Positions 1 to 64,000 of a stretch of DNA of 64,000 bases are shown here, one piece after another; position 1 is the first letter of the stretch; each line of letters begins with the position of its first letter. The stretch covers positions 461,286-525,285 of the forward strand of contig QQUJ01000018.1 of assembly GCA_008501635.1 (NCBI GenBank), written 5' to 3'. The stretch comes from Pseudomonadota bacterium. Its GTDB lineage: Bacteria > Pseudomonadota > Gammaproteobacteria > QQUJ01. The notes beneath the pieces were generated by a model. That model was not told the origin of the DNA and did no database searches. It saw nothing but the letters and a program-made list of their open reading frames with translations. The translations under genes and the position numbers were made by a program.

Positions 1-448
1 TGAAATTCCCGGCACATGTCTTGTTTCCCGCTTTCGTGCACTGCGAAGCCCACTGTTGCCAGGGCGCATGGAGCACCTGGTTCCTCCCCAAATCGTCACG
101 GGTCGGCGCCGGTTTGACGTGGCCGGCCCGTGGCAGCCTGCCGCTGTCGGCGACCCGCGCAGCGGCCGGGCAATGGGGTACACAGAGGGGCAATGGGGTG
201 CCAAGGATCGCGTCGTCCAACCGGTCCAGCGACTGCGCACCGCCCTGTGGGAATACATCGCACTGGAACCGGGCGCACGTTCTGCGTGGCCGGTCGTGCC
301 GGCGCCGGGGCGCGAAGGCCCGCGGTGTGCCGTTGCGATATGGATCTAGCCCGCCTATCTCACCGATGTCTTGTCGTAAACCCGTCCGGGACCCTTCCAA
401 CGGTTTGCTGGTCGATACCTGGACTTTGACGAGAGAGGGGGTGTGATC
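1..448. other. No recognisable gene
   Basis: I see no protein family in any frame of this leading stretch; the open frames have arginine/proline-rich compositions typical of chance reading frames in GC-rich DNA. The only local structure noticed is a short direct repeat, GCAATGGGGT at about 170-179 and 190-199. The last 20 bases carry the ribosome-binding site (GAGAGGGGG) of the next gene. Confidence 0.5.
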
Positions 449-781
449 ATGCTGGTAACTTTTTCCTGCCCAGCCTATGCGGATATCACCCTGTTCGGCG
501 ATGTGGCGATCCACCTGCTCAGGATGATGGGACACAGCGGAACGATACCCGGTGCGCTTGATGCCGCCGATGTTCCGCTGGCGCTCGAGCGGCTGGAGGC
601 GGCGCTGGCGCTGGAGGGGCAGTCGCCGGGGCCGGGAGTATCCTCTCCGGTAGAGGACGAGGAACCCGCCGTCAGTCTCCATCACCGCGCTCTGCCCGTG
701 GTCGAACTGCTCAGGGCCGCGACCAGGGCCGAGTGCTATGTGATGTGGGACAGCAACCCGCAATCGGGCACAGTCAGTTGA
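449..781 (+). CDS. DUF1840 family protein
   Basis: This is a 110-residue protein of the DUF1840 family, whose function is unknown. The family N-terminus is clear: MLVTF, then ADITLFGDVAIHLLRMMGHSG and PGAL, then a helix (DVPLALERLEAAL). The middle is a low-complexity Gly/Pro/Glu linker, and the C-terminal part (RALPVVELLRAATRAECYVMWD) forms a second helical block, also typical of the family. I start at the ATG at 449, because a purine-rich GAGAGGGGG lies 8-17 bases upstream; an in-frame GTG at 443 is possible but sits too close to that site. It stands alone, upstream of an oppositely oriented Crp/Fnr regulator. Confidence 0.85.
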   Translation: MLVTFSCPAYADITLFGDVAIHLLRMMGHSGTIPGALDAADVPLALERLEAALALEGQSPGPGVSSPVEDEEPAVSLHHRALPVVELLRAATRAECYVMWDSNPQSGTVS

Positions 782-830
782 TGGCGACAGTCAACGACCA
801 ACCTGATTCTCGGGCCAAGGTCAATGGCCT

Positions 831-953
831 GGGCCTGAGGCCGAACAGGACGGATCGTAACCCTGCCGCTGAGCCCTGCCTAAGCCCCATCCATTCGACT
901 GCTTGCAAAACCCGAGATCTCGGCGGTCTGTCTTCGTGCAAAATGCGGGCTGG
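831..953. repeat. Split repeat flanking the Crp/Fnr gene, copy A
   Basis: Two short blocks, GGGCCTGAGGCCGAAC at 831-846 and TGCAAAATGCGGGCTGG at 937-953, recur at 2300-2315 and 2322-2338, each with one base changed. The blocks are 106 bases apart (start to start) here but only 22 apart in the other copy. The two copies bracket the Crp/Fnr-type gene. No coding capacity is evident; this may be a degraded small repeat or insertion remnant. Confidence 0.35.
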
Positions 954-961
954 ACGCGGCG

Positions 962-1669
962 CTAACCCATGACGCGCGCATAGGTGGTCCTGTCAATCGC
1001 GTAGCAGTCGCAGGTTGCCGCCTCGAGGCCGCTGCGGTCAAGAATCGTAATTGCACCGCGGCTATAGTGGATCAGCTTACGCCGCTTCAGGGCACTGGCG
1101 GCCTTGGTGACGCCGACGCGACGCACACCCAGCATATAGGCGAGGAATTCCTGCGTGACATGAAAGCTGTCCGAGTGCGCCCGGTCGTGTGTCATCAGCA
1201 GCCAACGTGCGAGGCGCGCCTCGACCTGATGAAAGTGGGTGCAGGCCGCGGTCTGTGCAATCTGGCTCAATAGCACGTAGACGTAGCGCTTTATGACGCG
1301 TTCGAGTACCTGGTTTTGCTCGAGCTCGCGGTTAAACGATGCCGCGTTCATGCGCAGCGCCGGGCCTGCCCCCTGCACCAGGGCGCGCAGAGGCGAGACA
1401 TTCACGCCGAGGAGCAGTGAAATCCCGAGCATGCCCTCATCGCCGATAAGCCCAACCTCAAGGGTAGTGCCGCGGTCGCTGGGCGTGGTCAGGGAAATGA
1501 AACTCTCGGTGGGAAAGTAGACATGGCGAATGCGCTCGCCAGGCTCGGCCAGGCTCTCGCCAAATGTCAGATAGATCGGCTTGCAATCTGCCGCAAAACG
1601 CTGGCTGTCTTTGCGCGGCAAGGCGGCAAGTAACCGATTGCCGATAGTGGCAACGGGGGTGGGCGGCAC
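962..1669 (-). CDS. Crp/Fnr family transcriptional regulator
   Basis: This is a 235-residue cyclic-nucleotide-binding-fold regulator. The N-terminal half has the effector-domain pattern (GESLAEPGERIRHVYFPTESFISL, then LEVGLIGDEGMLG), followed by a long dimerisation helix and a winged helix-turn-helix (THFHQVEARLARWLL, VTQEFLAYMLGVRRVGVTKAASAL). The closing CDCY segment is common in this subfamily. There is no Fnr-type N-terminal cysteine cluster, so oxygen sensing through an iron-sulfur centre is unlikely; the ligand cannot be told. I start at the GTG at 1669, because AGGAGA lies 6 bases upstream, although the frame stays open for 53 more codons. No strong operator could be assigned. Confidence 0.85.
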   Translation of the reverse strand: MPPTPVATIGNRLLAALPRKDSQRFAADCKPIYLTFGESLAEPGERIRHVYFPTESFISLTTPSDRGTTLEVGLIGDEGMLGISLLLGVNVSPLRALVQGAGPALRMNAASFNRELEQNQVLERVIKRYVYVLLSQIAQTAACTHFHQVEARLARWLLMTHDRAHSDSFHVTQEFLAYMLGVRRVGVTKAASALKRRKLIHYSRGAITILDRSGLEAATCDCYAIDRTTYARVMG

Positions 1670-2640
1670 GTGCGCTCTCCTGATGGCGGGGAAATAACCG
1701 GAAGCGACACCAGCGATCCAGCCGATGCCATGCGGATGCGGGGTGCCGGCCAACACCGAAAGGCCTCCCCAAGATGATTGGCTCGCATTATGGGGAGTAA
1801 CCGGCTGGTTGTCTGCTCGCTTGCGCACATAGCAGGCTTGCGATGCAAATGGGCGGGCAACAATCCGCCCGCGAGCGTTGGTGGGCTGCCAGCATTGAAA
1901 GCGGGTTTATGTGCGCATGCGTACAGAAGGCGTGTCGTGCACGGTGTAAGTTCGAATCGAAACGGGGACCAGACAACGAATGCTGGAGCACTGCACGGCG
2001 CCCCACCGGAGGGCATCGCGCCATGTTTCCGGGAATGGTCTCTGACCTGGGAGAAGCAGTGATGGGCGTTCATGCCGCAACCGCATCGGCGACCAACCAT
2101 GATCGGATACCGCGCCGGATACAAACGCAGCTGACCGGCCGGGTCAGGGTCCCGTTCGAGAGGCGGCCCACAATGATCGGCACAGCTACTACCTGGTCGG
2201 CCCCAGGCCCAATCTGGCTGCGCGTTTCGAACGATCCCCCTAGGACCATGGCTACGGTTTTGCTCCAGCGGTCAATCATCCAAACTGCTTTGCCAGCTTG
2301 GGCCTGAAGCCGAACCCCTCATGCAAGATGCGGGCTGGTCAGCGACGGCACTGCGCCTGACACCGCACCAAGTCCGGCGCAGTGTGCCATGGAGGAAGAC
2401 CGTATCGCCGCGCTGACGGTGGGCTGCGCATGGGTCCGGTGGTCCCAATGTACGCTGGCGTACAGACCCCGGTCGAACGGGCACCCTACCCTGAATCTGA
2501 AGAACGAGCCGAAAACGAAGGGATGACATGTTCTCCCCGGACCGGCAATCCGCCTGCGTTGAGCGACATGGGCACCACTTCGGTTGGCTTGACGTCGGGA
2601 CACCAGGCGTCACAGCAGACGTTCAAATGAGAGGATTTTC
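1670..2640. other. 971-bp stretch without a recognisable gene
   Basis: Several frames stay open here on both strands, but none gives a recognisable family, a convincing ribosome-binding site or consistent codon use. The stretch contains copy B of the split repeat (2300-2338). Its last 20 bases hold the Shine-Dalgarno site (GAGAGGA) of the following hflK paralog. Best read as a regulatory region plus decayed sequence. Confidence 0.4.
2300..2338. repeat. Split repeat flanking the Crp/Fnr gene, copy B
   Basis: GGGCCTGAAGCCGAAC at 2300-2315 and TGCAAGATGCGGGCTGG at 2322-2338 match the blocks at 831-846 and 937-953 with one difference each. Here they are nearly adjacent, so one copy must carry an 84-bp insertion or the other a deletion. 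Confidence 0.35.
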
Positions 2641-3711
2641 ATGCCATCCCAGCACGATAGCGGTGGACCAGGCGGCCCGTGGGGCAGTGGGGGCACACCG
2701 CCTGATCTGGAGGCTCTGATACGACAGTGGCAGGCTCGGCTCAAACAGTTCCTGCCGAGTGGCGGCCCGAGCGTGTTGATTGTCGTTGTCGTTCTCGCGG
2801 TGGCCGGCTTGCTCGCATGGACGGCCTATTACACCGTACCGAGCGATTCCGTCGCTGTGGTGCAGCGCTTTGGCAAGTACCTCAAGGACGTCCCGGCGGG
2901 ATTACATTTCAAGCTGCCGTTCGGTATCGATACCGCAACGATCGTTCCCGTTAAACGGCAATTGAAGCAGGAATTCGGCTTCATAACCCCGGGCGCCAGC
3001 GATCCGTACCAGGGTACTCGCGACGGAAGGCGGGAGACGAAGCGCGAGACGGAGATGGTCACCGGTGATTTGAACGCCGCGCTGGTGGAATGGGTCGTTC
3101 AATACCGTATCTCGGATCCCGTGAAATTTCTCTTCGAGGTTAGGGAGCCGAGTGCCACGCTGCGCCATGTCTCCGAATCGGTCATGCGCGAAGTCGTCGG
3201 GGACCGCACCGTCGATGAGGTGATTACCATCGGCAGGCAAGAGATTGAATCCGAGGCGCTTGCCAAGATGCAGGCTTTATCCACCAAGTATGCCATGGGA
3301 CTCAGTATCGACCAGGTGCAACTGAAGAACATCAACCCTCCCGGGCCGGTGCAGGAATCGTTCAACGAGGTCAACCAGGCGCAACAGGAGAAGGAGAAGC
3401 TCATCAACGAAGCCCGCCGCGATTACAACAAGGTAATCCCGCTGGCCGAGGGCGAGAAAGATCAGCGTATCCGCGAGGCCGACGGCTATCGGCTCAAGCG
3501 GATCAATGAAGCGGAAGGCGATGTCGCCAGATTCAGTGCCTTGCTGGCCGAGTATGCCAAGGCGCCAGAGGTCACGCGCCGCCGCATCTATATCGAGACC
3601 CTGCAGAATGTGCTGCCGGGCATTCGCTCCAAAATCATCATCGATGAACAGGCGCGCGGGATATTGCCGTTGCTGAATCTCGATTCGCAGGCGGGGGGCG
3701 CGCGGCCATGA
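2641..3711 (+). CDS. HflK-like SPFH protein (second copy)
   Basis: This 356-residue protein belongs to the prohibitin/stomatin (SPFH) group and looks like HflK, the membrane partner that with HflC encloses and restrains the FtsH protease. It has a glycine-rich cytoplasmic leader with PDLEALIRQWQARLKQ, one membrane segment (about residues 44-64), an SPFH domain starting PSDSVAVVQRFGKY, and a long charged coiled-coil tail (EVNQAQQEKEKLINEARRDYNKVIPLAEGEKDQRI). ATG 2641 is preceded by GAGAGGA. The stop overlaps the start of the following hflC-like gene by 4 bases, which implies coupling. The canonical hflKC pair lies at 33.1-35.2 kb, so this is a paralog of unknown specialisation. Confidence 0.85.
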   Translation: MPSQHDSGGPGGPWGSGGTPPDLEALIRQWQARLKQFLPSGGPSVLIVVVVLAVAGLLAWTAYYTVPSDSVAVVQRFGKYLKDVPAGLHFKLPFGIDTATIVPVKRQLKQEFGFITPGASDPYQGTRDGRRETKRETEMVTGDLNAALVEWVVQYRISDPVKFLFEVREPSATLRHVSESVMREVVGDRTVDEVITIGRQEIESEALAKMQALSTKYAMGLSIDQVQLKNINPPGPVQESFNEVNQAQQEKEKLINEARRDYNKVIPLAEGEKDQRIREADGYRLKRINEAEGDVARFSALLAEYAKAPEVTRRRIYIETLQNVLPGIRSKIIIDEQARGILPLLNLDSQAGGARP

Positions 3712-4715
3712 GCAGGAACACTCAAATCGCACTCCTCGTGGTCCTCGGTATCGGAGGGTATCTCGCCATGAGCGCGATCTACACCGTCAGCGAAGTCGAG
3801 CAGATGATCATCACCCAATTCGGCAAGCCCGTTGGTGACCCGGTAACGTCGGCCGGTCTCAAGATCAAGGTGCCCTTCATCCAGGACGTCAATCCGATCG
3901 ATAAACGGGTGCTCGAGTGGGACGGCAGCCCCTCGGATATGCCCACCAAAGACAAGCTCTACATCTCGGTCGACCTTTTCGCCCGCTGGCGGATAACCGA
4001 TCCGCTGCAATATTTTCTGCGGCTACGCGATGAACGCAGTGCCCAGTCGCGCCTTGACGACATTCTCGGCAGCGAAACACGTAACGCTGTGGCCAAACAC
4101 GAGCTGATCGAGATCATCCGCACCACCAAGGACCGCGTACCGCTGCGCGACGTCCTCCTGACCGATGCGGAAAAGGAGCTCAATATGGGTGCCCTGGTGC
4201 CCATACAGAAGGGGCGCCAACTCGTGGAGCAGGAGATTTTCACGGCCGCCGCCGAGAAGGTTCGGGTCTTTGGTATCGAGTTGCTCGATATCCGATTCAA
4301 GCGGATCAACTACAACGAAAGCGTGCGCCCGAAGATCTACGACCGGATGATCAGCGAACGGCGACAGATCGCCGAACGTTTCCTGTCTGAGGGGAACGGC
4401 GAGGCTGCCAGGATACGCGGCAACCGTGTGCGAGACCTGAACAAGATCCAGTCCGAGGCCTACCGGCAGGTCGAAGAGATTCGTGGCGTGGCGGACGCCA
4501 AGGCCACTGAGATCTACGCGGCCGCATACAACGAGAGTCCCGCAGCGGTGGAGTTTTATGAGTTCACGCGCACCATGCAGGCCTACCAGGCGATCATCGC
4601 GGAAAAGACCACGCTGGTGTTGTCCACGGACAGCGATCTATTCAAGTTTCTCAAGGGCATGAGCCCGAACGGTGCGCGGGTGCCACTGGAAAGCACAGAC
4701 GCAATACGGCGATAG
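3708..4715 (+). CDS. HflC-like SPFH protein (second copy)
   Basis: This is a 335-residue SPFH protein of the HflC type. It has an N-terminal membrane anchor (about residues 5-25), then YTVSEVEQMIITQFGKPVGDP, the conserved block VPFIQDVNPIDKRVLEWDG, and a coiled-coil region (RMISERRQIAERFLSEGNGEAARIRG). The C-terminal LKGMSP tail also follows HflC. By family knowledge HflK and HflC alternate in a large periplasmic cage around FtsH. The ATG overlaps the upstream stop (ATGA), so the two subunits are probably made in step. It is longer than the canonical HflC in this window (294 residues). The promoter of the pair is not clear. Confidence 0.85.
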   Translation: MSRNTQIALLVVLGIGGYLAMSAIYTVSEVEQMIITQFGKPVGDPVTSAGLKIKVPFIQDVNPIDKRVLEWDGSPSDMPTKDKLYISVDLFARWRITDPLQYFLRLRDERSAQSRLDDILGSETRNAVAKHELIEIIRTTKDRVPLRDVLLTDAEKELNMGALVPIQKGRQLVEQEIFTAAAEKVRVFGIELLDIRFKRINYNESVRPKIYDRMISERRQIAERFLSEGNGEAARIRGNRVRDLNKIQSEAYRQVEEIRGVADAKATEIYAAAYNESPAAVEFYEFTRTMQAYQAIIAEKTTLVLSTDSDLFKFLKGMSPNGARVPLESTDAIRR

Positions 4716-4895
4716 CACGTGAGCCACCTGCGCCGCACCTTCGTGCATTGTCGGCGAAGGAACGGAACTTGCTCCACAAAGAGCCAATGGTTTCACGCAC
4801 CTCGATGATGCGCGTCGGCGAGCGGGTGTGGTCAAAAGAGCGCGGTCAGGGCAAGCACGATGTTGTAAATCTGCATGACGGTGAACTTTGGAGCG

Positions 4896-6002
4896 CTAGC
4901 CGACATTACCCGCCCCGCTGGGACGTTCCTGACCCCGGATGATCCTGATCAGCGCGTCGGTAACCTGGCGCGTCGTTGCCTGGCCACCGAGGTCCGGCGT
5001 ATGCAACGATCGATCGGCGGTGACCGTCTCGATGGCTTGCATGAGACGTTCGGCCGCTGCATGTTCACCCAGGTGTTCGAGCATCATCTGGACGGTCCAG
5101 AAAGTGCCCACCGGGTTTGCGATGCCCTTGCCGGTGATGTCAAACGCCGAACCGTGGATCGGTTCGAACATCGAAGGCGCCATGCCTTCGGGGTTCAGGT
5201 TTGCCGTCGGCGCGATGCCGATCGATCCGGCGAGCGCCGCGGCGAGGTCGGACAGAATATCGGCGTGCAGGTTGCTTGCCACGATGGTGTCGAGGGAAGC
5301 GGGCTTCAGTGTCATGCGCACCGTCATGGCGTCCACCAGCATTTTGTCCCAGGCTACATCGGGGAACTTCTTGGCAACCCGCGCCGCCACCTCGTCCCAT
5401 AGCACCATCCCGTGACGCTGCGCATTGGATTTGGTGACCACGGTCAGGCGCTTGCGCGGGCGCGACTGCGCCAACCGGAAGGCAAAGCGCATGATCCGCT
5501 CGATCCCCGCGCGGGTGAAGACCGAGACGTCGGTGGCCACTTCAATAGGCAGGCCGGGATGGCTGCGCCCACCCTGTCCCGAGTACTCGCCTTCCGAGTT
5601 TTCCCGCACGATCACCCAGTCCAGTTCGCCGTCATTGACGCTGCGCAGCGGGCTCTGAATTCCCGGTAGAACGCGTGTTGGCCGAACGTTGGCGTACTGG
5701 TCCAGCGGTTGGCAGATGGCGAGGCGCAATCCCCAGAGGGTCAGATGGTCAGGTACATCGGGAGCGCCAACCGCTCCAAACAGGATCGCATCGAACGCAC
5801 GCAGCCGCTCGGCCCCGTCAGCAGGCATCAGCGCGCCTTCCCGCTTGTAACGTTCCGAACCCCAATCGAAGTGCGCGGTCTCGAAACGGAAGCCACCCTG
5901 CTGTTCGGCGAGGGTCTCCAGAGCCTCCAGGCCGGCGGCAACGACCTCGATACCGATGCCGTCGCCGGGAATGACCGCAAGTTTGTGGGTACGCATAGTC
6001 AC
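4896..6002 (-). CDS. Tartrate/D-malate dehydrogenase-type beta-hydroxyacid oxidative decarboxylase
   Basis: This 368-residue protein belongs to the isocitrate/isopropylmalate dehydrogenase family, in the tartrate dehydrogenase / D-malate dehydrogenase (TtuC/DmlA) branch. Visible are the N-terminal IPGDGIG, the GAVGAPDVPDHLTLWGLRL block, DQYANVRPTRVLPG, VRENSEGEYSG, the metal-binding HADILSDLAAAL region and the C-terminal HGSAFDITGKGIANP. The usual HGSAPDI proline is replaced by phenylalanine. Members use NAD and a divalent metal to oxidise and decarboxylate 2-hydroxyacids such as tartrate or malate. The GTG start at 6002 has GGAG nine bases upstream; an ATG two codons later is the alternative. 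It is the last gene of the minus-strand kinase/enolase-like block. Substrate unproven. Confidence 0.8.
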   Translation of the reverse strand: MTMRTHKLAVIPGDGIGIEVVAAGLEALETLAEQQGGFRFETAHFDWGSERYKREGALMPADGAERLRAFDAILFGAVGAPDVPDHLTLWGLRLAICQPLDQYANVRPTRVLPGIQSPLRSVNDGELDWVIVRENSEGEYSGQGGRSHPGLPIEVATDVSVFTRAGIERIMRFAFRLAQSRPRKRLTVVTKSNAQRHGMVLWDEVAARVAKKFPDVAWDKMLVDAMTVRMTLKPASLDTIVASNLHADILSDLAAALAGSIGIAPTANLNPEGMAPSMFEPIHGSAFDITGKGIANPVGTFWTVQMMLEHLGEHAAAERLMQAIETVTADRSLHTPDLGGQATTRQVTDALIRIIRGQERPSGAGNVG

Positions 6003-6221
6003 TGGGTGATTCTCCGTTTCAGAAGAGGACGCCGGCCGGTATGCGATATGGAAGCGTGTTTACCCTGGGCCACCCGAACCCGGCGATCAGGGCGCTGCCG
6101 GTGGCGCGCGGACCGTCCAAAGGCGAATGCCAGTACGATCATAGTCCGCAATGATCCGAATCACGAGCCAGGCCGTGCCTGATTGGCGACGGTCCAAAGC
6201 CCGGGAGTGCGAACTGCCGGA

Positions 6222-6589
6222 TCAGGCAAGAACATAGGCACGAACGAGGCGGAGACGGCCGATGCCGAACCGCGCGACCGGTGCGATCAAGCAACCACAG
6301 ATCAGCATGGCGGTGACGACATCCGGAAACTCCGACAAGGCTCCCGCCGACAGCCCCGAGGCGGCCGGAACGATCTGGCTGGTGGTGGTGTACATGCTCA
6401 TCACACGGCCGCGCACAGCGGGCGTCGCCTCGGCCTGCAATCCGGCGACGATGAGGCTGACCACCATGCCGCCGACTCCCACGGATGGCCGATCTGTGAC
6501 AGCGAGGCGATTCCCGCACCAGCCGCCAAACAGCCGAGCGGGATGACCCACCTGTCCGGCAGAATCGGTTTGGCAACCATCGCCTGCGG
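6222..6589 (-). pseudogene. Broken MFS transporter remnant
   Basis: Two reading frames on the minus strand together give the C-terminal half of a major-facilitator transporter. The upstream part (about 6490-6580) reads MVAKPILPDRWVIPLGCLAAGAG in one frame. Near 6490 the sense shifts to another frame, which continues SVGVGGMVVSLIVAG, then PAVRGRVMSMYTTTSQIVPAASG, to a stop at 6222. A stop lies just before the first part, and the N-terminal half of a normal transporter (about 200 residues) is absent. It therefore carries both a truncation and a frameshift. It lies between and in the same direction as the enolase-like and dehydrogenase genes, so it was probably the uptake system of that operon. 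Confidence 0.65.
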
Positions 6590-6739
6590 CTACCTTGCCG
6601 GCACTCTTCCGATCCGTGAGATTGCCTATCTCTCGGGTTCTCCGATACCACGGGCTTCCACCAGGCTTTCAGACGCTGGACGGGATTGACCCCGAGGCAA
6701 TGGCGGGAGCAGGGGGCGCGATAGGGGCCGCGGCGTCTG

Positions 6740-8026
6740 TCACCCCCAGGGAAACGCCGCGCGCGGCGGCAGATCCCCATCGCTGTCAGCCAGGCTCTCC
6801 GCGATGCGTAGCCCCTCGTTCCATTTCGCCATTCGCTCGGAGCGTGAGAACGAACCGACCTTGAGTTGTTTAGCGCCCCAGCCGACGGCGAGATGCACAA
6901 TGGTGACATCTTCGCTCTCACCCGATCGAGCGGAGACGATCGCCTCCCAGTCTGCGGCACGGGCGGCTTCAAGGGCTGCCCGCGTCTCGGTCAGGGTGCC
7001 GGCCTGGTTGGGTTTGATCAACGCCGTATTGCAGGCGCCGAGTTCGGCCGCTCGGTGGATGCGGGCGGCGTTGGTACAGATAAAGTCGTCGGCAACCACT
7101 TCAATGCGCGGTCCGGCAGCGGCTGTGAAGCGCGCCAGCGCGGTGCCGTCGTCCTCGCCGAGCGGATCTTCGATCGCAACGATCGGGTAACGCGCGAGCC
7201 AGCCGAGCAGCATTTCCGCGAGGCCGTCGCTGTCGATCTCGCGCCCGTCGCGGGAGAGGCGGTAACGACCACCGTGCCCGAAATCGGTGGCGGCGATATC
7301 GAGCGAGATCGCGACGTCGCTGCCGGGAACCAACCCCGCGCGCTCGATGGCCTGCACCAGGACATCCAGCCCCTGTTCGTTGTTGCTGAAGGCCGGCCAG
7401 TAACCCCCTTCGTCCGCGACGCCCTGCAGCAGGCCGGCTGCGCTCATCAACTGCCCGGCGGCGCGATAGACCTCGGCGGTCCAGTCGAGCGCCTGTGCGT
7501 AGCTGCCGGCGCCGACGGCGATCACCATGAAATCCTGCACGTCGACACGCCGTCCCGCATGGGCGCCGCCACCGAAGATCTGAACTTCCGGTAAGGGCAG
7601 ACAGGGGGAGCTGTCACCGTTCGCGAGGTAGCGCCACAGGGGCAAGCCCCGCGCGGTGGCCGCGGCGTGGGCGACCGCCATGGAGGTGGCGACCAGGGCA
7701 TTGCCGCCCAGGCGCTCCCGGTTGGGTGTGCCATCGAGCGCCACCAGTGCCGCATCGATTTCCGACTGATCGGTGGCCGCCCTGCCACGCAGCAGGCCGG
7801 CAATCTCGCCGTTGACCGCGTCGAGCGCGCCGCGCACATCGAATCCGCCGAACGCGGTGCCGCCGTCACGGCGATCGACGGCTTCGGCGCTGCCCGTGGA
7901 GGCACCCGCCGGGGCGATGGCGCGGCCGATCGCGCCGCCGGCCAGTCGTACCTCGGCTTCGACGGTGGGACGCCCGCGGGAGTCCCAGACACGCCGGCCG
8001 TGAATGGAAACGATGGTGTCGTTCAT
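6740..8026 (-). CDS. Enolase-like protein (divergent active site)
   Basis: This 428-residue protein aligns by eye over the whole length of enolase, which interconverts 2-phosphoglycerate and PEP. Conserved are the mobile-loop GASTG (41-45), the histidine of GGGAHAG (156), E206 of DEGGY, the metal ligands D243, E286 and D313/D314, K338 of LIKPNQAGT, R367-S368 and K389. Two positions differ: the catalytic glutamate of the QEF motif (yeast E168) is D165, and the histidine of SHRSGE (yeast H373) is A366. The ATG at 8026 overlaps the kinase stop (ATGA), so the two are translationally coupled. This is probably not the housekeeping enolase; a related 2-phospho-hydroxyacid is possible. Confidence 0.85.
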   Translation of the reverse strand: MNDTIVSIHGRRVWDSRGRPTVEAEVRLAGGAIGRAIAPAGASTGSAEAVDRRDGGTAFGGFDVRGALDAVNGEIAGLLRGRAATDQSEIDAALVALDGTPNRERLGGNALVATSMAVAHAAATARGLPLWRYLANGDSSPCLPLPEVQIFGGGAHAGRRVDVQDFMVIAVGAGSYAQALDWTAEVYRAAGQLMSAAGLLQGVADEGGYWPAFSNNEQGLDVLVQAIERAGLVPGSDVAISLDIAATDFGHGGRYRLSRDGREIDSDGLAEMLLGWLARYPIVAIEDPLGEDDGTALARFTAAAGPRIEVVADDFICTNAARIHRAAELGACNTALIKPNQAGTLTETRAALEAARAADWEAIVSARSGESEDVTIVHLAVGWGAKQLKVGSFSRSERMAKWNEGLRIAESLADSDGDLPPRAAFPWG

Positions 8027-9048
8027 GTGTCGAGTTCCCTGTTCCATGCGGCAAGCACCATGGTCAACTCATCGGCGGGATTGCTGAGCAGCCCCCGGGC
8101 GCAGCGCCGAACCCGTTCGCGATCGCTCTCCTCGGTGACATACTCCACGGGCGATTTGCCGTCGACCCGCGCCAGAAACAGTCCGGCCAGCAGATGCGCG
8201 GCACGCGTCTCGAGGGCGGCAACGGGCTCCCAGGTCACGCCGGCCAGGTAGGCGCCCGCCAGGGCGGTAAAGCAGTCGTTGAAGGCGGGACGGGTCGCGG
8301 GATTCCACAGTGACTTCAGCAGCAGGTGGTTGAGGCAGAAGGCGAGGTCAAAGGCCGGGTCACCGATGCAGGCGCATTCCGCATCGAGAAATACCGGTCC
8401 CCGCGGGCCATCGAGGATGTTCTTGGGGCTGACGTCGCCATGGATCATCACCCGGCGGGTTGCAGCGGTGCGGTGACTGAGTGCGAAGAGCGCGTCACGA
8501 AGATCGGGATGCCGCGCCGCAGTCGCCTCGAGATAGGGTTCCAGGCGGATGTCCTGAAAGATGTCCGTGCGGGGAAAGCGTCGGGCGACCGCCGGGTCGT
8601 CCGCGGTGGCCGCATGTATCGCAGCCAGCCGCCGCCCGATCTCGGCGGCAAACAAGGGATCGGCGTGGCCGTCGCGCAACTCGCTCTTCCACAGCCGATG
8701 GTTTGCCGGATCGAGGTACTCCATGACGCAGAGCATAGTCGCGGGATCGTGGTAGAGGATGGCGGGCGTGGCATCGGGCACGATCGCCCCGGCAATCTCA
8801 TACCAGGCCACCTCGTACTGGTTGCGCTCGACGGGCGCGACCCAGTGCGCCGCGACCTTGAGTTGCGGCAGGGCGCGCTTGACGCAGAACGTCCTTTTCG
8901 GCGTCACCACTTTCCAGATGTCCGAGGAGACACCCCCGGTCAGTGCCTCGAACACGGCGGCATGCGGATCATCGAGGAGCCCGGCCTTGCGCAGCGTGTT
9001 TAACATGGATGGGTCGGGTCTGGTGTCCTGCGGGCTGGGCTTGGCCAT
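8023..9048 (-). CDS. APH-fold small-molecule kinase
   Basis: This 341-residue protein is a phosphotransferase of the aminoglycoside/choline/methylthioribose kinase fold. The ATP lysine lies in FCVKRAL (K57), the catalytic loop is HGDVSPKNIL (D205, N210), and the metal site LDAECACIGDPAFDLAF has D222. It is the first gene of a minus-strand operon; its stop overlaps the start of the enolase-like gene. By context it may phosphorylate a hydroxyacid such as glycerate to feed the enolase-like enzyme, but the family is broad and antibiotic, choline or methylthioribose substrates cannot be excluded. ATG 9048 has GGAGAG 5 bases upstream. An 18-bp perfect palindrome sits just upstream of that site. Confidence 0.75.
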   Translation of the reverse strand: MAKPSPQDTRPDPSMLNTLRKAGLLDDPHAAVFEALTGGVSSDIWKVVTPKRTFCVKRALPQLKVAAHWVAPVERNQYEVAWYEIAGAIVPDATPAILYHDPATMLCVMEYLDPANHRLWKSELRDGHADPLFAAEIGRRLAAIHAATADDPAVARRFPRTDIFQDIRLEPYLEATAARHPDLRDALFALSHRTAATRRVMIHGDVSPKNILDGPRGPVFLDAECACIGDPAFDLAFCLNHLLLKSLWNPATRPAFNDCFTALAGAYLAGVTWEPVAALETRAAHLLAGLFLARVDGKSPVEYVTEESDRERVRRCARGLLSNPADELTMVLAAWNRELDT

Positions 9049-9056
9049 CGGGCTCT

Positions 9057-9074
9057 CCAGGGATCGATCCCTGG
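9057..9074. promoter_or_regulatory. Perfect 18-bp palindrome before the kinase operon
   Basis: CCAGGGATCGATCCCTGG is a perfect inverted repeat 9 bases upstream of the kinase ATG, directly abutting its Shine-Dalgarno site. Such a position suits a repressor operator or an RNA hairpin controlling initiation. It does not resemble the GlpR site found on the other side of this divergent region. Confidence 0.45.
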
Positions 9075-9328
9075 GAGCTTAACGCACAAACACGGAGATT
9101 GATCGGATCCGAATGGCGCGGCGGGGAGGAACAAGGATTTATTCGACCGGGCGGACAGATTCAAGAGGCGGCGCGGAGGAAATCCGCCGACAGTGCTGCA
9201 CCGGTGGCGGGGTACGCTGCCCGAACGGATGAGATGCGGATCGGGAAGCCGGATTTTTCGGCCTTCAAGCGCTCCTCGTGTCTTTCTCTTTGACAATCAC
9301 GGCGTTCAATGGCAGGTTTTACGGACTT

Positions 9329-9348
9329 GATGTTCGTTTTCGAATATT
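9329..9348. promoter_or_regulatory. GlpR operator upstream of glpR
   Basis: GATGTTCGTT TTCGAATATT agrees with the E. coli GlpR consensus (WATGTTCGWTAWCGAACATW) at 17 of 20 positions, including both TTCG/CGAA cores. It lies 28-48 bases upstream of the glpR start, so it implies autoregulation. The distance to the divergent kinase operon is about 280 bp. A TTGACA hexamer lies at 9290-9295, but I see no good -10 partner. Confidence 0.6.
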
Positions 9349-9376
9349 CGTGATCGAGGGGGCAGGGAGGCGGGCA

Positions 9377-10144
9377 ATGAGCATGAATTCGGGGTCGCGG
9401 CACGAGGCCATCCGTGCGCTGGTGGCGCGGACGGGCTTTATCACTATCGAGGCCCTGGCGCAGCGCTTTGGGGTAACGCCGCAGACCGTGCGGCGGGATA
9501 TCAACTATCTCGCCAAACGAGGTGACATCCGCCGCTATCATGGGGGTGCGGGCCTGCCCTCGAGCGTGGAGAATGCCGCCTACACGACACGGCGCGTGCA
9601 CAACGCCGAGATCAAGGAGCGTATCGCCGGGGTTGTCGCCGCACAGATCCCCGACAACGCCTCGCTGTTCATCAATATCGGCACCACCACCGAGGCGGTA
9701 GCGAGAGCGCTCGCCGATCACAAAGGATTGCGGGTAATAACCAACAATATGAACGTCGCGCTCTCCCTGATGCCGCGGCCCGATGTCGAAGTGCTGATTG
9801 CGGGTGGTGTCGTGCGCAGACGCGATGGGGGTATCGTGGGCGAGTCGGCGGTGGAGTTCATTCGCCAGTTCAAGGTGGATTTCGGGATCATCGGCATCAG
9901 TGGTATCGATCAGGACGGTTCGCTGCTCGATTTTGACTACCGTGAGACCAAGGTCGCCCAGGCGATTATCGCCAACTCGCGCCGTGTGTTCCTGGTGGCC
10001 GACAGCTCGAAGTTCGGCCGCAATGCCATGGTGCGGATGGGGCATCTCAGCGAAGTCTCCGCACTGTTCACGGATGGGCAGTTGCCCGCGGAGTTGCGGG
10101 ATCTGGCGCTGGCGCATGAGGTGGAATTGCACCTGCTCAACTGA
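9377..10144 (+). CDS. glpR: Glycerol-3-phosphate regulon repressor GlpR (DeoR family)
   Basis: This 255-residue DeoR-family repressor closely follows GlpR. The N-terminal helix-turn-helix reads FITIEALAQRFGVTPQTVRRDINYLAKRGDIRRYHGGAGLPSS in outline. The effector domain has LFINIGTTTEAVA, VITNNMNVAL, AGGVVRRRDGGIVGESAVEFI and DFGIIGISGIDQDGSLLDFDYRE, ending with the SKFGRNAMVRMG block. By family knowledge it binds glycerol-3-phosphate and then leaves its operators. I start at ATG 9377, because AGGGAGG lies 6 bases upstream; an open extension to 9278 has no such site. Operators are recognisable before its own gene and before glpD, the next gene. Confidence 0.93.
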   Translation: MSMNSGSRHEAIRALVARTGFITIEALAQRFGVTPQTVRRDINYLAKRGDIRRYHGGAGLPSSVENAAYTTRRVHNAEIKERIAGVVAAQIPDNASLFINIGTTTEAVARALADHKGLRVITNNMNVALSLMPRPDVEVLIAGGVVRRRDGGIVGESAVEFIRQFKVDFGIIGISGIDQDGSLLDFDYRETKVAQAIIANSRRVFLVADSSKFGRNAMVRMGHLSEVSALFTDGQLPAELRDLALAHEVELHLLN

Positions 10145-10204
10145 TGCCTGACACGCTGATCCCCGCCTGTCCCAGCTGGCCAATGGGTGTTTGCACAGGA
10201 GGAA

Positions 10205-10245
10205 AATGTAATAAAACGAAAATAATACCTTCTAAAATGAACATC
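10205..10245. promoter_or_regulatory. Tandem GlpR operators upstream of glpD
   Basis: Two 20-bp sites in tandem fit the GlpR consensus: 10205-10224 at 15 of 20 positions and 10226-10245 at 14 of 20. Their centres are 21 bp (two helical turns) apart, the arrangement expected for cooperative dimers. They lie in an AT-rich patch about 100-140 bp before glpD, where its promoter should be. Confidence 0.5.
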
Positions 10246-10346
10246 CGTGGTTCACAATTCCTTTAGAGGAAATTGAGGTTGCTGGCCGGTGTCCGGGACG
10301 ATTCTTAGGGATCGTAGGGATCGCCCGGTGCGCGAGAGGGTGGCTG

Positions 10347-11885
10347 ATGGACGGCGTGGCGATAGAGAACGATAGATCCGGGATCTTTGACCTCTGTGTG
10401 ATCGGGGGCGGTATCAACGGCGTCGGCATCGCCGAGGATGCGGCGGGGCGCGGGCTGAAGGTCGTTCTCTGTGAGCAGTCGGATCTGGGCTCGGCCACCT
10501 CTTCGTCCAGCAGTAAACTGATCCATGGCGGACTGCGCTACCTCGAGCACTACGAATTCGGCCTGGTGCGCGAGGCATTGTCCGAGCGCGAAACGCTGAT
10601 GCACCGCGCGCCCCACCTGGTACGACCGCTTACGTTTGTCCTGCCCCACGATCCCGCCCAGCGCCCGGAGTGGATGATCCGCATCGGCCTGTGGCTCTAC
10701 GATCACCTCGGTCATCGGCGCAAATTGCCTGCCTCCCGGCACCTCGATCTGCGCGTTGCACCCGAGGGAGAGCCGCTGCGCAATCGGGATCGCGGCGGAT
10801 TCGCCTACCCCGATTGCCGCGTGGACGATGCGCGTCTGGTGATTCTGGTGGCGCGCAGCGCCGCCGGCAGAGGGGCCGAGATCCGCACCCGAACCAAAGT
10901 GGTTTGGGCAGGCCGGGCTGATGGGCATTGGTGCGTTCAGACGCGCGTCGATTCCGGTGCGCCGCAGGAGCTGTGGGCGCGCATTCTGGTCAACGCCGCG
11001 GGCCCCTGGGTGGAAAGTGTGCTGGAGAAGGAGTTGGCGCTGACCCCGAAACGGCGCATCGGGCTGGTGAAGGGGAGCCACATCGTCGTGCCGCGAGTGC
11101 ACACCGGCGCCCAGGCTTACCTGCTGCAGAATACCGACGGCCGGATCGTTTTCGTGATTCCCTACGAAGAGCAATTCTCATTGATTGGTACCACGGAAAA
11201 ACCGTACGTGGGGAATCCGGCGGAGGCCACCATCGACGAGGATGAGATCGACTATCTGTTGGACGTCGCCAATCGCAACTTCACCCATGAGACGCAGAGG
11301 CAGGACGTGGTCTGGCGCTACGCCGGCGTCCGGCCGCTTGATGAAGACGAAGCGAGTTCGCTCTCCGAGGTGAGCAGGGGCTACAGTTTGATGATCGACG
11401 GCAAACCGGAAGAACCTCCGCTATTGTCTGTCTACGGCGGTAAGCTCACTACGTTTCGGCGTTTGGCGGAGAATGCGCTGGAGAAACTGAGACCTTGGTT
11501 GCCGCAGATGGCGAAACCGTGGACGGCGGCAGCGCTGCTGCCGGGCGGGCTGGCCGAGCGGGGTGAGCCCGAGGAGATCGCCGCGGACCTCACGCGTCGA
11601 TATCAGTGGTTACCTGCTGCTCTGGCCGCTCGTTACTCCCGGGCCTATGGCGCATTGGCCGGCGATGTGATCGGTGACGCGGCCTCGTTCGAGGCAATGG
11701 GCAGACATTTCGGCGGTAGCCTGTACGAACGTGAAGTGGCGTATCTGGTGTTGCGTGAATGGGCGCGCAGTGCGGAGGATGTCATCTGGCGGCGGACGAA
11801 ACAGGGACTTTGGCTGACACCGGAAGAGGTGAGGAATCTTGAAGCGTGGTTGGCGGTTCAAGTGCCTACCGCAACGGCGGCGTGA
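10347..11885 (+). CDS. glpD: Aerobic glycerol-3-phosphate dehydrogenase
   Basis: This is a 512-residue FAD enzyme of the inner membrane face that oxidises sn-glycerol-3-phosphate to dihydroxyacetone phosphate and passes electrons to quinone. The N-terminal dinucleotide motif is CVIGGGINGVGIAEDAAGRG (from about residue 17), followed by SSSSSKLIHGGLRYLE, a GlpD hallmark, then DARLVILVARSA, LVNAAGPWVE and the C-terminal VYGGKLTTFRRLAENAL block. The length is close to that of E. coli GlpD (501). It follows glpR with two GlpR operators between them, so induction by glycerol-3-phosphate is expected. No glpF, glpK or phospholipid-specific gene lies next to it. Confidence 0.95.
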   Translation: MDGVAIENDRSGIFDLCVIGGGINGVGIAEDAAGRGLKVVLCEQSDLGSATSSSSSKLIHGGLRYLEHYEFGLVREALSERETLMHRAPHLVRPLTFVLPHDPAQRPEWMIRIGLWLYDHLGHRRKLPASRHLDLRVAPEGEPLRNRDRGGFAYPDCRVDDARLVILVARSAAGRGAEIRTRTKVVWAGRADGHWCVQTRVDSGAPQELWARILVNAAGPWVESVLEKELALTPKRRIGLVKGSHIVVPRVHTGAQAYLLQNTDGRIVFVIPYEEQFSLIGTTEKPYVGNPAEATIDEDEIDYLLDVANRNFTHETQRQDVVWRYAGVRPLDEDEASSLSEVSRGYSLMIDGKPEEPPLLSVYGGKLTTFRRLAENALEKLRPWLPQMAKPWTAAALLPGGLAERGEPEEIAADLTRRYQWLPAALAARYSRAYGALAGDVIGDAASFEAMGRHFGGSLYEREVAYLVLREWARSAEDVIWRRTKQGLWLTPEEVRNLEAWLAVQVPTATAA

Positions 11886-12003
11886 GGCCGCTGCGGTCAG
11901 GGAGTGGGTCGCGATAGGGCAGGAATAATACGAAAAGTATCTAACGATCATCTAAGGAAGATCACTAGAACCTATCTCAGAATCCCCCGCGTGCTGTGTT
12001 GAG

Positions 12004-12090
12004 CCCCAGAGGTGCGCTGGGTAGGCCCGAAGGCGCAGCCAATAGCAACGCTATTGGCAAGTCGAGAACACCGCCAGCGCACCTCCGGGG
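12004..12090. repeat. Nested hairpin element, probably an insertion-sequence end
   Basis: A 17-base arm at 12004-12020 pairs with 12074-12090 (one mismatch, G-U in RNA). Inside it a perfect 9-bp stem, GCCAATAGC / GCTATTGGC with an AAC loop, sits at 12038-12058. The sequence just before it (AGAACCTATCTCAGAATC, 11967-11984) resembles terminal repeats of IS5-type elements, but no transposase and no second end are present. It directly precedes a truncated phnD fragment, so it probably arrived with, or caused, that truncation. Confidence 0.4.
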
Positions 12091-12174
12091 CCAACCCGAA
12101 GGGCCGGGCGCTCGTGGCTCCAGCGCGGTGTTGCGGCTCGCTCATTGGGAATGACCCAACCACGCTCGCTGGGC

Positions 12175-12468
12175 CTGATGACGGCGGGAGGATTGGCGCC
12201 GGCCGTTGCGGATGAGTGCAAGAATCGCGGTAGTCTGGATGTTCTTTACCGCGATGAGGATAACGATCTGGTGGCGGGTGCGCCCACGGATTCTTTCAAG
12301 TGGCGCGATCCCTCTACTTTGGTATCCACCGACACGCCGGTCGAGGACCCCGCTGTCTACCGCGATGCCTTCAAACCTTTCCAGGACTACCTGACCGAGA
12401 AGACCGGCAAGAAGGTGATCTACTGCACCGTGCAGTCCAATACGGCCGAAATCGAAGCGATGCGTTAG
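12175..12468 (+). pseudogene. Truncated phosphonate/phosphite-type ABC transporter binding protein
   Basis: The stretch encodes the N-terminal part of a PhnD-like periplasmic binding protein. It shows the end of a signal peptide (LGLMTAGGLAPAVADE), then CKNRGSLDVLYRDEDNDLVAG, WRDPSTLVSTDTPVEDPAVY, RDAFKPFQDYLTEKTGKKV and VQSNTAEIEAMR. A family member continues for about 200 more residues, starting with a Ser-Gly-Arg-Leu-type segment; here a stop follows EAMR directly. The signal peptide start is also missing and is replaced by the hairpin element. It is therefore a fragment, not a working gene. Its 3' end meets a HAD phosphatase fragment on the other strand. Confidence 0.6.
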
Positions 12469-12550
12469 GTCGCAGTAGACCGTCATCGGTCAATGTATCG
12501 TCGATATCCGTCATGACCATCTGGATTGCGCGACATGTGGCCTGCGGCAT
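12461..12550 (-). pseudogene. N-terminal fragment of a HAD-family phosphatase
   Basis: Reading the minus strand from the ATG at 12550 gives MPQATCRAIQMVMTDIDDTL, then TDDGLLRPNA. This carries the HAD nucleophile motif DIDDT of sucrose/mannosyl-phosphoglycerate-phosphatase-like enzymes. The similarity ends at about 12461, exactly where the phnD fragment ends on the plus strand. Only about 30 residues survive out of the usual 250 or more. The two fragments face each other, which needs at least one inversion or deletion to explain. Confidence 0.5.
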
Positions 12551-12782
12551 ATCGCGAAGGGGTAACAGGGTGGTTGGCGTCGATCGGTCTGTTGTCGCCA
12601 TGGCCGAAGTGGTCCTTACAGGTGGCTGGCCGGGGTGACGATCGCGCCCTGGCGTGCGGGAACCATAGCATAGATAGGGCCGGTCGCTCAGCGCGGGACG
12701 CGGCAGGAGCGCTACCGATCGTGGTGCGTTCAGCAGGCAGTTCTGACCAACGTAAGGGTGGCCGCCCGGCACCCGGTGCTGC

Positions 12783-12811
12783 TTGTTACTCGCAGGGGGC
12801 TGGGGTATAAA
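12783..12811 (+). promoter_or_regulatory. Promoter of the 4.5S RNA gene
   Basis: TTGTTA (12783-12788) and TATAAA (12806-12811) are separated by 17 bases, a strong sigma-70-type promoter. Transcription should start near 12818, giving a leader of about 33 bases that would be removed by RNase P, as in other bacteria. Confidence 0.7.
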
Positions 12812-12850
12812 GGCCACCCTCGGATCGATCGACCGGTCCCCCGGTTTTAT

Positions 12851-12962
12851 GGCGGGCCGTGCCGGTCCCCCCGCAACAATCAGCTGTGAACCCCGTCAGG
12901 CCCGGAAGGGAGCAGCGGCAGCAGTGAATTTGTGTGCCGGGGTGTGGCTGGTGCGGGCCGCC
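12851..12962 (+). ncRNA. ffs: Signal recognition particle 4.5S RNA
   Basis: The hallmark SRP domain IV is unmistakable: GTCAGGCCCGGAAGGGAGCA, holding the GGAA tetraloop and the asymmetric internal loop bound by Ffh. The flanking arms pair over the whole length, from GGCGG at 12851 to CCGCC at 12962, which gives about 112 nt against 114 in E. coli. TGTGCCGGGGTGTGGCTGG on the 3' side is also conserved. It acts with Ffh (encoded at 51.9 kb) in co-translational membrane targeting. It lies upstream of dnaX in the same direction. The ends are inferred from pairing. Confidence 0.93.
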
Positions 12963-13107
12963 ACCCACTTTACATACCAACCTGTTCCGCGGATCAAGTA
13001 AGCCGCCGACCAGGTGCGCTATAATCGACCGCTCGTTTGACCCTGAATGTAGCCCGAATGTAATTCGGGATTTGAGAAGCTCACCTATCCCCGCGGCGAA
13101 GAGAGCA

Positions 13108-14766
13108 ATGACCTATCAGGTACTGGCACGCAAGTGGCGCCCCCGCACCTTTGAGGAGATGGTGGGGCAGGAGCACGTGGTCAAGGCGTTGATCAACGCC
13201 TTGGACAACGATCGCCTGCACCATGCCTTTCTCTTTACCGGTACCCGTGGCGTGGGCAAAACCACTGTGGCGCGCATTCTCGCCAAATCGCTCAATTGCG
13301 AGCAGGGTGTGAGTTCGAAACCTTGCGGTGAGTGCGCCACCTGCCGCGAAGTGGATCAGGGTCGTTTTATCGATCTGATCGAAGTCGATGCCGCCTCCCG
13401 CACCAAGGTCGAGGATACGCGCGAACTGATGGACAATGTGCAGTACGCGCCAACCCGGGGGCGGTATAAAGTCTACCTGATCGACGAGGTGCACATGCTC
13501 TCCACCCACAGCTTCAACGCCCTGTTGAAGACATTGGAGGAACCACCTCCCCATGTGAAGTTTCTGCTTGCAACGACCGATCCGCAGAAAGTACCGGTAA
13601 CGGTGCTCTCGCGCTGCCTGCAGTTCAGCCTCAAACGGCTGCCTGCCGAGATGATCGTCGAGTATCTCCAGCGTCTGCTGGGGGCGGAGGAGGTCTGCTT
13701 CGACCAGGGCGCCCTGGTGCTGATCGCGCGTGCCGCAGACGGCAGTATGCGCGATGCGCTGAGTCTGCTCGATCAGGCGATCGCTCACGGTGGCGGCGAG
13801 CTTCGCGACAATGAGGTGCGTATGATGCTCGGTACCATCGAGCAGACCTACGTGTTCGAACTGTTGCGTCAGATCGTCGCCGGCAATGGGCAGGCACTGC
13901 TCGAAGAGGTGCAGCGGATTGCGACGCAGGCCCCGGATTTCGGCGGGATAGTGGCCGATATGATCACTGTATTGCAGCGCATCGCTTTGGCCCAGGTAGT
14001 ACCGGATGCCATCGATGACCTCCTGGGAGACCGCGACGCGGTGATGGAGTTGGCGGAACAGGCATCGCCGGAAGAGGTGCAGCTTTTCTATCAGATCGCC
14101 TTGAACGGGCGCCGCGATCTACCGCTGGCCCCGGAGCCCCGCAGTGGCTTTGAAATGATTCTGTTGCGCATGCTCGCCTTTCGTCCGGTCACCGGTGAGC
14201 AACAAGTTGCCGGCGACGCGAACCAAACCGGTCGGGGAGAACGGAGCGCTGTGCGCGGGGCGCAGGCGAAGGCTCCGTTGCCGGCGATCACCCCCGCGGG
14301 GGAATCTTCCGCAGACGCTGTCGCCGAGCTCCCGCCGGCACCGCGCCCGCAAGCGCCGACCAATCCCAACCGTGGCAGCGAGGGTAACTGGAAACAGATC
14401 GTGGATTCGCTGCGCGTGGGAGGTATGGTCAAGGAACTCGCAATGCACTGCTCCTGGGTGGGCAGAGAGGGTAGTCGCGTGCATTTGATGCTCGATCCGG
14501 CCAATGCGCAATTGCGCAGCGAGTCGTTGGAGAAACGCCTGGCGGAGGCGCTGCAGACCCATTTGGGTGAACCGGTGCGGCTGGAGATCGAGGTAGGCAA
14601 CCTCACTCAGGTAACACCGGCCCAGGAGCGTGCCCGCGACGCCGCGCAGAGACAAGCCGAAGCTGAGAAAGCCGTCGCGGAGGATCCCAATGTTCAAGCA
14701 TTGCAGGATGTTTTTTCAGCACAGATCCGTGACGGTTCCACGCGTCCGCTTAACGATTCCCATTGA
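13108..14766 (+). CDS. dnaX: DNA polymerase III subunit tau (DnaX)
   Basis: This 552-residue clamp-loader ATPase organises the replisome. It has MTYQVLARKWRPRTF at the start, Walker A GTRGVGKT (about 44-51), a four-cysteine zinc module (about 63-78, CEQG...CGEC..C), Walker B LIDEVH, and the sensor 1 region TVLSRC. The C-terminal third (Pro/Ala-rich, then a conserved W-rich domain ending with VFSAQIRDGS) corresponds to the tau-specific part. It is shorter than E. coli tau (643). I see no A-rich slippery run for the gamma frameshift. ATG 13108 matches the family start; the frame is open upstream by chance. A TATAAT lies at 13020-13025. It precedes ybaB and recR, the usual order. Confidence 0.96.
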   Translation: MTYQVLARKWRPRTFEEMVGQEHVVKALINALDNDRLHHAFLFTGTRGVGKTTVARILAKSLNCEQGVSSKPCGECATCREVDQGRFIDLIEVDAASRTKVEDTRELMDNVQYAPTRGRYKVYLIDEVHMLSTHSFNALLKTLEEPPPHVKFLLATTDPQKVPVTVLSRCLQFSLKRLPAEMIVEYLQRLLGAEEVCFDQGALVLIARAADGSMRDALSLLDQAIAHGGGELRDNEVRMMLGTIEQTYVFELLRQIVAGNGQALLEEVQRIATQAPDFGGIVADMITVLQRIALAQVVPDAIDDLLGDRDAVMELAEQASPEEVQLFYQIALNGRRDLPLAPEPRSGFEMILLRMLAFRPVTGEQQVAGDANQTGRGERSAVRGAQAKAPLPAITPAGESSADAVAELPPAPRPQAPTNPNRGSEGNWKQIVDSLRVGGMVKELAMHCSWVGREGSRVHLMLDPANAQLRSESLEKRLAEALQTHLGEPVRLEIEVGNLTQVTPAQERARDAAQRQAEAEKAVAEDPNVQALQDVFSAQIRDGSTRPLNDSH

Positions 14767-14833
14767 ACGGCGCAGCCGCTGCAGGAAGGTACAAGTCGTC
14801 TAATCACGCCATAGCTGTAATTGAGGAGTAACC

Positions 14834-15160
14834 ATGAAGGGGCAGATCGGCAAGTTGATGAAACAGGCCCAGCAGATGCAGGCCAATATGCAGAAGGCTC
14901 AGCAGGAGCTGGCCAACATGGAGGTGGAGGGCGAGTCGGGAGGCGGGCTGGTGAAAGTCATCATGACGGGGCGTCACGAGTTGCGGCGCGTCTCTATCGA
15001 TCCCAGTCTCTTCGTCGACGACGATCGCGAGATGCTCGAGGATCTGGTGGCGGCGGCCGTCAACGATGCGGTGCAGCGCGTCGAGAAAAATACCCAGGAA
15101 AAAATGAGCGGCTTTGCCTCGGGATTCGAGTTGCCGGCCGGCTTCAAAATGCCGTTCTGA
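14834..15160 (+). CDS. ybaB: Nucleoid-associated protein YbaB/EbfC
   Basis: This is a 108-residue dimeric DNA-binding protein of the YbaB/EbfC family. The N-terminal amphipathic helix is [19 protein letters not shown], followed by the sheet with [29 protein letters not shown] and the C-terminal helix [23 protein letters not shown] clear GGAG ribosome site lies at 14822-14826. It is placed between dnaX and recR as in most proteobacteria, which suggests joint transcription. Confidence 0.95.
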
Positions 15161-15172
15161 GCGCTGGCGGCG

Positions 15173-15772
15173 ATGGCAACTTTCCCGCCGTTGATCGAGG
15201 GGCTCATACAGGCGTTGCGATGTTTGCCGGGAGTTGGACCGAAATCGGCGCAGCGTATTGCCTTTCACCTGCTCGAGAGAGACCGTACCGGTGGCCGGGC
15301 TCTGGCGCACGCACTGGAAGAGGCGATGGTCAATGTGGGGCGATGCGCGAGCTGCCGCACATTCAGCGAATCAGAACTGTGCCCTTTGTGCAGTTCCAAT
15401 CGTCGCGAGCGCACTTTGTTGTGCGTAGTCGAAACCCCGGCCGACGTCTACGCGATCGAGCAAGCCACGGACTATCGCGGTCTCTACTTCGTGCTGGGAG
15501 GGCATCTTTCACCCCTCGATGGCATTGGGCCGGGTGAACTCGGCCTGGACGATTTGGAGCAAAGGTTTGTCAGCCCCGGATTAAGCGAGGTCATTCTCGC
15601 CACCAATCCTACGGTGGAAGGCGAGGCGACCGCTCACTTCATCGCCGAGCTTGCGGGCCAATACGGGGTGACCACGACCCGCATCGCCCATGGCGTGCCC
15701 CTGGGGGGTGAGCTGGAATATATCGACGGTGGAACGCTGTCTCACGCCTTCAGTGGCAGGCGATCGATGTAA
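15173..15772 (+). CDS. recR: Recombination mediator RecR
   Basis: This 199-residue protein acts with RecF and RecO to load RecA on SSB-coated gaps. The N-terminal helix-hairpin-helix ([20 protein letters not shown]), a four-cysteine zinc finger ([16 protein letters not shown], about residues 58-73) and the Toprim domain ([28 protein letters not shown]) are all intact. It starts 12 bases after ybaB. Its TAA stop forms part of a TAAA target duplication: a 160-bp MITE begins two bases later, so the coding sequence ends precisely at the insertion point. Confidence 0.96.
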
Positions 15773-15773
15773 A

Positions 15774-15933
15774 GGAACCGCTGATCAAGTCGTGTTCAGT
15801 GATTCTGTTGCCCGGAAGCGATGATTCCGGTGTTGGAAAGCTTGGCAATAGTGGGCTATTACCTGCACTTTGCGCCTTGAATTCGCCCCTTCTGTACAAC
15901 ACCCTCATTTAAACTGACTTGATCAGAGGTTCC
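15774..15933. mobile_element. 160-bp MITE with TAAA target duplication
   Basis: The element starts GGAACCGCTGATCAAGTC (15774-15791) and ends GACTTGATCAGAGGTTCC (15916-15933). These are inverted repeats of 18 bases with a single mismatch. TAAA occurs directly outside both ends (15770-15773 and 15934-15937), a 4-bp target duplication. The inside has no reading frame of note. The termini resemble those of IS5-type transposons, which duplicate 3-4 bp and could mobilise it in trans; no transposase gene is present in this window. It lies between recR and rsgA and could serve as a hairpin terminator for both. Confidence 0.8.
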
Positions 15934-15959
15934 TAAAGATGCCCTGACTCGGGCGACAC

Positions 15960-16973
15960 TCATTCGGATGCAATTTCTCGCACAATAATTCGATAACTCG
16001 CCAGGCGTCGCTCGTCGATCCTGTTTTGCTTCACCGCGTCACGTAGTGCACAGTCCGGCTCCGTTTCGTGACGGCAGTCGCGAAAGCGGCAGTGGCCGAG
16101 AAACGGCCGGAACTCTATAAAACCCTCAGCCACGCGTTGCGGGTCTTTTTCATAGAGTCGAAACTCACGAACCCCTGGCGAGTCGATCAGATCTCCTCCG
16201 GTAGGGAGATGGTAGAGCATTGTAGAGGTGGTGGTATGCCGACCCTGACCCGATGCCTCAGACAGATCGCCGATGCGGATCATCTGCTCGGGCAGGAGCG
16301 CCTTTATGAGGGATGATTTGCCTGTGCCGGAGTGACCCACCAGAATGCTGGTATGGCCTGAGAGCGCTCGAAACAGTTCATCCAATCCATGTTTGCGCCT
16401 GGTGCTGGTGTAAACGACCTGGTAGCCGATGCGTTCGTAGACCGACATTTGTTCATGCAATGTCTTGCGCACGCCTTCATCTGCGAGGTCGATCTTGTTG
16501 ACCACTACCAATGGGACTGCACCCAATAGCTCAGCCGCTGCCAGGTAACGGTCTATGAGGTGTTCATCGAAGGCGGGCTGGACCGCCGCGACCACCACCA
16601 ATCGATCAATGTTGGCAGCCAGCGGCTTGAGTCGGCCGCCGTAATCCGGACGGCTGAGTTCGGTGCGACGGGGTACCAGGGCCGTTACGACACCCTCTGA
16701 CCCATTGATGTGTTGAAAAACCACGCGGTCGCCGCTGACCATCAGTTCGAGGTTGGCGCGGGGTACGCAACGTATTACTTCGCCTTGGCTGTTTTCCACC
16801 ATCAGCGAAGAGCCAAAATTGGCGAGCACCTGACCGATCTCCTCGGAACCGAGCTGATTGGCTTCGCTATCGTCAGTATTGGATTGTGTGCGCTGTTTGA
16901 CGCGAGCCAGCCGCCGCTCCTGGATGCGCTGGACGTGATGCGCCTGACGGCGGGTCAGGCGGCGATTTGCCAT
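15960..16973 (-). CDS. rsgA: Small ribosomal subunit biogenesis GTPase RsgA
   Basis: This is a 337-residue circularly permuted GTPase that helps 30S subunits mature. After a basic N-terminal tail (MANRRLTRRQAHHVQRIQERR) come an OB fold, then the G-motifs in permuted order: NKIDLADE (G4) first, GHSGTGKSSLIKALL (G1), the T-rich G2 loop GRHTTTST and DSPGVREF (G3). The C-terminal zinc-binding module is GHCRFRDCRHETEPDCAL. It follows the pterin dehydratase gene on the same strand after 39 bases, and is divergent from orn, as in E. coli. Confidence 0.96.
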   Translation of the reverse strand: MANRRLTRRQAHHVQRIQERRLARVKQRTQSNTDDSEANQLGSEEIGQVLANFGSSLMVENSQGEVIRCVPRANLELMVSGDRVVFQHINGSEGVVTALVPRRTELSRPDYGGRLKPLAANIDRLVVVAAVQPAFDEHLIDRYLAAAELLGAVPLVVVNKIDLADEGVRKTLHEQMSVYERIGYQVVYTSTRRKHGLDELFRALSGHTSILVGHSGTGKSSLIKALLPEQMIRIGDLSEASGQGRHTTTSTMLYHLPTGGDLIDSPGVREFRLYEKDPQRVAEGFIEFRPFLGHCRFRDCRHETEPDCALRDAVKQNRIDERRLASYRIIVREIASE

Positions 16974-17012
16974 AGCGCTGCAAAAGGCGAGAGGGAGTCG
17001 CTCCGATATGAT

Positions 17013-17351
17013 TCAGTCTTGGAACAGGGCATCGGTTTTTGCGGCACAGATGAAGTCGTTCTCGGACAGCCCGTTAATGGCATGAGTGGTATACCTGACT
17101 GTGCAGCGATTGTAGCCCACCTCGAGATCAGGATGGTGGTCCTCTTCGTGAGCGATCCAGGCGAGGGCGTTCACGAATGCCATCGTCTTGTGAAAATCGG
17201 AAAAACGGAACAGTCGTTCTATGGCCTGCGAATCCGAGCTGAGCTGCCAGTCGGGATGCAGTTGCTCCAACAGGGTTTCCGCGGTTTCTGCCCCGAGGGG
17301 GGTGGTGCCGCCTTCGCAGGGGCGGCATCGCTTTTGAGTGAGTTTGTTCAT
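17013..17351 (-). CDS. 4a-hydroxytetrahydrobiopterin dehydratase
   Basis: This 112-residue protein belongs to the PCD/PhhB family, which dehydrates the 4a-carbinolamine formed by aromatic amino acid hydroxylases. The active-site block is complete: FKFSDF-like FRFSDFHKTMAFVNALAWIAHEEDHHPDLEVGYNRCTVRYTTHAINGLS in outline, with the EEDHHPD histidines. The N-terminus (CRPCEGGTTPL) is also typical. No phenylalanine hydroxylase is nearby, so its role here may instead be in another pterin pathway or as a moonlighting coactivator. GGAG lies 8 bases before ATG 17351. It probably shares a transcript with rsgA. Confidence 0.93.
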   Translation of the reverse strand: MNKLTQKRCRPCEGGTTPLGAETAETLLEQLHPDWQLSSDSQAIERLFRFSDFHKTMAFVNALAWIAHEEDHHPDLEVGYNRCTVRYTTHAINGLSENDFICAAKTDALFQD

Positions 17352-17467
17352 GATGCGGGCTCCGCATTGGTACTGCTGTAGAGTCTAGACTCCTGCGCGC
17401 CCGCTGTGCGAGATCCGCATGGGTTTGTTACATTTCCAGCCATCCCTTTAGCCGAGGCGGTTCTCTA

Positions 17468-18010
17468 ATGACGATCAGCGACATGAACCTTATCTGGATT
17501 GACCTGGAGATGACAGGCCTGGATCCTGATCGCGACACCATTCTGGAGATCGCTACGATCGTCACTGATTCCCAACTCAATGTGCTTGAGGAGGGACCGG
17601 TATTGGCGATCCATCAGCCGAACGCTGTTATCGACGGCATGGATGAATGGAACACGCTGCACCATGGCAGGAGCGGTCTGATCGAACGGGTCCGGCGCAG
17701 TGATATCGACATGGCCGGGGCGGAACAGGCAACCCTGGCATTTCTGGTGCGGTGGGTCCCAAGCGGAAAATCGCCGATTTGCGGCAACAGTATTTGCCAG
17801 GACCGGCGCTTTTTAGTGCGATTGATGCCCGAGCTTGAGGGCTTTTTTCACTATCGCAATCTGGATGTCAGCACTCTCAAGGAACTGGCCAGGCGTTGGG
17901 CACCTGACGTTGCTGACGGATTCACCAAAGAGGGTAGACATGAAGCGCTTTCCGATATTCGTGAATCGATCAGGGAACTGCAGTACTACCGGAGCATGCT
18001 GTTTAAATAA
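17468..18010 (+). CDS. orn: Oligoribonuclease
   Basis: This 180-residue DEDDh 3'-5' exonuclease clears 2-5 nt RNA fragments, including pGpG produced from c-di-GMP. The catalytic set is visible: IDLEMTGLD (D and E near residues 12-14), NSICQDRRF (D near 111), and the final histidine in [23 protein letters not shown] is also conserved. In this window it fits well with the HD-GYP enzyme next door, which yields GMP from c-di-GMP. It is divergent from the rsgA operon. Confidence 0.96.
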
Positions 18011-18273
18011 CTATCGATCGAATACCAGGTGACCGGGAATGCGCTGGCGTTCGCAGCAATCCCGTTTTAAAAATCTGTATTAGTGATATTTATTAAATGG
18101 AATACTGATATGTATGCGGCAAGCATTGCAAGAGAACGAAGCGACGCTGATAATCCGGTAAAAATCACCCGTTTGCCTGGGTGGGAGAACCGCTTCGGCA
18201 AATGAGTGAAATTGCAGCGGCAACGGAAGCGAACACTATAATCACAGCCGCCTGTGGGGATAGCTAGGTCACC

Positions 18274-19386
18274 ATGCACACAACAGCCCTGTCGCACTAT
18301 CCTGAGCAAGTCGTCGAAAAACGGGCGGCGGTAGGTACCGTAGTAATCGTGGATGACCAGGCAACCAGCCGGCAGATCCTCGCAGAAATCATAAAAAAAA
18401 CAATCGGCGGAGTGGAAATACTCACGTTCGACGGGGCCCCGGCCGCGCTGGAGTGGATGAACAAGCGGACTCCAGACCTCATCGTTGCCGACTACAAGAT
18501 GCCGGAAATGAACGGCATCGAATTTATCCGACGCATTCGCGAACTGCCTAACGGTTTCGATATCCCCGTCGTGATCGTCACCATTGTCGAAGACCGGGAA
18601 GTGCGCTACCAGGCGCTGGAAGCGGGCGCCACCGATTTTCTTACCAAGCCCGTAGATCGGCATGAGTGTGCAGCGCGGTGTCGTAATCTGCTTACGCTCC
18701 GAAACCAGCAGCATATCATCAGAGACCGTGCTGACTGGTTGGAGCAGCAGGTCGGATTTGCCACACGTGAGGTGCGGGAGCGAGAGCGCGAAACCTTGTT
18801 GCGACTCGCGAAAGCGGGCGAGTTCAGAGATGAAGAAACCTTCAATCATGTTTTACGAGTGAAAAGATACACGCGGATCATTGCGGAAGATTTGGGGTTT
18901 CCTGAAGAACAGTGCGAAGTGACGAGTCTGGCCGCAACGCTGCATGACATCGGGAAGGTCGGCATCCCCGACGGGATTCTTTTGAAGATGGGGCGGTATA
19001 CGCCGGCGGAAAAGCTCTTTATGCAACAGCATACCCACATCGGCTACAACATCCTCAAGGACAGTCCTTCCAAGTACCTGCAGGCGGGCGCAATTATTGC
19101 CCTCAATCACCATGAACGTTTTGACGGCACGGGTTACCCGCAGAGGCTTGCCGGTGATGCGATACCCATGGCGGCGAGAATCGTAGCTGTTACCGACGTG
19201 TTCGATGCACTGACGTCGAGGCGCCCATATAAAAAACCGTGGAAGCTGGAAGACGCCTTCCACTACATCCAGGCGGAAAGCGGTAAACACTTTGATCCCT
19301 TATGTATAGAGATCATGACGTGCAATAAAGAGAAGGTGGCGGAAGTGCATAACGAGTTGCAGGATCCTGACAGCACCTTCCAGTAA
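18274..19386 (+). CDS. rpfG: RpfG-like response regulator with HD-GYP phosphodiesterase domain
   Basis: This 370-residue protein joins a receiver domain (about 22-140; acidic pocket VDDQ, phosphoacceptor D73 in ADYKMPEMNG, TKP lysine) to an HD-GYP domain. The latter shows LAATLHDIGKVGIPDGIL (H224-D225), QHTHIGYNIL, and HHERFDGTGYP (279-289). HD-GYP enzymes degrade c-di-GMP. Its place beside rpfF and rpfC identifies it as RpfG, the output of the DSF system. Unlike in Xanthomonas it is not in an operon with rpfC; it precedes rpfF on the same strand, 402 bp apart. A long linker helix (about 150-185) joins the domains. Confidence 0.9.
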   Translation: MHTTALSHYPEQVVEKRAAVGTVVIVDDQATSRQILAEIIKKTIGGVEILTFDGAPAALEWMNKRTPDLIVADYKMPEMNGIEFIRRIRELPNGFDIPVVIVTIVEDREVRYQALEAGATDFLTKPVDRHECAARCRNLLTLRNQQHIIRDRADWLEQQVGFATREVRERERETLLRLAKAGEFRDEETFNHVLRVKRYTRIIAEDLGFPEEQCEVTSLAATLHDIGKVGIPDGILLKMGRYTPAEKLFMQQHTHIGYNILKDSPSKYLQAGAIIALNHHERFDGTGYPQRLAGDAIPMAARIVAVTDVFDALTSRRPYKKPWKLEDAFHYIQAESGKHFDPLCIEIMTCNKEKVAEVHNELQDPDSTFQ

Positions 19387-19788
19387 GGGCGTTACTATAG
19401 CCGACGCCATTCACGTAAATGCATCAGGTTGGATGAGTGCCCGCACTCCTATGCCCGCGATGAAAACTATAGCAGCGAGCAGTCCTGACACTATATAAAG
19501 GCCGATTCGAGAAGGCCGGGAGCCATATCTCACTGACTGCCTTATGCCCAAGCGTCGTGCTTGGTCTAGTGGGCGAAAAACCAAAAAAATCGACGCTTCA
19601 CTGAAGAAGTCTGATCGAATAACGCTAACTCGTTGATGGCATGAAGAAAAACAGTTGTACGTTCCGCTCTGCGTGCGTAGTTTCGTGATCCATGCACGAA
19701 TAGGTATTCGGGGAATGCCAAGAATAAAAGAGAAGATGGTATTGCCTGTGTTCCATGACATCTATATCGAAAGAGGAGAGCAGCACAA
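19387..19788. other. 402-bp gap between rpfG and rpfF
   Basis: This gap presumably carries the rpfF promoter, but I find no convincing -35/-10 pair. A minus-strand frame (19411-19761) includes a hydrophobic stretch (IGLYIVSGLLAAIVFIAGIG), but it has no family match and no ribosome site. The rpfF Shine-Dalgarno sequence, AGGAG, is near 19773. Confidence 0.4.
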
Positions 19789-20712
19789 ATGGCCAATCTG
19801 ACACTGATCGAGTCGAATGGGGAAAGACGGACGGGTAAGGCGAGAAGCTATCAGCATGCGCAAGTTGTCGAAGATGAGTGTCTGGGCGTAACCGCACTAT
19901 ATATGCAGCCGCCTATGAAGACGTGCTACACACCTGAATTGCTGGCGGATATATTGTATTGGCAGGAGGGTATTCGCAAACGCTATCATGCCGAGGAAGC
20001 TGAAAATAGAGCCCCTACCTTTCGCTGGGGTGTGTTCGCCTCGGCTATCAACGGGTTCTTTAATACAGGCGGGGACCTGGGAAGGTTTGTAAAATGGATT
20101 CGCGACCGGGATCGGGGTGCATTGCTGGAATACGCCACCTCATGCATCAAGGTCGCGCACAATGGTTCCGTGGCGCTCGATCTTGAGGGTTTTGAATTTA
20201 TTGCGCTGGTGCAGGGTCCGGCATTAGGCGGCGGGTTTGAGGCGGCATTGGCCTGCACGACGATCGTTGCGGAACGCGGCAGCCAATTCGGTTTTCCCGA
20301 AGTGCTCTTTAATCTTTTCCCGGGAATGGGCGCCTATTCATTCCTCTCTCGCCGCGTCAACCAAGCCTTGGCGGAGCGGATAATCATGAGCGGCAAACTC
20401 TATTCCGCCGAGGAGATGTATGAGATGGGAATCGTCAATGTTCTTGCCGAACCAGGAGAGGGTGAGAGCGCTGTGCGGAGGCTGGTCAAGAATGCCCCGC
20501 GCCAAAGCAACGCCAGGAGTCTGATTTCCACTATACGGCGCAAACACAACCGCGTTCCCTTTGAAGAATTGCTGGAGATTACCCAGCACTGGGTAGACTG
20601 CGCGTTGGCGCTTTCCGACAAGGAACTGCGAACCATGGAGAGAATTCTGCGTGCGCAGGCTCAGGCCTCGGTAACAGTCAACAACGTGCAGGAGGCCTCG
20701 CGATCCAAGTAA
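19789..20712 (+). CDS. rpfF: DSF synthase RpfF (crotonase family)
   Basis: This 307-residue enoyl-CoA hydratase-like enzyme makes the diffusible signal factor, a cis-2-unsaturated fatty acid, from acyl-ACP by dehydration and thioester cleavage. The two catalytic glutamates are present with the exact 20-residue spacing of Xanthomonas RpfF: E151 in GGGFEAALA and E171 in FPEVLFNLFPGMGAY. The oxyanion-hole region (SAINGFFNTGGDL) and RPPMKTCYTPELL-like entry are also conserved. AGGAG precedes ATG 19789. It converges on rpfC with only four bases between the two stops, the same convergent arrangement as in Xanthomonas. Confidence 0.93.
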   Translation: MANLTLIESNGERRTGKARSYQHAQVVEDECLGVTALYMQPPMKTCYTPELLADILYWQEGIRKRYHAEEAENRAPTFRWGVFASAINGFFNTGGDLGRFVKWIRDRDRGALLEYATSCIKVAHNGSVALDLEGFEFIALVQGPALGGGFEAALACTTIVAERGSQFGFPEVLFNLFPGMGAYSFLSRRVNQALAERIIMSGKLYSAEEMYEMGIVNVLAEPGEGESAVRRLVKNAPRQSNARSLISTIRRKHNRVPFEELLEITQHWVDCALALSDKELRTMERILRAQAQASVTVNNVQEASRSK

Positions 20713-20716
20713 TAAA

Positions 20717-23269
20717 TTATCTGGAGGCTTGATTGACTTCCAGCTCATCCTCCAGGAGGCGTACCATCGCCTCCTGGGTGTGATGGAACACTTCATGTAG
20801 TTTGCCTATATCCACCTCCAGATCGTTTTTCAGCACCGGGGTGGGTTTCTTCATGATCTCTCGTGCAGTTTCTGCTAACGCGGAGGCTCCTACGTAGCTG
20901 GAGTTTCCGCAAAGTGCATGGACATCGTCACGAAAATCGCCCGTTGTGAGCATCGACGCGGCCGCTTCGCGCGTCAGTTTATCCAGCATCGATTTCGTAT
21001 GGTTCAAGTAGTCATTGGCTACTTTGACTGCAAACTGTTTCTCACCCGCGATCCTGACTAACTCCTCGATGGCGCGACTATCGACATAGGATCGATTTTC
21101 CCGCGCGGGGACCTCTGTCAGCTCCGGTGCAGTGAGCATATGCCGCTGGTGACCGCGCGAAGCGAGCTGTTCAATGACTCGCAGCAATACGGTTCGATTA
21201 AAGGGTTTGGTCAGGAAGCCATCAGCACCCGCTTCAGAGCATTCCTCCTTTGCCTCCGTGGTTGTATTGGCCGTCAAGACGAGGAACGGCAGATACTTCT
21301 TCCCGACGGTCATCATTCGGTACAACTTGATGACCTCAGGTCCCGTACGCTCCGGTAGCTGCATGTCAATCACCGCCACATCGTAGGGATGCCGTTCCAG
21401 TTGATCGAGCGCGGCCTCCCCATCACCGACAACGTCAACCGAGTGACCGGACCTTTCAAGGACCAGTCGGGCCACTTCTGCGTTTATCTCGTTGTCGTCC
21501 GCGACGAGTATGCGCAACGCGGAACCCGTGGGCATTCGGGAAGAGAAAGAAACAGCCGATGGATTTTCCACTATCGGGTTCAAGCAGGAATGGAGCGCAG
21601 TGTAGACGAGAGACTTGTTAAGCGGTCGCGTAACAATAGAGGTGTAACCAGCCATGAACAGTTCGCTGTCGAGCGGTTGTTCACTGGTGCGAAGTAACAT
21701 GAGCAGCGGGAGTGCGCTAGCGGTGGCGTCGCGTTTGCTCTCATAGGCGTGTGCGAATGCCACAGGATTGGGCAGCATGCGTTCGTCGATAACCAGAACG
21801 CCAACCCCCTGCCAATTGATCGATACGGCATCGTTATCCACTGGTAACGCCATCAGCTGGTCCCAGTTCATGGACCAAGATTCCAGCCACTGCCCCAGGA
21901 CGGAACACAGTTCTGCATCTTTGGAGCACAACAATATCTTGTCGTCCGAAAACCGGGTTGATCGGGTCTCCTCGGCCTTGGTTCCGTGCGAGCTCTCCAG
22001 GGGAATCGTCAAGGTGAACGTCGTTCCCTGTGATTCTGTGGACTCGAGAGTCAACGTGCCACCCATCGCCTCAGCCAGTTCTCTGGAAATCGTGGTTCCC
22101 AATCCGGTACCGCCATAGAGGCGACCGGTCGAGTCGGCGGCTTGGGTAAATGATTCGAATATTAGTTTTTTCTTCTCTTCCGGCACTCCTATGCCGGTAT
22201 CCCGTACTTCGAACGCGGTCAGCATCCCGTTATCGGTCTCGCCAACTGAACGAACGACAATGTCCACCTGGCCATTGTCGGTAAATTTCACCGCGTTGCT
22301 TACAAGATTGATTAGCACCTGGCGCAGGTGCAGCTCATCGGCCACTACCTGATAGGGAACGCTTGCATCGAAACGGGCATTGACCCTCAAACCCTTGTCT
22401 CTGGCCATCGGTTCAAATGTACGGACGACGCCACGGACCAGATCGTGCAGATCAAACCCGACTTTCTCAACGACAACCTTCCCTGCCTCGATTTTCTCGA
22501 AATCGAGTATCTGGTCGATGATCGATAGCAGGTGCTTGGCGGATCTTTGGATGGTTCCAACAAAACTTCTTTGCTGCTGATCCAATGCGGTATCACCCAA
22601 CAGCGATGCCACCCCGATGACGCCGTTCATCGGGGTGCGGATTTCATGACTCATGTGCGCCAGGAACTGACTTTTGGCGCGATTCGCCTGCTCTGCGTAG
22701 GTGCGCGCCTGCTCAGCGTCGGTTGTGGCTTTGGTCAGGCGCAAGATCAGCATGCCGAAATAGAGCGGCAGTACCAACAGACCCGCCCATAACCCGAACG
22801 AGAGTTCGGGGATGTTAGACCAGAAGGGTGAATAGATCGCTACGATGCCAAAACCGAGCATCGCGAGTGAAGCGGAAATCGTCAGATAGACATTACCGTA
22901 ACGCAGACCGTTCCCTACGATGACCCAGAGATACATGATCCAGATCGGGGAGGTCATCCCGCCGTATACATACAGTATCGATGAGATCCAGAACATGTCG
23001 TTTACAGAACCGAGCACGCGGCGCGACGGGCTGGGTGCCGGCTTCCACAAAACGCTAGCGACGATCACAAATGAGCAGACGAAAAACGTCGCGAACATCG
23101 TAATCCCGGTCTTGACGCCCGCGAATCCTTCCTCCGAGAAAAGCGCGTAAGCCAACACGTAAACAAAGGCCGCGGCCCCCATGACCACACGGGTGACGGC
23201 CTGTTCCAACTCGGTATCTTTGCGTTGGCGTACCCGCTCCAGCCAAACCGTTCTTTGATCAGCACTCAT
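20717..23269 (-). CDS. rpfC: Hybrid sensor kinase RpfC
   Basis: This is an 850-residue hybrid histidine kinase. Five or six membrane segments occupy residues about 25-178, with almost no periplasmic domain. Next follow a HisKA dimer ([14 protein letters not shown]208), a HATPase domain ([36 protein letters not shown]), a degenerate receiver-like region, a full receiver (about 577-695; DDNE, phosphoacceptor in [11 protein letters not shown]) and a C-terminal HPt domain ([13 protein letters not shown]784). By family knowledge it senses DSF and sequesters RpfF. The HPt lysine of the usual HxLKG motif is cysteine here. It converges with rpfF. Confidence 0.92.
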
Positions 23270-23806
23270 CGAGAAAGATATCCTTCTGAGATCAGAACTT
23301 GCGGCCTGTCAATACAACGCACGTTGCCATCGAGGGACGGATTGCAAAGGCCTTGCCGCGGTTTCGCACCGGTGTTTGTCGACGATGGGGCAGTGTCCGG
23401 TCCATGCTGGGATGCACCATTCCGATACCACACCCAAACTTTGCTCTCGGAATGGCAAAGCACGACGTTACTACCCCTTAAGCGTATACGAATCTACCGG
23501 TAAGTGTTCCCATAAAGCTTGCTAACCCATTGTGTGAAAAAGAATTACTGCCTTTTTGTAAGGATGTTCCGGTGCCTCGGACGAACAAGCATGAAATCTT
23601 ATCGACACAGAATCACAAATATTTAGCCCAAGTTTTTCGAAACAAACTTTGACCTGATGCCCAATCTGGGGGATCGAGGCATCAGGGCACGGCTTCAGGG
23701 GGTAAAAAGGCAGCCGCTCGGGGCACTAAATCGTGCCGGGGAGAGGTGCCGGGGGTGGCTGGCCAGGTGCCAGGCGGGACCCGGCTTTACGGCAGCCGAA
23801 CGCTCA
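23270..23806. other. 537-bp gap between rpfC and queG
   Basis: Both neighbours are on the minus strand; the region holds the upstream region of rpfC and the end of queG. The rpfC-proximal half is AT-richer (23500-23650) and probably contains its promoter, but no clear hexamers were assigned. The part at 23720-23800 has G-rich short repeats (GGTGCC, GCCAGG) without a stable terminator. No gene, tRNA or family match was seen. Confidence 0.4.
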
Positions 23807-24886
23807 TCAGAGCCTTGACCGACCAATGCCCTGCTGTAAAAGGCCCCAGGTCGAGTGTTCGCGTACCAATTCGGACGCGCTTCGCGTCCCGAAAAGTAAC
23901 GCCTCCCTGGCGGCCTGGGATGGCGGTGCGTTTCCCAGGGCGATTGCGATGTTCCTTAACCACCTTTCATGCCCGATCCGGCGTATGGGATTACCCTCGG
24001 TGTTACGTAAAAACTCTTCTTCGGTCCAGCGGAACAGGGTTGTCAGCCTGGGGCTCCCCAGTTCGCTTCGCGACACGAAATTCGCCTCCGCGCCGAGTTT
24101 GGCGAATCGATTCCAAGGACATACGAGTTGGCAGTCGTCACAGCCATATATTCGGTTGCCTATCGCGGGTCTGAATTCCTCGGCTATCGATCCGGGGTGT
24201 TCAATCGTTAAATAGGAGATGCAACGTCGGGCATCCAATTGATACGGAGCTACTATCGCCTGGGTAGGGCAGACATCGATGCATGCACTGCAGGAGCCAC
24301 AGTGGTTTTTCGCGGGAGAATCGGGTTTCAGGGGCAGGTCTGTGTAGATTTCGCCGAGGAAGAAGAACGAACCATCCTCTTTGTCGATGATGTTGGTATG
24401 TTTGCCAACCCACCCAAGACCTGCTTTTTGAGCGATCGGCTTTTCCATGACCGGGGCACTGTCGACAAAGACACGATAACTGAACGGGCCGATTATCGAT
24501 TCAATTTTCGTTGCGAGCTTTTGCAGACGTTTGCGCAAAACTTTATGGTAGTCACGTCCCAGGGCATAGCGCGAGATATATCCGGACTCTCTTTGGCACA
24601 GTGCTTGTTCGGCCGCGGCAACCGATTCCGGCAGATAGTCCATTCTGACGCTGATCACGCACAGTGTGCCGGGAACGAGTTCCGCCGGCCGCACCCTTTT
24701 CATCCCATGCTTCGACATGTAGTGCATTTCACCGTGATAGCCGGCCCGCAGCCAGTTCTGCAGTTGTGGCTCTTGTTTGTGAAGATCGATGTCGGAAATG
24801 CCGAGCCGCTGAAAACCAAGCTCTCCCGCCCAACGATGGATGGAATCGCTGAGTTCCTCAATGTTGAAAAGCTGTTCTTCTGGCAT
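23807..24886 (-). CDS. queG: Epoxyqueuosine reductase QueG
   Basis: This 359-residue cobalamin and iron-sulfur enzyme performs the last step of queuosine synthesis in tRNA. The N-terminal nitroreductase-like cofactor domain has DSAPVMEKPIAQKAGLGWVGKH, with the catalytic aspartate at its start. Two 4Fe-4S clusters follow: CGSCSACIDVCPT, and CDDCQLVCPWN with a further cysteine upstream (RRCISYLTIEH). A C-terminal HEAT-like helical part binds tRNA. It is divergent from nnr, as in E. coli (queG/nnr). Confidence 0.95.
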   Translation of the reverse strand: MPEEQLFNIEELSDSIHRWAGELGFQRLGISDIDLHKQEPQLQNWLRAGYHGEMHYMSKHGMKRVRPAELVPGTLCVISVRMDYLPESVAAAEQALCQRESGYISRYALGRDYHKVLRKRLQKLATKIESIIGPFSYRVFVDSAPVMEKPIAQKAGLGWVGKHTNIIDKEDGSFFFLGEIYTDLPLKPDSPAKNHCGSCSACIDVCPTQAIVAPYQLDARRCISYLTIEHPGSIAEEFRPAIGNRIYGCDDCQLVCPWNRFAKLGAEANFVSRSELGSPRLTTLFRWTEEEFLRNTEGNPIRRIGHERWLRNIAIALGNAPPSQAAREALLFGTRSASELVREHSTWGLLQQGIGRSRL

Positions 24887-24973
24887 AGTGACGCGGATTC
24901 TACAGGCTGCTGGATTCGCGATGGAGTTTCGCGGTATTTTGCCACTGTTTTATAGCCGCCTCAGCCTCTGAGC

Positions 24974-26497
24974 ATGAATGCTTCCGCCGCCAACGTTGTC
25001 ATGAATGAGATCCGCGGGCTTCCGACCGCTTTATACCGCGCTGCGCAGGTGCGCGAGTTAGATCGACTCGCTATAGAGAAGTGGGGTGAACCGGGTATCG
25101 ATTTGATGAATCGCGCCGGTCATGCGGCGTTCGCTGCATTGCAGAAGCGCTGGCCGTCGATTCAACGCATTGTGGTGGTATGCGGAAGTGGAAACAACGC
25201 TGGGGACGGCTATGTCGTCGCCAGATTGGCCAGGGAGGCGGGGCTCATTGCCGCTGTCTATCGCCCCAAGGGGGTTGGCGACCCGCACGGTGACGGATTG
25301 CGGGCCTACAATGCCTGGCTTGCTTGCGGCGGAACCGTGGGTGAGTTCAAGGCGGGGGCGCTCGCGACGCCCTGCGTCGTCGTCGATGGTTTGTTGGGAA
25401 CCGGCCTGGAGCGCGACGTAACTGGTGAGTTTGCGGCCGTAATCGAGGCGATCAACCAATCGAGTCGTCCCGTGCTGGCACTGGACGTACCTTCGGGTCT
25501 GAACGCCGATTCGGGTATGCCGATGGGCATTGCTGTTCGGGCTGAGATGACGGTGACGTTCGTGGGCTTGAAAAGGGGTTTATTCACCGGGCTCGCGCAA
25601 GATTACACAGGTTCCGTAAGGTTTGATTCGCTGGGGATTCCGCAAGAGGTCTACCAAGCGTTCGATCCCGATGCCATGCGCCTGAGCCAGGAGGAAATTC
25701 GCGCTGCACTGACACCTCGGGCAAGAAGCAGCCACAAGGGCGACAATGGTCACGTGCTGGTGATTGGCGGTGAGCGCGGCATGTTGGGAGCAGCGCGCCT
25801 GGCCGCATCGGGGGCGGCGCGCATAGGTGCTGGACTAGTGAGCGTGGCCACCCGGGAATCACATGCCGGCCTGGTGACCTTGACGCAGCCCGAGCTTATG
25901 TCCCACGGGATAGAAGAACCTGCCGCACTCGAGAAACTGCTTGAAAGAGCCTCAGTTGTAGCGATTGGGCCAGGATTGGGGCGCAGCGACTGGGCTCGCT
26001 CTCTGCTGGATTGCGTGCTTTTGTCTGAGCAGCGCCTGGTGATTGATGCCGATGCTTTGAATCTTCTGGCACATCGGCCACATGTGAATGAACGCTGGAT
26101 ACTGACCCCCCACCCGGGAGAGGCTGCGCGCTTGCTCGACTGCTCCATTGCAGAGGTTCAATCCGACCGTTTCGGCAGTGCACGGCGATTGCAGTCGCGG
26201 TATGGAGGTGTGGCAGTGCTGAAAGGGGCGGGCAGCATAATCGCCGACGCGGGTGAGATACCCGGTCTTTGCACGCTCGGCAATCCCGGTATGGGCAGCG
26301 GTGGGATGGGTGATGTGCTGACCGGGGTGATAGCCGGTCTCCTGGCGCAAGGATTAAGCAGCGTCCAGGCCGCGAGGGTTGGCGTCTATCTGCATGCGCA
26401 AGCCGCTGATGCCGCAGCCCGTGATGGGGAGCGCGGTCTGCTGGCCACGGACCTCCTGCCGCACTTGCGACGTCTCGCCAATCCGGCGCCAAGATAA
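24974..26497 (+). CDS. nnr: Bifunctional NAD(P)H-hydrate epimerase/dehydratase
   Basis: This 507-residue metabolite-repair enzyme restores NAD(P)H damaged by hydration. The N-terminal epimerase domain (about 1-230) shows VVVCGSGNNAGDGYVVARLAREAG and VDGLLGTGLER. The C-terminal ADP-dependent dehydratase domain (about 240-505) shows HKGDNGHVLVIGGERGMLGAARLAASGAARIGAGLV in outline, and the catalytic NPGMGSGGMGDVLTGVIAGLL. The stop (TAA) shares one base with the ATG of tsaE, so the two are coupled. The start of the family is at about residue 15-20, so a slightly later methionine (25004 or beyond) is possible. Confidence 0.95.
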   Translation: MNASAANVVMNEIRGLPTALYRAAQVRELDRLAIEKWGEPGIDLMNRAGHAAFAALQKRWPSIQRIVVVCGSGNNAGDGYVVARLAREAGLIAAVYRPKGVGDPHGDGLRAYNAWLACGGTVGEFKAGALATPCVVVDGLLGTGLERDVTGEFAAVIEAINQSSRPVLALDVPSGLNADSGMPMGIAVRAEMTVTFVGLKRGLFTGLAQDYTGSVRFDSLGIPQEVYQAFDPDAMRLSQEEIRAALTPRARSSHKGDNGHVLVIGGERGMLGAARLAASGAARIGAGLVSVATRESHAGLVTLTQPELMSHGIEEPAALEKLLERASVVAIGPGLGRSDWARSLLDCVLLSEQRLVIDADALNLLAHRPHVNERWILTPHPGEAARLLDCSIAEVQSDRFGSARRLQSRYGGVAVLKGAGSIIADAGEIPGLCTLGNPGMGSGGMGDVLTGVIAGLLAQGLSSVQAARVGVYLHAQAADAAARDGERGLLATDLLPHLRRLANPAPR

Positions 26498-26976
26498 TGG
26501 AGTGGGGGTGTGTACTGTCCGAGGAGCAAGATACCCGGCGGTTGGGCGCGCTGCTGGCGGAGTGTTGCGCGACGGGCCTGGTCATCTTTTTGGTGGGCGC
26601 CCTGGGCACGGGGAAAACGACACTGACACGCGGTTTTTTGCGGGGGCTCGGCTATGGGGGCGCGGTTAAAAGCCCAACCTACACATTGATTGAACCCTAC
26701 GCAGTGGCTGGAAGGCGGGTCATACATCTTGACCTTTACAGAGTCGCCGACGCCGAAGAGCTGGAGCATCTCGGTCTGCGAGATTTGCTCGATTCAGAGG
26801 CGTTGGTATTAATCGAGTGGCCCGAAAAAGGTGCGGGTTTTCTTCCTGCCGCCGACCTTCAAATCCGACTTGATTATGTGAGCGGTGGGCGTGAGGCACA
26901 TCTGCACGCGTTTACCCAGCGAGGAGTACGGGTGATTGATGGTCTGAGACAACAATGGACCGACGTGAACGCATAA
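26497..26976 (+). CDS. tsaE: tRNA threonylcarbamoyladenosine synthesis ATPase TsaE
   Basis: This 159-residue P-loop protein serves TsaBD during t6A37 formation on ANN-decoding tRNAs. Walker A is GALGTGKTTLTRGFLRGLG (about residues 33-51), followed by VKSPTYTLIEPY, the HLDLYR segment and IEWPEKG, all family-specific. It overlaps nnr by one base and precedes the amidase after 110 bases, in the conserved tsaE-ami-mutL order. Confidence 0.95.
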   Translation: MEWGCVLSEEQDTRRLGALLAECCATGLVIFLVGALGTGKTTLTRGFLRGLGYGGAVKSPTYTLIEPYAVAGRRVIHLDLYRVADAEELEHLGLRDLLDSEALVLIEWPEKGAGFLPAADLQIRLDYVSGGREAHLHAFTQRGVRVIDGLRQQWTDVNA

Positions 26977-27086
26977 GCTAGAAAACTTCTAGAAAAGATG
27001 GCTATCTTACCGTTTTATCAGGAAAAACTTGTTTTTGTACTAGTTCTATGCCATAACATTCATAAAGAACCGACCGGTGCGCCGGC

Positions 27087-28400
27087 ATGAAAAGAGCCCT
27101 GATCCTACTGTTATTCTCCCTTTGGCCTGTTCTGGGACAGGCGCAAACGGCGCGCGTCGACGGCATTCGGCTTTGGGCCGCTCCCGACAACACCCGAATT
27201 GTTTTTGATATAGATGGACCCGTGGATCACGCGTTGTTCCCGTTGCGCGAACCCGATCGCATTGTCGTCGATCTGAAAAATGCTCGATTAAACACCAACA
27301 TACCGATTCCCGAAGCGGCATCCCCCCTGTTACGCGCCGTGCGTCATTCGTCGCGCAATGGCGACGATTTGCGGGTGGTGTTCGATTTGGCCGGTCCTGT
27401 GCGACCCAAAAGTTTTCTGCTCAAACCCAACGAAAAGTACGGTCATCGATTGGTGATCGACCTGTACGATGCGCAGGGCGACGCCGCCAAGCCCAAGGTG
27501 CTGGTGGCCGAACCGCAGGCAGGGCAGGGGCCGCGAGCGATCGTCGTCGCCATCGATGCCGGGCATGGAGGCGAGGATCCGGGTGCCATAGGACGCCGGG
27601 GGACCCGGGAGAAGGACGCGGTTTTTCAGATCGCCATGCGCTTGGAGCGGCAGATCAGACAAGAGTACGGTATGCGGGCGGTCATGATTCGCGAAGGTGA
27701 CTATTATGTCGGCCTCAAAGATCGCTACGCCAAAGCGCGAGACGCCAAGGCCGATCTCTTCGTTTCTATACACGCCGATGGATTCAACGATCATCGGGCA
27801 CATGGTTCGTCCGTTTATGTGCTGTCGGAGAGGGGCGCGACCACCGCCGCTGCCGCATTCCTGGCCGAGCAGGAGAACGCCGCAGACCGCATCGGCGGGG
27901 TAAGTCTGGAGGACAAGGATGACCTGTTGAAAACGGTGCTGCTCGATCTATCCCAGGCGGCGACCATTGAGGATAGCCTTGAAGTCGCCGAGCATGTCCA
28001 CAACAACCTCGCCAAGGTGGGGCGTATGCATTCACGACGTGTGCAGCAGGCCGGCTTCGCAGTTCTCAAATCACCCGATGTTCCGTCGATTCTGGTGGAG
28101 ACCGCGTTCATCACCAATCCCACGGAAGAGAACAATCTGCGCAATCCTCAACACCAGGAGAAGGTGGCACGGGCCATTATGCGGGGCATCCGCGCTTATT
28201 TTGCGGATAAACCGCCTCCCGGAACGCTTCTCGCGCACAACAAGCATGTGATACGTCACGGCGAGACGCTCTCCGGAATCGCCCGGCGCTATCAGGTCAG
28301 CCTGCATAGCCTGCGGCAGATCAATGGCCTGGGCGACGATACGCTCTCGGTGGGTGCGGTACTGCGTATCCCGCGTGAGCTGGTCACTATGACCAACTGA
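27087..28400 (+). CDS. amiC: N-acetylmuramoyl-L-alanine amidase with AMIN and LysM domains
   Basis: This 437-residue exported enzyme splits septal peptidoglycan between daughter cells. It has a Sec signal peptide (MKRALILLLFSLWPVLGQAQ), an AMIN targeting domain (about 25-125), an Amidase_3 zinc domain (about 150-375; AIDAGHGGEDPGAIG with the first histidine and later E, SIHADGF, and the catalytic glutamate in ILVETAFITN), and a C-terminal LysM repeat (HVIRHGETLSGIARRYQVSLHSL). LysM rather than a bare AMIN makes it closer to AmiB-type proteins encoded next to mutL. Activation by an EnvC/NlpD-like factor is expected. The symbol could equally be amiB. Confidence 0.92.
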   Translation: MKRALILLLFSLWPVLGQAQTARVDGIRLWAAPDNTRIVFDIDGPVDHALFPLREPDRIVVDLKNARLNTNIPIPEAASPLLRAVRHSSRNGDDLRVVFDLAGPVRPKSFLLKPNEKYGHRLVIDLYDAQGDAAKPKVLVAEPQAGQGPRAIVVAIDAGHGGEDPGAIGRRGTREKDAVFQIAMRLERQIRQEYGMRAVMIREGDYYVGLKDRYAKARDAKADLFVSIHADGFNDHRAHGSSVYVLSERGATTAAAAFLAEQENAADRIGGVSLEDKDDLLKTVLLDLSQAATIEDSLEVAEHVHNNLAKVGRMHSRRVQQAGFAVLKSPDVPSILVETAFITNPTEENNLRNPQHQEKVARAIMRGIRAYFADKPPPGTLLAHNKHVIRHGETLSGIARRYQVSLHSLRQINGLGDDTLSVGAVLRIPRELVTMTN

Positions 28401-28446
28401 GCAGCGGTCGGTACAATGGCGGTCTACCGCCAATCGTACCGGACGC

Positions 28447-30219
28447 ATGCGCATACACCAGCTTTCCCCTCAACTTGTCAACCAAATCGCCGCCGGCGAG
28501 GTGATCGAGCGCCCGGCATCGGTCGTCAAAGAGTTGCTGGAGAACAGTTTGGATGCGGGCGCGACGCGGATCGAAATCGAGGTCGAGCAGGGGGGCGTGG
28601 CATTGATTCGCATCCGTGACAACGGTTGTGGCATACACCCTGACGATCTGGTGCTCGCGCTGAGTCCGCATGCGACCAGTAAGATTCGCAGCCTCGATGA
28701 GTTGGAGCGGGTTGCCAGTCTTGGCTTTCGTGGTGAGGCGCTGGCCAGCATCGCCTCGATCGCACAGCTGCGCCTGGCCTCACGAGCGCACGATGCCGAT
28801 CGGGGTTGGGAGATCTCCTTCGATGCGAACCATCGGGTCTCGGCTCCCCAACCGGCTGCGCTAACGACAGGTACCGTGGTCGAGGTGCGCGAGCTCTTTT
28901 ACAACACCCCCGCACGACGCAAATTTCTGCGTACGGAGAAAACCGAGTTTTCCCATATCGACACCGTCACGCGCCGCCTGGCCATGAGCCACTGCGGAGT
29001 TGGTATCACGCTACGTCACAATGGGAGGGTCGTGCTTCAAATGCAACCCGCCACGCAGATACAAGACCGGGAACAACGGGTTGCTGATCTGCTCAACCCG
29101 GAGTTTCTTGCCCATTCGGTGACCATCGATCATGAGGGTGCGGGTTTTCATCTGTGGGGATGGATTGGGCTACCCGGCTTTTCACGCTCGCAGGCAGACA
29201 TGCAGTATTTCTTTGTGAACGGCCGTACGGTGCGCGATCGTCTTGTTACCCATGCGGTACGTCAGGCCTACCATGATGTTCTCTATCATGGGCGGCATCC
29301 CGCCTATTTGCTTTACCTCGAGATGAATCCGGCGGCAGTGGATGTAAACGTCCACCCCGCCAAACACGAGGTACGTTTTCGTCAATCGAATCTGGTGCAC
29401 GATTTTCTTTTTACGACGATCCATGGGGCATTGCGTGGTGTTCGCCCGGCAGATTCGACGCCGAGTACCACACAGTCGGATGTCGCTGGACAGCGGGGAA
29501 GTGCACCGGCTCGATCGATCGTCCAGCAGAGCATGCCTCTGCAGCTACGCGACCATGCGGCTCTTTACACAGCATTGCAAGCGACAGAGACCGCGGTAAC
29601 GCCGCCACCAAACCAAGAACCGGGAGCCGATGGGCTTCCTCCTCTTGGCTTGGCATTGGCGCAACTTCACGGCGTCTACATCCTGGCGCAAAACGACAGC
29701 GGCCTGGTGATGGTGGACATGCACGCCGCACATGAGCGAATCACTTATGAAAGGCTCAAAGAGGAGTGGCAGACGGATTCCGTGATTACCCAGCCTTTGT
29801 TGGTGCCGGAGCAGTTGCGTGTATCGCGCAGCGAAGCCGATCTCGCCGAAGAGAGCGCGAGTCTGTTTTGCAAGGTAGGCCTGGAGGTGGATCGCACCGG
29901 CCCGGAAGCGCTGGTGGTCAGGCGGGTACCAGCCCTGCTCAACAGGAGTGATGCGGGGAGTCTGGTGCGGGATGTCCTGTCTGATGTGGCCGAGCATGGA
30001 CGCAGTACCCGCGTCGAAGAAACGGTGAATCGCCTGTTTGCAACGATGGCCTGTCACGGCTCGGTGCGCGCGAATCGGCGTCTGAGCATCGAAGAGATGA
30101 ATGCGCTGCTTCGCGACATGGAGCGCACCGCTATGAGCGGCCAGTGCAATCACGGCAGACCGACGTGGACTCAACTCTCGTTGACAGAGTTGGATCGCCT
30201 GTTCCTGCGGGGGCGGTAA
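28447..30219 (+). CDS. mutL: DNA mismatch repair protein MutL (endonuclease-type)
   Basis: This is the 590-residue coordinator of mismatch repair. The GHKL ATPase domain has [22 protein letters not shown] (E and N ligands), DNGCGI and [13 protein letters not shown], plus the switch [11 protein letters not shown]. Residues 330-400 form a Pro/Gln-rich linker. The C-terminal dimer domain carries [12 protein letters not shown] (424-435), the DQHA(X)2E(X)4E metal motif with Q replaced by M, as well as ACHGSVRAN and [11 protein letters not shown]. coli MutL lacks these; Pseudomonas-type MutL nicks DNA itself. This fits a MutH-independent pathway, with MutS encoded at 60.8-63.3 kb. Confidence 0.95.
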
Positions 30220-30227
30220 CCGTTTCC

Positions 30228-31193
30228 GTGACTGAGCCTCCCCTTGATTCACCACAGTGCGACCGCCCGGTGATATTTCTGATGGGGGCTACCGCGACTG
30301 GTAAGACCGATCTGGCAGTGGAATTGGTACGCAGATTGCCCTGTCAGATCATCAGCGTCGACTCAGCCATGGTTTACCGCGGCATGAACATAGGCACGGC
30401 CAAACCGGAAGCCGAGGTGCTGGCGGAAGCTCCGCATCGCCTGATTGATATTCGCGACCCCGCCGAGACTTACTCGGCAGCGGAGTTCCGGGCCGATGCG
30501 CTGCGCGAAATTGCAGACATCCATTCCGCTGGAGCCATTCCTTTGCTCGTTGGCGGAACGATGCTCTATTTCAGGGCGCTGAGTAATGGATTGGCTGAGA
30601 TGCCGCCCGCCGATCCGCAGATACGCCGCCACCTGGAAGACGAGGCCGCCCGATTGGGCTGGGCCGCTTTGCATCAGCGTCTCGCAAGAGTTGACGCTCC
30701 GTCCGCTCGGCGCATCCATCCCAACGATCCACAACGCATCCAGCGCGCATTGGAGGTCTACGAAGTGACGGGCAGAGCCCTCTCTGATTGGCATCAGGAC
30801 ACGCCTGACACGCCTCTGACCTGCCCCATCAGGCAAGTGGTTTTGGAAACCGAATCGCGCGCGCGCCTCCATCAGCGCATCGAACAACGTTTTGAAAACA
30901 TGCTGAATCGGGGATTCATCGATGAGGTCGCGGCCCTTAGGGAGCGCGGTGATCTGGGTCTTGACAAGCCGGCACTGCGGGCGGTGGGCTATCGCCAGGT
31001 GTGGGAATACCTGGAAGGTGCATTGTCGCTGGCAGAGCTGCGACAAAGGGGTGTCATAGCCACCCGCCAGCTCGCCAAACGGCAGATGACCTGGATTCGA
31101 GGGCTCAAAAGGGGCGAACGATTTGAATGCGTCGATCCCCGCCTCGCCTATAAGGTATTGAAATGGCTTGAATCCGGGCTCACACTTGGGTGA
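30228..31193 (+). CDS. miaA: tRNA dimethylallyltransferase MiaA
   Basis: This enzyme transfers dimethylallyl to A37 of UNN-decoding tRNAs. The P-loop [17 protein letters not shown] is at about residues 18-34, followed by [32 protein letters not shown], and the [14 protein letters not shown] tRNA-binding end. I start at the GTG at 30228 (322 residues, close to the 316 of E. coli). The frame is open into mutL but that would add 28 atypical residues. It begins 8 bases after the mutL stop, and hfq follows, as in E. coli. Confidence 0.92.
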
Positions 31194-31427
31194 GCGGACC
31201 ATAACCGGAGGCGGTGGGGGTCGTCCACCAGTGCAAAATACTGAGAGTGGCTCGTGTGTCCGCGAAAACGCAAGGGGCGGGCGGCGCTCAGGGGGCGGGG
31301 TGGTTGCTATGATACAATGGCGTCGCCGTGCTTGCCTGGCAGAGTGGGTTGTCCTGGTCAGCCCCCCGGAAACTAAACTAGGGACCAACGCCGTATCGGG
31401 CAACAACAACAATTCAAGGAGATGACA

Positions 31428-31673
31428 ATGTCCAAGGGGCAGTCGCTACAAGACCCTTTTTTGAACACTTTGCGCAAAGAGCGCGTACCCGTTTCGATCT
31501 ACCTGGTCAACGGCATAAAATTGCAGGGTCAGATCGAATCCTTCGACCAGTTTGTGGTCCTACTGAAGAATAGTGTTAGCCAGATGGTCTACAAGCATGC
31601 CATTTCGACTGTTGTTCCAGCCCGAAATATCAAGGTGCAGGGGACTGAGGATACTGAACTCGGTAATGCCTGA
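31428..31673 (+). CDS. hfq: RNA chaperone Hfq
   Basis: This is the 81-residue hexameric Sm-like chaperone of small RNAs. The family core is almost invariant: [43 protein letters not shown] (Sm1) and [14 protein letters not shown] (Sm2, with the KH motif). I take the second ATG (31428), because AAGGAG lies 6 bases upstream. The acidic C-terminal tail is short (about 10 residues after the core). A TACAAT-like -10 near 31313 suggests its own promoter besides read-through from miaA. Confidence 0.97.
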
Positions 31674-31701
31674 TCCTGATACTGATTACCGGGGCGTTTG
31701 A

Positions 31702-32991
31702 TTGTTCGAACGCCCCCGTAGCGGAGAACGCGCAGTTCTGGTCCATGTCAATGTGGGGGGCAGCGCGCATCCCGAGCAACTCGAGGAATTCCGAGAACTG
31801 GCGCGCTCAGCGGGTGCGCTGGAGGTGGCGGTAATTACCGGGTCGTCCGTTTCGCCGGATGCGAAATACTTCGTCGGCAGCGGCAAAGCCGCGGAAATTC
31901 GCGAAAGCGTCGCAGTGCTCGAAGCGGAAGTGGTGCTGTTCAATCACACGCTCTCGCCTGCCCAGGAACGCAATCTCGAGCGCCTGCTCAAGTGCCGCGT
32001 GCTGGATCGCACCGGGCTGATACTCGACATTTTTGCGCAGCGCGCCCAATCGTTCGAGGGCAAACTGCAGGTAGAGCTGGCCCAGCTACGTCATACGTCG
32101 ACTCGCCTGATACGGGGCTGGACACACCTCGAACGTCAGAAGGGCGGTATCGGTCTGCGTGGACCAGGTGAAACCCAGCTCGAGACCGACCGTCGCCTGA
32201 TCGGTAAGCGAATCAAATTGCTCAACGAGCGGCTGGAGAAGGTGCGCCGTCAGCGTGATCAGGGGCGCCGTGCGCGGCGCAAGGCGGAATTGCCGACAGT
32301 GTCACTTGTCGGCTACACCAATGCCGGCAAATCGACGCTGTTCAATCGGTTGACAGGCGCGGCGATTTACGCGGCCGATCAGCTTTTCGCCACGCTCGAT
32401 TCGACGTTGCGCAGGATCGAGTTGCCCGGGCGCACGCGGGCAGTGCTGGCGGATACCGTGGGGTTTATTCGCGACCTGCCTCACGATCTGGTAGCCGCCT
32501 TCCGTTCGACGCTCGAAGAGACGGTTCAGGCTGCGGTGTTGTTGCAGGTGATCGATGCTGCCGATGAGGAGCGTCGCGAACAGATCAGTGAAGTGAATCA
32601 GGTCCTCGCCGAAATCGGTGCGGACGAAGTTCCGCAGCTGCAGGTCTACAACAAGATCGACTTGGTCCCCGGCCTGTCAGCGCATGTCGATCGCGCGGAA
32701 AACGGCCGCCCGGTACGGGTTTGGGTCTCTGCGCGAACCGGTGAGGGGATGGAACTCCTGTTGAGTGCCATTGCCGAAGTCCTAGGCGAGGATCAGGTGC
32801 ATCGCACCGTGCGCCTGCCTCCTTCTGCCGCGCGATTGCGCGCGCGGTTGTTCGCACTGGGCACGGTGGTCGACGAGGCGATCAGCGAGAATGGTGATTT
32901 GCGGATCGAGTTTCAAATGGGAAAAGGTAATTTTGAGCAGCTCTGCCGGCGCGAAGGATTGCAGCAGACCTGGTTGGAAGGGGCTGCTTGA
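31702..32991 (+). CDS. hflX: Ribosome-associated GTPase HflX
   Basis: This 429-residue GTPase splits stalled ribosomes. It has an N-terminal domain (LFERPRSGERAVLVHVNVGG; KYFVGSGKAAEIRE), a coiled-coil linker (RLIGKRIKLLNERLEKVRRQRDQ) and the G domain with GYTNAGKSTLFNRLTG (G1), ADTVGFIRDLPHDLV (G3) and NKIDLV (G4). It starts with a TTG at 31702: the upstream in-frame codon is a stop and no ATG/GTG fits the family N-terminus. Located between hfq and hflK, as usual. Confidence 0.94.
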   Translation: MFERPRSGERAVLVHVNVGGSAHPEQLEEFRELARSAGALEVAVITGSSVSPDAKYFVGSGKAAEIRESVAVLEAEVVLFNHTLSPAQERNLERLLKCRVLDRTGLILDIFAQRAQSFEGKLQVELAQLRHTSTRLIRGWTHLERQKGGIGLRGPGETQLETDRRLIGKRIKLLNERLEKVRRQRDQGRRARRKAELPTVSLVGYTNAGKSTLFNRLTGAAIYAADQLFATLDSTLRRIELPGRTRAVLADTVGFIRDLPHDLVAAFRSTLEETVQAAVLLQVIDAADEERREQISEVNQVLAEIGADEVPQLQVYNKIDLVPGLSAHVDRAENGRPVRVWVSARTGEGMELLLSAIAEVLGEDQVHRTVRLPPSAARLRARLFALGTVVDEAISENGDLRIEFQMGKGNFEQLCRREGLQQTWLEGAA

Positions 32992-33116
32992 TCCGCTTGC
33001 AAGCAGCGCAACAGGAATTCGGAACAGGTGTGCTTTCCTTGCCGTGGCAAGGGGAGCCCAATACAATCGGGCCTCTCGTATGAATGGCCAGATCGTGAAC
33101 CAGATTGGAGTCTTGC

Positions 33117-34355
33117 ATGGCGTGGAACGAACCCGGTAACGGTGGTAAAGACCCCTGGGGAGGCGGTGGGGGTGAGAAGGGTCCGCCGGACCTGGAAGAG
33201 GTCGTACGTAACCTGCAGAACAAACTCGGTGGTTTGTTCGGTGGTGGTCGACGCGGTGGCCGTGGTGGGGGTTCTGGCGGCGGCGGTGGATCATCGTCGG
33301 GCGGCGGACCCCTAAGTGCTCTCACCAAGGGCGGTTTCGGCGTTCTCATCACCGTTGCCGTCATTGGCTGGGTGCTCTCTGGCATCTATATCGTCGATGA
33401 GGGGCGGCGTGGTGTCGTACTGCGCTTTGGCCAGTACACTGAAACCACCGGACCGGGCCCGCATTGGCATATCCCCTATCCGATCGAAGCCGTGGAGATA
33501 GTAGATGTAGAGAAGCGCCGGTTCGTCGAGCTTGGTTATCGCTCCTCAGTAGCTGGCCGCGCCGGGGCGCCGGTACCACGTGAAGCATTGATGCTGACGG
33601 AGGATGAAAACATCGTCGACATTCGCATTGCGGTTCAATACCAAATCGCCGATCCCAAGGCCTACCTGTTCAATGTACGTGCCCCCGATGAGACCCTAAA
33701 AGAGGCCTCCGAGAGTGCAATCCGCGAAATCATCGGCAAGAGCAAGATGGATTTCGTGCTGACCGAGGGGCGCAGCGCCATCGTGGCGAGTATCCAAAAG
33801 CTGCTGCAGGGCATCCTGGATCAGTACAAGACGGGTCTGCAGGTGATCAATGTGAATCTGCAGGATGCACAACCACCCGAAGAGGTGCAGGCCTCCTTCG
33901 CGGATGCGATCAAGGCGCGCGAGGACGAGCAACGATTGAAAAACGAGGCGGAAGCATACTCCAATGAAGTGATTCCCAAGGCGCGTGGTGCTGCCGCGCG
34001 GCAACTTGAGGAGTCTAACGCCTACAAGGAACAAGTGATCGCTGAAGCCCTGGGTGAAGCTTCACGCTTCGATCAATTGTTGGTGGAGTATCAAAAGGCG
34101 CCCAAGGTGACCCGCGAGCGTCTCTACCTCGACTCTATCGAGGCGGTGCTATCACGCTCCAGCAAGGTCATCCTCGATACCAAAGGGACAAACAACCTGA
34201 CCTATCTTCCGCTGGACAAGATCATCGATAGAGGTGGCGCAACGCGCAGCAGCGGCACATCTGGTACGGGCGGCAGCGGCGATACCAGTCAGGAGGCCGC
34301 ACCGTTGGATGAATCGCGGTTTCGCGATTCGCAGCGCAGCCGGAGGACACGCTAA
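33117..34355 (+). CDS. hflK: FtsH modulator HflK
   Basis: This 412-residue inner-membrane SPFH protein forms with HflC a cage around the FtsH protease. A cytoplasmic leader (MAWNEPGNGGKDPWGGGGG) is followed by a glycine-rich stretch (about 45-70), one membrane segment (about 80-98), then DEGRRGVVLRFGQYTETTGPGPHWHIPYPIE and a long helical tail. The Ser/Gly-rich C-terminus extends beyond the core. TTGGAG lies 6 bases upstream of ATG 33117. It overlaps hflC by one base (TAATG). This is the canonical copy; the paralog at 2.6 kb lacks the extended glycine run. Confidence 0.96.
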   Translation: MAWNEPGNGGKDPWGGGGGEKGPPDLEEVVRNLQNKLGGLFGGGRRGGRGGGSGGGGGSSSGGGPLSALTKGGFGVLITVAVIGWVLSGIYIVDEGRRGVVLRFGQYTETTGPGPHWHIPYPIEAVEIVDVEKRRFVELGYRSSVAGRAGAPVPREALMLTEDENIVDIRIAVQYQIADPKAYLFNVRAPDETLKEASESAIREIIGKSKMDFVLTEGRSAIVASIQKLLQGILDQYKTGLQVINVNLQDAQPPEEVQASFADAIKAREDEQRLKNEAEAYSNEVIPKARGAAARQLEESNAYKEQVIAEALGEASRFDQLLVEYQKAPKVTRERLYLDSIEAVLSRSSKVILDTKGTNNLTYLPLDKIIDRGGATRSSGTSGTGGSGDTSQEAAPLDESRFRDSQRSRRTR

Positions 34356-35239
34356 TGGGTAAGGGACGTTCGGCGGGTATCATCCTGCTACTACTGATTT
34401 TTGGTGGGGCGTACTTCGCCACTTTCTTCGTCGACGAGCGTGAACGCGCTGTACTTTTCCGCTTGGGTGAAATCGTACGTACCGACTATCCACCGGGTTT
34501 GCACTTCAAAATCCCGATAATCAACCAGGTCCGTAAATTCGATGGCCGCATCCAGACCCTCGATGTGCAGCCCGAACGCTTCCTGACCGCTGAGAAGAAA
34601 AACGTCATCGTTGACAGCTTTGTGAAGTGGAAAATTGAGGATGTGTCGCGTTTTTATACTGCGGTGGCCGGTGATACGGTTCAGGCGGGCTTGCGTTTGG
34701 AACAGATCATCAAGGATGGTCTGCGCGGCGAGTTCAGCAAGCGCACGATCAACGAGGTGGTCTCAGGCGAGCGCGCCCAGATAATGAGCATCCTCACCAA
34801 TAATGCCCATCAGGAAGCGCAGCGCATTGGTATTTCGGTAATCGATGTACGCGTGAAACGTATCGATCTGCCGGCTGAGGTCAGCAGTTCGGTCTACCGC
34901 CGCATGGAGGCCGAGCGTTCCCGTGTCGCGCGTGACTTCCGCTCCCGCGGTGCAGAGGCAGCCGAACGCATCCGTGCCGATGCAGATCGCCAACGTACCG
35001 TCTTGCTTGCCGAGGCGTACCGTGATGCGGAAACAACCCGTGGTGAGGGGGATGCCAAGGCGGCGGAAATCTACGCTAAGGCGTACGGTAAAGATGCCGA
35101 ATTCTACGCTTTCTATCGCAGCCTCAACTCCTATCGCGCAGTCTTCAGTCAGCAGGGTGACATGCTGGTGCTCGAGCCCGATTCTGACTTTTTCCGCTAT
35201 TTCCGCGATATAATGGGCAGCCCGCTCAAGAGCAAGTAG
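34355..35239 (+). CDS. hflC: FtsH modulator HflC
   Basis: This is the 294-residue partner of HflK. The N-terminal anchor (SAGIILLLLIFGGAYFATFFV) is followed by DERERAVLFRLGEIVRTDYPPGLHFKIP, the strongly conserved DGRIQTLDVQPERFLTAEKKNVIVDSFVKWKI region, and the FRSRGAEAAERIRADADRQRT coiled coil. Start and stop overlaps with hflK imply coupled translation. A terminator-like hairpin follows 22 bases after the stop. Confidence 0.97.
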   Translation: MGKGRSAGIILLLLIFGGAYFATFFVDERERAVLFRLGEIVRTDYPPGLHFKIPIINQVRKFDGRIQTLDVQPERFLTAEKKNVIVDSFVKWKIEDVSRFYTAVAGDTVQAGLRLEQIIKDGLRGEFSKRTINEVVSGERAQIMSILTNNAHQEAQRIGISVIDVRVKRIDLPAEVSSSVYRRMEAERSRVARDFRSRGAEAAERIRADADRQRTVLLAEAYRDAETTRGEGDAKAAEIYAKAYGKDAEFYAFYRSLNSYRAVFSQQGDMLVLEPDSDFFRYFRDIMGSPLKSK

Positions 35240-35260
35240 CGCGTAAGTCCAGGATTCAAC

Positions 35261-35323
35261 CCGGGCCGGGGATCGGTCAGACGGCGCACGCCGGACGCCG
35301 ATCCCTCCGTCGCCCGGTTTTTT
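35261..35323 (+). terminator. Intrinsic terminator or attenuator after hflC
   Basis: CCGGGC (35261-35266) pairs with GCCCGG (35312-35317), followed by six T (35318-35323). Inside, GGGATCGG (35269-35276) pairs with CCGATCCC (35298-35305). The T-run directly abuts the ribosome site of the DUF2065 gene, so this may be a partial terminator controlling the downstream genes. Confidence 0.6.
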
Positions 35324-35335
35324 ATGGGGGAAACA

Positions 35336-35518
35336 ATGTGGCAGAATCTCGCCGACGCCATCGCGCTGCTGTTGGTGATCGAAGGGATCCTGCCCTTCGT
35401 CAATCCCGAAATCATGCGTCGTGTCATGCTGCAGATGGTTCGCATGGACGACCGATCGTTACGTTTCGCCGGCCTTACCAGCATGTTGCTCGGGCTGGGG
35501 CTTTTATACCTCCTCTGA
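35336..35518 (+). CDS. DUF2065 small membrane protein (YjeT type)
   Basis: This 60-residue protein is recognisable as DUF2065 (E. coli YjeT). It begins MWQNLADAIALLLVIEGILPFVNP, forming one membrane helix, then MRRVMLQMVRMDDRSLRFAG and a second helix TSMLLGLGLLYLL. GGGGG lies 6-10 bases upstream of ATG 35336; an in-frame ATG at 35324 lies inside the terminator tail. Its function is unknown, but it is constantly found between hflC and purA in gammaproteobacteria. Confidence 0.88.
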   Translation: MWQNLADAIALLLVIEGILPFVNPEIMRRVMLQMVRMDDRSLRFAGLTSMLLGLGLLYLL

Positions 35519-35540
35519 CCCCCTCTGACTCGATTTCCCG

Positions 35541-36737
35541 ATGATTGAGCGCGATCGCTGGCTGCTGCCGGAAGGCATAGATGAGGTATTGCCACACCAG
35601 GCACAACACCTGGAACAGTTGCGCCGTCGCCTGTTGGATCTATTTCGTCGCTGGGGTTACGACTTGGTGGTGCCCCCCTTCATCGAATATTTGGAGTCGT
35701 TGCTAACCGGGGCTGGCAATGACCTGGGATTGCAGACCTTCAAGCTGACCGATCAATTGAGCGGCCGTCTGATGGGGGTGCGCGCCGATATGACACCACA
35801 GGTGGCGCGCATCGAAGCGCATCGGCTGCAGCGTGAGGAACCGGTGCGTCTTTGCTACCTGGGCACAGTGCTGCGCACCGTATCCGACGGATTTGCCAGC
35901 TCGCGCAGCCCCCTGCAGCTGGGCGCAGAGCTTTACGGCCACCAGGGTATCGAAGCCGATATCGAAGCACTTTGCTTGATGCTGGAGACGTTGGCTGCAG
36001 CCGGGCTGCGCGATGTGCATTTGGATGTCGGGCACGTGGGCATCTTCAGGGGATTGGCTCGGCGTGCGGGTTTGAACCCTGCACAAGAGACAGAGCTCTT
36101 TGATCTTTTGCAACGCAAAGCGCGCACGGAAATCGACAGCTATCTATCTGACCTGGCCATTGCTGCCGAACTCCGCACCATGATCGCCAGGCTACCCATC
36201 CTGAACGGTGGAATCGAAGTACTGGGTACCGCCGCTGAGGTATTGCACGATGCAGGCGACGACGTGTTAGATGCCCTAAGTAATTTGCAGGCCATCGCCA
36301 GTGCAGCCGCAGAACATTTGCCCCGGGTGCCGCTTTACTACGATCTTGCCGAATTGCGTGGCTATCACTACAAAACCGGGGTGGTGTTCGCCGCTTTCGT
36401 TCCGGGTTGTGGGCAGGAAGTGGCGCGCGGCGGGCGCTACGATGATATCGGCGCGGTCTTTGGCCGGGCGCGACCCGCCACCGGTTTCAGTACCGATCTC
36501 AAATTGCTGATGAAGTTGGGTTCCAAGCCGGCGGCCGATGCTGCGGGCGGTATTTTCGCACCCGCGGGGAGCGATGCGGGACTGCGCGCGCGGATTGGCG
36601 AGCTTCGAGCTGCCGGCGAGCGGGTCATTCAGGCTTTACCGGGCCAGAAGGGGGACGCAGCCGCCATGGGCTGCGACCGCGAACTGCAGCGGCAAGGAGC
36701 AGCCTGGCAGCCGGTCGTGCTGGAGAAAGACCATTGA
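35541..36737 (+). CDS. hisZ: ATP phosphoribosyltransferase regulatory subunit HisZ
   Basis: This 398-residue protein is a histidyl-tRNA synthetase paralog without tRNA-charging activity. It binds the short form of HisG and makes it sensitive to histidine. Class II motifs are visible: WLLPEGIDEVLP, YDLVVPPFIEYLESLLTG, the motif 2 region LRADMTPQVARIEAHRL (here VRADMTPQV) and the C-terminal GRYDDIGAVFGRARPATGFSTDL. The anticodon-binding domain of HisS is absent, as expected. HisG is not in the window. It lies just before purA, as in many Pseudomonas-like genomes. Confidence 0.94.
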   Translation: MIERDRWLLPEGIDEVLPHQAQHLEQLRRRLLDLFRRWGYDLVVPPFIEYLESLLTGAGNDLGLQTFKLTDQLSGRLMGVRADMTPQVARIEAHRLQREEPVRLCYLGTVLRTVSDGFASSRSPLQLGAELYGHQGIEADIEALCLMLETLAAAGLRDVHLDVGHVGIFRGLARRAGLNPAQETELFDLLQRKARTEIDSYLSDLAIAAELRTMIARLPILNGGIEVLGTAAEVLHDAGDDVLDALSNLQAIASAAAEHLPRVPLYYDLAELRGYHYKTGVVFAAFVPGCGQEVARGGRYDDIGAVFGRARPATGFSTDLKLLMKLGSKPAADAAGGIFAPAGSDAGLRARIGELRAAGERVIQALPGQKGDAAAMGCDRELQRQGAAWQPVVLEKDH

Positions 36738-36771
36738 TATGCAGAGGAGTCAATGTCCGTTGGGCAGTTGA

Positions 36772-38103
<1,332 letters not shown>

Positions 38104-38123
38104 AAGTGGAATTACAGAGACAG

Positions 38124-38155
38124 AAAAACGGCCGGTGATTTCACCGGCCGTTTTC
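38124..38155. terminator. Bidirectional terminator between purA and tRNA-Leu
   Basis: Perfect 11-bp arms, ACGGCCGGTGA (38128-38138) and TCACCGGCCGT (38141-38151), have an A-run before and a T-run after them. The hairpin can therefore end purA transcripts on the plus strand and the tRNA-Leu transcript on the minus strand. Confidence 0.85.
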
Positions 38156-38162
38156 AAGAAGT

Positions 38163-38249
38163 TGGTGCCGAGGAGAGGACTTGAACCTCCACGAGGAAAC
38201 CCCCACTAGCACCTGAAGCTAGCGCGTCTACCAATTCCGCCACCTCGGC
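38163..38249 (-). tRNA. tRNA-Leu (anticodon CAG)
   Basis: Read on the minus strand, an 87-nt tRNA starts GCCGAGGTGGCGGAATTGGT, has a paired acceptor stem GCCGAGG/CCTCGGC, a long variable arm (GTGGGGGTTTCCTCGTGG region) typical of class II leucine tRNA, a T-loop GGTTCAAGTCC and an encoded CCA end (38163-38165). The anticodon loop TTCAGGT between CTAGC and GCTAG puts CAG at 38213-38215. It decodes CUG, the main leucine codon in GC-rich genomes. Confidence 0.96.
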
Positions 38250-38291
38250 CTCTTGGCCCACGGGCAATCCTCGGGGCTGCGAGAAGCCGGC

Positions 38292-38320
38292 ACTTTACCG
38301 GCAGCGTTACCTGTTGTCAA
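38292..38320 (-). promoter_or_regulatory. Promoter of tRNA-Leu
   Basis: On the minus strand TTGACA (38320-38315) and TAAAGT (38297-38292) are separated by 17 bases, followed by a GC-rich discriminator. This is a consensus-like sigma-70 promoter about 40 bases upstream of the tRNA, with the features of stringently controlled stable-RNA promoters. Confidence 0.7.
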
Positions 38321-38370
38321 CGCCATGCACCGGGTCGAACAACCCCCCTGATTTGCACTGAAAGAACACC

Positions 38371-40614
38371 ATGACCAAACGAAAAAAGAGCAGCCGATTT
38401 ACCATTGATGACCCATTCGCCGAACGTGAAGCGGCCCGCTACGAACGTCCTATTCCGAGCCGAGAAGCTCTGCTGGGTTTCCTCGAGTCTGTCGGAGAAC
38501 CGATGGCCGATACGGCGATTGCACGCGCGATCGGCCTGCGCGGTGCGGAAGACCGCGATGCGCTGCAACGCCGTCTGCAGGCAATGGAACGCAAGGGGCA
38601 ATTGGTGCGCAATCGGCGCGGGGCTTACGGTGTGGCCCACCGCATGGGACTGGTGAGTGGACGGGTCATCGCCCATCCCGACGGTTTTGGATTTCTGGTG
38701 CCCGATGAAAGCGGCGATGACCTGTTTCTCGCGCCCAAGCAGATGCGCACCCTGATGCACGGTGATCGCGCCGTGGTCCGGATCGCCGGGTTTGATCGCC
38801 AGGGCCGGCCGGAGGGAGCGTTGGTGGAGGTGCTGGAGCGGGCCAATCATCGCGTTGTGGGGCGCTTTCTGGTGGAGGGCGGTGTGGCATTTGTAGCACC
38901 GGACAATCGGCGTCTGACCCACAAGCTGCTGGTACCCGCCGAGGCCGCCGGTGCGGCGCAACATGGCCAGATCGTCGTGGCGGAGATCTCGCAATACCCA
39001 TCGGGAGTGCATCAACCGCTGGCGGGAATCGTGGAGATCCTGGGGGATCACCTGGCGCCGGGAATGGAAATTGATGTCGCCGCGAGGGTCTACGAACTGC
39101 CCACGGAATGGTCCACCAAGGCGTTGGCCGAGAGCGAACGTTTCGGCGACGAGGTATCGGAAGGGTCTAAGGTCGGGCGGCGCGATCTGCGCGATCTGCC
39201 TCTGGTCACAATCGACGGCGCCGATGCGAAGGATTTTGACGATGCGGTGTATTGCGAGCGGCGTCAGAACGGTTGGCGGTTGATTGTCGCGATCGCCGAT
39301 GTCTCCTCGTACGTCGATGTGGGATCGGCATTGGATGGCGAGGCCGAGCAGCGGGGTACATCGGTCTATTTTCCCGGGCGCGTGGTCCCGATGCTGCCGG
39401 AGGTGTTGTCCAATGGGCTCTGTTCGCTGAATCCGCAGGTGGATCGCTTGTGCATGGTCTGTGACATGTCTATCGATGGATCGGGACACACCACGCGTTC
39501 GCGTTTCTATCAAGGAGTGATGCGATCCGCGGCCCGACTCACCTACGACGAAGTGGCGGCGATGGTCGTCGAAGGTGACCGCAGCGCGCGTGCCGCGCAT
39601 GAGACGCTGCTGTCACATCTTGACGAACTCCATGCGCTTTATAAGGTGCTGGCGGTCAATCGCAAGCGGCGCGGCGCGATCGATTTCGAAACCACCGAAA
39701 CCAAAATTGTCTTCGATGCCGACGGCAAGATAGATCGGATTGTAGCGCTGGAACGTAACGACGCGCACCGCATCATCGAGGAGTGCATGATCGCCGCGAA
39801 CGTGGCGGCAGCACGCTATCTGCAACGCCACAAAATGCCCTTTCTCTACCGCGTCCACGAAGAGCCAACCAGCGAAAAGGTTACCGACGTGCGCGCTTTC
39901 CTAGCGGAGTTGGGGCTGCAGCTTGGGGGCGGCGAGCGGCCGCAGGCGGAACACTACGCCAAGTTATTGCGCAAGATTCAGGATCGTCCCGATCGGCATC
40001 TTATAGAAACCGTGCTTTTGCGCTCACTGAAACAGGCGCAATACAGCCCCGATAACAACGGCCACTTCGGTCTGGCCCACGCAGCCTACGCGCATTTCAC
40101 CTCGCCCATTCGACGCTATCCGGACTTGTTGGTGCATCGCGCGATTCGCCATGTGATCGCGGGTGGGGCGAGCGACAACTTTGATTATGATCATCACCGT
40201 ATGGCCAATCTCGGTGAGCACTGCTCGATGACCGAGCGGCGGGCCGATGAGGCGGTACGAGATGCACTGGACTGGCTGAAATGCGAGTTTATGCTCGATA
40301 AGGTGGGCCAGGAATTCGACGGGTTGATCACAGGCGTGACCAGCTTCGGCTTCTTCGTAGAATTGAAATCAATCTACGCGCAGGGGTTGGTACATGTCAG
40401 CTGCCTGGTCAATGACTACTATCGTTTTGATGCGCCCAAGCACCGTCTGATCGGAGAGCGTTCGGGGAACATCTACCGGCTTGCCGATCCCGTACGGGTA
40501 AAAGTAACGCGGGTCGATCTCGACGAACGCAAAATCGATTTTGAACTTATCGAGGCTGGAGCCGCGACGCTAAAGCAGCGCAGGCGCCGCGCACGCCAGG
40601 AACGCGACGGATGA
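38371..40614 (+). CDS. rnr: Ribonuclease R
   Basis: This 747-residue RNB-family exoribonuclease degrades structured RNA, rRNA and mRNA. An N-terminal helix-turn-helix-like region (about 25-85) is followed by two cold-shock domains (VSGRVIAHPDGFGFLVPDE), the catalytic RNB domain with VTIDGADAKDFDDAVYC (four aspartates, about 277-293), PMLPEVLSNGLCSLNP, and YAHFTSPIRRYPDLLVHRAI, and an S1 domain (FDGLITGVTSFGFFVEL). The lysine-rich tail is short. The stop overlaps rlmB by 4 bases (ATGA). Confidence 0.96.
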   Translation: MTKRKKSSRFTIDDPFAEREAARYERPIPSREALLGFLESVGEPMADTAIARAIGLRGAEDRDALQRRLQAMERKGQLVRNRRGAYGVAHRMGLVSGRVIAHPDGFGFLVPDESGDDLFLAPKQMRTLMHGDRAVVRIAGFDRQGRPEGALVEVLERANHRVVGRFLVEGGVAFVAPDNRRLTHKLLVPAEAAGAAQHGQIVVAEISQYPSGVHQPLAGIVEILGDHLAPGMEIDVAARVYELPTEWSTKALAESERFGDEVSEGSKVGRRDLRDLPLVTIDGADAKDFDDAVYCERRQNGWRLIVAIADVSSYVDVGSALDGEAEQRGTSVYFPGRVVPMLPEVLSNGLCSLNPQVDRLCMVCDMSIDGSGHTTRSRFYQGVMRSAARLTYDEVAAMVVEGDRSARAAHETLLSHLDELHALYKVLAVNRKRRGAIDFETTETKIVFDADGKIDRIVALERNDAHRIIEECMIAANVAAARYLQRHKMPFLYRVHEEPTSEKVTDVRAFLAELGLQLGGGERPQAEHYAKLLRKIQDRPDRHLIETVLLRSLKQAQYSPDNNGHFGLAHAAYAHFTSPIRRYPDLLVHRAIRHVIAGGASDNFDYDHHRMANLGEHCSMTERRADEAVRDALDWLKCEFMLDKVGQEFDGLITGVTSFGFFVELKSIYAQGLVHVSCLVNDYYRFDAPKHRLIGERSGNIYRLADPVRVKVTRVDLDERKIDFELIEAGAATLKQRRRRARQERDG

Positions 40615-41354
40615 GTGAAAGGCTGATCTTCGGCCTGCATGCGGTGATGGGCGCACTGGAGCGCGATCATACGTCGATCGAACAGCTGTGGGTCGACTGC
40701 GGGCGTCGGGACGAACGCATGCGCAGCGTGGTCGCCGCGGCAAAATCCGCCCGGATCACCATTGAGTTCGTCAAACGCGAGGATTTGGACGAGCTTGCCG
40801 GCGATGTCCAGCACCAAGGGGTGATCGCCCGTGGCGCGGCCACGACCCCGCAGGGAGAGCGCGAGCTCTGGAGTCTGCTGGATGCTCTCGAGGAGGCGGC
40901 GTTTCTGCTGGTCCTGGACGGGGTGCAGGACCCGCACAATCTCGGTGCCTGTCTACGTTCCGCCGATGCTGCAGGGGTCCACGCCGTCATCGTGCCGCGT
41001 GATCGCGCCGCCACACTGACACCGGTGGTGCGCAAAGTGGCGTGCGGGGCAGCGGAGACCGTACCGCTCATTCAGGTCACCAATCTGGCGCGCACCCTGG
41101 AGGCATTGCAGAAACGGGGGGTTTGGATAACGGGTGCCGCCGGCGAGGCCGAATGCCCGGTGTATGAGCTGGATCTGCGCGGTCCCCTGGCCTTGGTGAT
41201 GGGCAGCGAGGGCAAGGGATTGAGGCGATTGACGCGCGAGCGTTGCGATCAATTGGGTAAAATTCCGATGGCGGGCAGCGTGCAGAGCCTGAATGTCTCG
41301 GTGGCGACCGGGATCTTTCTGTTCGAAGCCGTGCGCCAGCGCCAACCGGTTTGA
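40611..41354 (+). CDS. rlmB: 23S rRNA (guanosine-2'-O)-methyltransferase RlmB
   Basis: This 247-residue SPOUT methyltransferase modifies G2251 of 23S rRNA. The N-terminal substrate-binding domain (ERLIFGLHAVMGALERD) is followed by the knotted domain: LVLDGVQDPHNLGACLRSADAAGVHAVIVP, ACGAAETVPLIQVTNLARTL, LALVMGSEGKGLRRLTRERCD and SLNVSVATGIFLFEAVRQR. It is coupled to rnr by an ATGA overlap, the usual neighbour in gammaproteobacteria. Confidence 0.96.
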   Translation: MSERLIFGLHAVMGALERDHTSIEQLWVDCGRRDERMRSVVAAAKSARITIEFVKREDLDELAGDVQHQGVIARGAATTPQGERELWSLLDALEEAAFLLVLDGVQDPHNLGACLRSADAAGVHAVIVPRDRAATLTPVVRKVACGAAETVPLIQVTNLARTLEALQKRGVWITGAAGEAECPVYELDLRGPLALVMGSEGKGLRRLTRERCDQLGKIPMAGSVQSLNVSVATGIFLFEAVRQRQPV

Positions 41355-41364
41355 GATCAACCAT

Positions 41365-41393
41365 TTGCGGTGACGGGGCGCTTTGCCTATAAT
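41365..41393 (+). promoter_or_regulatory. Promoter of the rpsF operon
   Basis: TTGCGG (41365-41370) and a perfect TATAAT (41388-41393) are 17 bases apart. Transcription would start at about 41400 and give a leader of about 90 nt before rpsF. Confidence 0.65.
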
Positions 41394-41441
41394 CCGTCGC
41401 CTTGTTTGTACCTCGACCGGCCAAGCGCCGGTTTTCTCCTT

Positions 41442-41466
41442 GCCGCACCACGATTACGTGGGTGGC
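41442..41466 (+). promoter_or_regulatory. Possible S6:S18 leader hairpin
   Basis: Within the rpsF leader, CCACG (41448-41452) pairs with CGTGG (41457-41461) around an ATTA loop, and GCC (442-444) with GGC (464-466), leaving an unpaired GCA/GT bulge that includes a CCG. A bulged CCG near a hairpin is the key feature of the S6:S18 autoregulatory RNA in other bacteria. The fit is suggestive only. Confidence 0.35.
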
Positions 41467-41489
41467 TTGTAACCCGTAAGGAGCTTTAA

Positions 41490-41903
41490 ATGCGGCACTA
41501 CGAAATCGTGTTCCTGGTCCACCCGGACCAGAGCGAGCAGGTCCCGGCTATGGTAGAGCGCTATCGCGCCACCATCGAAGGCAATGGCGGTTCCATCCAT
41601 CGCCTGGAAGACTGGGGACGTCGTCAGCTCGCCTATCCCATTCAGAAGGTCCATAAGGCGCACTATGTGCTGATGAACATCGAGTGCGATCAGGCTGCCC
41701 TGGACGAACTCGCCAGCGCCTTCCGCTTTAATGATGCGGTGCTGCGCAATCTGGTTATTGCCCGATCCGAGGCGGTTACCGAGCAGTCGCTGCTGGCCAA
41801 GAGCCGTGATGGTCGCGACGAAGATCGTCGTTCCTCAGGTGACGATGATGATTCAGACAACTCCGTCGCTGACGACGATGCCGATGAAGAGAATGCTGCC
41901 TAG
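41490..41903 (+). CDS. rpsF: Ribosomal protein bS6
   Basis: This is the 137-residue S6 protein of the 30S platform, which binds 16S rRNA as a dimer with S18. The fold begins [34 protein letters not shown] and continues with [24 protein letters not shown] and [13 protein letters not shown]. The C-terminal tail (about 110-137) is a run of Asp/Glu/Ser/Ala without basic residues; in E. coli the corresponding tail receives extra glutamates by RimK. AAGGAG precedes ATG 41490 by 6 bases. It is the first gene of the rpsF-rpsR-DUF2232-rplI group. Confidence 0.97.
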
Positions 41904-41957
41904 CTGGCACCGCCTCCCATCGTGATCGCCTCACTTTAGACCAGAGAGAGAGTTACC

Positions 41958-42182
41958 ATGTCGCGTTTTTTCCGCCGCAGAAAGTTTTGTCGCTTTACCG
42001 CCGAAGGCGTGAAGGAGATCGATTACAAGGACATCGCTGTCCTCAAGAACTACGTTACCGAGACGGGCAAGATCGTACCGAGCCGTATTACCGGTACCAA
42101 GGCTCGGTATCAGCGCCAACTGGCGACCGCCATCAAGCGGGCACGCTTCTTGGCCTTGCTGCCGTACAGCGATAGCCACTGA
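41958..42182 (+). CDS. rpsR: Ribosomal protein bS18
   Basis: This 74-residue basic protein is S18 of the small subunit: [25 protein letters not shown], then [42 protein letters not shown] in outline. It pairs with S6. The ribosome site is AGAGAG. PriB, which separates rpsF from rpsR in enterics, is absent here. Confidence 0.97.
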
Positions 42183-42244
42183 TCGCACATGGCCGCCCCG
42201 CAGGGGTGGCGGTGTGAATTCGGATCAGCCGTAGTCCCGTTGTC

Positions 42245-43162
42245 GTGCGAGCCTTGGCATCCTTTGCAATGCGTGGCCCTGCTCAGGCGGTCCTGGTGGC
42301 CGCCAGTTGCGCTGCGCTATCGTTGATTTTGCCGCCACTCAGTTATCTGAGCGCGGCCACGGTGTCGCTGGTAACCCTGCGCAAGGGTACCCGGGAAGGC
42401 GCACTGATTCTGGCGGCGGCGAGTATTGCCGTTGGCCTGCTGCTGTTCATCAGTACCGGTCAGCCCTGGTTTGCCCTGAGTATGGCGTTGGGTTTGTGGC
42501 TTCCCGTATGGCTGCTCAGCGTCGTGCTCAGAGCTACGGTTTCCCTGGCGCTGGTGTTTCAGGTGGCCGCCGTGACGGGCGCCCTGCTGGTGATCGGGTT
42601 GCATCTGTTTCTAACCGATCCGGTAGCAACCTGGCAGCAGGCGTTGGAGGCCTTTTTCGGCACCTTGCTGCAGCAGGCGGGCGTGCCGGAGCCGGGCGCG
42701 AAGTTGCAGGTCCTGGCCCGAATCATGACCGGTGTGGTTGCGGCCACGATGGTCATCAGCTACCTCGTCAGTGTGCTGATCGCACGGTGGTGGCAGGCAG
42801 CACTCTACAATCCGGGCGGGTTTCGGCAGGAATATCATCAGCTGCGCCTGGGATCGACCATGGCGATCGTGTCCATGAGCGTGCTGATCGGTGCGTGGTT
42901 GCTGGCGGGCGGGTTTGGTTCGGCGCTTCGCGACCTGGGAACGGTCGTGCTGGTGGTGTACCTGTTCCAGGGCTTGGCCATAGTGCATGGGATAGCCGGC
43001 CTGCTGCGGGCTAACATCGCTTGGTTGGTAGGCGTCTATTTTTTGATGCTGTTTGCCCTGCCGCAGCTGACCATCCTGCTGGCGGTGATGGGCTTGGTGG
43101 ATACCTGGGTGGATGTGCGGGCCCGGCTTGCGCGGCGCAAGGCGTCAGGTGGGGCCGAGTAA
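42245..43162 (+). CDS. DUF2232 integral membrane protein
   Basis: This 305-residue protein has about eight hydrophobic segments, for example [73 protein letters not shown] and [19 protein letters not shown]. It belongs to the DUF2232 family, encoded between rpsR and rplI in many Pseudomonas-like gammaproteobacteria. Its function is unknown; the fold may resemble small substrate-binding components of transporters, but that is inference. The GTG start at 42245 has no clear ribosome site; ATG 42269 is an alternative. It ends 32 bases before rplI. Confidence 0.85.
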
Positions 43163-43194
43163 ACGAGTTTTCAGACCGAAATGGGGATCTGACG

Positions 43195-43647
43195 ATGGAA
43201 GTGATATTGCTGGAGAAGGTTGAGAATCTGGGTGGTCTGGGTGATCAGGTCAAGGTGAAATCGGGGTACGGCCGCAACTACCTGATCCCGAGCGGCAAGG
43301 CGGCGCCCGTCACTCCGGAGAACGTCGCAAAATTTGAGGAACGCCGTGCCGAGCTGGAAAAGGCCGCGCAGGAGAAGAGGGCTGGGGCGGATGCTCGCTG
43401 CAGTGCCGTTGACGGGAAATCGGTGATCATAACGGCCAAGGCTGGAACCGAAGGCAAGCTGTTCGGTTCGGTCGGAACCCATGAGATCGCAGAAGTTATC
43501 TCCTCGACAGCCGGTGTGGAAGTAGAGAAGAGCGAGGTCCGGCTGCCGAACGGTCCGATTCGCCAGGTGGGTGAGTACGATATCGAGATTCACCTGCACT
43601 CCGAGGTCTCCGCCACCATCAAAGTGGTGGTCGTCGGCGAGGAGTGA
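43195..43647 (+). CDS. rplI: Ribosomal protein bL9
   Basis: This 150-residue L9 has the two-domain design. The N-terminal rRNA-binding part is [36 protein letters not shown]; a long connecting helix ([22 protein letters not shown]) leads to the C-terminal domain ([38 protein letters not shown]). I start at ATG 43195, which matches the invariant N-terminus; an open extension upstream overlaps DUF2232. A strong terminator follows. Confidence 0.97.
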
Positions 43648-43700
43648 TGCGGGCGGCGATCCCGCAGCGCCGTTGGCTTGCGCGCATCAACATCGTACCG

Positions 43701-43735
43701 GAGCCTGTGATCCCGAGGATCATGGGCTCTTTTTT
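43701..43735 (+). terminator. Intrinsic terminator of the rpsF-rplI operon
   Basis: GAGCCTGTGATCC (43701-43713) pairs with GGATCATGGGCTC (43717-43729), allowing two imperfect pairs, and is followed directly by six T. It sits 54 bases after the rplI stop. Confidence 0.85.
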
Positions 43736-43877
43736 ATCCTGCCAATAACAGGGGACGTTTGCGCCCCGCTTCGCTGGTGACGCTTTACGGGATGGCTTAT
43801 GCTATTCGCCCACGCTGCCCTTCGCTTGCACAGGCCAGTATCCCGCGGCGCAGCCAATGAAGAATCACGGAGCAAGC

Positions 43878-45266
43878 ATGCCAGATACCGCGCAATCACT
43901 GGGCTACGCCGATAGCGCAACCGCAGCGCTGAAAGTCGCCCCCCATTCCCTGGAAGCCGAGCAGTCGGTGCTCGGCGGGTTGATGCTCGACAACGCCACC
44001 TGGGACCAGATCGCCGACCGGGTGAACGGCGGGGATTTCTACCGCCGCGATCACCGGCTGATCTTTGACACCATCCTCGCCCTGGTAGAACGCAGCGAAC
44101 CGTTTGATGTCGTCACCATCTCCGAACGACTGGAAAGCCTCGGTACATTGAGCGATGCCGGGGGGCTGAGCTATTTGAGCGCATTGGCCAACAACACGCC
44201 GAGCGCGGCGAATATCTGTGCCTACGCGGATATTGTGCGCGAGCGCTCGATCATGCGTCAGCTGATTCACGTCGGTACCGAAGTGGCCAATGCCGGGTTC
44301 AATCCTGAGGGGCGCCGCGCCAGGGATCTCCTGGATCATGCCGAGCAACTGGTGTTCGAGATTGCCGAACGGGGCAGCCGCAGCCAGCAGGGCTTTGTTG
44401 CAATCAAGTCGCTGTTGACCAAGGCGGTGGACCGGATCGACGAACTTTTTCAACGCGAGGAGCCCATTACCGGACTATCCAGCGGCTATCACGATTTTGA
44501 TGAAATGACCTCCGGTCTGCAGCCCTCGGATCTGGTCATCGTAGCCGGGCGCCCCTCCATGGGTAAAACCACCTTCGCTCTCAATATGGCCGAGCACATC
44601 GCCATCAAGACAGCGCGACCGGTGGCGGTGTTCAGCATGGAGATGCCGGGCGAGCAGCTGGCGCTGCGCATGATGTCGTCGCTGGGGCGTATCGACCAGC
44701 AGAAAGTCCGTACCGGTAAGCTTTCCGATGAGGATTGGCCGCGCATCACCTCGGCGGTCACCATGCTGGCCGACGCACCGATGTTCATCGACGATTCGCC
44801 CGCGCTGAACCCGACCGAGCTGAGGGCACGTGCCCGGCGACTAAAGCGCGAACAGGGCGATCTGGCCCTGGTGGTCATCGACTATTTGCAGCTCATGCAG
44901 GCACCGGGTGCCGGTGACAACCGGACCGCCGAGATTTCCGAGATCTCGCGTTCGCTCAAGGCCTTGGCCAAAGAGCTGAACGTACCTGTCATTGCCCTCT
45001 CGCAACTCAATCGCAATCTCGAGCAGCGTCCCAACAAGCGCCCGGTCATGTCGGATTTGCGCGAATCGGGCAGTATCGAGCAGGATGCCGATCTCATTGC
45101 CTTCATCTACCGCGATGAGGTCTACAATCCGGAAAGTCCCGATAAAGGTACGGCCGAAATCATTATCGGCAAGCAGCGGAACGGGCCTATCGGCACACTG
45201 AGGCTGACCTTTCTCGGCCAATACACCCGCTTCGAGAATTACATTCACGATTTCGACCAAGATTGA
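43878..45266 (+). CDS. dnaB: Replicative DNA helicase DnaB
   Basis: This 462-residue hexameric helicase unwinds the fork. The N-terminal collar domain starts at APHSLEAEQSVLGGLMLDNATWD; the RecA-like motor domain has GRPSMGKTTFALNMAEH (Walker A), VFSMEMPGEQLALRMMSSLG, VVIDYLQLM (Walker B), LSQLNRNLEQR and the arginine finger region DLRESGSIEQDADLIAFIYRDE. I choose ATG 43878, because CGGAGC lies 5 bases upstream; ATG 43857 lacks such a site. There is no intein. Confidence 0.96.
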   Translation: MPDTAQSLGYADSATAALKVAPHSLEAEQSVLGGLMLDNATWDQIADRVNGGDFYRRDHRLIFDTILALVERSEPFDVVTISERLESLGTLSDAGGLSYLSALANNTPSAANICAYADIVRERSIMRQLIHVGTEVANAGFNPEGRRARDLLDHAEQLVFEIAERGSRSQQGFVAIKSLLTKAVDRIDELFQREEPITGLSSGYHDFDEMTSGLQPSDLVIVAGRPSMGKTTFALNMAEHIAIKTARPVAVFSMEMPGEQLALRMMSSLGRIDQQKVRTGKLSDEDWPRITSAVTMLADAPMFIDDSPALNPTELRARARRLKREQGDLALVVIDYLQLMQAPGAGDNRTAEISEISRSLKALAKELNVPVIALSQLNRNLEQRPNKRPVMSDLRESGSIEQDADLIAFIYRDEVYNPESPDKGTAEIIIGKQRNGPIGTLRLTFLGQYTRFENYIHDFDQD

Positions 45267-45315
45267 ATGTGCGACGCGGGCGAGGCAGGCGCACCATAAG
45301 CGAAGGATCCGGATC

Positions 45316-46395
45316 ATGACGCGTGCCGCTGAAGCGCTGATCGATCTTGCTGCATTGGCTCACAATTTGGCGCGGGCCCGCCAGGCGGCGCCCGGTAGTC
45401 GAACGATGGCCGTCGTCAAGGCCAACGGCTATGGTCATGGTGTCGAACGTGTTGCCGGCGCACTGCGTACGGCTGATGCTTTCGCTGTGGCCTGCCTGGA
45501 CGAGGCCCTACCGCTGCGCGAAGCTGGATTTGCTCATCCGATCAATGTGTTGGAAGGTTTTTACAACACCGAGGAGCTGGTCCAGTTCGGCCGGCATCAT
45601 ATCGACGCCACGGTGCATCAGCCGGAGCAGATTGAGATGCTTGGGCGCGCACGTCTGGATCACCCCCTGCGCGTATGGCTCAAGATCGACAGCGGGATGC
45701 ACCGATTGGGGGTCGCCCCCGAGACTGCGGCGGAGTGCTGGGCGCGTTTACGAGCCTGCCGTTCGGTGGGTGCGATTGGTCTGATGACTCACCTGGCTAA
45801 CGCTGACGATCGCAGCGACCCCATGACCGAGCACCAACTGAAGGTCTTCGCCGGTGCGGTCGGACGACTGCAGGGTGAGCGCAGTATTGTCAATTCCGCA
45901 GGCATCCTGGCTTGGCCGGCGGCAGTCAGCGATTGGATACGCCCCGGCATCATGCTCTATGGCGCCTCGCCCTTCGCGGTCACCAGCGCCACCGATGAAG
46001 GGCTGCGCTCGGTCATGACTCTGCGAACTCGGCTGATTGCGATCCGCGACGTCAACTCGGGTGATTCGGTAGGCTACGGCGCCTCCTGGCGCGCCGCCCG
46101 CAAAAGCCGGATCGGCGTCGCGGCTATAGGCTATGGTGACGGGTATCCGCGTCACGCGCCGAGTGGAACGCCGGTGCTGGTCGATGGAAAGCGGGCGGTA
46201 CTCGCGGGACGTGTATCGATGGATATGATCACGCTGGATTTGACGGCTGTGCCCAACGCGCGCATCGGTGATCCCGTGGTGCTCTGGGGAGAAGGATTAC
46301 CGGTGGAAGAGATTGCTCTGGCCGCCGAGACCATCCCTTATGAGCTCTTCTGTCAAATCACGCCGCGGGTGCATTTTCGTGAGCTAGGGTCTTAA
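45316..46395 (+). CDS. alr: Alanine racemase
   Basis: This 359-residue PLP enzyme makes D-alanine for peptidoglycan. The PLP lysine lies in MAVVKANGYGHG (about residue 36); the second-base tyrosine is in SVGYGASWRA (about residue 255). WLKIDSGMHRLGV, NSAGILAWP, RPGIMLYGASP and GRVSMDMITLDLT are also conserved. It follows dnaB by 49 bases, as in E. coli. Immediately downstream lies a GacA-type box and the first GGA-rich RNA. Confidence 0.96.
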   Translation: MTRAAEALIDLAALAHNLARARQAAPGSRTMAVVKANGYGHGVERVAGALRTADAFAVACLDEALPLREAGFAHPINVLEGFYNTEELVQFGRHHIDATVHQPEQIEMLGRARLDHPLRVWLKIDSGMHRLGVAPETAAECWARLRACRSVGAIGLMTHLANADDRSDPMTEHQLKVFAGAVGRLQGERSIVNSAGILAWPAAVSDWIRPGIMLYGASPFAVTSATDEGLRSVMTLRTRLIAIRDVNSGDSVGYGASWRAARKSRIGVAAIGYGDGYPRHAPSGTPVLVDGKRAVLAGRVSMDMITLDLTAVPNARIGDPVVLWGEGLPVEEIALAAETIPYELFCQITPRVHFRELGS

Positions 46396-46419
46396 CCCGC
46401 TTCACCACGAGGACGGTTT

Positions 46420-46437
46420 TGTAGGAAATATCCGACA
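46420..46437 (+). promoter_or_regulatory. GacA/UvrY-like upstream box of the 46.5-kb RNA
   Basis: TGTAGGAAATATCCGACA agrees with the GacA/UvrY box (TGTAAG-N6-CTTACA) at 9 of its 12 specified positions and is itself an almost perfect inverted repeat (TGTAGG/CCGACA). A further TGTAAG follows at 46442-46447. A -10-like TATAGC lies at 46474-46479, so the box is centred about 57 bp upstream of the predicted start, the spacing used by GacA at rsm promoters. Confidence 0.5.
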
Positions 46438-46485
46438 CTCTTGTAAGAAAATGCCGAGATTCATGTGCGTCGATATAGCAGGGAT

Positions 46486-46733
46486 GCACCATCCCTTGGT
46501 GTTATCCGATTGATTGATAAGGGATTAATAAAATTTGTTCAGTGCCCCCTGCAACGTATCGACGCCTTGCTCGGCATTCGAAGCGGTTGTCATTTCCTCT
46601 GGCGTGGGCAAACTAGTCACATCGGAACGAGGGAGCTGTTCCAAACGGAGACACGGAGATCATAGGATTTGATCGGGCACTGGATGCCTGTGTAAGGAAA
46701 AGCAAAGGCGGCAGGATGCCGCCTTTGTCGTTT
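46486..46733 (+). ncRNA. Candidate CsrA/RsmA-titrating small RNA (CsrB/RsmZ class)
   Basis: The gap between alr and radA holds no protein gene. Its 3' part packs eight GGA motifs into about 95 bases (46622-46716), where 60 % GC DNA would give one or two. Several sit in hairpin loops: GGAAC-gagggagct-GTTCC, ATCA-taggatt-TGAT and CAC-tggatgcct-GTG. The last GGA is in the loop of the terminator (AAAGGCGGCA / TGCCGCCTTT, 46704-46726, followed by GTCGTTT). CsrA binds A(N)GGA in loops, and CsrB/RsmY/RsmZ RNAs titrate it this way. The start near 46486 is inferred from the -10-like TATAGC. The 5' part (46486-46620) is GGA-poor, so a later start is possible. Confidence 0.6.
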
Positions 46734-46820
46734 CCGAGCCTTTGGTCAGATCTTTGTCGGCGGCAGGCGTCGCGGCACATGCTAGTATTTCCCCTCGTTT
46801 ATTCCACGTTGGAGTACATC

Positions 46821-48188
46821 TTGGCTAAGAACCGTCCGGTCTATGCCTGCGCCGCCTGTGGTGCTCAGAGTCCGAAATGGGTCGGGCAATGCCCTGATTG
46901 CGAAGCCTGGAATACGTTGGTGGAGGAGGCGCCTGTTACAGCACTGGGGCGCGGCATCGCCGCCCGTGCGGGTGGGTATGCCGGGCATCAGTCGGAAGTG
47001 GTGTCGCTGGCCGAGATCGCGCCCGCCAACGAGGGGCAACGGATAAGCACCGGCCTCGTGGAGCTGGATCGTGTACTGGGGGGAGGATTGGTATCCGGGT
47101 CTGTCGTGCTATTGGGTGGCGACCCGGGGATCGGAAAGTCGACGCTGCTCGTGCAGGCGCTCGCGGTGTTGTCGAAGCGCGAGGCGACGTTATACGTGAC
47201 CGGCGAGGAGTCTCCGCAACAGGTGAGTCTGAGGGCACGGCGTCTTGAGTTGCCTACTCAGGGTTTCCGGTTGTTGGCGGCGACGCAGGTGGAGACGATT
47301 ATTGCAAGCGCGCTCGAGCACCGTCCGCGGATCATGGTCATCGATTCCATTCAAACCGTCTATACGGATCAGCTGCAGTCCGCTCCCGGGTCGGTGGGTC
47401 AGCTCCGCGAATCCACGGCACAGTTGATCCGCTTTGCGAAACAAAGCGGGACCGCTCTGTTTCTGGTCGGGCATGTCACCAAAGAGGGACAGCTGGCCGG
47501 GCCGAGAGTGCTGGAACACATGGTCGACACGGTGCTCTATTTTGAAGGCGATCCCGGAAATCGCTTCCGGGTGATTCGCGCCATCAAAAACCGTTTTGGG
47601 GCGGTCAACGAACTCGGCGTGTTTGCCATGACCGATAGGGGATTGCGCGAAGTGAACAACCCCTCCGCGATCTTTTTGTCACGGCATGAGGAGCCAGTCG
47701 CCGGGAGCGTCATCATGGTAACGAGGGAAGGTACCCGTCCGCTGCTGGTGGAGGTGCAAGCCCTGGTCGAGGAGAGCCGTATCGGCAATCCAAGACGCGT
47801 GACCCTTGGCTTGGAGCAGAATCGCCTCAGTATGCTGTTGGCGGTGCTGCATCGGCACGGGGGCGTGGTTACCTACGATCAGGATGTCTACGTCAACGTT
47901 GTGGGTGGTATACGCGTCTCGGAAACGGGTGCGGATCTGCCGGTACTGATGGCCGTACTCTCCAGTCTGCGTAACCGGCCTTTGCCTCAGGAGCTGGTGG
48001 TTTTTGGCGAGGTGGGGTTGGCCGGTGAGATACGTCCGGTTCAAAATGGCCCGGAGCGATTGATCGCCGCGGTGAAACACGGCTTCCGACGCGCAATTGT
48101 TCCGGCAGCCAACCAGCCCAAGGGTGGAGTCGAGGGGATGGAAATCGTGCCCGTACGTCGTTTGGCCGATGCGTTGGAAGCGCTGTAA
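46821..48188 (+). CDS. radA: DNA repair protein RadA
   Basis: This 455-residue RecA-like branch-migration ATPase helps resolve recombination intermediates. It shows the N-terminal zinc finger CAACGAQSPKWVGQCPDC, Walker A GGDPGIGKSTLLVQ (about 98-111), the RadA-specific KNRFG motif (IKNRFGAVNELGVF) and a C-terminal Lon-like domain (VYVNVVGGIRVSETGADLPVLMAVLSSL). I start at TTG 46821, with TTGGAG 6 bases upstream. The ATG options further upstream would add a long atypical leader that overlaps the terminator of the small RNA. Confidence 0.94.
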   Translation: MAKNRPVYACAACGAQSPKWVGQCPDCEAWNTLVEEAPVTALGRGIAARAGGYAGHQSEVVSLAEIAPANEGQRISTGLVELDRVLGGGLVSGSVVLLGGDPGIGKSTLLVQALAVLSKREATLYVTGEESPQQVSLRARRLELPTQGFRLLAATQVETIIASALEHRPRIMVIDSIQTVYTDQLQSAPGSVGQLRESTAQLIRFAKQSGTALFLVGHVTKEGQLAGPRVLEHMVDTVLYFEGDPGNRFRVIRAIKNRFGAVNELGVFAMTDRGLREVNNPSAIFLSRHEEPVAGSVIMVTREGTRPLLVEVQALVEESRIGNPRRVTLGLEQNRLSMLLAVLHRHGGVVTYDQDVYVNVVGGIRVSETGADLPVLMAVLSSLRNRPLPQELVVFGEVGLAGEIRPVQNGPERLIAAVKHGFRRAIVPAANQPKGGVEGMEIVPVRRLADALEAL

Positions 48189-48203
48189 AAGGGTGGTTTG
48201 TCG

Positions 48204-48560
48204 TTAGACGAGTACGGAAAGCTCGCGATTCAGCAGCTCCGCATCACCCAGATTAAGCTCTACAATGCGGCGCAGATGTCCGGCACTCTCAACATCGATG
48301 TGTTCGCAGCGAACTCCGAGCCGCTCCTCTTCAATGTGCACCACCGAGCCTTCCATACAGATCTGGGTCGCATCGTCACCGAGGCGAATCCTGACACGGC
48401 AACGGGTTCCGCACCGAGCGTTCCACTCCGGTGTCCGGGTGAGCAGCACCCCGTTCAAGGAAATATCCAATAGCTGCGTATCGCAGGTTCTGCCGTCAAA
48501 CTCGATTGTGGCCGTGCAATCGAATTGAATGCGGTGAAAGCGGCGTCGGTTATCGGTCAT
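48204..48560 (-). CDS. Single-domain PilZ protein
   Basis: This 118-residue protein is a stand-alone PilZ domain, a c-di-GMP receptor fold. The binding motif is present: RRRFHRIQFDC (RxxxR at residues 5-9) and DISLNGVLL (D/NxSxxG). It converges on radA, with 15 bases between the stops. No partner gene is adjacent; such proteins often control surface motility or exopolysaccharide. Its presence with the HD-GYP enzyme at 18.3 kb indicates active c-di-GMP signalling. Confidence 0.88.
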   Translation of the reverse strand: MTDNRRRFHRIQFDCTATIEFDGRTCDTQLLDISLNGVLLTRTPEWNARCGTRCRVRIRLGDDATQICMEGSVVHIEEERLGVRCEHIDVESAGHLRRIVELNLGDAELLNRELSVLV

Positions 48561-48667
48561 GACTGATGGGCTTTCCGGTTGTGCTCGCTGGTGGCGGCCA
48601 GGCTACGCCGCAATTATAGTTCGGCGCAACCCGCTTTGTGCCGGCTGCGACGGGTTGCGACACGCCT

Positions 48668-49942
48668 CTAGGGTGCTTCAGCACGCCAGAGGTGCGGATA
48701 GACCTTGGCCTTTTTCACCGCGTTGCCTTTGACTTGCACGATTTCCATCGGATACCCGCCGAGGCGCAAACTCGTTCCCGATTCGGGTATGGACTCCAGG
48801 AATTCGAGGATCAACCCGTTGAGGGTCTTGGGCCCGCCCACCGGGAGCTTCCAGTTCATGGTGCGATTGAGTTCACGCACTGTCATGCTGCCGTCGACCA
48901 TCACGCTCCCGTCTTCCTGAGGATAGACATTCAGCAACGTCGTCGAGGGATCGGTGGTGAATTCGCCGACGATCTCTTCCAGTACGTCGTCCAATGCCAC
49001 CAATCCCTGGATGTCGCCATATTCGTCGACGACCAGTCCGATACGGTCCTTTTTCCGCTGGAAATTCAGTAATTGTTTGTTCAACGGGGTGTTTTCCGGG
49101 ATAAACAGAGGCTCGGTGCACGCGGCGGCGAGTTGCTCTTTATCGAAACGGTCCTGGTCGAGCAGATTGAGCACGTCCCGCAGGTGGAGAAACCCCACCA
49201 CGTTGTCGATATGCTCACGATATACCGGAAGCCGGGTGTACTGGCTGGTAGTGAGCTGATCCAGTATCACCTCGGTATCATCCTCCAGATCGATACCGAC
49301 GATTTCGTTGCGCGGAATCATGATGTCCTCGACCCTCGCCTTTTCCAGGTCGAGGATGCCGAGCAGCATTTTTTGGTGTCGCTTCGGGATCAGTGCGCCA
49401 GCTTCCGCGACGACAATGCGCAATTCTTCCCGGCTCAGGTTCTCGTTGTCGTTCTGCTCGGTGCGCACCCCAATGAGATGCAAGAGCCCGTTCGCCATGG
49501 CATTGACCAGCCACACCAGCGGGTAGAGCACTTTGAGCAGGGGTTTGTAGACAAACGCGGCGGGAAAAGCGATGCGTTCCGGGTTCAAGGCGGCAAGCGT
49601 CTTGGGGGCCACCTCGGCGAACAAAAGAATTACCACGGTGAGAACCGCGGTCGCGACCCAGGGCCCGGCTTCACCCAGCAGCTGAATGCTGAGTACCGTG
49701 GCCAGAGCGCTGGCGAGGATGTTGACAAAGTTGTTACCCAGGAGGATCAGACCGATCAGTCGATCCGGTCTTTTGAGGAGTTCGCTGGCGCGCCGTGCAC
49801 CGCCATGACCGGCGCGCGCGAGATGGCGCAACCGGTAGCGGTTGAGCGTCATCAAACCGGTTTCCGATCCCGAGAAAAACGCTGACAGGATGATGAGAAA
49901 AACCAGAGCGCCGAATAGCACCCCTATCGGTAGGTCGTCCAA
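48668..49942 (-). CDS. CorB/CorC-type (CNNM) membrane transporter
   Basis: This 424-residue protein has an N-terminal DUF21/CNNM membrane domain with three or four helices (about 8-30, 60-80, 95-115, 135-150; note FFSGSETGLMTLNRYRLRHLA), a CBS pair (about 210-330; IMIPRNEIVGIDLEDDTEVI, VVDEYGDIQGLVALDDVLEEIVGEF) and a C-terminal CorC_HlyC domain (YPQEDGSVMVDGSMTVRELN). Related proteins export or sense magnesium. E. coli has the same neighbours (yfjD-ypjD-ffh). Usually called corB or yfjD. Confidence 0.93.
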   Translation of the reverse strand: MDDLPIGVLFGALVFLIILSAFFSGSETGLMTLNRYRLRHLARAGHGGARRASELLKRPDRLIGLILLGNNFVNILASALATVLSIQLLGEAGPWVATAVLTVVILLFAEVAPKTLAALNPERIAFPAAFVYKPLLKVLYPLVWLVNAMANGLLHLIGVRTEQNDNENLSREELRIVVAEAGALIPKRHQKMLLGILDLEKARVEDIMIPRNEIVGIDLEDDTEVILDQLTTSQYTRLPVYREHIDNVVGFLHLRDVLNLLDQDRFDKEQLAAACTEPLFIPENTPLNKQLLNFQRKKDRIGLVVDEYGDIQGLVALDDVLEEIVGEFTTDPSTTLLNVYPQEDGSVMVDGSMTVRELNRTMNWKLPVGGPKTLNGLILEFLESIPESGTSLRLGGYPMEIVQVKGNAVKKAKVYPHLWRAEAP

Positions 49943-50023
49943 AGTAGGGAAAGGCCTCGAGTTGCGCGCGTGTTCTATGTTCTACGGAGTTGGTATGGGC
50001 GTGTCAAGCGGGTGGAAACGGTG

Positions 50024-50839
50024 CTATCGCGTGCCGGAGAGCATCACTTCGAGCACCAGTTTGCTGCCGAAATAGGCGATCGCCAGAACAATAAGCCCGG
50101 CGAGTGTCCAGCGAATGGCGATGCGCCCACGCCAGCCGAAACGATGTCGCCCCCAGAGCAGCACGCCAAATACGCACCACGATGCCAGCGACAGCACCGT
50201 CTTGTGCGCCAGATGTTGGGCAAACAGGTCTTCAAGAAACAGCAGGCCCGTGAGCAACGCTACGCTGAGCACTATGAAACCGAGCCAGATCATCTGAAAC
50301 AACAGTGCCTCCATTACCTGTAACGGTGGCAATGCGCGGATAAAACCCCCGGGGTGACGGTTGCGCAGATGGTGATCCTGAACGGCGAGCAACATCGCCT
50401 GCACCGCTGCAATGCTGAGGATGCTGTAGGCAAGAATCGAGGTGAGTATATGCGCCTCGATTCCCAGTGGCTCCTCTCCGGTCACCAGTCGTTCCGCCGG
50501 GAAGACCAGGGCAAAGAAGATGGTCGCTGCGGCGACCGGCAGGATCACGATGCCAAGGTTTTCGATCGGTTGAGAGAAAGCCGATATCAGCAGCAATAGT
50601 GCGATCAACCAGGCGACCAGAGTCAGTGCATTGAAAACACCCAGATTGACTCCGTTGTTGGAGACAACGAACTGATAGATCACCAATCCGTGCAGTATCA
50701 GAGCGCATAAACCGACGCTCAGTGGCCCGCGCTTGGCCAGCTCCGCTGCGCTGCCACCTCGCGCCAATCGCAAGCCGAGCAGCAGGCTCGAAGCTAGATA
50801 GAGGATGACCGCAGCTATGGCTAAAAACGAAGTGCTCAT
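50024..50839 (-). CDS. ypjD: YpjD-like inner-membrane protein (CcmC/HemX family)
   Basis: This 271-residue protein has eight membrane helices and belongs to the cytochrome c assembly (CcmC/CcsA/HemX) superfamily. Helices include FLAIAAVILYLASSLLLGLRL, LCALILHGLVIYQFVV, LGIVILPVAAATIFFALVF and IWLGFIVLSVALLTGLLFLE. Histidines in ILHG, EAHILTSILAYSIL and AHKTVLS could bind haem, as in relatives. I start at ATG 50839, where the hydrophobic N-terminus begins; the frame is open for 45 more codons without a good ribosome site. It stands divergent from the phosphodiesterase-like gene and near ffh, as in E. coli. Confidence 0.87.
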   Translation of the reverse strand: MSTSFLAIAAVILYLASSLLLGLRLARGGSAAELAKRGPLSVGLCALILHGLVIYQFVVSNNGVNLGVFNALTLVAWLIALLLLISAFSQPIENLGIVILPVAAATIFFALVFPAERLVTGEEPLGIEAHILTSILAYSILSIAAVQAMLLAVQDHHLRNRHPGGFIRALPPLQVMEALLFQMIWLGFIVLSVALLTGLLFLEDLFAQHLAHKTVLSLASWCVFGVLLWGRHRFGWRGRIAIRWTLAGLIVLAIAYFGSKLVLEVMLSGTR

Positions 50840-51043
50840 AAAATTCAACAGATTGATCGCAACAGGTTGCGGCATAATGGCATATTCGACTGTGTCGTTG
50901 AAGAGTGCATCGGGGAGGCAAAGGGGGAGCACTGACCGGGGGATCTGATTGATGCTATTGATTCTGCGACTCAAATCCCTTTATGGTTTTTTGCCGCTGT
51001 GCAAGAATGTGCCCGCAGGGAAACACGAAGGATATTGGTGCCC

Positions 51044-51808
51044 ATGAGATTGCGTGTGCTGGGATGCAGCGGTGGAATCGGCGTTGGGTTGCGCTCTACA
51101 TCGATGCTCCTGGATGAAGACATATTGATTGACGCGGGCACCGGAGTGGGTGACCTGCGCCTCGAAGAGATGGCTGCGCTGCGGCACATCTTTATCACCC
51201 ATTCGCATCTCGACCACATCGCTGGCCTGCCTTTGCTGCTCGACAGCATTTTTGATCGCATCAAGGTCCCCATCACGCTCCATGGGCAACCTGAAACCCT
51301 GCAGGCGTTGCGTGACCATATATTCAACTGGGTCCTGTGGCCCGATTTCACCGTTTTGCCATCGGAGCAGAACGGTGTGCTGCGCATGGTAGAGATGCGG
51401 CCTGGAGAGGTGCTGGAGTTGGGGGGGCGGCGAATTGAGATGATACCGGTCAATCACACCGTACCAGGGGTGGCTTACCGGGTGGCGTGCGGGGAGCGGA
51501 CCGTTGCCTTCAGCGGCGATACCACGACCAACGATACGCTATGGGCGGCGCTCAATGCCCATGAGTCCCTGGATCTCCTTATCGTCGAGGCGGCATTTCC
51601 AAACCGCGATCAGGCTTTGAGTGTCCAGGCGCGCCACTACACGCCTACGCTGTTGGGAGCCGATCTGGAAAAGCTGAATCATCAGCCGCAGATCTACGTC
51701 ACCCATGCCAAACCGGGTGCCGAGGCCCTGATTATTGCCGAATGCCGCGCCGCCATAACAACGCGAGCAATAGAACTGCTGAGTCACGGGCAGATTTTCC
51801 AACTATAA
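51044..51808 (+). CDS. Metallo-beta-lactamase-fold hydrolase, class II cyclic-nucleotide phosphodiesterase-like
   Basis: This 254-residue protein follows the class II 3',5'-cAMP phosphodiesterase branch of the metallo-beta-lactamase fold. It has MRLRVLGCSGGIGVGLRSTS, LIDAGTGVGDL, the metal motif THSHLDHIAGLPLL, a further histidine in VNHTVPGVAYR, FSGDTTTNDTLWAAL with the bridging aspartate, and the last histidine in VTHAKPGAEAL. Substrate could be a cyclic nucleotide or another phosphodiester. A GTG at 51038, five bases after GAAGGA, is an alternative start. The gene sits just upstream of ffh on the same strand. Confidence 0.82.
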   Translation: MRLRVLGCSGGIGVGLRSTSMLLDEDILIDAGTGVGDLRLEEMAALRHIFITHSHLDHIAGLPLLLDSIFDRIKVPITLHGQPETLQALRDHIFNWVLWPDFTVLPSEQNGVLRMVEMRPGEVLELGGRRIEMIPVNHTVPGVAYRVACGERTVAFSGDTTTNDTLWAALNAHESLDLLIVEAAFPNRDQALSVQARHYTPTLLGADLEKLNHQPQIYVTHAKPGAEALIIAECRAAITTRAIELLSHGQIFQL

Positions 51809-51877
51809 TCCGCCATTCAGATCGTCTGCCGGTACCCGCTATCGGTAGCAGGTTCTACGCAGTGAGGTTCCAATCCA

Positions 51878-53236
51878 ATGTTTGACAATCTGAGCCAGCG
51901 ACTGAGTCGCGTGGTCAAAAACCTGCGCGGTCAAGGGCGCATCAGCGAGGACAACATCAAGGAGACGCTACGCGAAGTACGCATGGCGCTTCTGGAGGCG
52001 GATGTGGCTTTGCCGGTAGTGCGTGCCTTTATCGATCAGATGCGCGAGCGTGCGCTCGGTCAGGATGTGTTGCAAAGCCTGACCCCCGGGCAGGCGCTGA
52101 TCAAAATCGTCAACGATGAATTGGTCGCGTTGATGGGAGAGGCGTGCGATGAGTTGGATCTCAATGCACGTCCACCCGTGGTGGTGCTCATGGCTGGACT
52201 GCAAGGTTCGGGCAAGACCACGAGTTCGGCAAAACTGGCGGGTTTCCTCAAAGAGCGCCATAAGAAATCAGTCATGGTGGTGAGCTGTGATGTGTACCGT
52301 CCCGCCGCCATCGAGCAACTCAAGACATTGGCAGGCGAGGTTGGGGCAGTTTTTTTCCCGAGCGATGTGTCCCAGGAACCGGTCGCCATAGCACGGGCGG
52401 CGCTGGAACAGGCGCGCAAGCAGTTTGTCGATGTGCTGATCGTCGATACTGCCGGTCGACTCCATGTCGATGCGGAGATGATGGAAGAGATTCAGCGTCT
52501 GCATGCGGTTTTGGCACCGGTCGAAACGCTCTTTGTCGTCGACGCCATGACCGGGCAGGATGCGGCCAACACCGCCAAGGCTTTCCATGATGCGCTGCCG
52601 CTCTCCGGTGTTGTGTTAACCAAGACCGATGGTGACGCACGCGGCGGCGCGGCACTCTCGATTCGGCACATCACCGGCAAGCCGATCAAGTTTCTGGGTG
52701 TCGGCGAGAAGACCACAGCGCTTGAACCATTCCATCCCGATCGCGTTGCCTCGCGTATTCTGGGCATGGGCGACGTGCTTTCACTGGTGGAAGAAGCCCA
52801 CCAGAAGATCGACCGCGACACGGCCGAAAAGCTCGCCAAGAAGCTGACCAAGGGCAAGGGCTTCGATCTGGAGGATTTCCGCGCACAACTCCAGCAGATG
52901 AACCAGATGGGGGGAATGGCGGCGATGCTCGACAAGCTGCCCGGGGTCGGCGATCTGCCCGAGGCAGTGCGCAATCGGGTCAACGACAAGGAGACGGGGC
53001 GGCTCATCGCCATTATCAACTCGATGACACCCCACGAGAGGAAGTTCCCCGATATCATCAAGGGCTCGCGTAAGCGGCGTATTGCGGGCGGGTCGGGAAC
53101 CCAGGTTCAGGAGATCAACCGGCTGCTGAAACAGTTCAAGCAGATGCAGAAGATGATGAAGAAGATGTCCAAGGGCGGTATGGCCAAGATGATGCGAGGG
53201 TTGAAGGGGCGTATGCCTACCGGCATGCCTTTTTAG
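51878..53236 (+). CDS. ffh: Signal recognition particle protein Ffh
   Basis: This 452-residue GTPase binds 4.5S RNA (gene at 12.85 kb) and signal peptides of membrane proteins. The N domain ends at about 85; the G domain has AGLQGSGKTTSSAKLAG, SCDVYRPAAIEQL, VDTAGRLHVDAEMM, TKTDGDARGGAALSI and the closing GVGEKTTALEPFHPDR. The methionine-rich M domain (about 300-452) includes the RNA-binding SRKRRIAGGSGTQVQEINRLLKQF. The length equals the E. coli protein within one residue. Confidence 0.97.
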   Translation: MFDNLSQRLSRVVKNLRGQGRISEDNIKETLREVRMALLEADVALPVVRAFIDQMRERALGQDVLQSLTPGQALIKIVNDELVALMGEACDELDLNARPPVVVLMAGLQGSGKTTSSAKLAGFLKERHKKSVMVVSCDVYRPAAIEQLKTLAGEVGAVFFPSDVSQEPVAIARAALEQARKQFVDVLIVDTAGRLHVDAEMMEEIQRLHAVLAPVETLFVVDAMTGQDAANTAKAFHDALPLSGVVLTKTDGDARGGAALSIRHITGKPIKFLGVGEKTTALEPFHPDRVASRILGMGDVLSLVEEAHQKIDRDTAEKLAKKLTKGKGFDLEDFRAQLQQMNQMGGMAAMLDKLPGVGDLPEAVRNRVNDKETGRLIAIINSMTPHERKFPDIIKGSRKRRIAGGSGTQVQEINRLLKQFKQMQKMMKKMSKGGMAKMMRGLKGRMPTGMPF

Positions 53237-53407
53237 TCGAGCGTGCTGCGACGCAAGCCAGGAGCCCGTCGACCTGGCGCTTTCTCGCCAATTGGCGTTT
53301 CATTTTTCGGGACATTCGCGTAAAATGCGCCGTTTACTTCGACCGGCTCGGCTGCGCCGGTCGATCGCATTATAGAACCTGTTTATTATCAAGGGATTAC
53401 GAACCCA

Positions 53408-53650
53408 ATGGTTACGATTCGTCTCGCCCGCGGCGGCGCCAAGAAGCGACCCTTCTATAGCATCGTCGTTACCGATTCGCGCAATCGACGCGATGGCCGC
53501 TACATCGAGCGTGTCGGCTATTTCAATCCTGTCGCCCGCGGTCAGGAGCAGCGTTTGAGCGTCGATACGGACCGCGTGCAGTATTGGTTGGGACAAGGTG
53601 CCCAGACCTCCGAGCGTGTTGCTAAATTGCTCAAGGAGCAGGCGGCATAG
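53408..53650 (+). CDS. rpsP: Ribosomal protein bS16
   Basis: This 80-residue S16 protein has the full family sequence: [43 protein letters not shown] and the C-terminal [23 protein letters not shown], in outline. It opens the conserved rpsP-rimM-trmD-rplS operon; the next gene begins 58 bases downstream. Confidence 0.97.
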
Positions 53651-53708
53651 TCGATTCGGCGGTGTTCCGCGGTCAGGGATCCGCAGAGCCGGACTCGTGT
53701 GGAGCCGG

Positions 53709-54221
53709 ATGGTGGTTGAACAGATCAAACGGCTCATCGTCGGACGCATCACAGGCATCTACGGTGTCCGGGGATGGGTGAAGATCCGCTCCTATACCGA
53801 ACCGCGTGAGAACATTCTATCGTTCGATCGCTGGTTTGTAGGTCGGGGGGATCAATGGAGCGTCGAGCACGCGCTAGACGGTCGCAGGCAGGGCAAAGGC
53901 GTGGTGGCGCGGATCGCCGGGTGCGACGACCGGGATACGGCGGCTGCATTGCTCGGCAAAGAGATTGCGATAGATCGCAATCAATTGCCGGAACTGGATA
54001 CGGACGATTACTACTGGGCTGACCTGGAAGGTTTGCAGGTTCGTAACAGCGAAGGCGTAGCGCTGGGCACGGTGGATCATCTGCTTGCCACAGGCGCCAA
54101 TGATGTTTTGGTGGTGAAAGGGGATCACGAGCATCTGATTCCGTTTGTACTTGATCAGGTGGTAAAGGCGGTTCACCTCCACGAGGGATGGATCGAGGTC
54201 GATTGGGATCCGGAGTTTTGA
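53709..54221 (+). CDS. rimM: Ribosome maturation factor RimM
   Basis: This 170-residue factor assists assembly of the 30S head around S19. The N-terminal barrel opens [29 protein letters not shown], and the PRC domain includes [41 protein letters not shown] in outline. ATG 53709 has GGAGC just upstream; the longer frame would overlap rpsP. Second gene of the rpsP operon. Confidence 0.95.
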
Positions 54222-54253
54222 TCCCTAACGGCGAGCCGACCGGGGAACGGCGC

Positions 54254-55009
54254 ATGCGGATTGGCGTCATCACGCTGTTTCCGGAGATGATTGAAGCTCT
54301 GCGGCTGGGTGGCATCACAGCGCGGGCGCTCGAGCGTGGCCTGGTTGATTTGGTGTGCTGGAATCCGCGCGATTACACAACGGATCGGCACCGAACCGTG
54401 GACGATCGGCCATACGGCGGCGGTCCGGGGATGGTGATGAAGGTCGAGCCGCTGCGGCAGGCGATCAGCGCCGCGCGCGCCGCGGCACCAGCGGGCAGTC
54501 CGGTGATCTACCTGACACCACAGGGGCGCCGGCTCGATCAGGCCGGAGTACAGGAATTGGCAGGCTTGCCAGGGGTGATTCTTCTGGCGGGACGCTACGA
54601 AGGGGTCGATGAGCGCATCGTCGAGAACGATGTCGATGCGGAGTGGTCGATCGGCGATTATGTTTTGAGCGGTGGCGAACTCGCCGCGATGGCGCTGATC
54701 GATGCAGTTACCCGCCTGCAGCCGGGGGCGCTGGGCGACGCCGATTCCGCCATGCAGGATTCGTACATGGACGGGTTGCTCGATTATCCGCATTACACCC
54801 GTCCGGAACAGATCGCCGGGCAACATGTGCCCGAGGTGCTACTTTCCGGCGATCACGCCGCCATTTCCAGCTGGCGCAAGATGCAGGCGCTGGGGCGGAC
54901 GGAGTTGCGACGACCGGATCTTCTCGAGCGGTTGCAGCTAACGGAAGAACAGCGGGCTCTGTTGGAACAATTCCGGCAGGAGAACGCAGATCGTGGGATA
55001 TCAGATTGA
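54254..55009 (+). CDS. trmD: tRNA (guanine-N1)-methyltransferase TrmD
   Basis: This 251-residue SPOUT enzyme makes m1G37. The sequence begins [16 protein letters not shown] and includes [44 protein letters not shown], and the trefoil-knot loop [24 protein letters not shown]. The start at 54254 matches the family; upstream codons overlap rimM out of frame. It ends 25 bases before rplS. Confidence 0.97.
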
Positions 55010-55034
55010 CACTGAATTACCTGGGGAACGAGCC

Positions 55035-55379
55035 ATGAGCAACATCATCGACCAGATCAATGCCGAACAGATGAACAAGGAATTCCCGGAGTTCGGACCG
55101 GGAGACACTGTAGTGGTGCGTGTTAAGGTGAAAGAGGGCAGCAACGAACGTTTGCAGGACTTTGAAGGTGTGGTCATCGCCAAACGCAATCGCGGCCTCA
55201 ACTCCTCGTTCACCGTGCGCAAAATCAGCCATGGTGAAGGTGTTGAACGCGTCTTCCCCACCTACAGTCCGAACGTTCAGGAAGTGAAGGTCAAGCGCCG
55301 TGGTGACGTGCGCCGCGCCAAGCTTTACTACCTGCGCGACCTGCGCGGTAAGGCGGCGCGCATCAAGGAAAAGCTCTAA
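55035..55379 (+). CDS. rplS: Ribosomal protein bL19
   Basis: This 114-residue L19 is at the 30S-50S interface. [35 protein letters not shown] is followed by [42 protein letters not shown] in outline, and by the basic [23 protein letters not shown]. It is the last gene of the rpsP operon; a strong terminator follows 29 bases later. Confidence 0.97.
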
Positions 55380-55408
55380 GCGTCAGAGTTCTCCGCGATG
55401 CACCGGGA

Positions 55409-55444
55409 ACGGGTGCTTGCCGAGCGGCAAGGCACCCGTTTTTC
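55409..55444 (+). terminator. Intrinsic terminator of the rpsP operon
   Basis: ACGGGTGC (55409-55416) pairs with GCACCCGT (55432-55439); TTGCC and GGCAA extend the stem inside, with a GAGC loop and one bulged G. A T-run follows at 55439-55443. Confidence 0.85.
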
Positions 55445-55484
55445 GTTTTGGCGTCGACGGGGTGGATCGCCTATCCTGTCGTCC

Positions 55485-57293
55485 ATGTCTGGTCAACGCT
55501 CGATTGCCGCTGCGACGCTCGCCGTCACGCTGCTCATGCCTCAAACTGCCGGCGCGGCAACACTGGAGGAGGTGGCTGTCCTGGCCCAAACCGGGGCGGT
55601 GGAGCTGGCAAGCCACCTGGTGGAGCGCGAACAGCCGTCGCTCGCGGAAAACCCGGTCGAGTGGTTGCGCTGGGAGCGTGCCCGACTCGAACTCTATCGT
55701 GCCCGGCGCGCCTGGGCGTTGCTGACGGAACGGGTTGTCAGGCTCCCCGCCGATGTTCCAGCTCCGTTTCGATTGTGGGCAAAGCGGCTGCAGGTCGAAG
55801 CGTTTCTTGAGCAGGAGAAGGGCGAGGAGGCTCGGGAACTTCTGCGGGAGCTGATTTGGGGTAACGGCAACCCTGCACCCACACCGGATCAGTTGACCGA
55901 TTGGCGTCGCCTGGTGATCCGCAGTTATCTCGTTGACGGCAGTATCGAAGATGCTCAGATAGCGATGCTGCGCTATCGCCAGGACTATGGCGATGGCAGT
56001 GATGAGTGGCGTCTTTTGCAGGCGCAGGTCATGTTGCGCGCAGGCGCGACCAGTGAAGTGCCGGGCTTGCTGGACAAGGTGGGTGGTATCGAAGCGCGCA
56101 CCCTGGTACTGCTGGCGCAGTTGCGCAGCGGAGACCAAAGGCCGGCGGCGGTTGCGCACGAGGCCCGCAAACTCAGCGAAGACGCCAAACTCACCCCCTC
56201 CCAGCGCATCCAGGTTTGGGCGCTGGCCGCAGAGGCCGCCGAGACCGCCAGCGACGCCGTGGGACGTGCTCAGGCACTGGAACACGCGCTGCTCCAACCG
56301 GGGGCCGTCGCCCAATTGGCGGGCGTATTGCGCGTCGATGCCGATGCCTTGTGGGATGCCTATCTTGCCTATGGTCAGGCTGCGGGCAATCAGGAACAGT
56401 TGCTGGTGGGACAGGATCAGGCCTGGTTCGCCAAGGCGGGCGAATTTGCCAAGCGCTATCCATTGCGCGCCCGTTCGATGTATGTCGTGGTTGCACTCAA
56501 CGGCCTCGATGCCGAAACCCGCGCGCTGGCCCATCTGCAATTGGCGCAGTCGCTGACCGCGATCGAGGGAGGGGATCTGCTGCTGCGCCGACTCTATCTG
56601 GAATCGAAGCGTTTCGCTCGCCTCGATGGCGTACCCGAACCCATCCGTCATCGAATGGTGGATTTGGCGCTGGCATCCTCCGAGGTGGGGCTGGCATCGC
56701 GGTTAATGCGGGGACTGGCAACGCCCCCCGCGGGATTGGAGCGTGTCGAGTGGCAGATGCGTCGGGCGCGGGTGCTGATCCTCGCCGGTGAGCCTGACGA
56801 GGGCGTCGAGTTGCTGGCAACCCTGCTCCGTGAGACACCGCAGTTTGAGACGGCGGTGCTCGATCGTTTGCTGCAGGTCATTTTCGATCTGCAGACGATT
56901 GGCCGTCACGCCGACGCCTTGCAGTTATTCAGCGATCTGGCGCGCAAATCCCTCGATGACCAGCGCCGACGGGAGCTGCTGTTCTGGATGGCCGATTCGC
57001 ATCGCGAGCGGGGACAGCACGAACTCGCCGCGCATCACTATCTGCAATCGGCCACTCTCGTAGATCTTTTCAGTATGGATCGGTGGGCGCAGACCGCGCG
57101 CTATCAGGCGGCCCGTGAGTTGGCGAGTGCACATCTCTACGTCGATGCGAGGCGCCTGTTTCACGGCTTGCTCAACGCCACTCGCGACCCCAGCCGGCGC
57201 GCAGTCCTGCAGCGTGAGATCCAGCAATTGCAGCTCAAGGAACAGGCGTTGGAGGCCAAAGGTGTTGGGGCTGTAACAGCCGCCAGGCCATGA
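55485..57293 (+). CDS. Exported helical-repeat (TPR-like) protein, function unknown
   Basis: I do not recognise a named family. The 602-residue product starts with a Sec signal peptide (MSGQRSIAAATLAVTLLMPQTAGAA) and is otherwise almost entirely helical. Repeated motifs rich in Ala, Leu, Arg and Trp (EWRLLQAQVMLRAGATSEV, QIAMLRYRQDYGD, RRARVLILAGEPDEGVELL) have the look of tetratricopeptide-like helical hairpins. The last repeats (HRERGQHELAAHHYLQSATLVD, RWAQTARYQAARELASAHLYVDARRLF) fit TPR best. It is probably periplasmic and may scaffold an envelope complex. It overlaps the following ogt gene by 4 bases (ATGA), which suggests one transcript, although no functional link is evident. The start has no clear ribosome site. 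Confidence 0.75.
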   Translation: MSGQRSIAAATLAVTLLMPQTAGAATLEEVAVLAQTGAVELASHLVEREQPSLAENPVEWLRWERARLELYRARRAWALLTERVVRLPADVPAPFRLWAKRLQVEAFLEQEKGEEARELLRELIWGNGNPAPTPDQLTDWRRLVIRSYLVDGSIEDAQIAMLRYRQDYGDGSDEWRLLQAQVMLRAGATSEVPGLLDKVGGIEARTLVLLAQLRSGDQRPAAVAHEARKLSEDAKLTPSQRIQVWALAAEAAETASDAVGRAQALEHALLQPGAVAQLAGVLRVDADALWDAYLAYGQAAGNQEQLLVGQDQAWFAKAGEFAKRYPLRARSMYVVVALNGLDAETRALAHLQLAQSLTAIEGGDLLLRRLYLESKRFARLDGVPEPIRHRMVDLALASSEVGLASRLMRGLATPPAGLERVEWQMRRARVLILAGEPDEGVELLATLLRETPQFETAVLDRLLQVIFDLQTIGRHADALQLFSDLARKSLDDQRRRELLFWMADSHRERGQHELAAHHYLQSATLVDLFSMDRWAQTARYQAARELASAHLYVDARRLFHGLLNATRDPSRRAVLQREIQQLQLKEQALEAKGVGAVTAARP

Positions 57294-57811
57294 AACGCAG
57301 TCGGGCAGAATCGCGACGCCGAACCGGTAGGGCGCCACCCTACGATGCCATCGTTCCCGCCCCCTTCGGAGCCCTGGGTGTGACGGTGTCCGAGAGTGCC
57401 CTTGTGGGCGTGGATTTCCTGCCCGGGGAATCACCGCGGCTCTGCGCCAACTCCGAATTTGCCGAGCGAGCGGCAGGCGTGCTGGCCGCGTACCTGCGCG
57501 ATGCCCGGGTTCCTTTGAACCTGCCCGTAGCGCCTCAGGGAACACTTTTCCAGCGGCGGGTCTGGCAGACGATGGTGCGGATACCGCGGGGACAGACGCG
57601 CGCCTATGGCGAGTTGGCGCGTGAACTGGGGTCTTCTGCGCGGGCCGTGGGCGGTGCCTGTGGTGCCAATCCTGTTGTCGTGGTTATTCCGTGCCACCGG
57701 GTCGTGTCGGCGCACGGGCTGGGGGGATTTTCTGGTGCAACCGACGGCCATTGGCTCGAGGTTAAACGTTGGCTGCTCAATCATGAAGGGGTGCCAGGGC
57801 TTGGCGCGTGA
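57290..57811 (+). CDS. ogt: Methylated-DNA--protein-cysteine methyltransferase
   Basis: This 173-residue suicide enzyme removes methyl groups from O6-methylguanine. The catalytic signature is VVIPCHRVVSAHGLGGFSG, with the acceptor cysteine in PCHRV; FQRRVWQTMVRIPRGQTRAYGELARELG forms the helix-turn-helix. The basic N-terminal tail (KRSRAESRRRTGR) is unusual. It overlaps the TPR-like gene upstream and ends one base before xerD. The Ogt/AdaC-type assignment is by size; no Ada regulatory domain is fused. Confidence 0.93.
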   Translation: MKRSRAESRRRTGRAPPYDAIVPAPFGALGVTVSESALVGVDFLPGESPRLCANSEFAERAAGVLAAYLRDARVPLNLPVAPQGTLFQRRVWQTMVRIPRGQTRAYGELARELGSSARAVGGACGANPVVVVIPCHRVVSAHGLGGFSGATDGHWLEVKRWLLNHEGVPGLGA

Positions 57812-57812
57812 C

Positions 57813-58706
57813 ATGGCCTCGCGCGAGCAGATCGAAGAGTTCCTTGATGTACTCTGGATGGAACGAGGACTGAGCAGGAATACGCTTGCAGCCTATCGAG
57901 CGGACCTGCTGGGATTCGCTGGCTGGCTCGGCCAACAGGGGGGACGCCTGCTGCTCCAGGCCGGACGATCCGATCTGCTTGCCTACCTGGCGGAACGGGC
58001 TGGTGGGGGTGCTCAGCCGCGCAGCAGCGCGCGTCTGCTCTCGACGCTGCGACGCTTCTACCGCTACCAGGTACGCGAGGGCAGACTCCAGGAGGATCCA
58101 AGTGCTCGAATCGATGCGCCGCGCATCGGACGCAGGCTGCCCGATTCACTCACCGAGGAGGAGGTGAGTCGACTTCTCGCCGCGCCCGATGAGAGTACCC
58201 CGCTGGGGCTGCGCGACCGCACCATGCTGGAGGTGCTCTACGCAACGGGGCTCAGGGTATCGGAACTGGTTACGCTGCGCATCGATCAGTGCAATCAACG
58301 CCTCGGGGTGGTCCGAGTGACCGGTAAAGGGAACAAAGAACGCCTGATACCCCTGGGGGAGGATGCGTTGGAATGGCTGGCCCGCTATCTGGATGAAGCG
58401 CGCCCGGAACTTGTGCGGGGCAACGATAACGCGGGCTTGTTTCTTTCACGTCGGGCAAAGCCCATGACGCGACAAACCTTCTGGCATATCATCAGGCGCT
58501 ACAGCCGCCAGGCGAACATCACCAAACATCTATCTCCTCACACGTTACGCCATGCGTTTGCCACCCATTTGCTCAATCACGGAGCGGATCTACGGGTGGT
58601 GCAGCTGCTGCTCGGGCACAGCGATCTGTCAACGACCCAGATTTATACGCATGTAGCGCGCGAGCGGCTCAAGCAACTCCACACCGACCATCACCCGCGA
58701 GGGTAG
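57813..58706 (+). CDS. xerD: Site-specific tyrosine recombinase XerD
   Basis: This 297-residue recombinase acts with XerC at dif to resolve chromosome dimers. The N-terminal core-binding domain (FLDVLWMERGLSRNTLAAYRADLLGF) precedes the catalytic domain with the full set: arginine in YATGLRVSELV, lysine in TGKGNKERLIPL, HTLRHAFATHLL, LGHSDLSTTQ and the nucleophile in IYTHV. It is the length of E. coli XerD (298). ATG 57813 is one base after the ogt stop; an in-frame extension lies wholly within ogt. No dif site is in the window. Confidence 0.96.
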   Translation: MASREQIEEFLDVLWMERGLSRNTLAAYRADLLGFAGWLGQQGGRLLLQAGRSDLLAYLAERAGGGAQPRSSARLLSTLRRFYRYQVREGRLQEDPSARIDAPRIGRRLPDSLTEEEVSRLLAAPDESTPLGLRDRTMLEVLYATGLRVSELVTLRIDQCNQRLGVVRVTGKGNKERLIPLGEDALEWLARYLDEARPELVRGNDNAGLFLSRRAKPMTRQTFWHIIRRYSRQANITKHLSPHTLRHAFATHLLNHGADLRVVQLLLGHSDLSTTQIYTHVARERLKQLHTDHHPRG

Positions 58707-58721
58707 TACGTGCGATGTTGT

Positions 58722-59402
58722 TTAGAGATCCTCAACGGCCTTCATAAACTCGGCCAGGCGGCCTTGTACATCGATGTCGAGCTGATCGAAACGGAGGCCA
58801 AAGCGCGCGCGTTCGGCATCTGCCTTGAGATTCTTCACCTCACCCCACACGATCTGTTCATAGGCGATGCCGGGCAGCTTGAGATTGAGCACCACCTCGT
58901 CACCGCTCTTGAACAGGAATTCCGGGTGGTTCGCGGACAGGCGCACCGCGCACCTGCACCCCTCGGAGCTGATGTCGAGCAACTTGCCCGGCAACTCGCT
59001 GTCGCCTGCCACCACCGTACAGGGGAGCTGGCAGTCAATACGCCGGGTATTGCGCAGTACATGCCTTGCAACCAGCTCGGGGCAGCGCAAAAAAAGCAGT
59101 TTGGCGGGAGATTCGATGCGTTCCACCAGTTCGGCAACAAAACCGTACACCGCACCCCGGAATCGGTAGCGGACACTGATCGGATTGCCGGACGAGATAG
59201 GGTAGGGGACGCCTGCGTGCTTGAGGGGATCGGCCACGATCCAGTAGTTGCCGGTCTCCATCCCGATGAAATGGCTGCTGAGGCGTTCATGTCGTGTAGT
59301 GAGCGTGAGTTGCACGACGGTGCCAATCCCGATGGCGGGTGTCACCTGTTCAAACTCCCTGAGATGTGGTTTGCGCACAGGCTGATTCATGGCAAGCGGC
59401 AT
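58722..59402 (-). CDS. YcgR-like PilZ-domain protein
   Basis: This 226-residue protein has an N-terminal YcgR-type sheet domain (IGIGTVVQLTLTTRHERLSSHFIGMETGNYWIV, about 23-55) and a C-terminal PilZ domain (about 115-220). The c-di-GMP motifs RNTRRIDCQLPC and DISSEGCRC are present; the first arginines fit RxxxR. YcgR-type proteins brake the flagellar motor when c-di-GMP is high. It converges on xerD, 15 bases apart, and starts 2 bases after the cnoX stop on the same strand, so they may be co-transcribed. MPLAMNQ offers a second start at residue 5. Confidence 0.87.
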   Translation of the reverse strand: MPLAMNQPVRKPHLREFEQVTPAIGIGTVVQLTLTTRHERLSSHFIGMETGNYWIVADPLKHAGVPYPISSGNPISVRYRFRGAVYGFVAELVERIESPAKLLFLRCPELVARHVLRNTRRIDCQLPCTVVAGDSELPGKLLDISSEGCRCAVRLSANHPEFLFKSGDEVVLNLKLPGIAYEQIVWGEVKNLKADAERARFGLRFDQLDIDVQGRLAEFMKAVEDL

Positions 59403-59404
59403 CG

Positions 59405-60268
59405 TTAGTGCAGGATGTTAAGCATTTGCGTGCGATAGCGCGCGATCAACGGATCATCGGGGCCGAGTTGGGCGAATACCGCGAGCATCGCCTTGCGCGC
59501 ACCGTCTTCGCGAAAACCCCGGTCCATCTGCACGATGGCAAGCAGTTGTTGCAATGCCGATTCGGCTTCGCCGTCTTCCAGATAACGGGCAGCGAGCTGG
59601 TAGCGCGGCAGGGGTTCAAGCGGCTGTTGCTCGACGGTCTCTTCCAGCGCGCTGCGGTCGGGTGCCGCAATAAGGGCGCGTGACAGATCAATACGCGCGC
59701 GCAGGGTGTCCGCTTCCGGGCTTTCACGGATTTCACGGGGCAAGCCCGCCAATGTTGTCTCGGCCCCATCGAGATCGCCGGCACTGACCAGGAAGCCTGC
59801 CACCTCGAATTGCAGTACTCCGTTGCCGGGTTCCAGGACGGCAGCCTGGTGTGCCAGGGCGGTCGCCGCCGGCCAGAGCCCCAGAGCGGCCTTCTCTGCG
59901 GCCTGTGACATCAATCGGTCTGCTTCACTGAACCGATTGCGTTCGATTATTTCGCGGATCACGGTCTCAGGCTGTACGCCGAGGAACTGATCCACCACCA
60001 TCCCTTTTCGGAACACCATGACGGTGGGAACGCTGCGAACTCCGGCCTCTGCGGCAAGATTGCTCTGCTCATCGATATTGAGTTTGGCGAGAATAAAATC
60101 GCCGGCGAACTCGTCGACCAGCTTGAGCAGGGTGGGCAGCATCTGTTTGCAGGGCTGGCACCACTCCGCCCAGAAATCGACCAGCACTGGTGCGATATGA
60201 GAAGCGGCAATGACGGTGTGCTCGAAGTTGTCATCGGTGACTTCGACGATATGGGGGCTATTTTTCAT
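59405..60268 (-). CDS. cnoX: Thioredoxin-domain co-chaperone CnoX (YbbN)
   Basis: This 287-residue protein has an N-terminal thioredoxin domain (VDFWAEWCQPCKQMLPTLLKL; active-site CQPC near residue 37) followed by TPR-like C-terminal helices (GDLDGAETTLAGL, ALIAAPDRSALEETVEQQPLEPLPRYQLAARYLEDGEAESAL). E. coli CnoX has an SQHC motif and is a holdase that protects GroEL/DnaK clients after chlorine stress. Here both cysteines are kept, as in the Caulobacter type, so thiol oxidoreductase activity is likely. A GGA-rich RNA gene lies upstream in the opposite direction. Confidence 0.9.
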   Translation of the reverse strand: MKNSPHIVEVTDDNFEHTVIAASHIAPVLVDFWAEWCQPCKQMLPTLLKLVDEFAGDFILAKLNIDEQSNLAAEAGVRSVPTVMVFRKGMVVDQFLGVQPETVIREIIERNRFSEADRLMSQAAEKAALGLWPAATALAHQAAVLEPGNGVLQFEVAGFLVSAGDLDGAETTLAGLPREIRESPEADTLRARIDLSRALIAAPDRSALEETVEQQPLEPLPRYQLAARYLEDGEAESALQQLLAIVQMDRGFREDGARKAMLAVFAQLGPDDPLIARYRTQMLNILH

Positions 60269-60373
60269 TGTTCTCGACAGCGACCAGAGCCATGTAATTG
60301 AGCTTTGTCACTCTACCGAAGAGCGCGGGGGGCCACAACCAGACCGATGGATTCCGGCGGTGACGCCTCTCGG

Positions 60374-60436
60374 TGTAGGGAGCAACCGAAGTCGATGTGG
60401 CAAGGCACGGAAATCGGTGTAGGAGATCTACCGACA
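60374..60436 (+). promoter_or_regulatory. Two GacA/UvrY-like boxes upstream of the 60.5-kb RNA
   Basis: TGTAGGGAGCAACCGAAG (60374-60391) and TGTAGGAGATCTACCGACA (60418-60436) share the TGTAGG...CCGA(A/C) pattern of the box at 46420, which agrees with the GacA/UvrY consensus. The second has one extra base in its spacer. A -10-like AATACT at 60479-60484 puts the predicted start near 60491, about 64 bp from the centre of the proximal box. A related CTCTACCGAAGAG lies near 60311. Confidence 0.45.
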
Positions 60437-60490
60437 GATGACGCGACTGAAGGATTCAAGTGGTTGATAAATTAACCGAATACTCGATTG

Positions 60491-60771
60491 CAGCAGCGTT
60501 CATGCAGGGTCTGTTGCCCGCGAAGGGCGGTCGTCGGGCACTACCGTTTCACAATCAGTGCGGGCATCTTGTACCCCTGGTTGGAAAGGACGCCGACCTG
60601 CCTCCCAATCGTTCAGGATGACACGCCATCAAGGCATGGGGGTAACCAGTCAGGGATCTCTACAGGATGTGATCGACGGCAGGACGCCGCAGCAAGGACG
60701 CAGTCACAGGGAGAGTGAAACGGGGCGGGATGCCCAGGCGACAGGCGGCGATGAGCCGCCTGTCGTCTTTT
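60491..60771 (+). ncRNA. Candidate CsrA/RsmA-titrating small RNA (CsrB class)
   Basis: The gap between cnoX and mutS has no protein gene. From 60583 to 60730 it contains nine GGA motifs, many in the exact CsrB contexts: TCAGGATGA, ACAGGATGT, CGGC-AGGAC-GCCG, TCAC-AGGGAGA-GTGA, GGGC-GGGAT-GCCC and AAGGACGC. A terminator follows immediately: CGACAGGCGGC (60739-60749) pairs with GCCGCCTGTCG (60755-60765), then TCTTTT. This density and loop placement match RNAs that bind many CsrA dimers. The 5' end (near 60491) is inferred from a -10-like AATACT and upstream boxes. The 3' end abuts the mutS stop, so transcription of the two converges. Confidence 0.68.
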
Positions 60772-63347
60772 CAATCCTGCGCCAACATCTCCCGCAATCG
60801 GTAGATCCATTCCAGCGCCCGGCGCGGCGAGAGATCATCGATGTCGAGATCGGCCAACGCAGTCTCCACCTGGCTGGGGGTTTTGGCGGAAAACAGCGGC
60901 AGTTGAGTAGCACCGGGTGTTGCGCCGGCGTTTGCAGACCTCCCCTGTTCGAGCTCCAGAAGGTAGGCACGCGCCGGTTCGATCACGGCGGGGGGAACGC
61001 CGGCCAGCGCGGCGACGTGCAGACCGTAACTGCGATCGGCCGGACCCTCCTCGACACTGTGAAGAAACACGATGCGCTGGTCATGCTCCACTGCGTTGAG
61101 GTGGACATTCGCGACTACCGCAACCTCTTCGGGTAGTCGGGTGAGCTCGAAATAGTGGGTGGCGAACAGGGTGTAGGCACCAATATGTTCGGCCAGATGG
61201 CGAGCGCAGGCCCAGGCGAGGGCCAGGCCGTCAAAGGTGCTTGTGCCACGACCGATCTCGTCCATCAGCACCAGACTCTGCGTGCTGGCGTTGTGCAGGA
61301 TGTTGGCGGTCTCAGTCATTTCCACCATGAAGGTCGAACGGCCGCCGGCGAGATCGTCGGCCGCCCCGATGCGGGTAAAGATGCGATCTATCGGTCCGAG
61401 GACGGCGGTTCGAGCGGGCACGTAGCTCCCGATATGAGCCAGTACCACGATGAGTGCAACCTGGCGCATGTAGGTCGATTTACCACCCATATTGGGTCCG
61501 GTGATGATCAGCATGCGGCGGTCCGGACCCAGATGCAGATCATTGGGGATGAAGGCCTGATCGGTAACCTGTTCCACTACCGGATGGCGGCCCGCTTCAA
61601 TATGCAGCCCCGTTTCGGGAGAAAACCGGGGTGAATTCCATTCAAGCGTGGCGGCGCAGTGGGCAAAGGTCACCAGAACGTCGAGCTCGGCGAGCGCATC
61701 GGCGCTCTCCTGCAAGGCAGGGATCCATTCGGCCAGTAGGTCCAACAGTTCTTCGTAGAGCACCTTCTCCCTGGTCAGCGCGCGCTCGCGGGCGCTGAGT
61801 ACCTGGTCTTCAAAACCCTTGAGTTCCGGTGTGATGTAGCGTTCCGCCGATTTGAGTGTCTGGCGGCGGATGTAATCGTCCGGGATGCGCTCGGCATGAC
61901 TGCGACCTAATTCGATGTAGTAACCATGGACCCGGTTGTAGCTCACTTTCAGAGCCGCGATACCGGTGCGCTGGCGCTCTCGTGATTCGAGATCGAGGAG
62001 GAATTGGTCGGCGTTCTCGCTCAAGGCGCGCAGTTCGTCGAGTTCGCTGTCGTAACCGGGAGCGATGACGCCGCCATCTCGAATCAGGACTGGAGGGACC
62101 TCGATCACAGCCGCACGCAACCGTGTCAGGGCCTCGGGGGATTCGTCGATTCGGTTGTGGAATTCCGCCAACTGGGGGGAATCGAGGGTCGCGAGCGAAC
62201 ACCGCAATTCAGGAAGCAGTTGCAAGCTGTCGCGCAGCGCGGAGAGATCTCTGGGCCGCGCGGATCTCAGCCCGATTCGGGTGAGGATGCGTTCGATATC
62301 TCCAATCCCCTTCAGATGCGTGTGCAAGCCCTCATAGGCGCGATTGTCAATCAGCGTTTCAACCGCTTGAAGCCGCTTGCGGAGCCGTTCCTGGTCGCGC
62401 AGCGGCCGGTTCACCCAGCGCCGCAGAGCGCGGCTGCCCATTGCGGTGGCCGTGTGGTCGAGTATTCCCAGGAGCGTATGCTGCTGGACCCCCGCGAGAT
62501 TGGTATCGATTTCGAGATTGCGACGGCTATTGGCGTCTATCTGGATCGCGTCGCCGGGATGCTCGATGCGCAGGCTGCGGATGTGCGGCAGCGAACTGCG
62601 CTGTGTATCTCCAACGTACTGAAGCAGTGCACCGGCCGCCGCAATGGCCAGGGGCATACCTTCGCAACCGAACCCACTCAGATCACGGGTGCCCAGGTGG
62701 TCGCAGAGCCGGCGCTCGGCGGTTTGCGGGGCGAAATGCCACGGGGGGCGCGTGGTAAGGCCGGAACGGCGACCGGCGGCTGCCGGCAATAGGGCGTCTT
62801 CTGCGCATAAAAGCTCAGCGGGTTTGAGGCGTTCCATCTCCGCCAGGAAGGATTCCTCGCCACTGATCTGCTCGAGGCTGAAGCGGCCACCGGCCAGATC
62901 CAGTATCGCGATACCAAAGTGGTCGTGGCGACAATGAACCGCCACCAGGAGTGTGTCCCGCCGTTCGTCCAACAGCGCCTCATCGGTAAGCGTGCCGGGT
63001 GTGACTATCCGCACAACCTCACGATCCACGGGGCCTTTGGATTTGGCCGGATCGCCGGTCTGCTCGCAGATGGCCACGGATTCGCCAAGACGTACCAGGC
63101 GCACCAGGTAGTTATCCACCGCATGAACCGGTACACCGGCCATGGGAATGGGTTTGCCCGCCGATTGACCGCGACTGGTCAAGGTTATGTCGAGCAGCTT
63201 CGAACCTCTGATCGCGTCGTCATAGAAAAGCTCGTAGAAATCGCCCATGCGATAGAAGACCAGGACCGTGGGATGCTCGCTCTTGATGCGCAGGTATTGC
63301 CGCATCATCGGTGTATGAGCAGCCAGGGTTTCTTGGACTACGGCCAT
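60771..63347 (-). CDS. mutS: DNA mismatch recognition protein MutS
   Basis: This 858-residue protein is the mismatch sensor. The N-terminal mismatch-reading motif is [16 protein letters not shown] (Phe-x-Glu); connector, lever and clamp domains follow, with [19 protein letters not shown]. The ATPase has [31 protein letters not shown] in outline (Walker A), [18 protein letters not shown] (Walker B), and [10 protein letters not shown]. The C-terminal dimer/tetramer helix is short. I start at ATG 63347 ([19 protein letters not shown]), the family start with AGGA upstream. It pairs functionally with the MutL at 28.4 kb. Confidence 0.96.
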
Positions 63348-63799
63348 GCGCGATCGATTCCTGCATCCTGCTGCAACGCCCACCGGCGGCGTTCGACGAC
63401 GGGACGCCGCTGCGGTTTTCAGCGTAAATCTTTGAAAACGTGGATTCGGTACCGGCAGCGGCACAACTTTTTCGACGCCGCCGTTACGCTTTGTAGTACG
63501 TGGGCTAGGATTATAGCAAGGCCCGCCCCCCGAACGGCCAGCCCGCTTGCAGTTACCCGCGGCTTGGACCTGATTGCTAAAAAACACCAATAAAATCAAC
63601 ACGAAAAGCGATCGTCTGCAGGAGAGGCGCGGCAGCATTGATAGTGCATGAGTGGTTTAGGGAAACCTTGGCAGCGGGTTGAACTCTGTGTCCGCGCTTG
63701 CTGTCTAGAGTCTTGCGGGCAGCGGTTCTCTCATGGGGAACGTTCAATGATGGTTCAGCCCGGGGATAAGTTCCGAAATCCAAGCTGGAGGTAACAGCC
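63348..63799. other. 452-bp divergent region between mutS and prkA
   Basis: No gene is recognised. The mutS frame stays open to 63638 and would begin with a signal-peptide-like segment, but that is not expected for MutS and has no ribosome site. A weak promoter-like pair, TTGAAC (63679-63684) and TGTCTA (63702-63707), 17 bases apart, could serve prkA. GGAGGTAA at 63787-63794 is the prkA ribosome site. Confidence 0.4.
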
Positions 63800-64000
63800 A
63801 TGGGGCAGGATAAGAGCGAGTTTGCTGAACTGATAGAACGCGATCGGATGGAACGCACCACTAAAAAGTGGAGCGGTACATTGATCGACTACCTGGATGT
63901 GGTCAAAAAAGATCCTTCGATCACCAAATTGGCGCACGCACGCATGTACGAGCTGATCCGTGGCGCGGGCGTACGCGATATCGCAGAGTCGGAGAATCCC
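63800..64000 (+). CDS. prkA: Serine protein kinase PrkA, N-terminal part (cut by window edge)
   Basis: The 67 residues visible begin MGQDKSEFAELIERDRMERT and continue with KKWSGTLIDYLDVVKKDPSITKLAHARMYELIRGAGV in outline. This matches the start of Bacillus-type PrkA (WEGTFADYLEIVK, AHSRVYNMIKDAG), an AAA+ kinase with an N-terminal AAA-PrkA domain. In many gammaproteobacteria PrkA stands in an operon with DUF444 (YeaH) and SpoVR, which would lie beyond the window, and responds to starvation or stress. GGAGGTAA lies 6 bases before ATG 63800. The Walker motifs are outside the window. Confidence 0.85.
   Translation, partial: MGQDKSEFAELIERDRMERTTKKWSGTLIDYLDVVKKDPSITKLAHARMYELIRGAGVRDIAESENP

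Follow-up and report, generated by a model that had tools for sequence, protein, structure and literature searches.

The small RNAs RsmX, RsmY, and RsmZ are about 110–130 nt long. In Pseudomonas, Rsm genes carry an upstream box, TGTAAG-N6-CTTACA, and the GacA sites of P. aeruginosa lie at about −75 in rsmY and at −196 in rsmZ (PMC4950607). RsmW of the same species has 7 GGA motifs, some of them in outer loops; it is derived from a 3′ UTR and has a weak GacA site ~830 bp away (PMC4950607). In Shewanella, CsrB1 and CsrB2 are RNAs of ~420 nt (PMC3171408).

We analyzed a 64-kb stretch of a gammaproteobacterial genome (the window), in which a 425-bp gap separates alr from radA. The gap probably encodes a GacA-controlled, CsrA-sequestering sRNA of the same functional kind as RsmX/Y/Z. 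The flanking genes and the upstream elements, in window positions, are as follows.

45316–46395, + strand: alr (alanine racemase), the upstream gene (PF01168 and PF00842)
46420–46437, + strand: GacA/UvrY-type box TGTAGGAAATATCCGACA, an exact match to TGTARGN6CYKACA, with an AAATAT spacer
46442–46459, + strand: possible further box in degenerate form (TGTAAGAAAATGCCGAGA), two helical turns (22 bp) 3′ of the first, a one-mismatch match (C18:507727)
46587–46614, + strand: possible weak promoter for a short transcript (TTGTCA, 16 bp, CAAACT; 8/12), read from the sequence and below the promoter-scan threshold
46821–48188, + strand: radA/sms, the downstream gene, with a TTG start at 46821 (TIGR00416, 625 bits versus a cut-off of 403)

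The gap has no coding family match, and the 66-aa open reading frame that it contains (46465–46665) matches nothing in Pfam or NCBIfam. The RNA that we propose, and the elements within it, are these.

46621–46733, + strand: proposed sRNA of ~113 nt, placed by predicted accessibility; 5′ end uncertain by several nt, with longer starts to 46484 possible
46624–46642, + strand: hairpin 1, GGAAC-GAGGGAGCT-GTTCC, with the GGA at 46632 in its loop (sequence, hairpin search, and fold)
46647–46657, + strand: linker GGAGACACGGA with two GGA (46647 and 46655), mostly unpaired in the short fold
46658–46674, + strand: hairpin 2, GATCA-TAGGATT-TGATC, with AGGA in its loop (hairpin search and fold)
46675–46689, + strand: hairpin 3, GGGCA-CTGGA-TGCCT, with GGA in its loop (sequence; unpaired probability >0.84 in the short fold)
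46702–46728, + strand: terminator-like hairpin whose loop region reads CAGGATG, with its GGA unpaired; + strand U-tract weak (sequence, terminator scan, hairpin search, and fold)

A preliminary description of this DNA had counted eight GGA motifs in about 95 bases, several in clear hairpin loops and one displayed by the terminator loop, and each of these observations holds. The eight + strand motifs (46624, 46632, 46647, 46655, 46665, 46682, 46696, and 46714) span 93 nt (46624–46716), and four of them lie in hairpin loops, including those of the GGAAC…GTTCC hairpin and the terminator-like hairpin. When 46621–46733 is folded as an RNA of ~113 nt, six to seven of the eight are predicted to be single-stranded. 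Multiple GGA (ANGGA/AGGA) in single-stranded loops, which characterize the Csr/Rsm class, are thus predicted for the short transcript but not for long ones.

The same description put the start of the RNA near 46495, some 57 bp beyond the box. Of that claim the box stands, at 46420–46437, and the start is not supported: in the corresponding fold, CAGTGCCC (46540–46547) pairs with GGGCACTG, as in the long transcripts that include it, and a start near 46495 is doubtful because most GGA are buried. For starts at 46483–46541 just two or three GGA are open, and for starts at about 46612–46620 six to seven are. These folds favor a start near 46620 over one at 46495; the box would then stand at about −190, much as in rsmZ. 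Both candidate starts have precedents, since GacA sites lie at −75 in rsmY and at −196 in rsmZ (PMC4950607). The promoter scan recognized no sigma-70 promoter. The stem of the terminator-like hairpin, the candidate here for the Rho-independent terminator that belongs to the Csr/Rsm class, is strong, and its + strand tail reads TCGTTTCC, or TTTGTCGTTT with the outer A–T pairs open; the terminator scan scored the hairpin on the − strand only. Because the promoter match is weak and the + strand U-tract poor, both ends of the transcript are placed provisionally.

The likeliest alternative, which we nevertheless consider unlikely, is that the locus produces a long GacA-activated RNA (~195–250 nt), or an alr 3′ UTR, closed by the CAGTGCCC/GGGCACTG pairing, with most GGA paired and CsrA binding weak, and acting by base pairing or as a sponge only after cleavage. 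The long-range pairing is 8 bp and perfect, folds from starts 46483, 46537, and 46541 have z values of −1.8 to −3.1, the distance to the box, about −65 to −75, would match that of rsmY, and RsmW provides a precedent for origin from a 3′ UTR (PMC4950607). But such an RNA would leave both the clustering of GGA and their display in loops unexplained, and conserved pairing with an mRNA, for which there were no relatives to compare, gives no sign of itself. The short transcript folds with a z of about −2.7 to −2.9.

Somewhat less probable is that a GC-rich intergenic filler has by chance acquired a run of GGA and a dyad. GGA-dense stretches do occur elsewhere in the window, and the number of GGA is not decisive by itself, because similar counts (at least 8 per 110 nt, moderately rare) are found near 9061 and 57856. 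Accessibility distinguishes the locus more sharply. We folded every 113-nt stretch of the window, on both strands, that starts just before a GGA and contains at least six GGA (n = 66), counting a GGA as accessible when its mean unpaired probability exceeds 0.7. The stretch at 46620, in which seven GGA are accessible, ranks first of the 66; no unrelated stretch has more than four. Among 500 shuffles that preserved GGA tokens, three reached the native count of accessible GGA, and none reached the native mean accessibility or folding energy. As an observation in its own right, positions 9061–9190 (+ strand) hold 9 GGA in 110 nt, have no GacA-type box, and show at most three accessible GGA in folds.

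The box reads TGTAGG-AAATAT-CCGACA, lies 25 bp past the alr stop, and supplies the upstream GacA/UvrY site typical of the class. The pattern TGTARGN6CYKACA occurs exactly at four places (six strand matches) in the 3.93-Mb genome, and about four are expected from base counts, so that the pattern alone is not significant genome-wide, a point in favor of chance. The AAATAT spacer, however, is identical in three of the four places, on C18 (alr–radA), at C13:85287, and at C30:22739; the fourth has a different spacer and lies within apparent coding sequence. It is in this shared spacer, and not in the pattern, that the significance of the box rests. The second box is suggestive at most, because one-mismatch matches occur at chance level genome-wide. 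Two of the three boxes that share the spacer adjoin GGA-hairpin genes, which also argues against chance. The second such gene is the following.

C13, about 85086–85231 (L092:1300–1445, minus strand of L092): second GGA-hairpin RNA gene, in the typA–dtd gap, from the box search and its hairpins

The C13 box has fully palindromic half-sites, and the RNA gene occupies its typA-facing side; its neighbors are dtd (TIGR00256) and a frame resembling the last part of TypA. The hairpins are AGACA-GGA-TGTCT, GGTGT-AGGATTACA-ACACT, and GGAT-GGAG-ATCC, followed by a strong terminator, CCCCGGCC-ATCGC-GGCCGGGG-TTTTTT, in which a GC-rich stem precedes the TTTTTT. The fold z is about −4, and the predicted folds have few accessible GGA, being less open than that of the alr–radA RNA, which counts against the sponge reading. 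The Rfam search assigned the C13 RNA to no family. In a sample made up of the window and ~94 kb of own-genome loci (~316 kb of strand), at least three non-overlapping GGA hairpins per 115 nt occur at about six places, and the C13 RNA, which was located through its box, is one of them. That the same box adjoins two GGA-hairpin genes is the strongest single argument for a sponge RNA.

The least probable alternative makes the GGA hairpins a cis-acting leader or attenuator of radA, with CsrA binding deciding read-through at the weak terminator. In its favor, radA follows after ~90 bp on the same strand and the + strand terminator is imperfect. Against it, 100–200 nt separate the GGA cluster from the start of radA, whose ribosome binding site lies outside the cluster; an extended −10-like TGCTAGTAT (read from the sequence) stands between the terminator-like hairpin and radA; and the box is found upstream of radA in 0 of 29 other genomes of the class.

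A CsrA-sequestering RNA would have its partners in this genome. CsrA is encoded by a single copy, above the CsrA equivalog cut-offs, next to an aspartokinase-like frame. A UvrY/SirA/GacA equivalog at C29:7163–7789 scores above the curated cut-off, and its gene lies two genes away from uvrC. Between gacA/uvrY and uvrC we also note a gene for a family-4-like uracil-DNA glycosylase (L083:738–2139, minus strand), which scores below the NCBIfam cut-offs. At C29:51418–55017, next to pdxJ- and acpS-like frames, is a BarA/GacS-like hybrid kinase, in which both the sensor and the catalytic/receiver parts match, with a score below the curated cut-off. The set of CsrA, GacA/UvrY, and GacS/BarA that accompanies the class is therefore encoded, the BarA-like kinase being a sub-cut-off match over most of the model. 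The identity given in the earlier proposal, a CsrA-titrating RNA under a GacA-type box, is thus supported by the display of GGA, the CsrA, GacA, and BarA-like set, and the box shared with C13; the start given there is not supported.

From this arrangement we infer transcription, binding of both proteins, and a physiological effect, as follows. Phosphorylated GacA (UvrY) would bind TGTAGGAAATATCCGACA, perhaps together with the second half-site, 22 bp further along, and binding at the box would switch on the sRNA promoter. The transcript, most likely of ~113 nt and ending at the hairpin at 46702–46728, would have six to seven GGA sites on display, located in its loops and linkers, and each pair of sites could capture a CsrA dimer. 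Such pairwise capture would lower free CsrA and so relieve CsrA control of its mRNA targets. The alr–radA sRNA may act in this way alongside its sibling on C13.

By sequence, the candidate falls outside the Rfam families. At the gathering threshold the window contains no CsrB, CsrC, or Rsm match; in a lax scan the CsrC model matches the terminator alone, with 8.5 of 61 bits. The covariance-model scan suggested by the preliminary description gave no support, as the best places for RF00166 (PrrB_RsmZ) in the genome are sub-threshold (14 of 44 bits) and lie outside the alr–radA gap. We rejected the lax matches as family members, considering them sub-threshold chance matches. The window does contain a bacterial small SRP RNA (12860–12956; RF00169, 75 bits). 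Judged by its letters, the locus has most of the functional features of the Csr/Rsm class that sequence can reveal, and fails the Rfam sequence families.

Relatives were compared at the level of the class, and at that level no conserved alr–radA sRNA was found. A DNA search of 273 other genomes of the class returned no homologous sequence, only short matches of 22–34 bases; one of these, in L123, was rejected as a homologue because it resembles coding sequence. The comparison covered 80 GTDB loci and 29 other genomes of the class, and in many of these the two genes overlap or lie directly against each other. Two larger alr–radA gaps, read fully, hold no GGA RNA: the L028 gap (549 bp, 16 GGA), which resembled a counterpart at first, reads as coding sequence, and the L077 gap (263 bp) contains a palindromic GTAGGAGCGGCTTTAGCCGCG repeat and not an Rsm-like RNA. 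Viral contigs yielded no relative of Alr. The insertion looks lineage-specific because the relatives compared, at class level, offer no match, comparable gap, or box.

Compared with the described systems, the alr–radA RNA resembles RsmX/Y/Z in its similar length, its several loop GGA, the presence of at least one sibling copy, and an upstream box with an N6 spacer, at about −190 for the short transcript. It differs from them in that the Rfam RsmZ model detects no resemblance, its genomic neighbors are others, and its box is degenerate (TGTAGG/CCGACA). With CsrB/CsrC of Enterobacteria and CsrB1/B2 of Shewanella it shares a UvrY-type box and the CAGGATG of its terminator loop, a motif that we take to be CsrB-repeat-like, but it is much shorter and has just 8 GGA. 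Like RsmW, it is a GGA-bearing RNA directly downstream of a protein gene; unlike the alr–radA RNA, RsmW has only a distant, weak GacA site and originates from a 3′ UTR. The type of regulator is therefore known, and its lineage and genomic place are probably new. The GacA–Rsm architecture would extend to a gammaproteobacterium that was compared with relatives at class level, and in which sequence models fail, the RNA having been found solely through the logic of box and GGA loops.

The third box that carries the AAATAT spacer leads to a different kind of gene.

C30:22739 (L094:1501–1518, minus strand of L094): canonical-half-site box TGTAAGAAATATCTTACA, an exact box match
L094:1–1305, minus strand: XrtA/PEP-CTERM glycosyltransferase gene, downstream of the C30 box (TIGR03013)

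The leader of the glycosyltransferase gene contains the hairpin CTGTA-GGAT-TGCAG, and direct control of this exopolysaccharide gene by GacA and CsrA is possible. More tentatively, the C18 and C13 RNAs could form a lineage-specific Rsm pair, the C18 member inserted in a tight housekeeping cluster, while the same box directly drives the XrtA/PEP-CTERM gene with its AGGA-hairpin leader, giving a coherent GacA loop of activation and lifted CsrA repression; we regard this larger scheme as possible but doubtful. The box with the AAATAT spacer offers a convenient means of listing the genes under direct GacA control in this genome.
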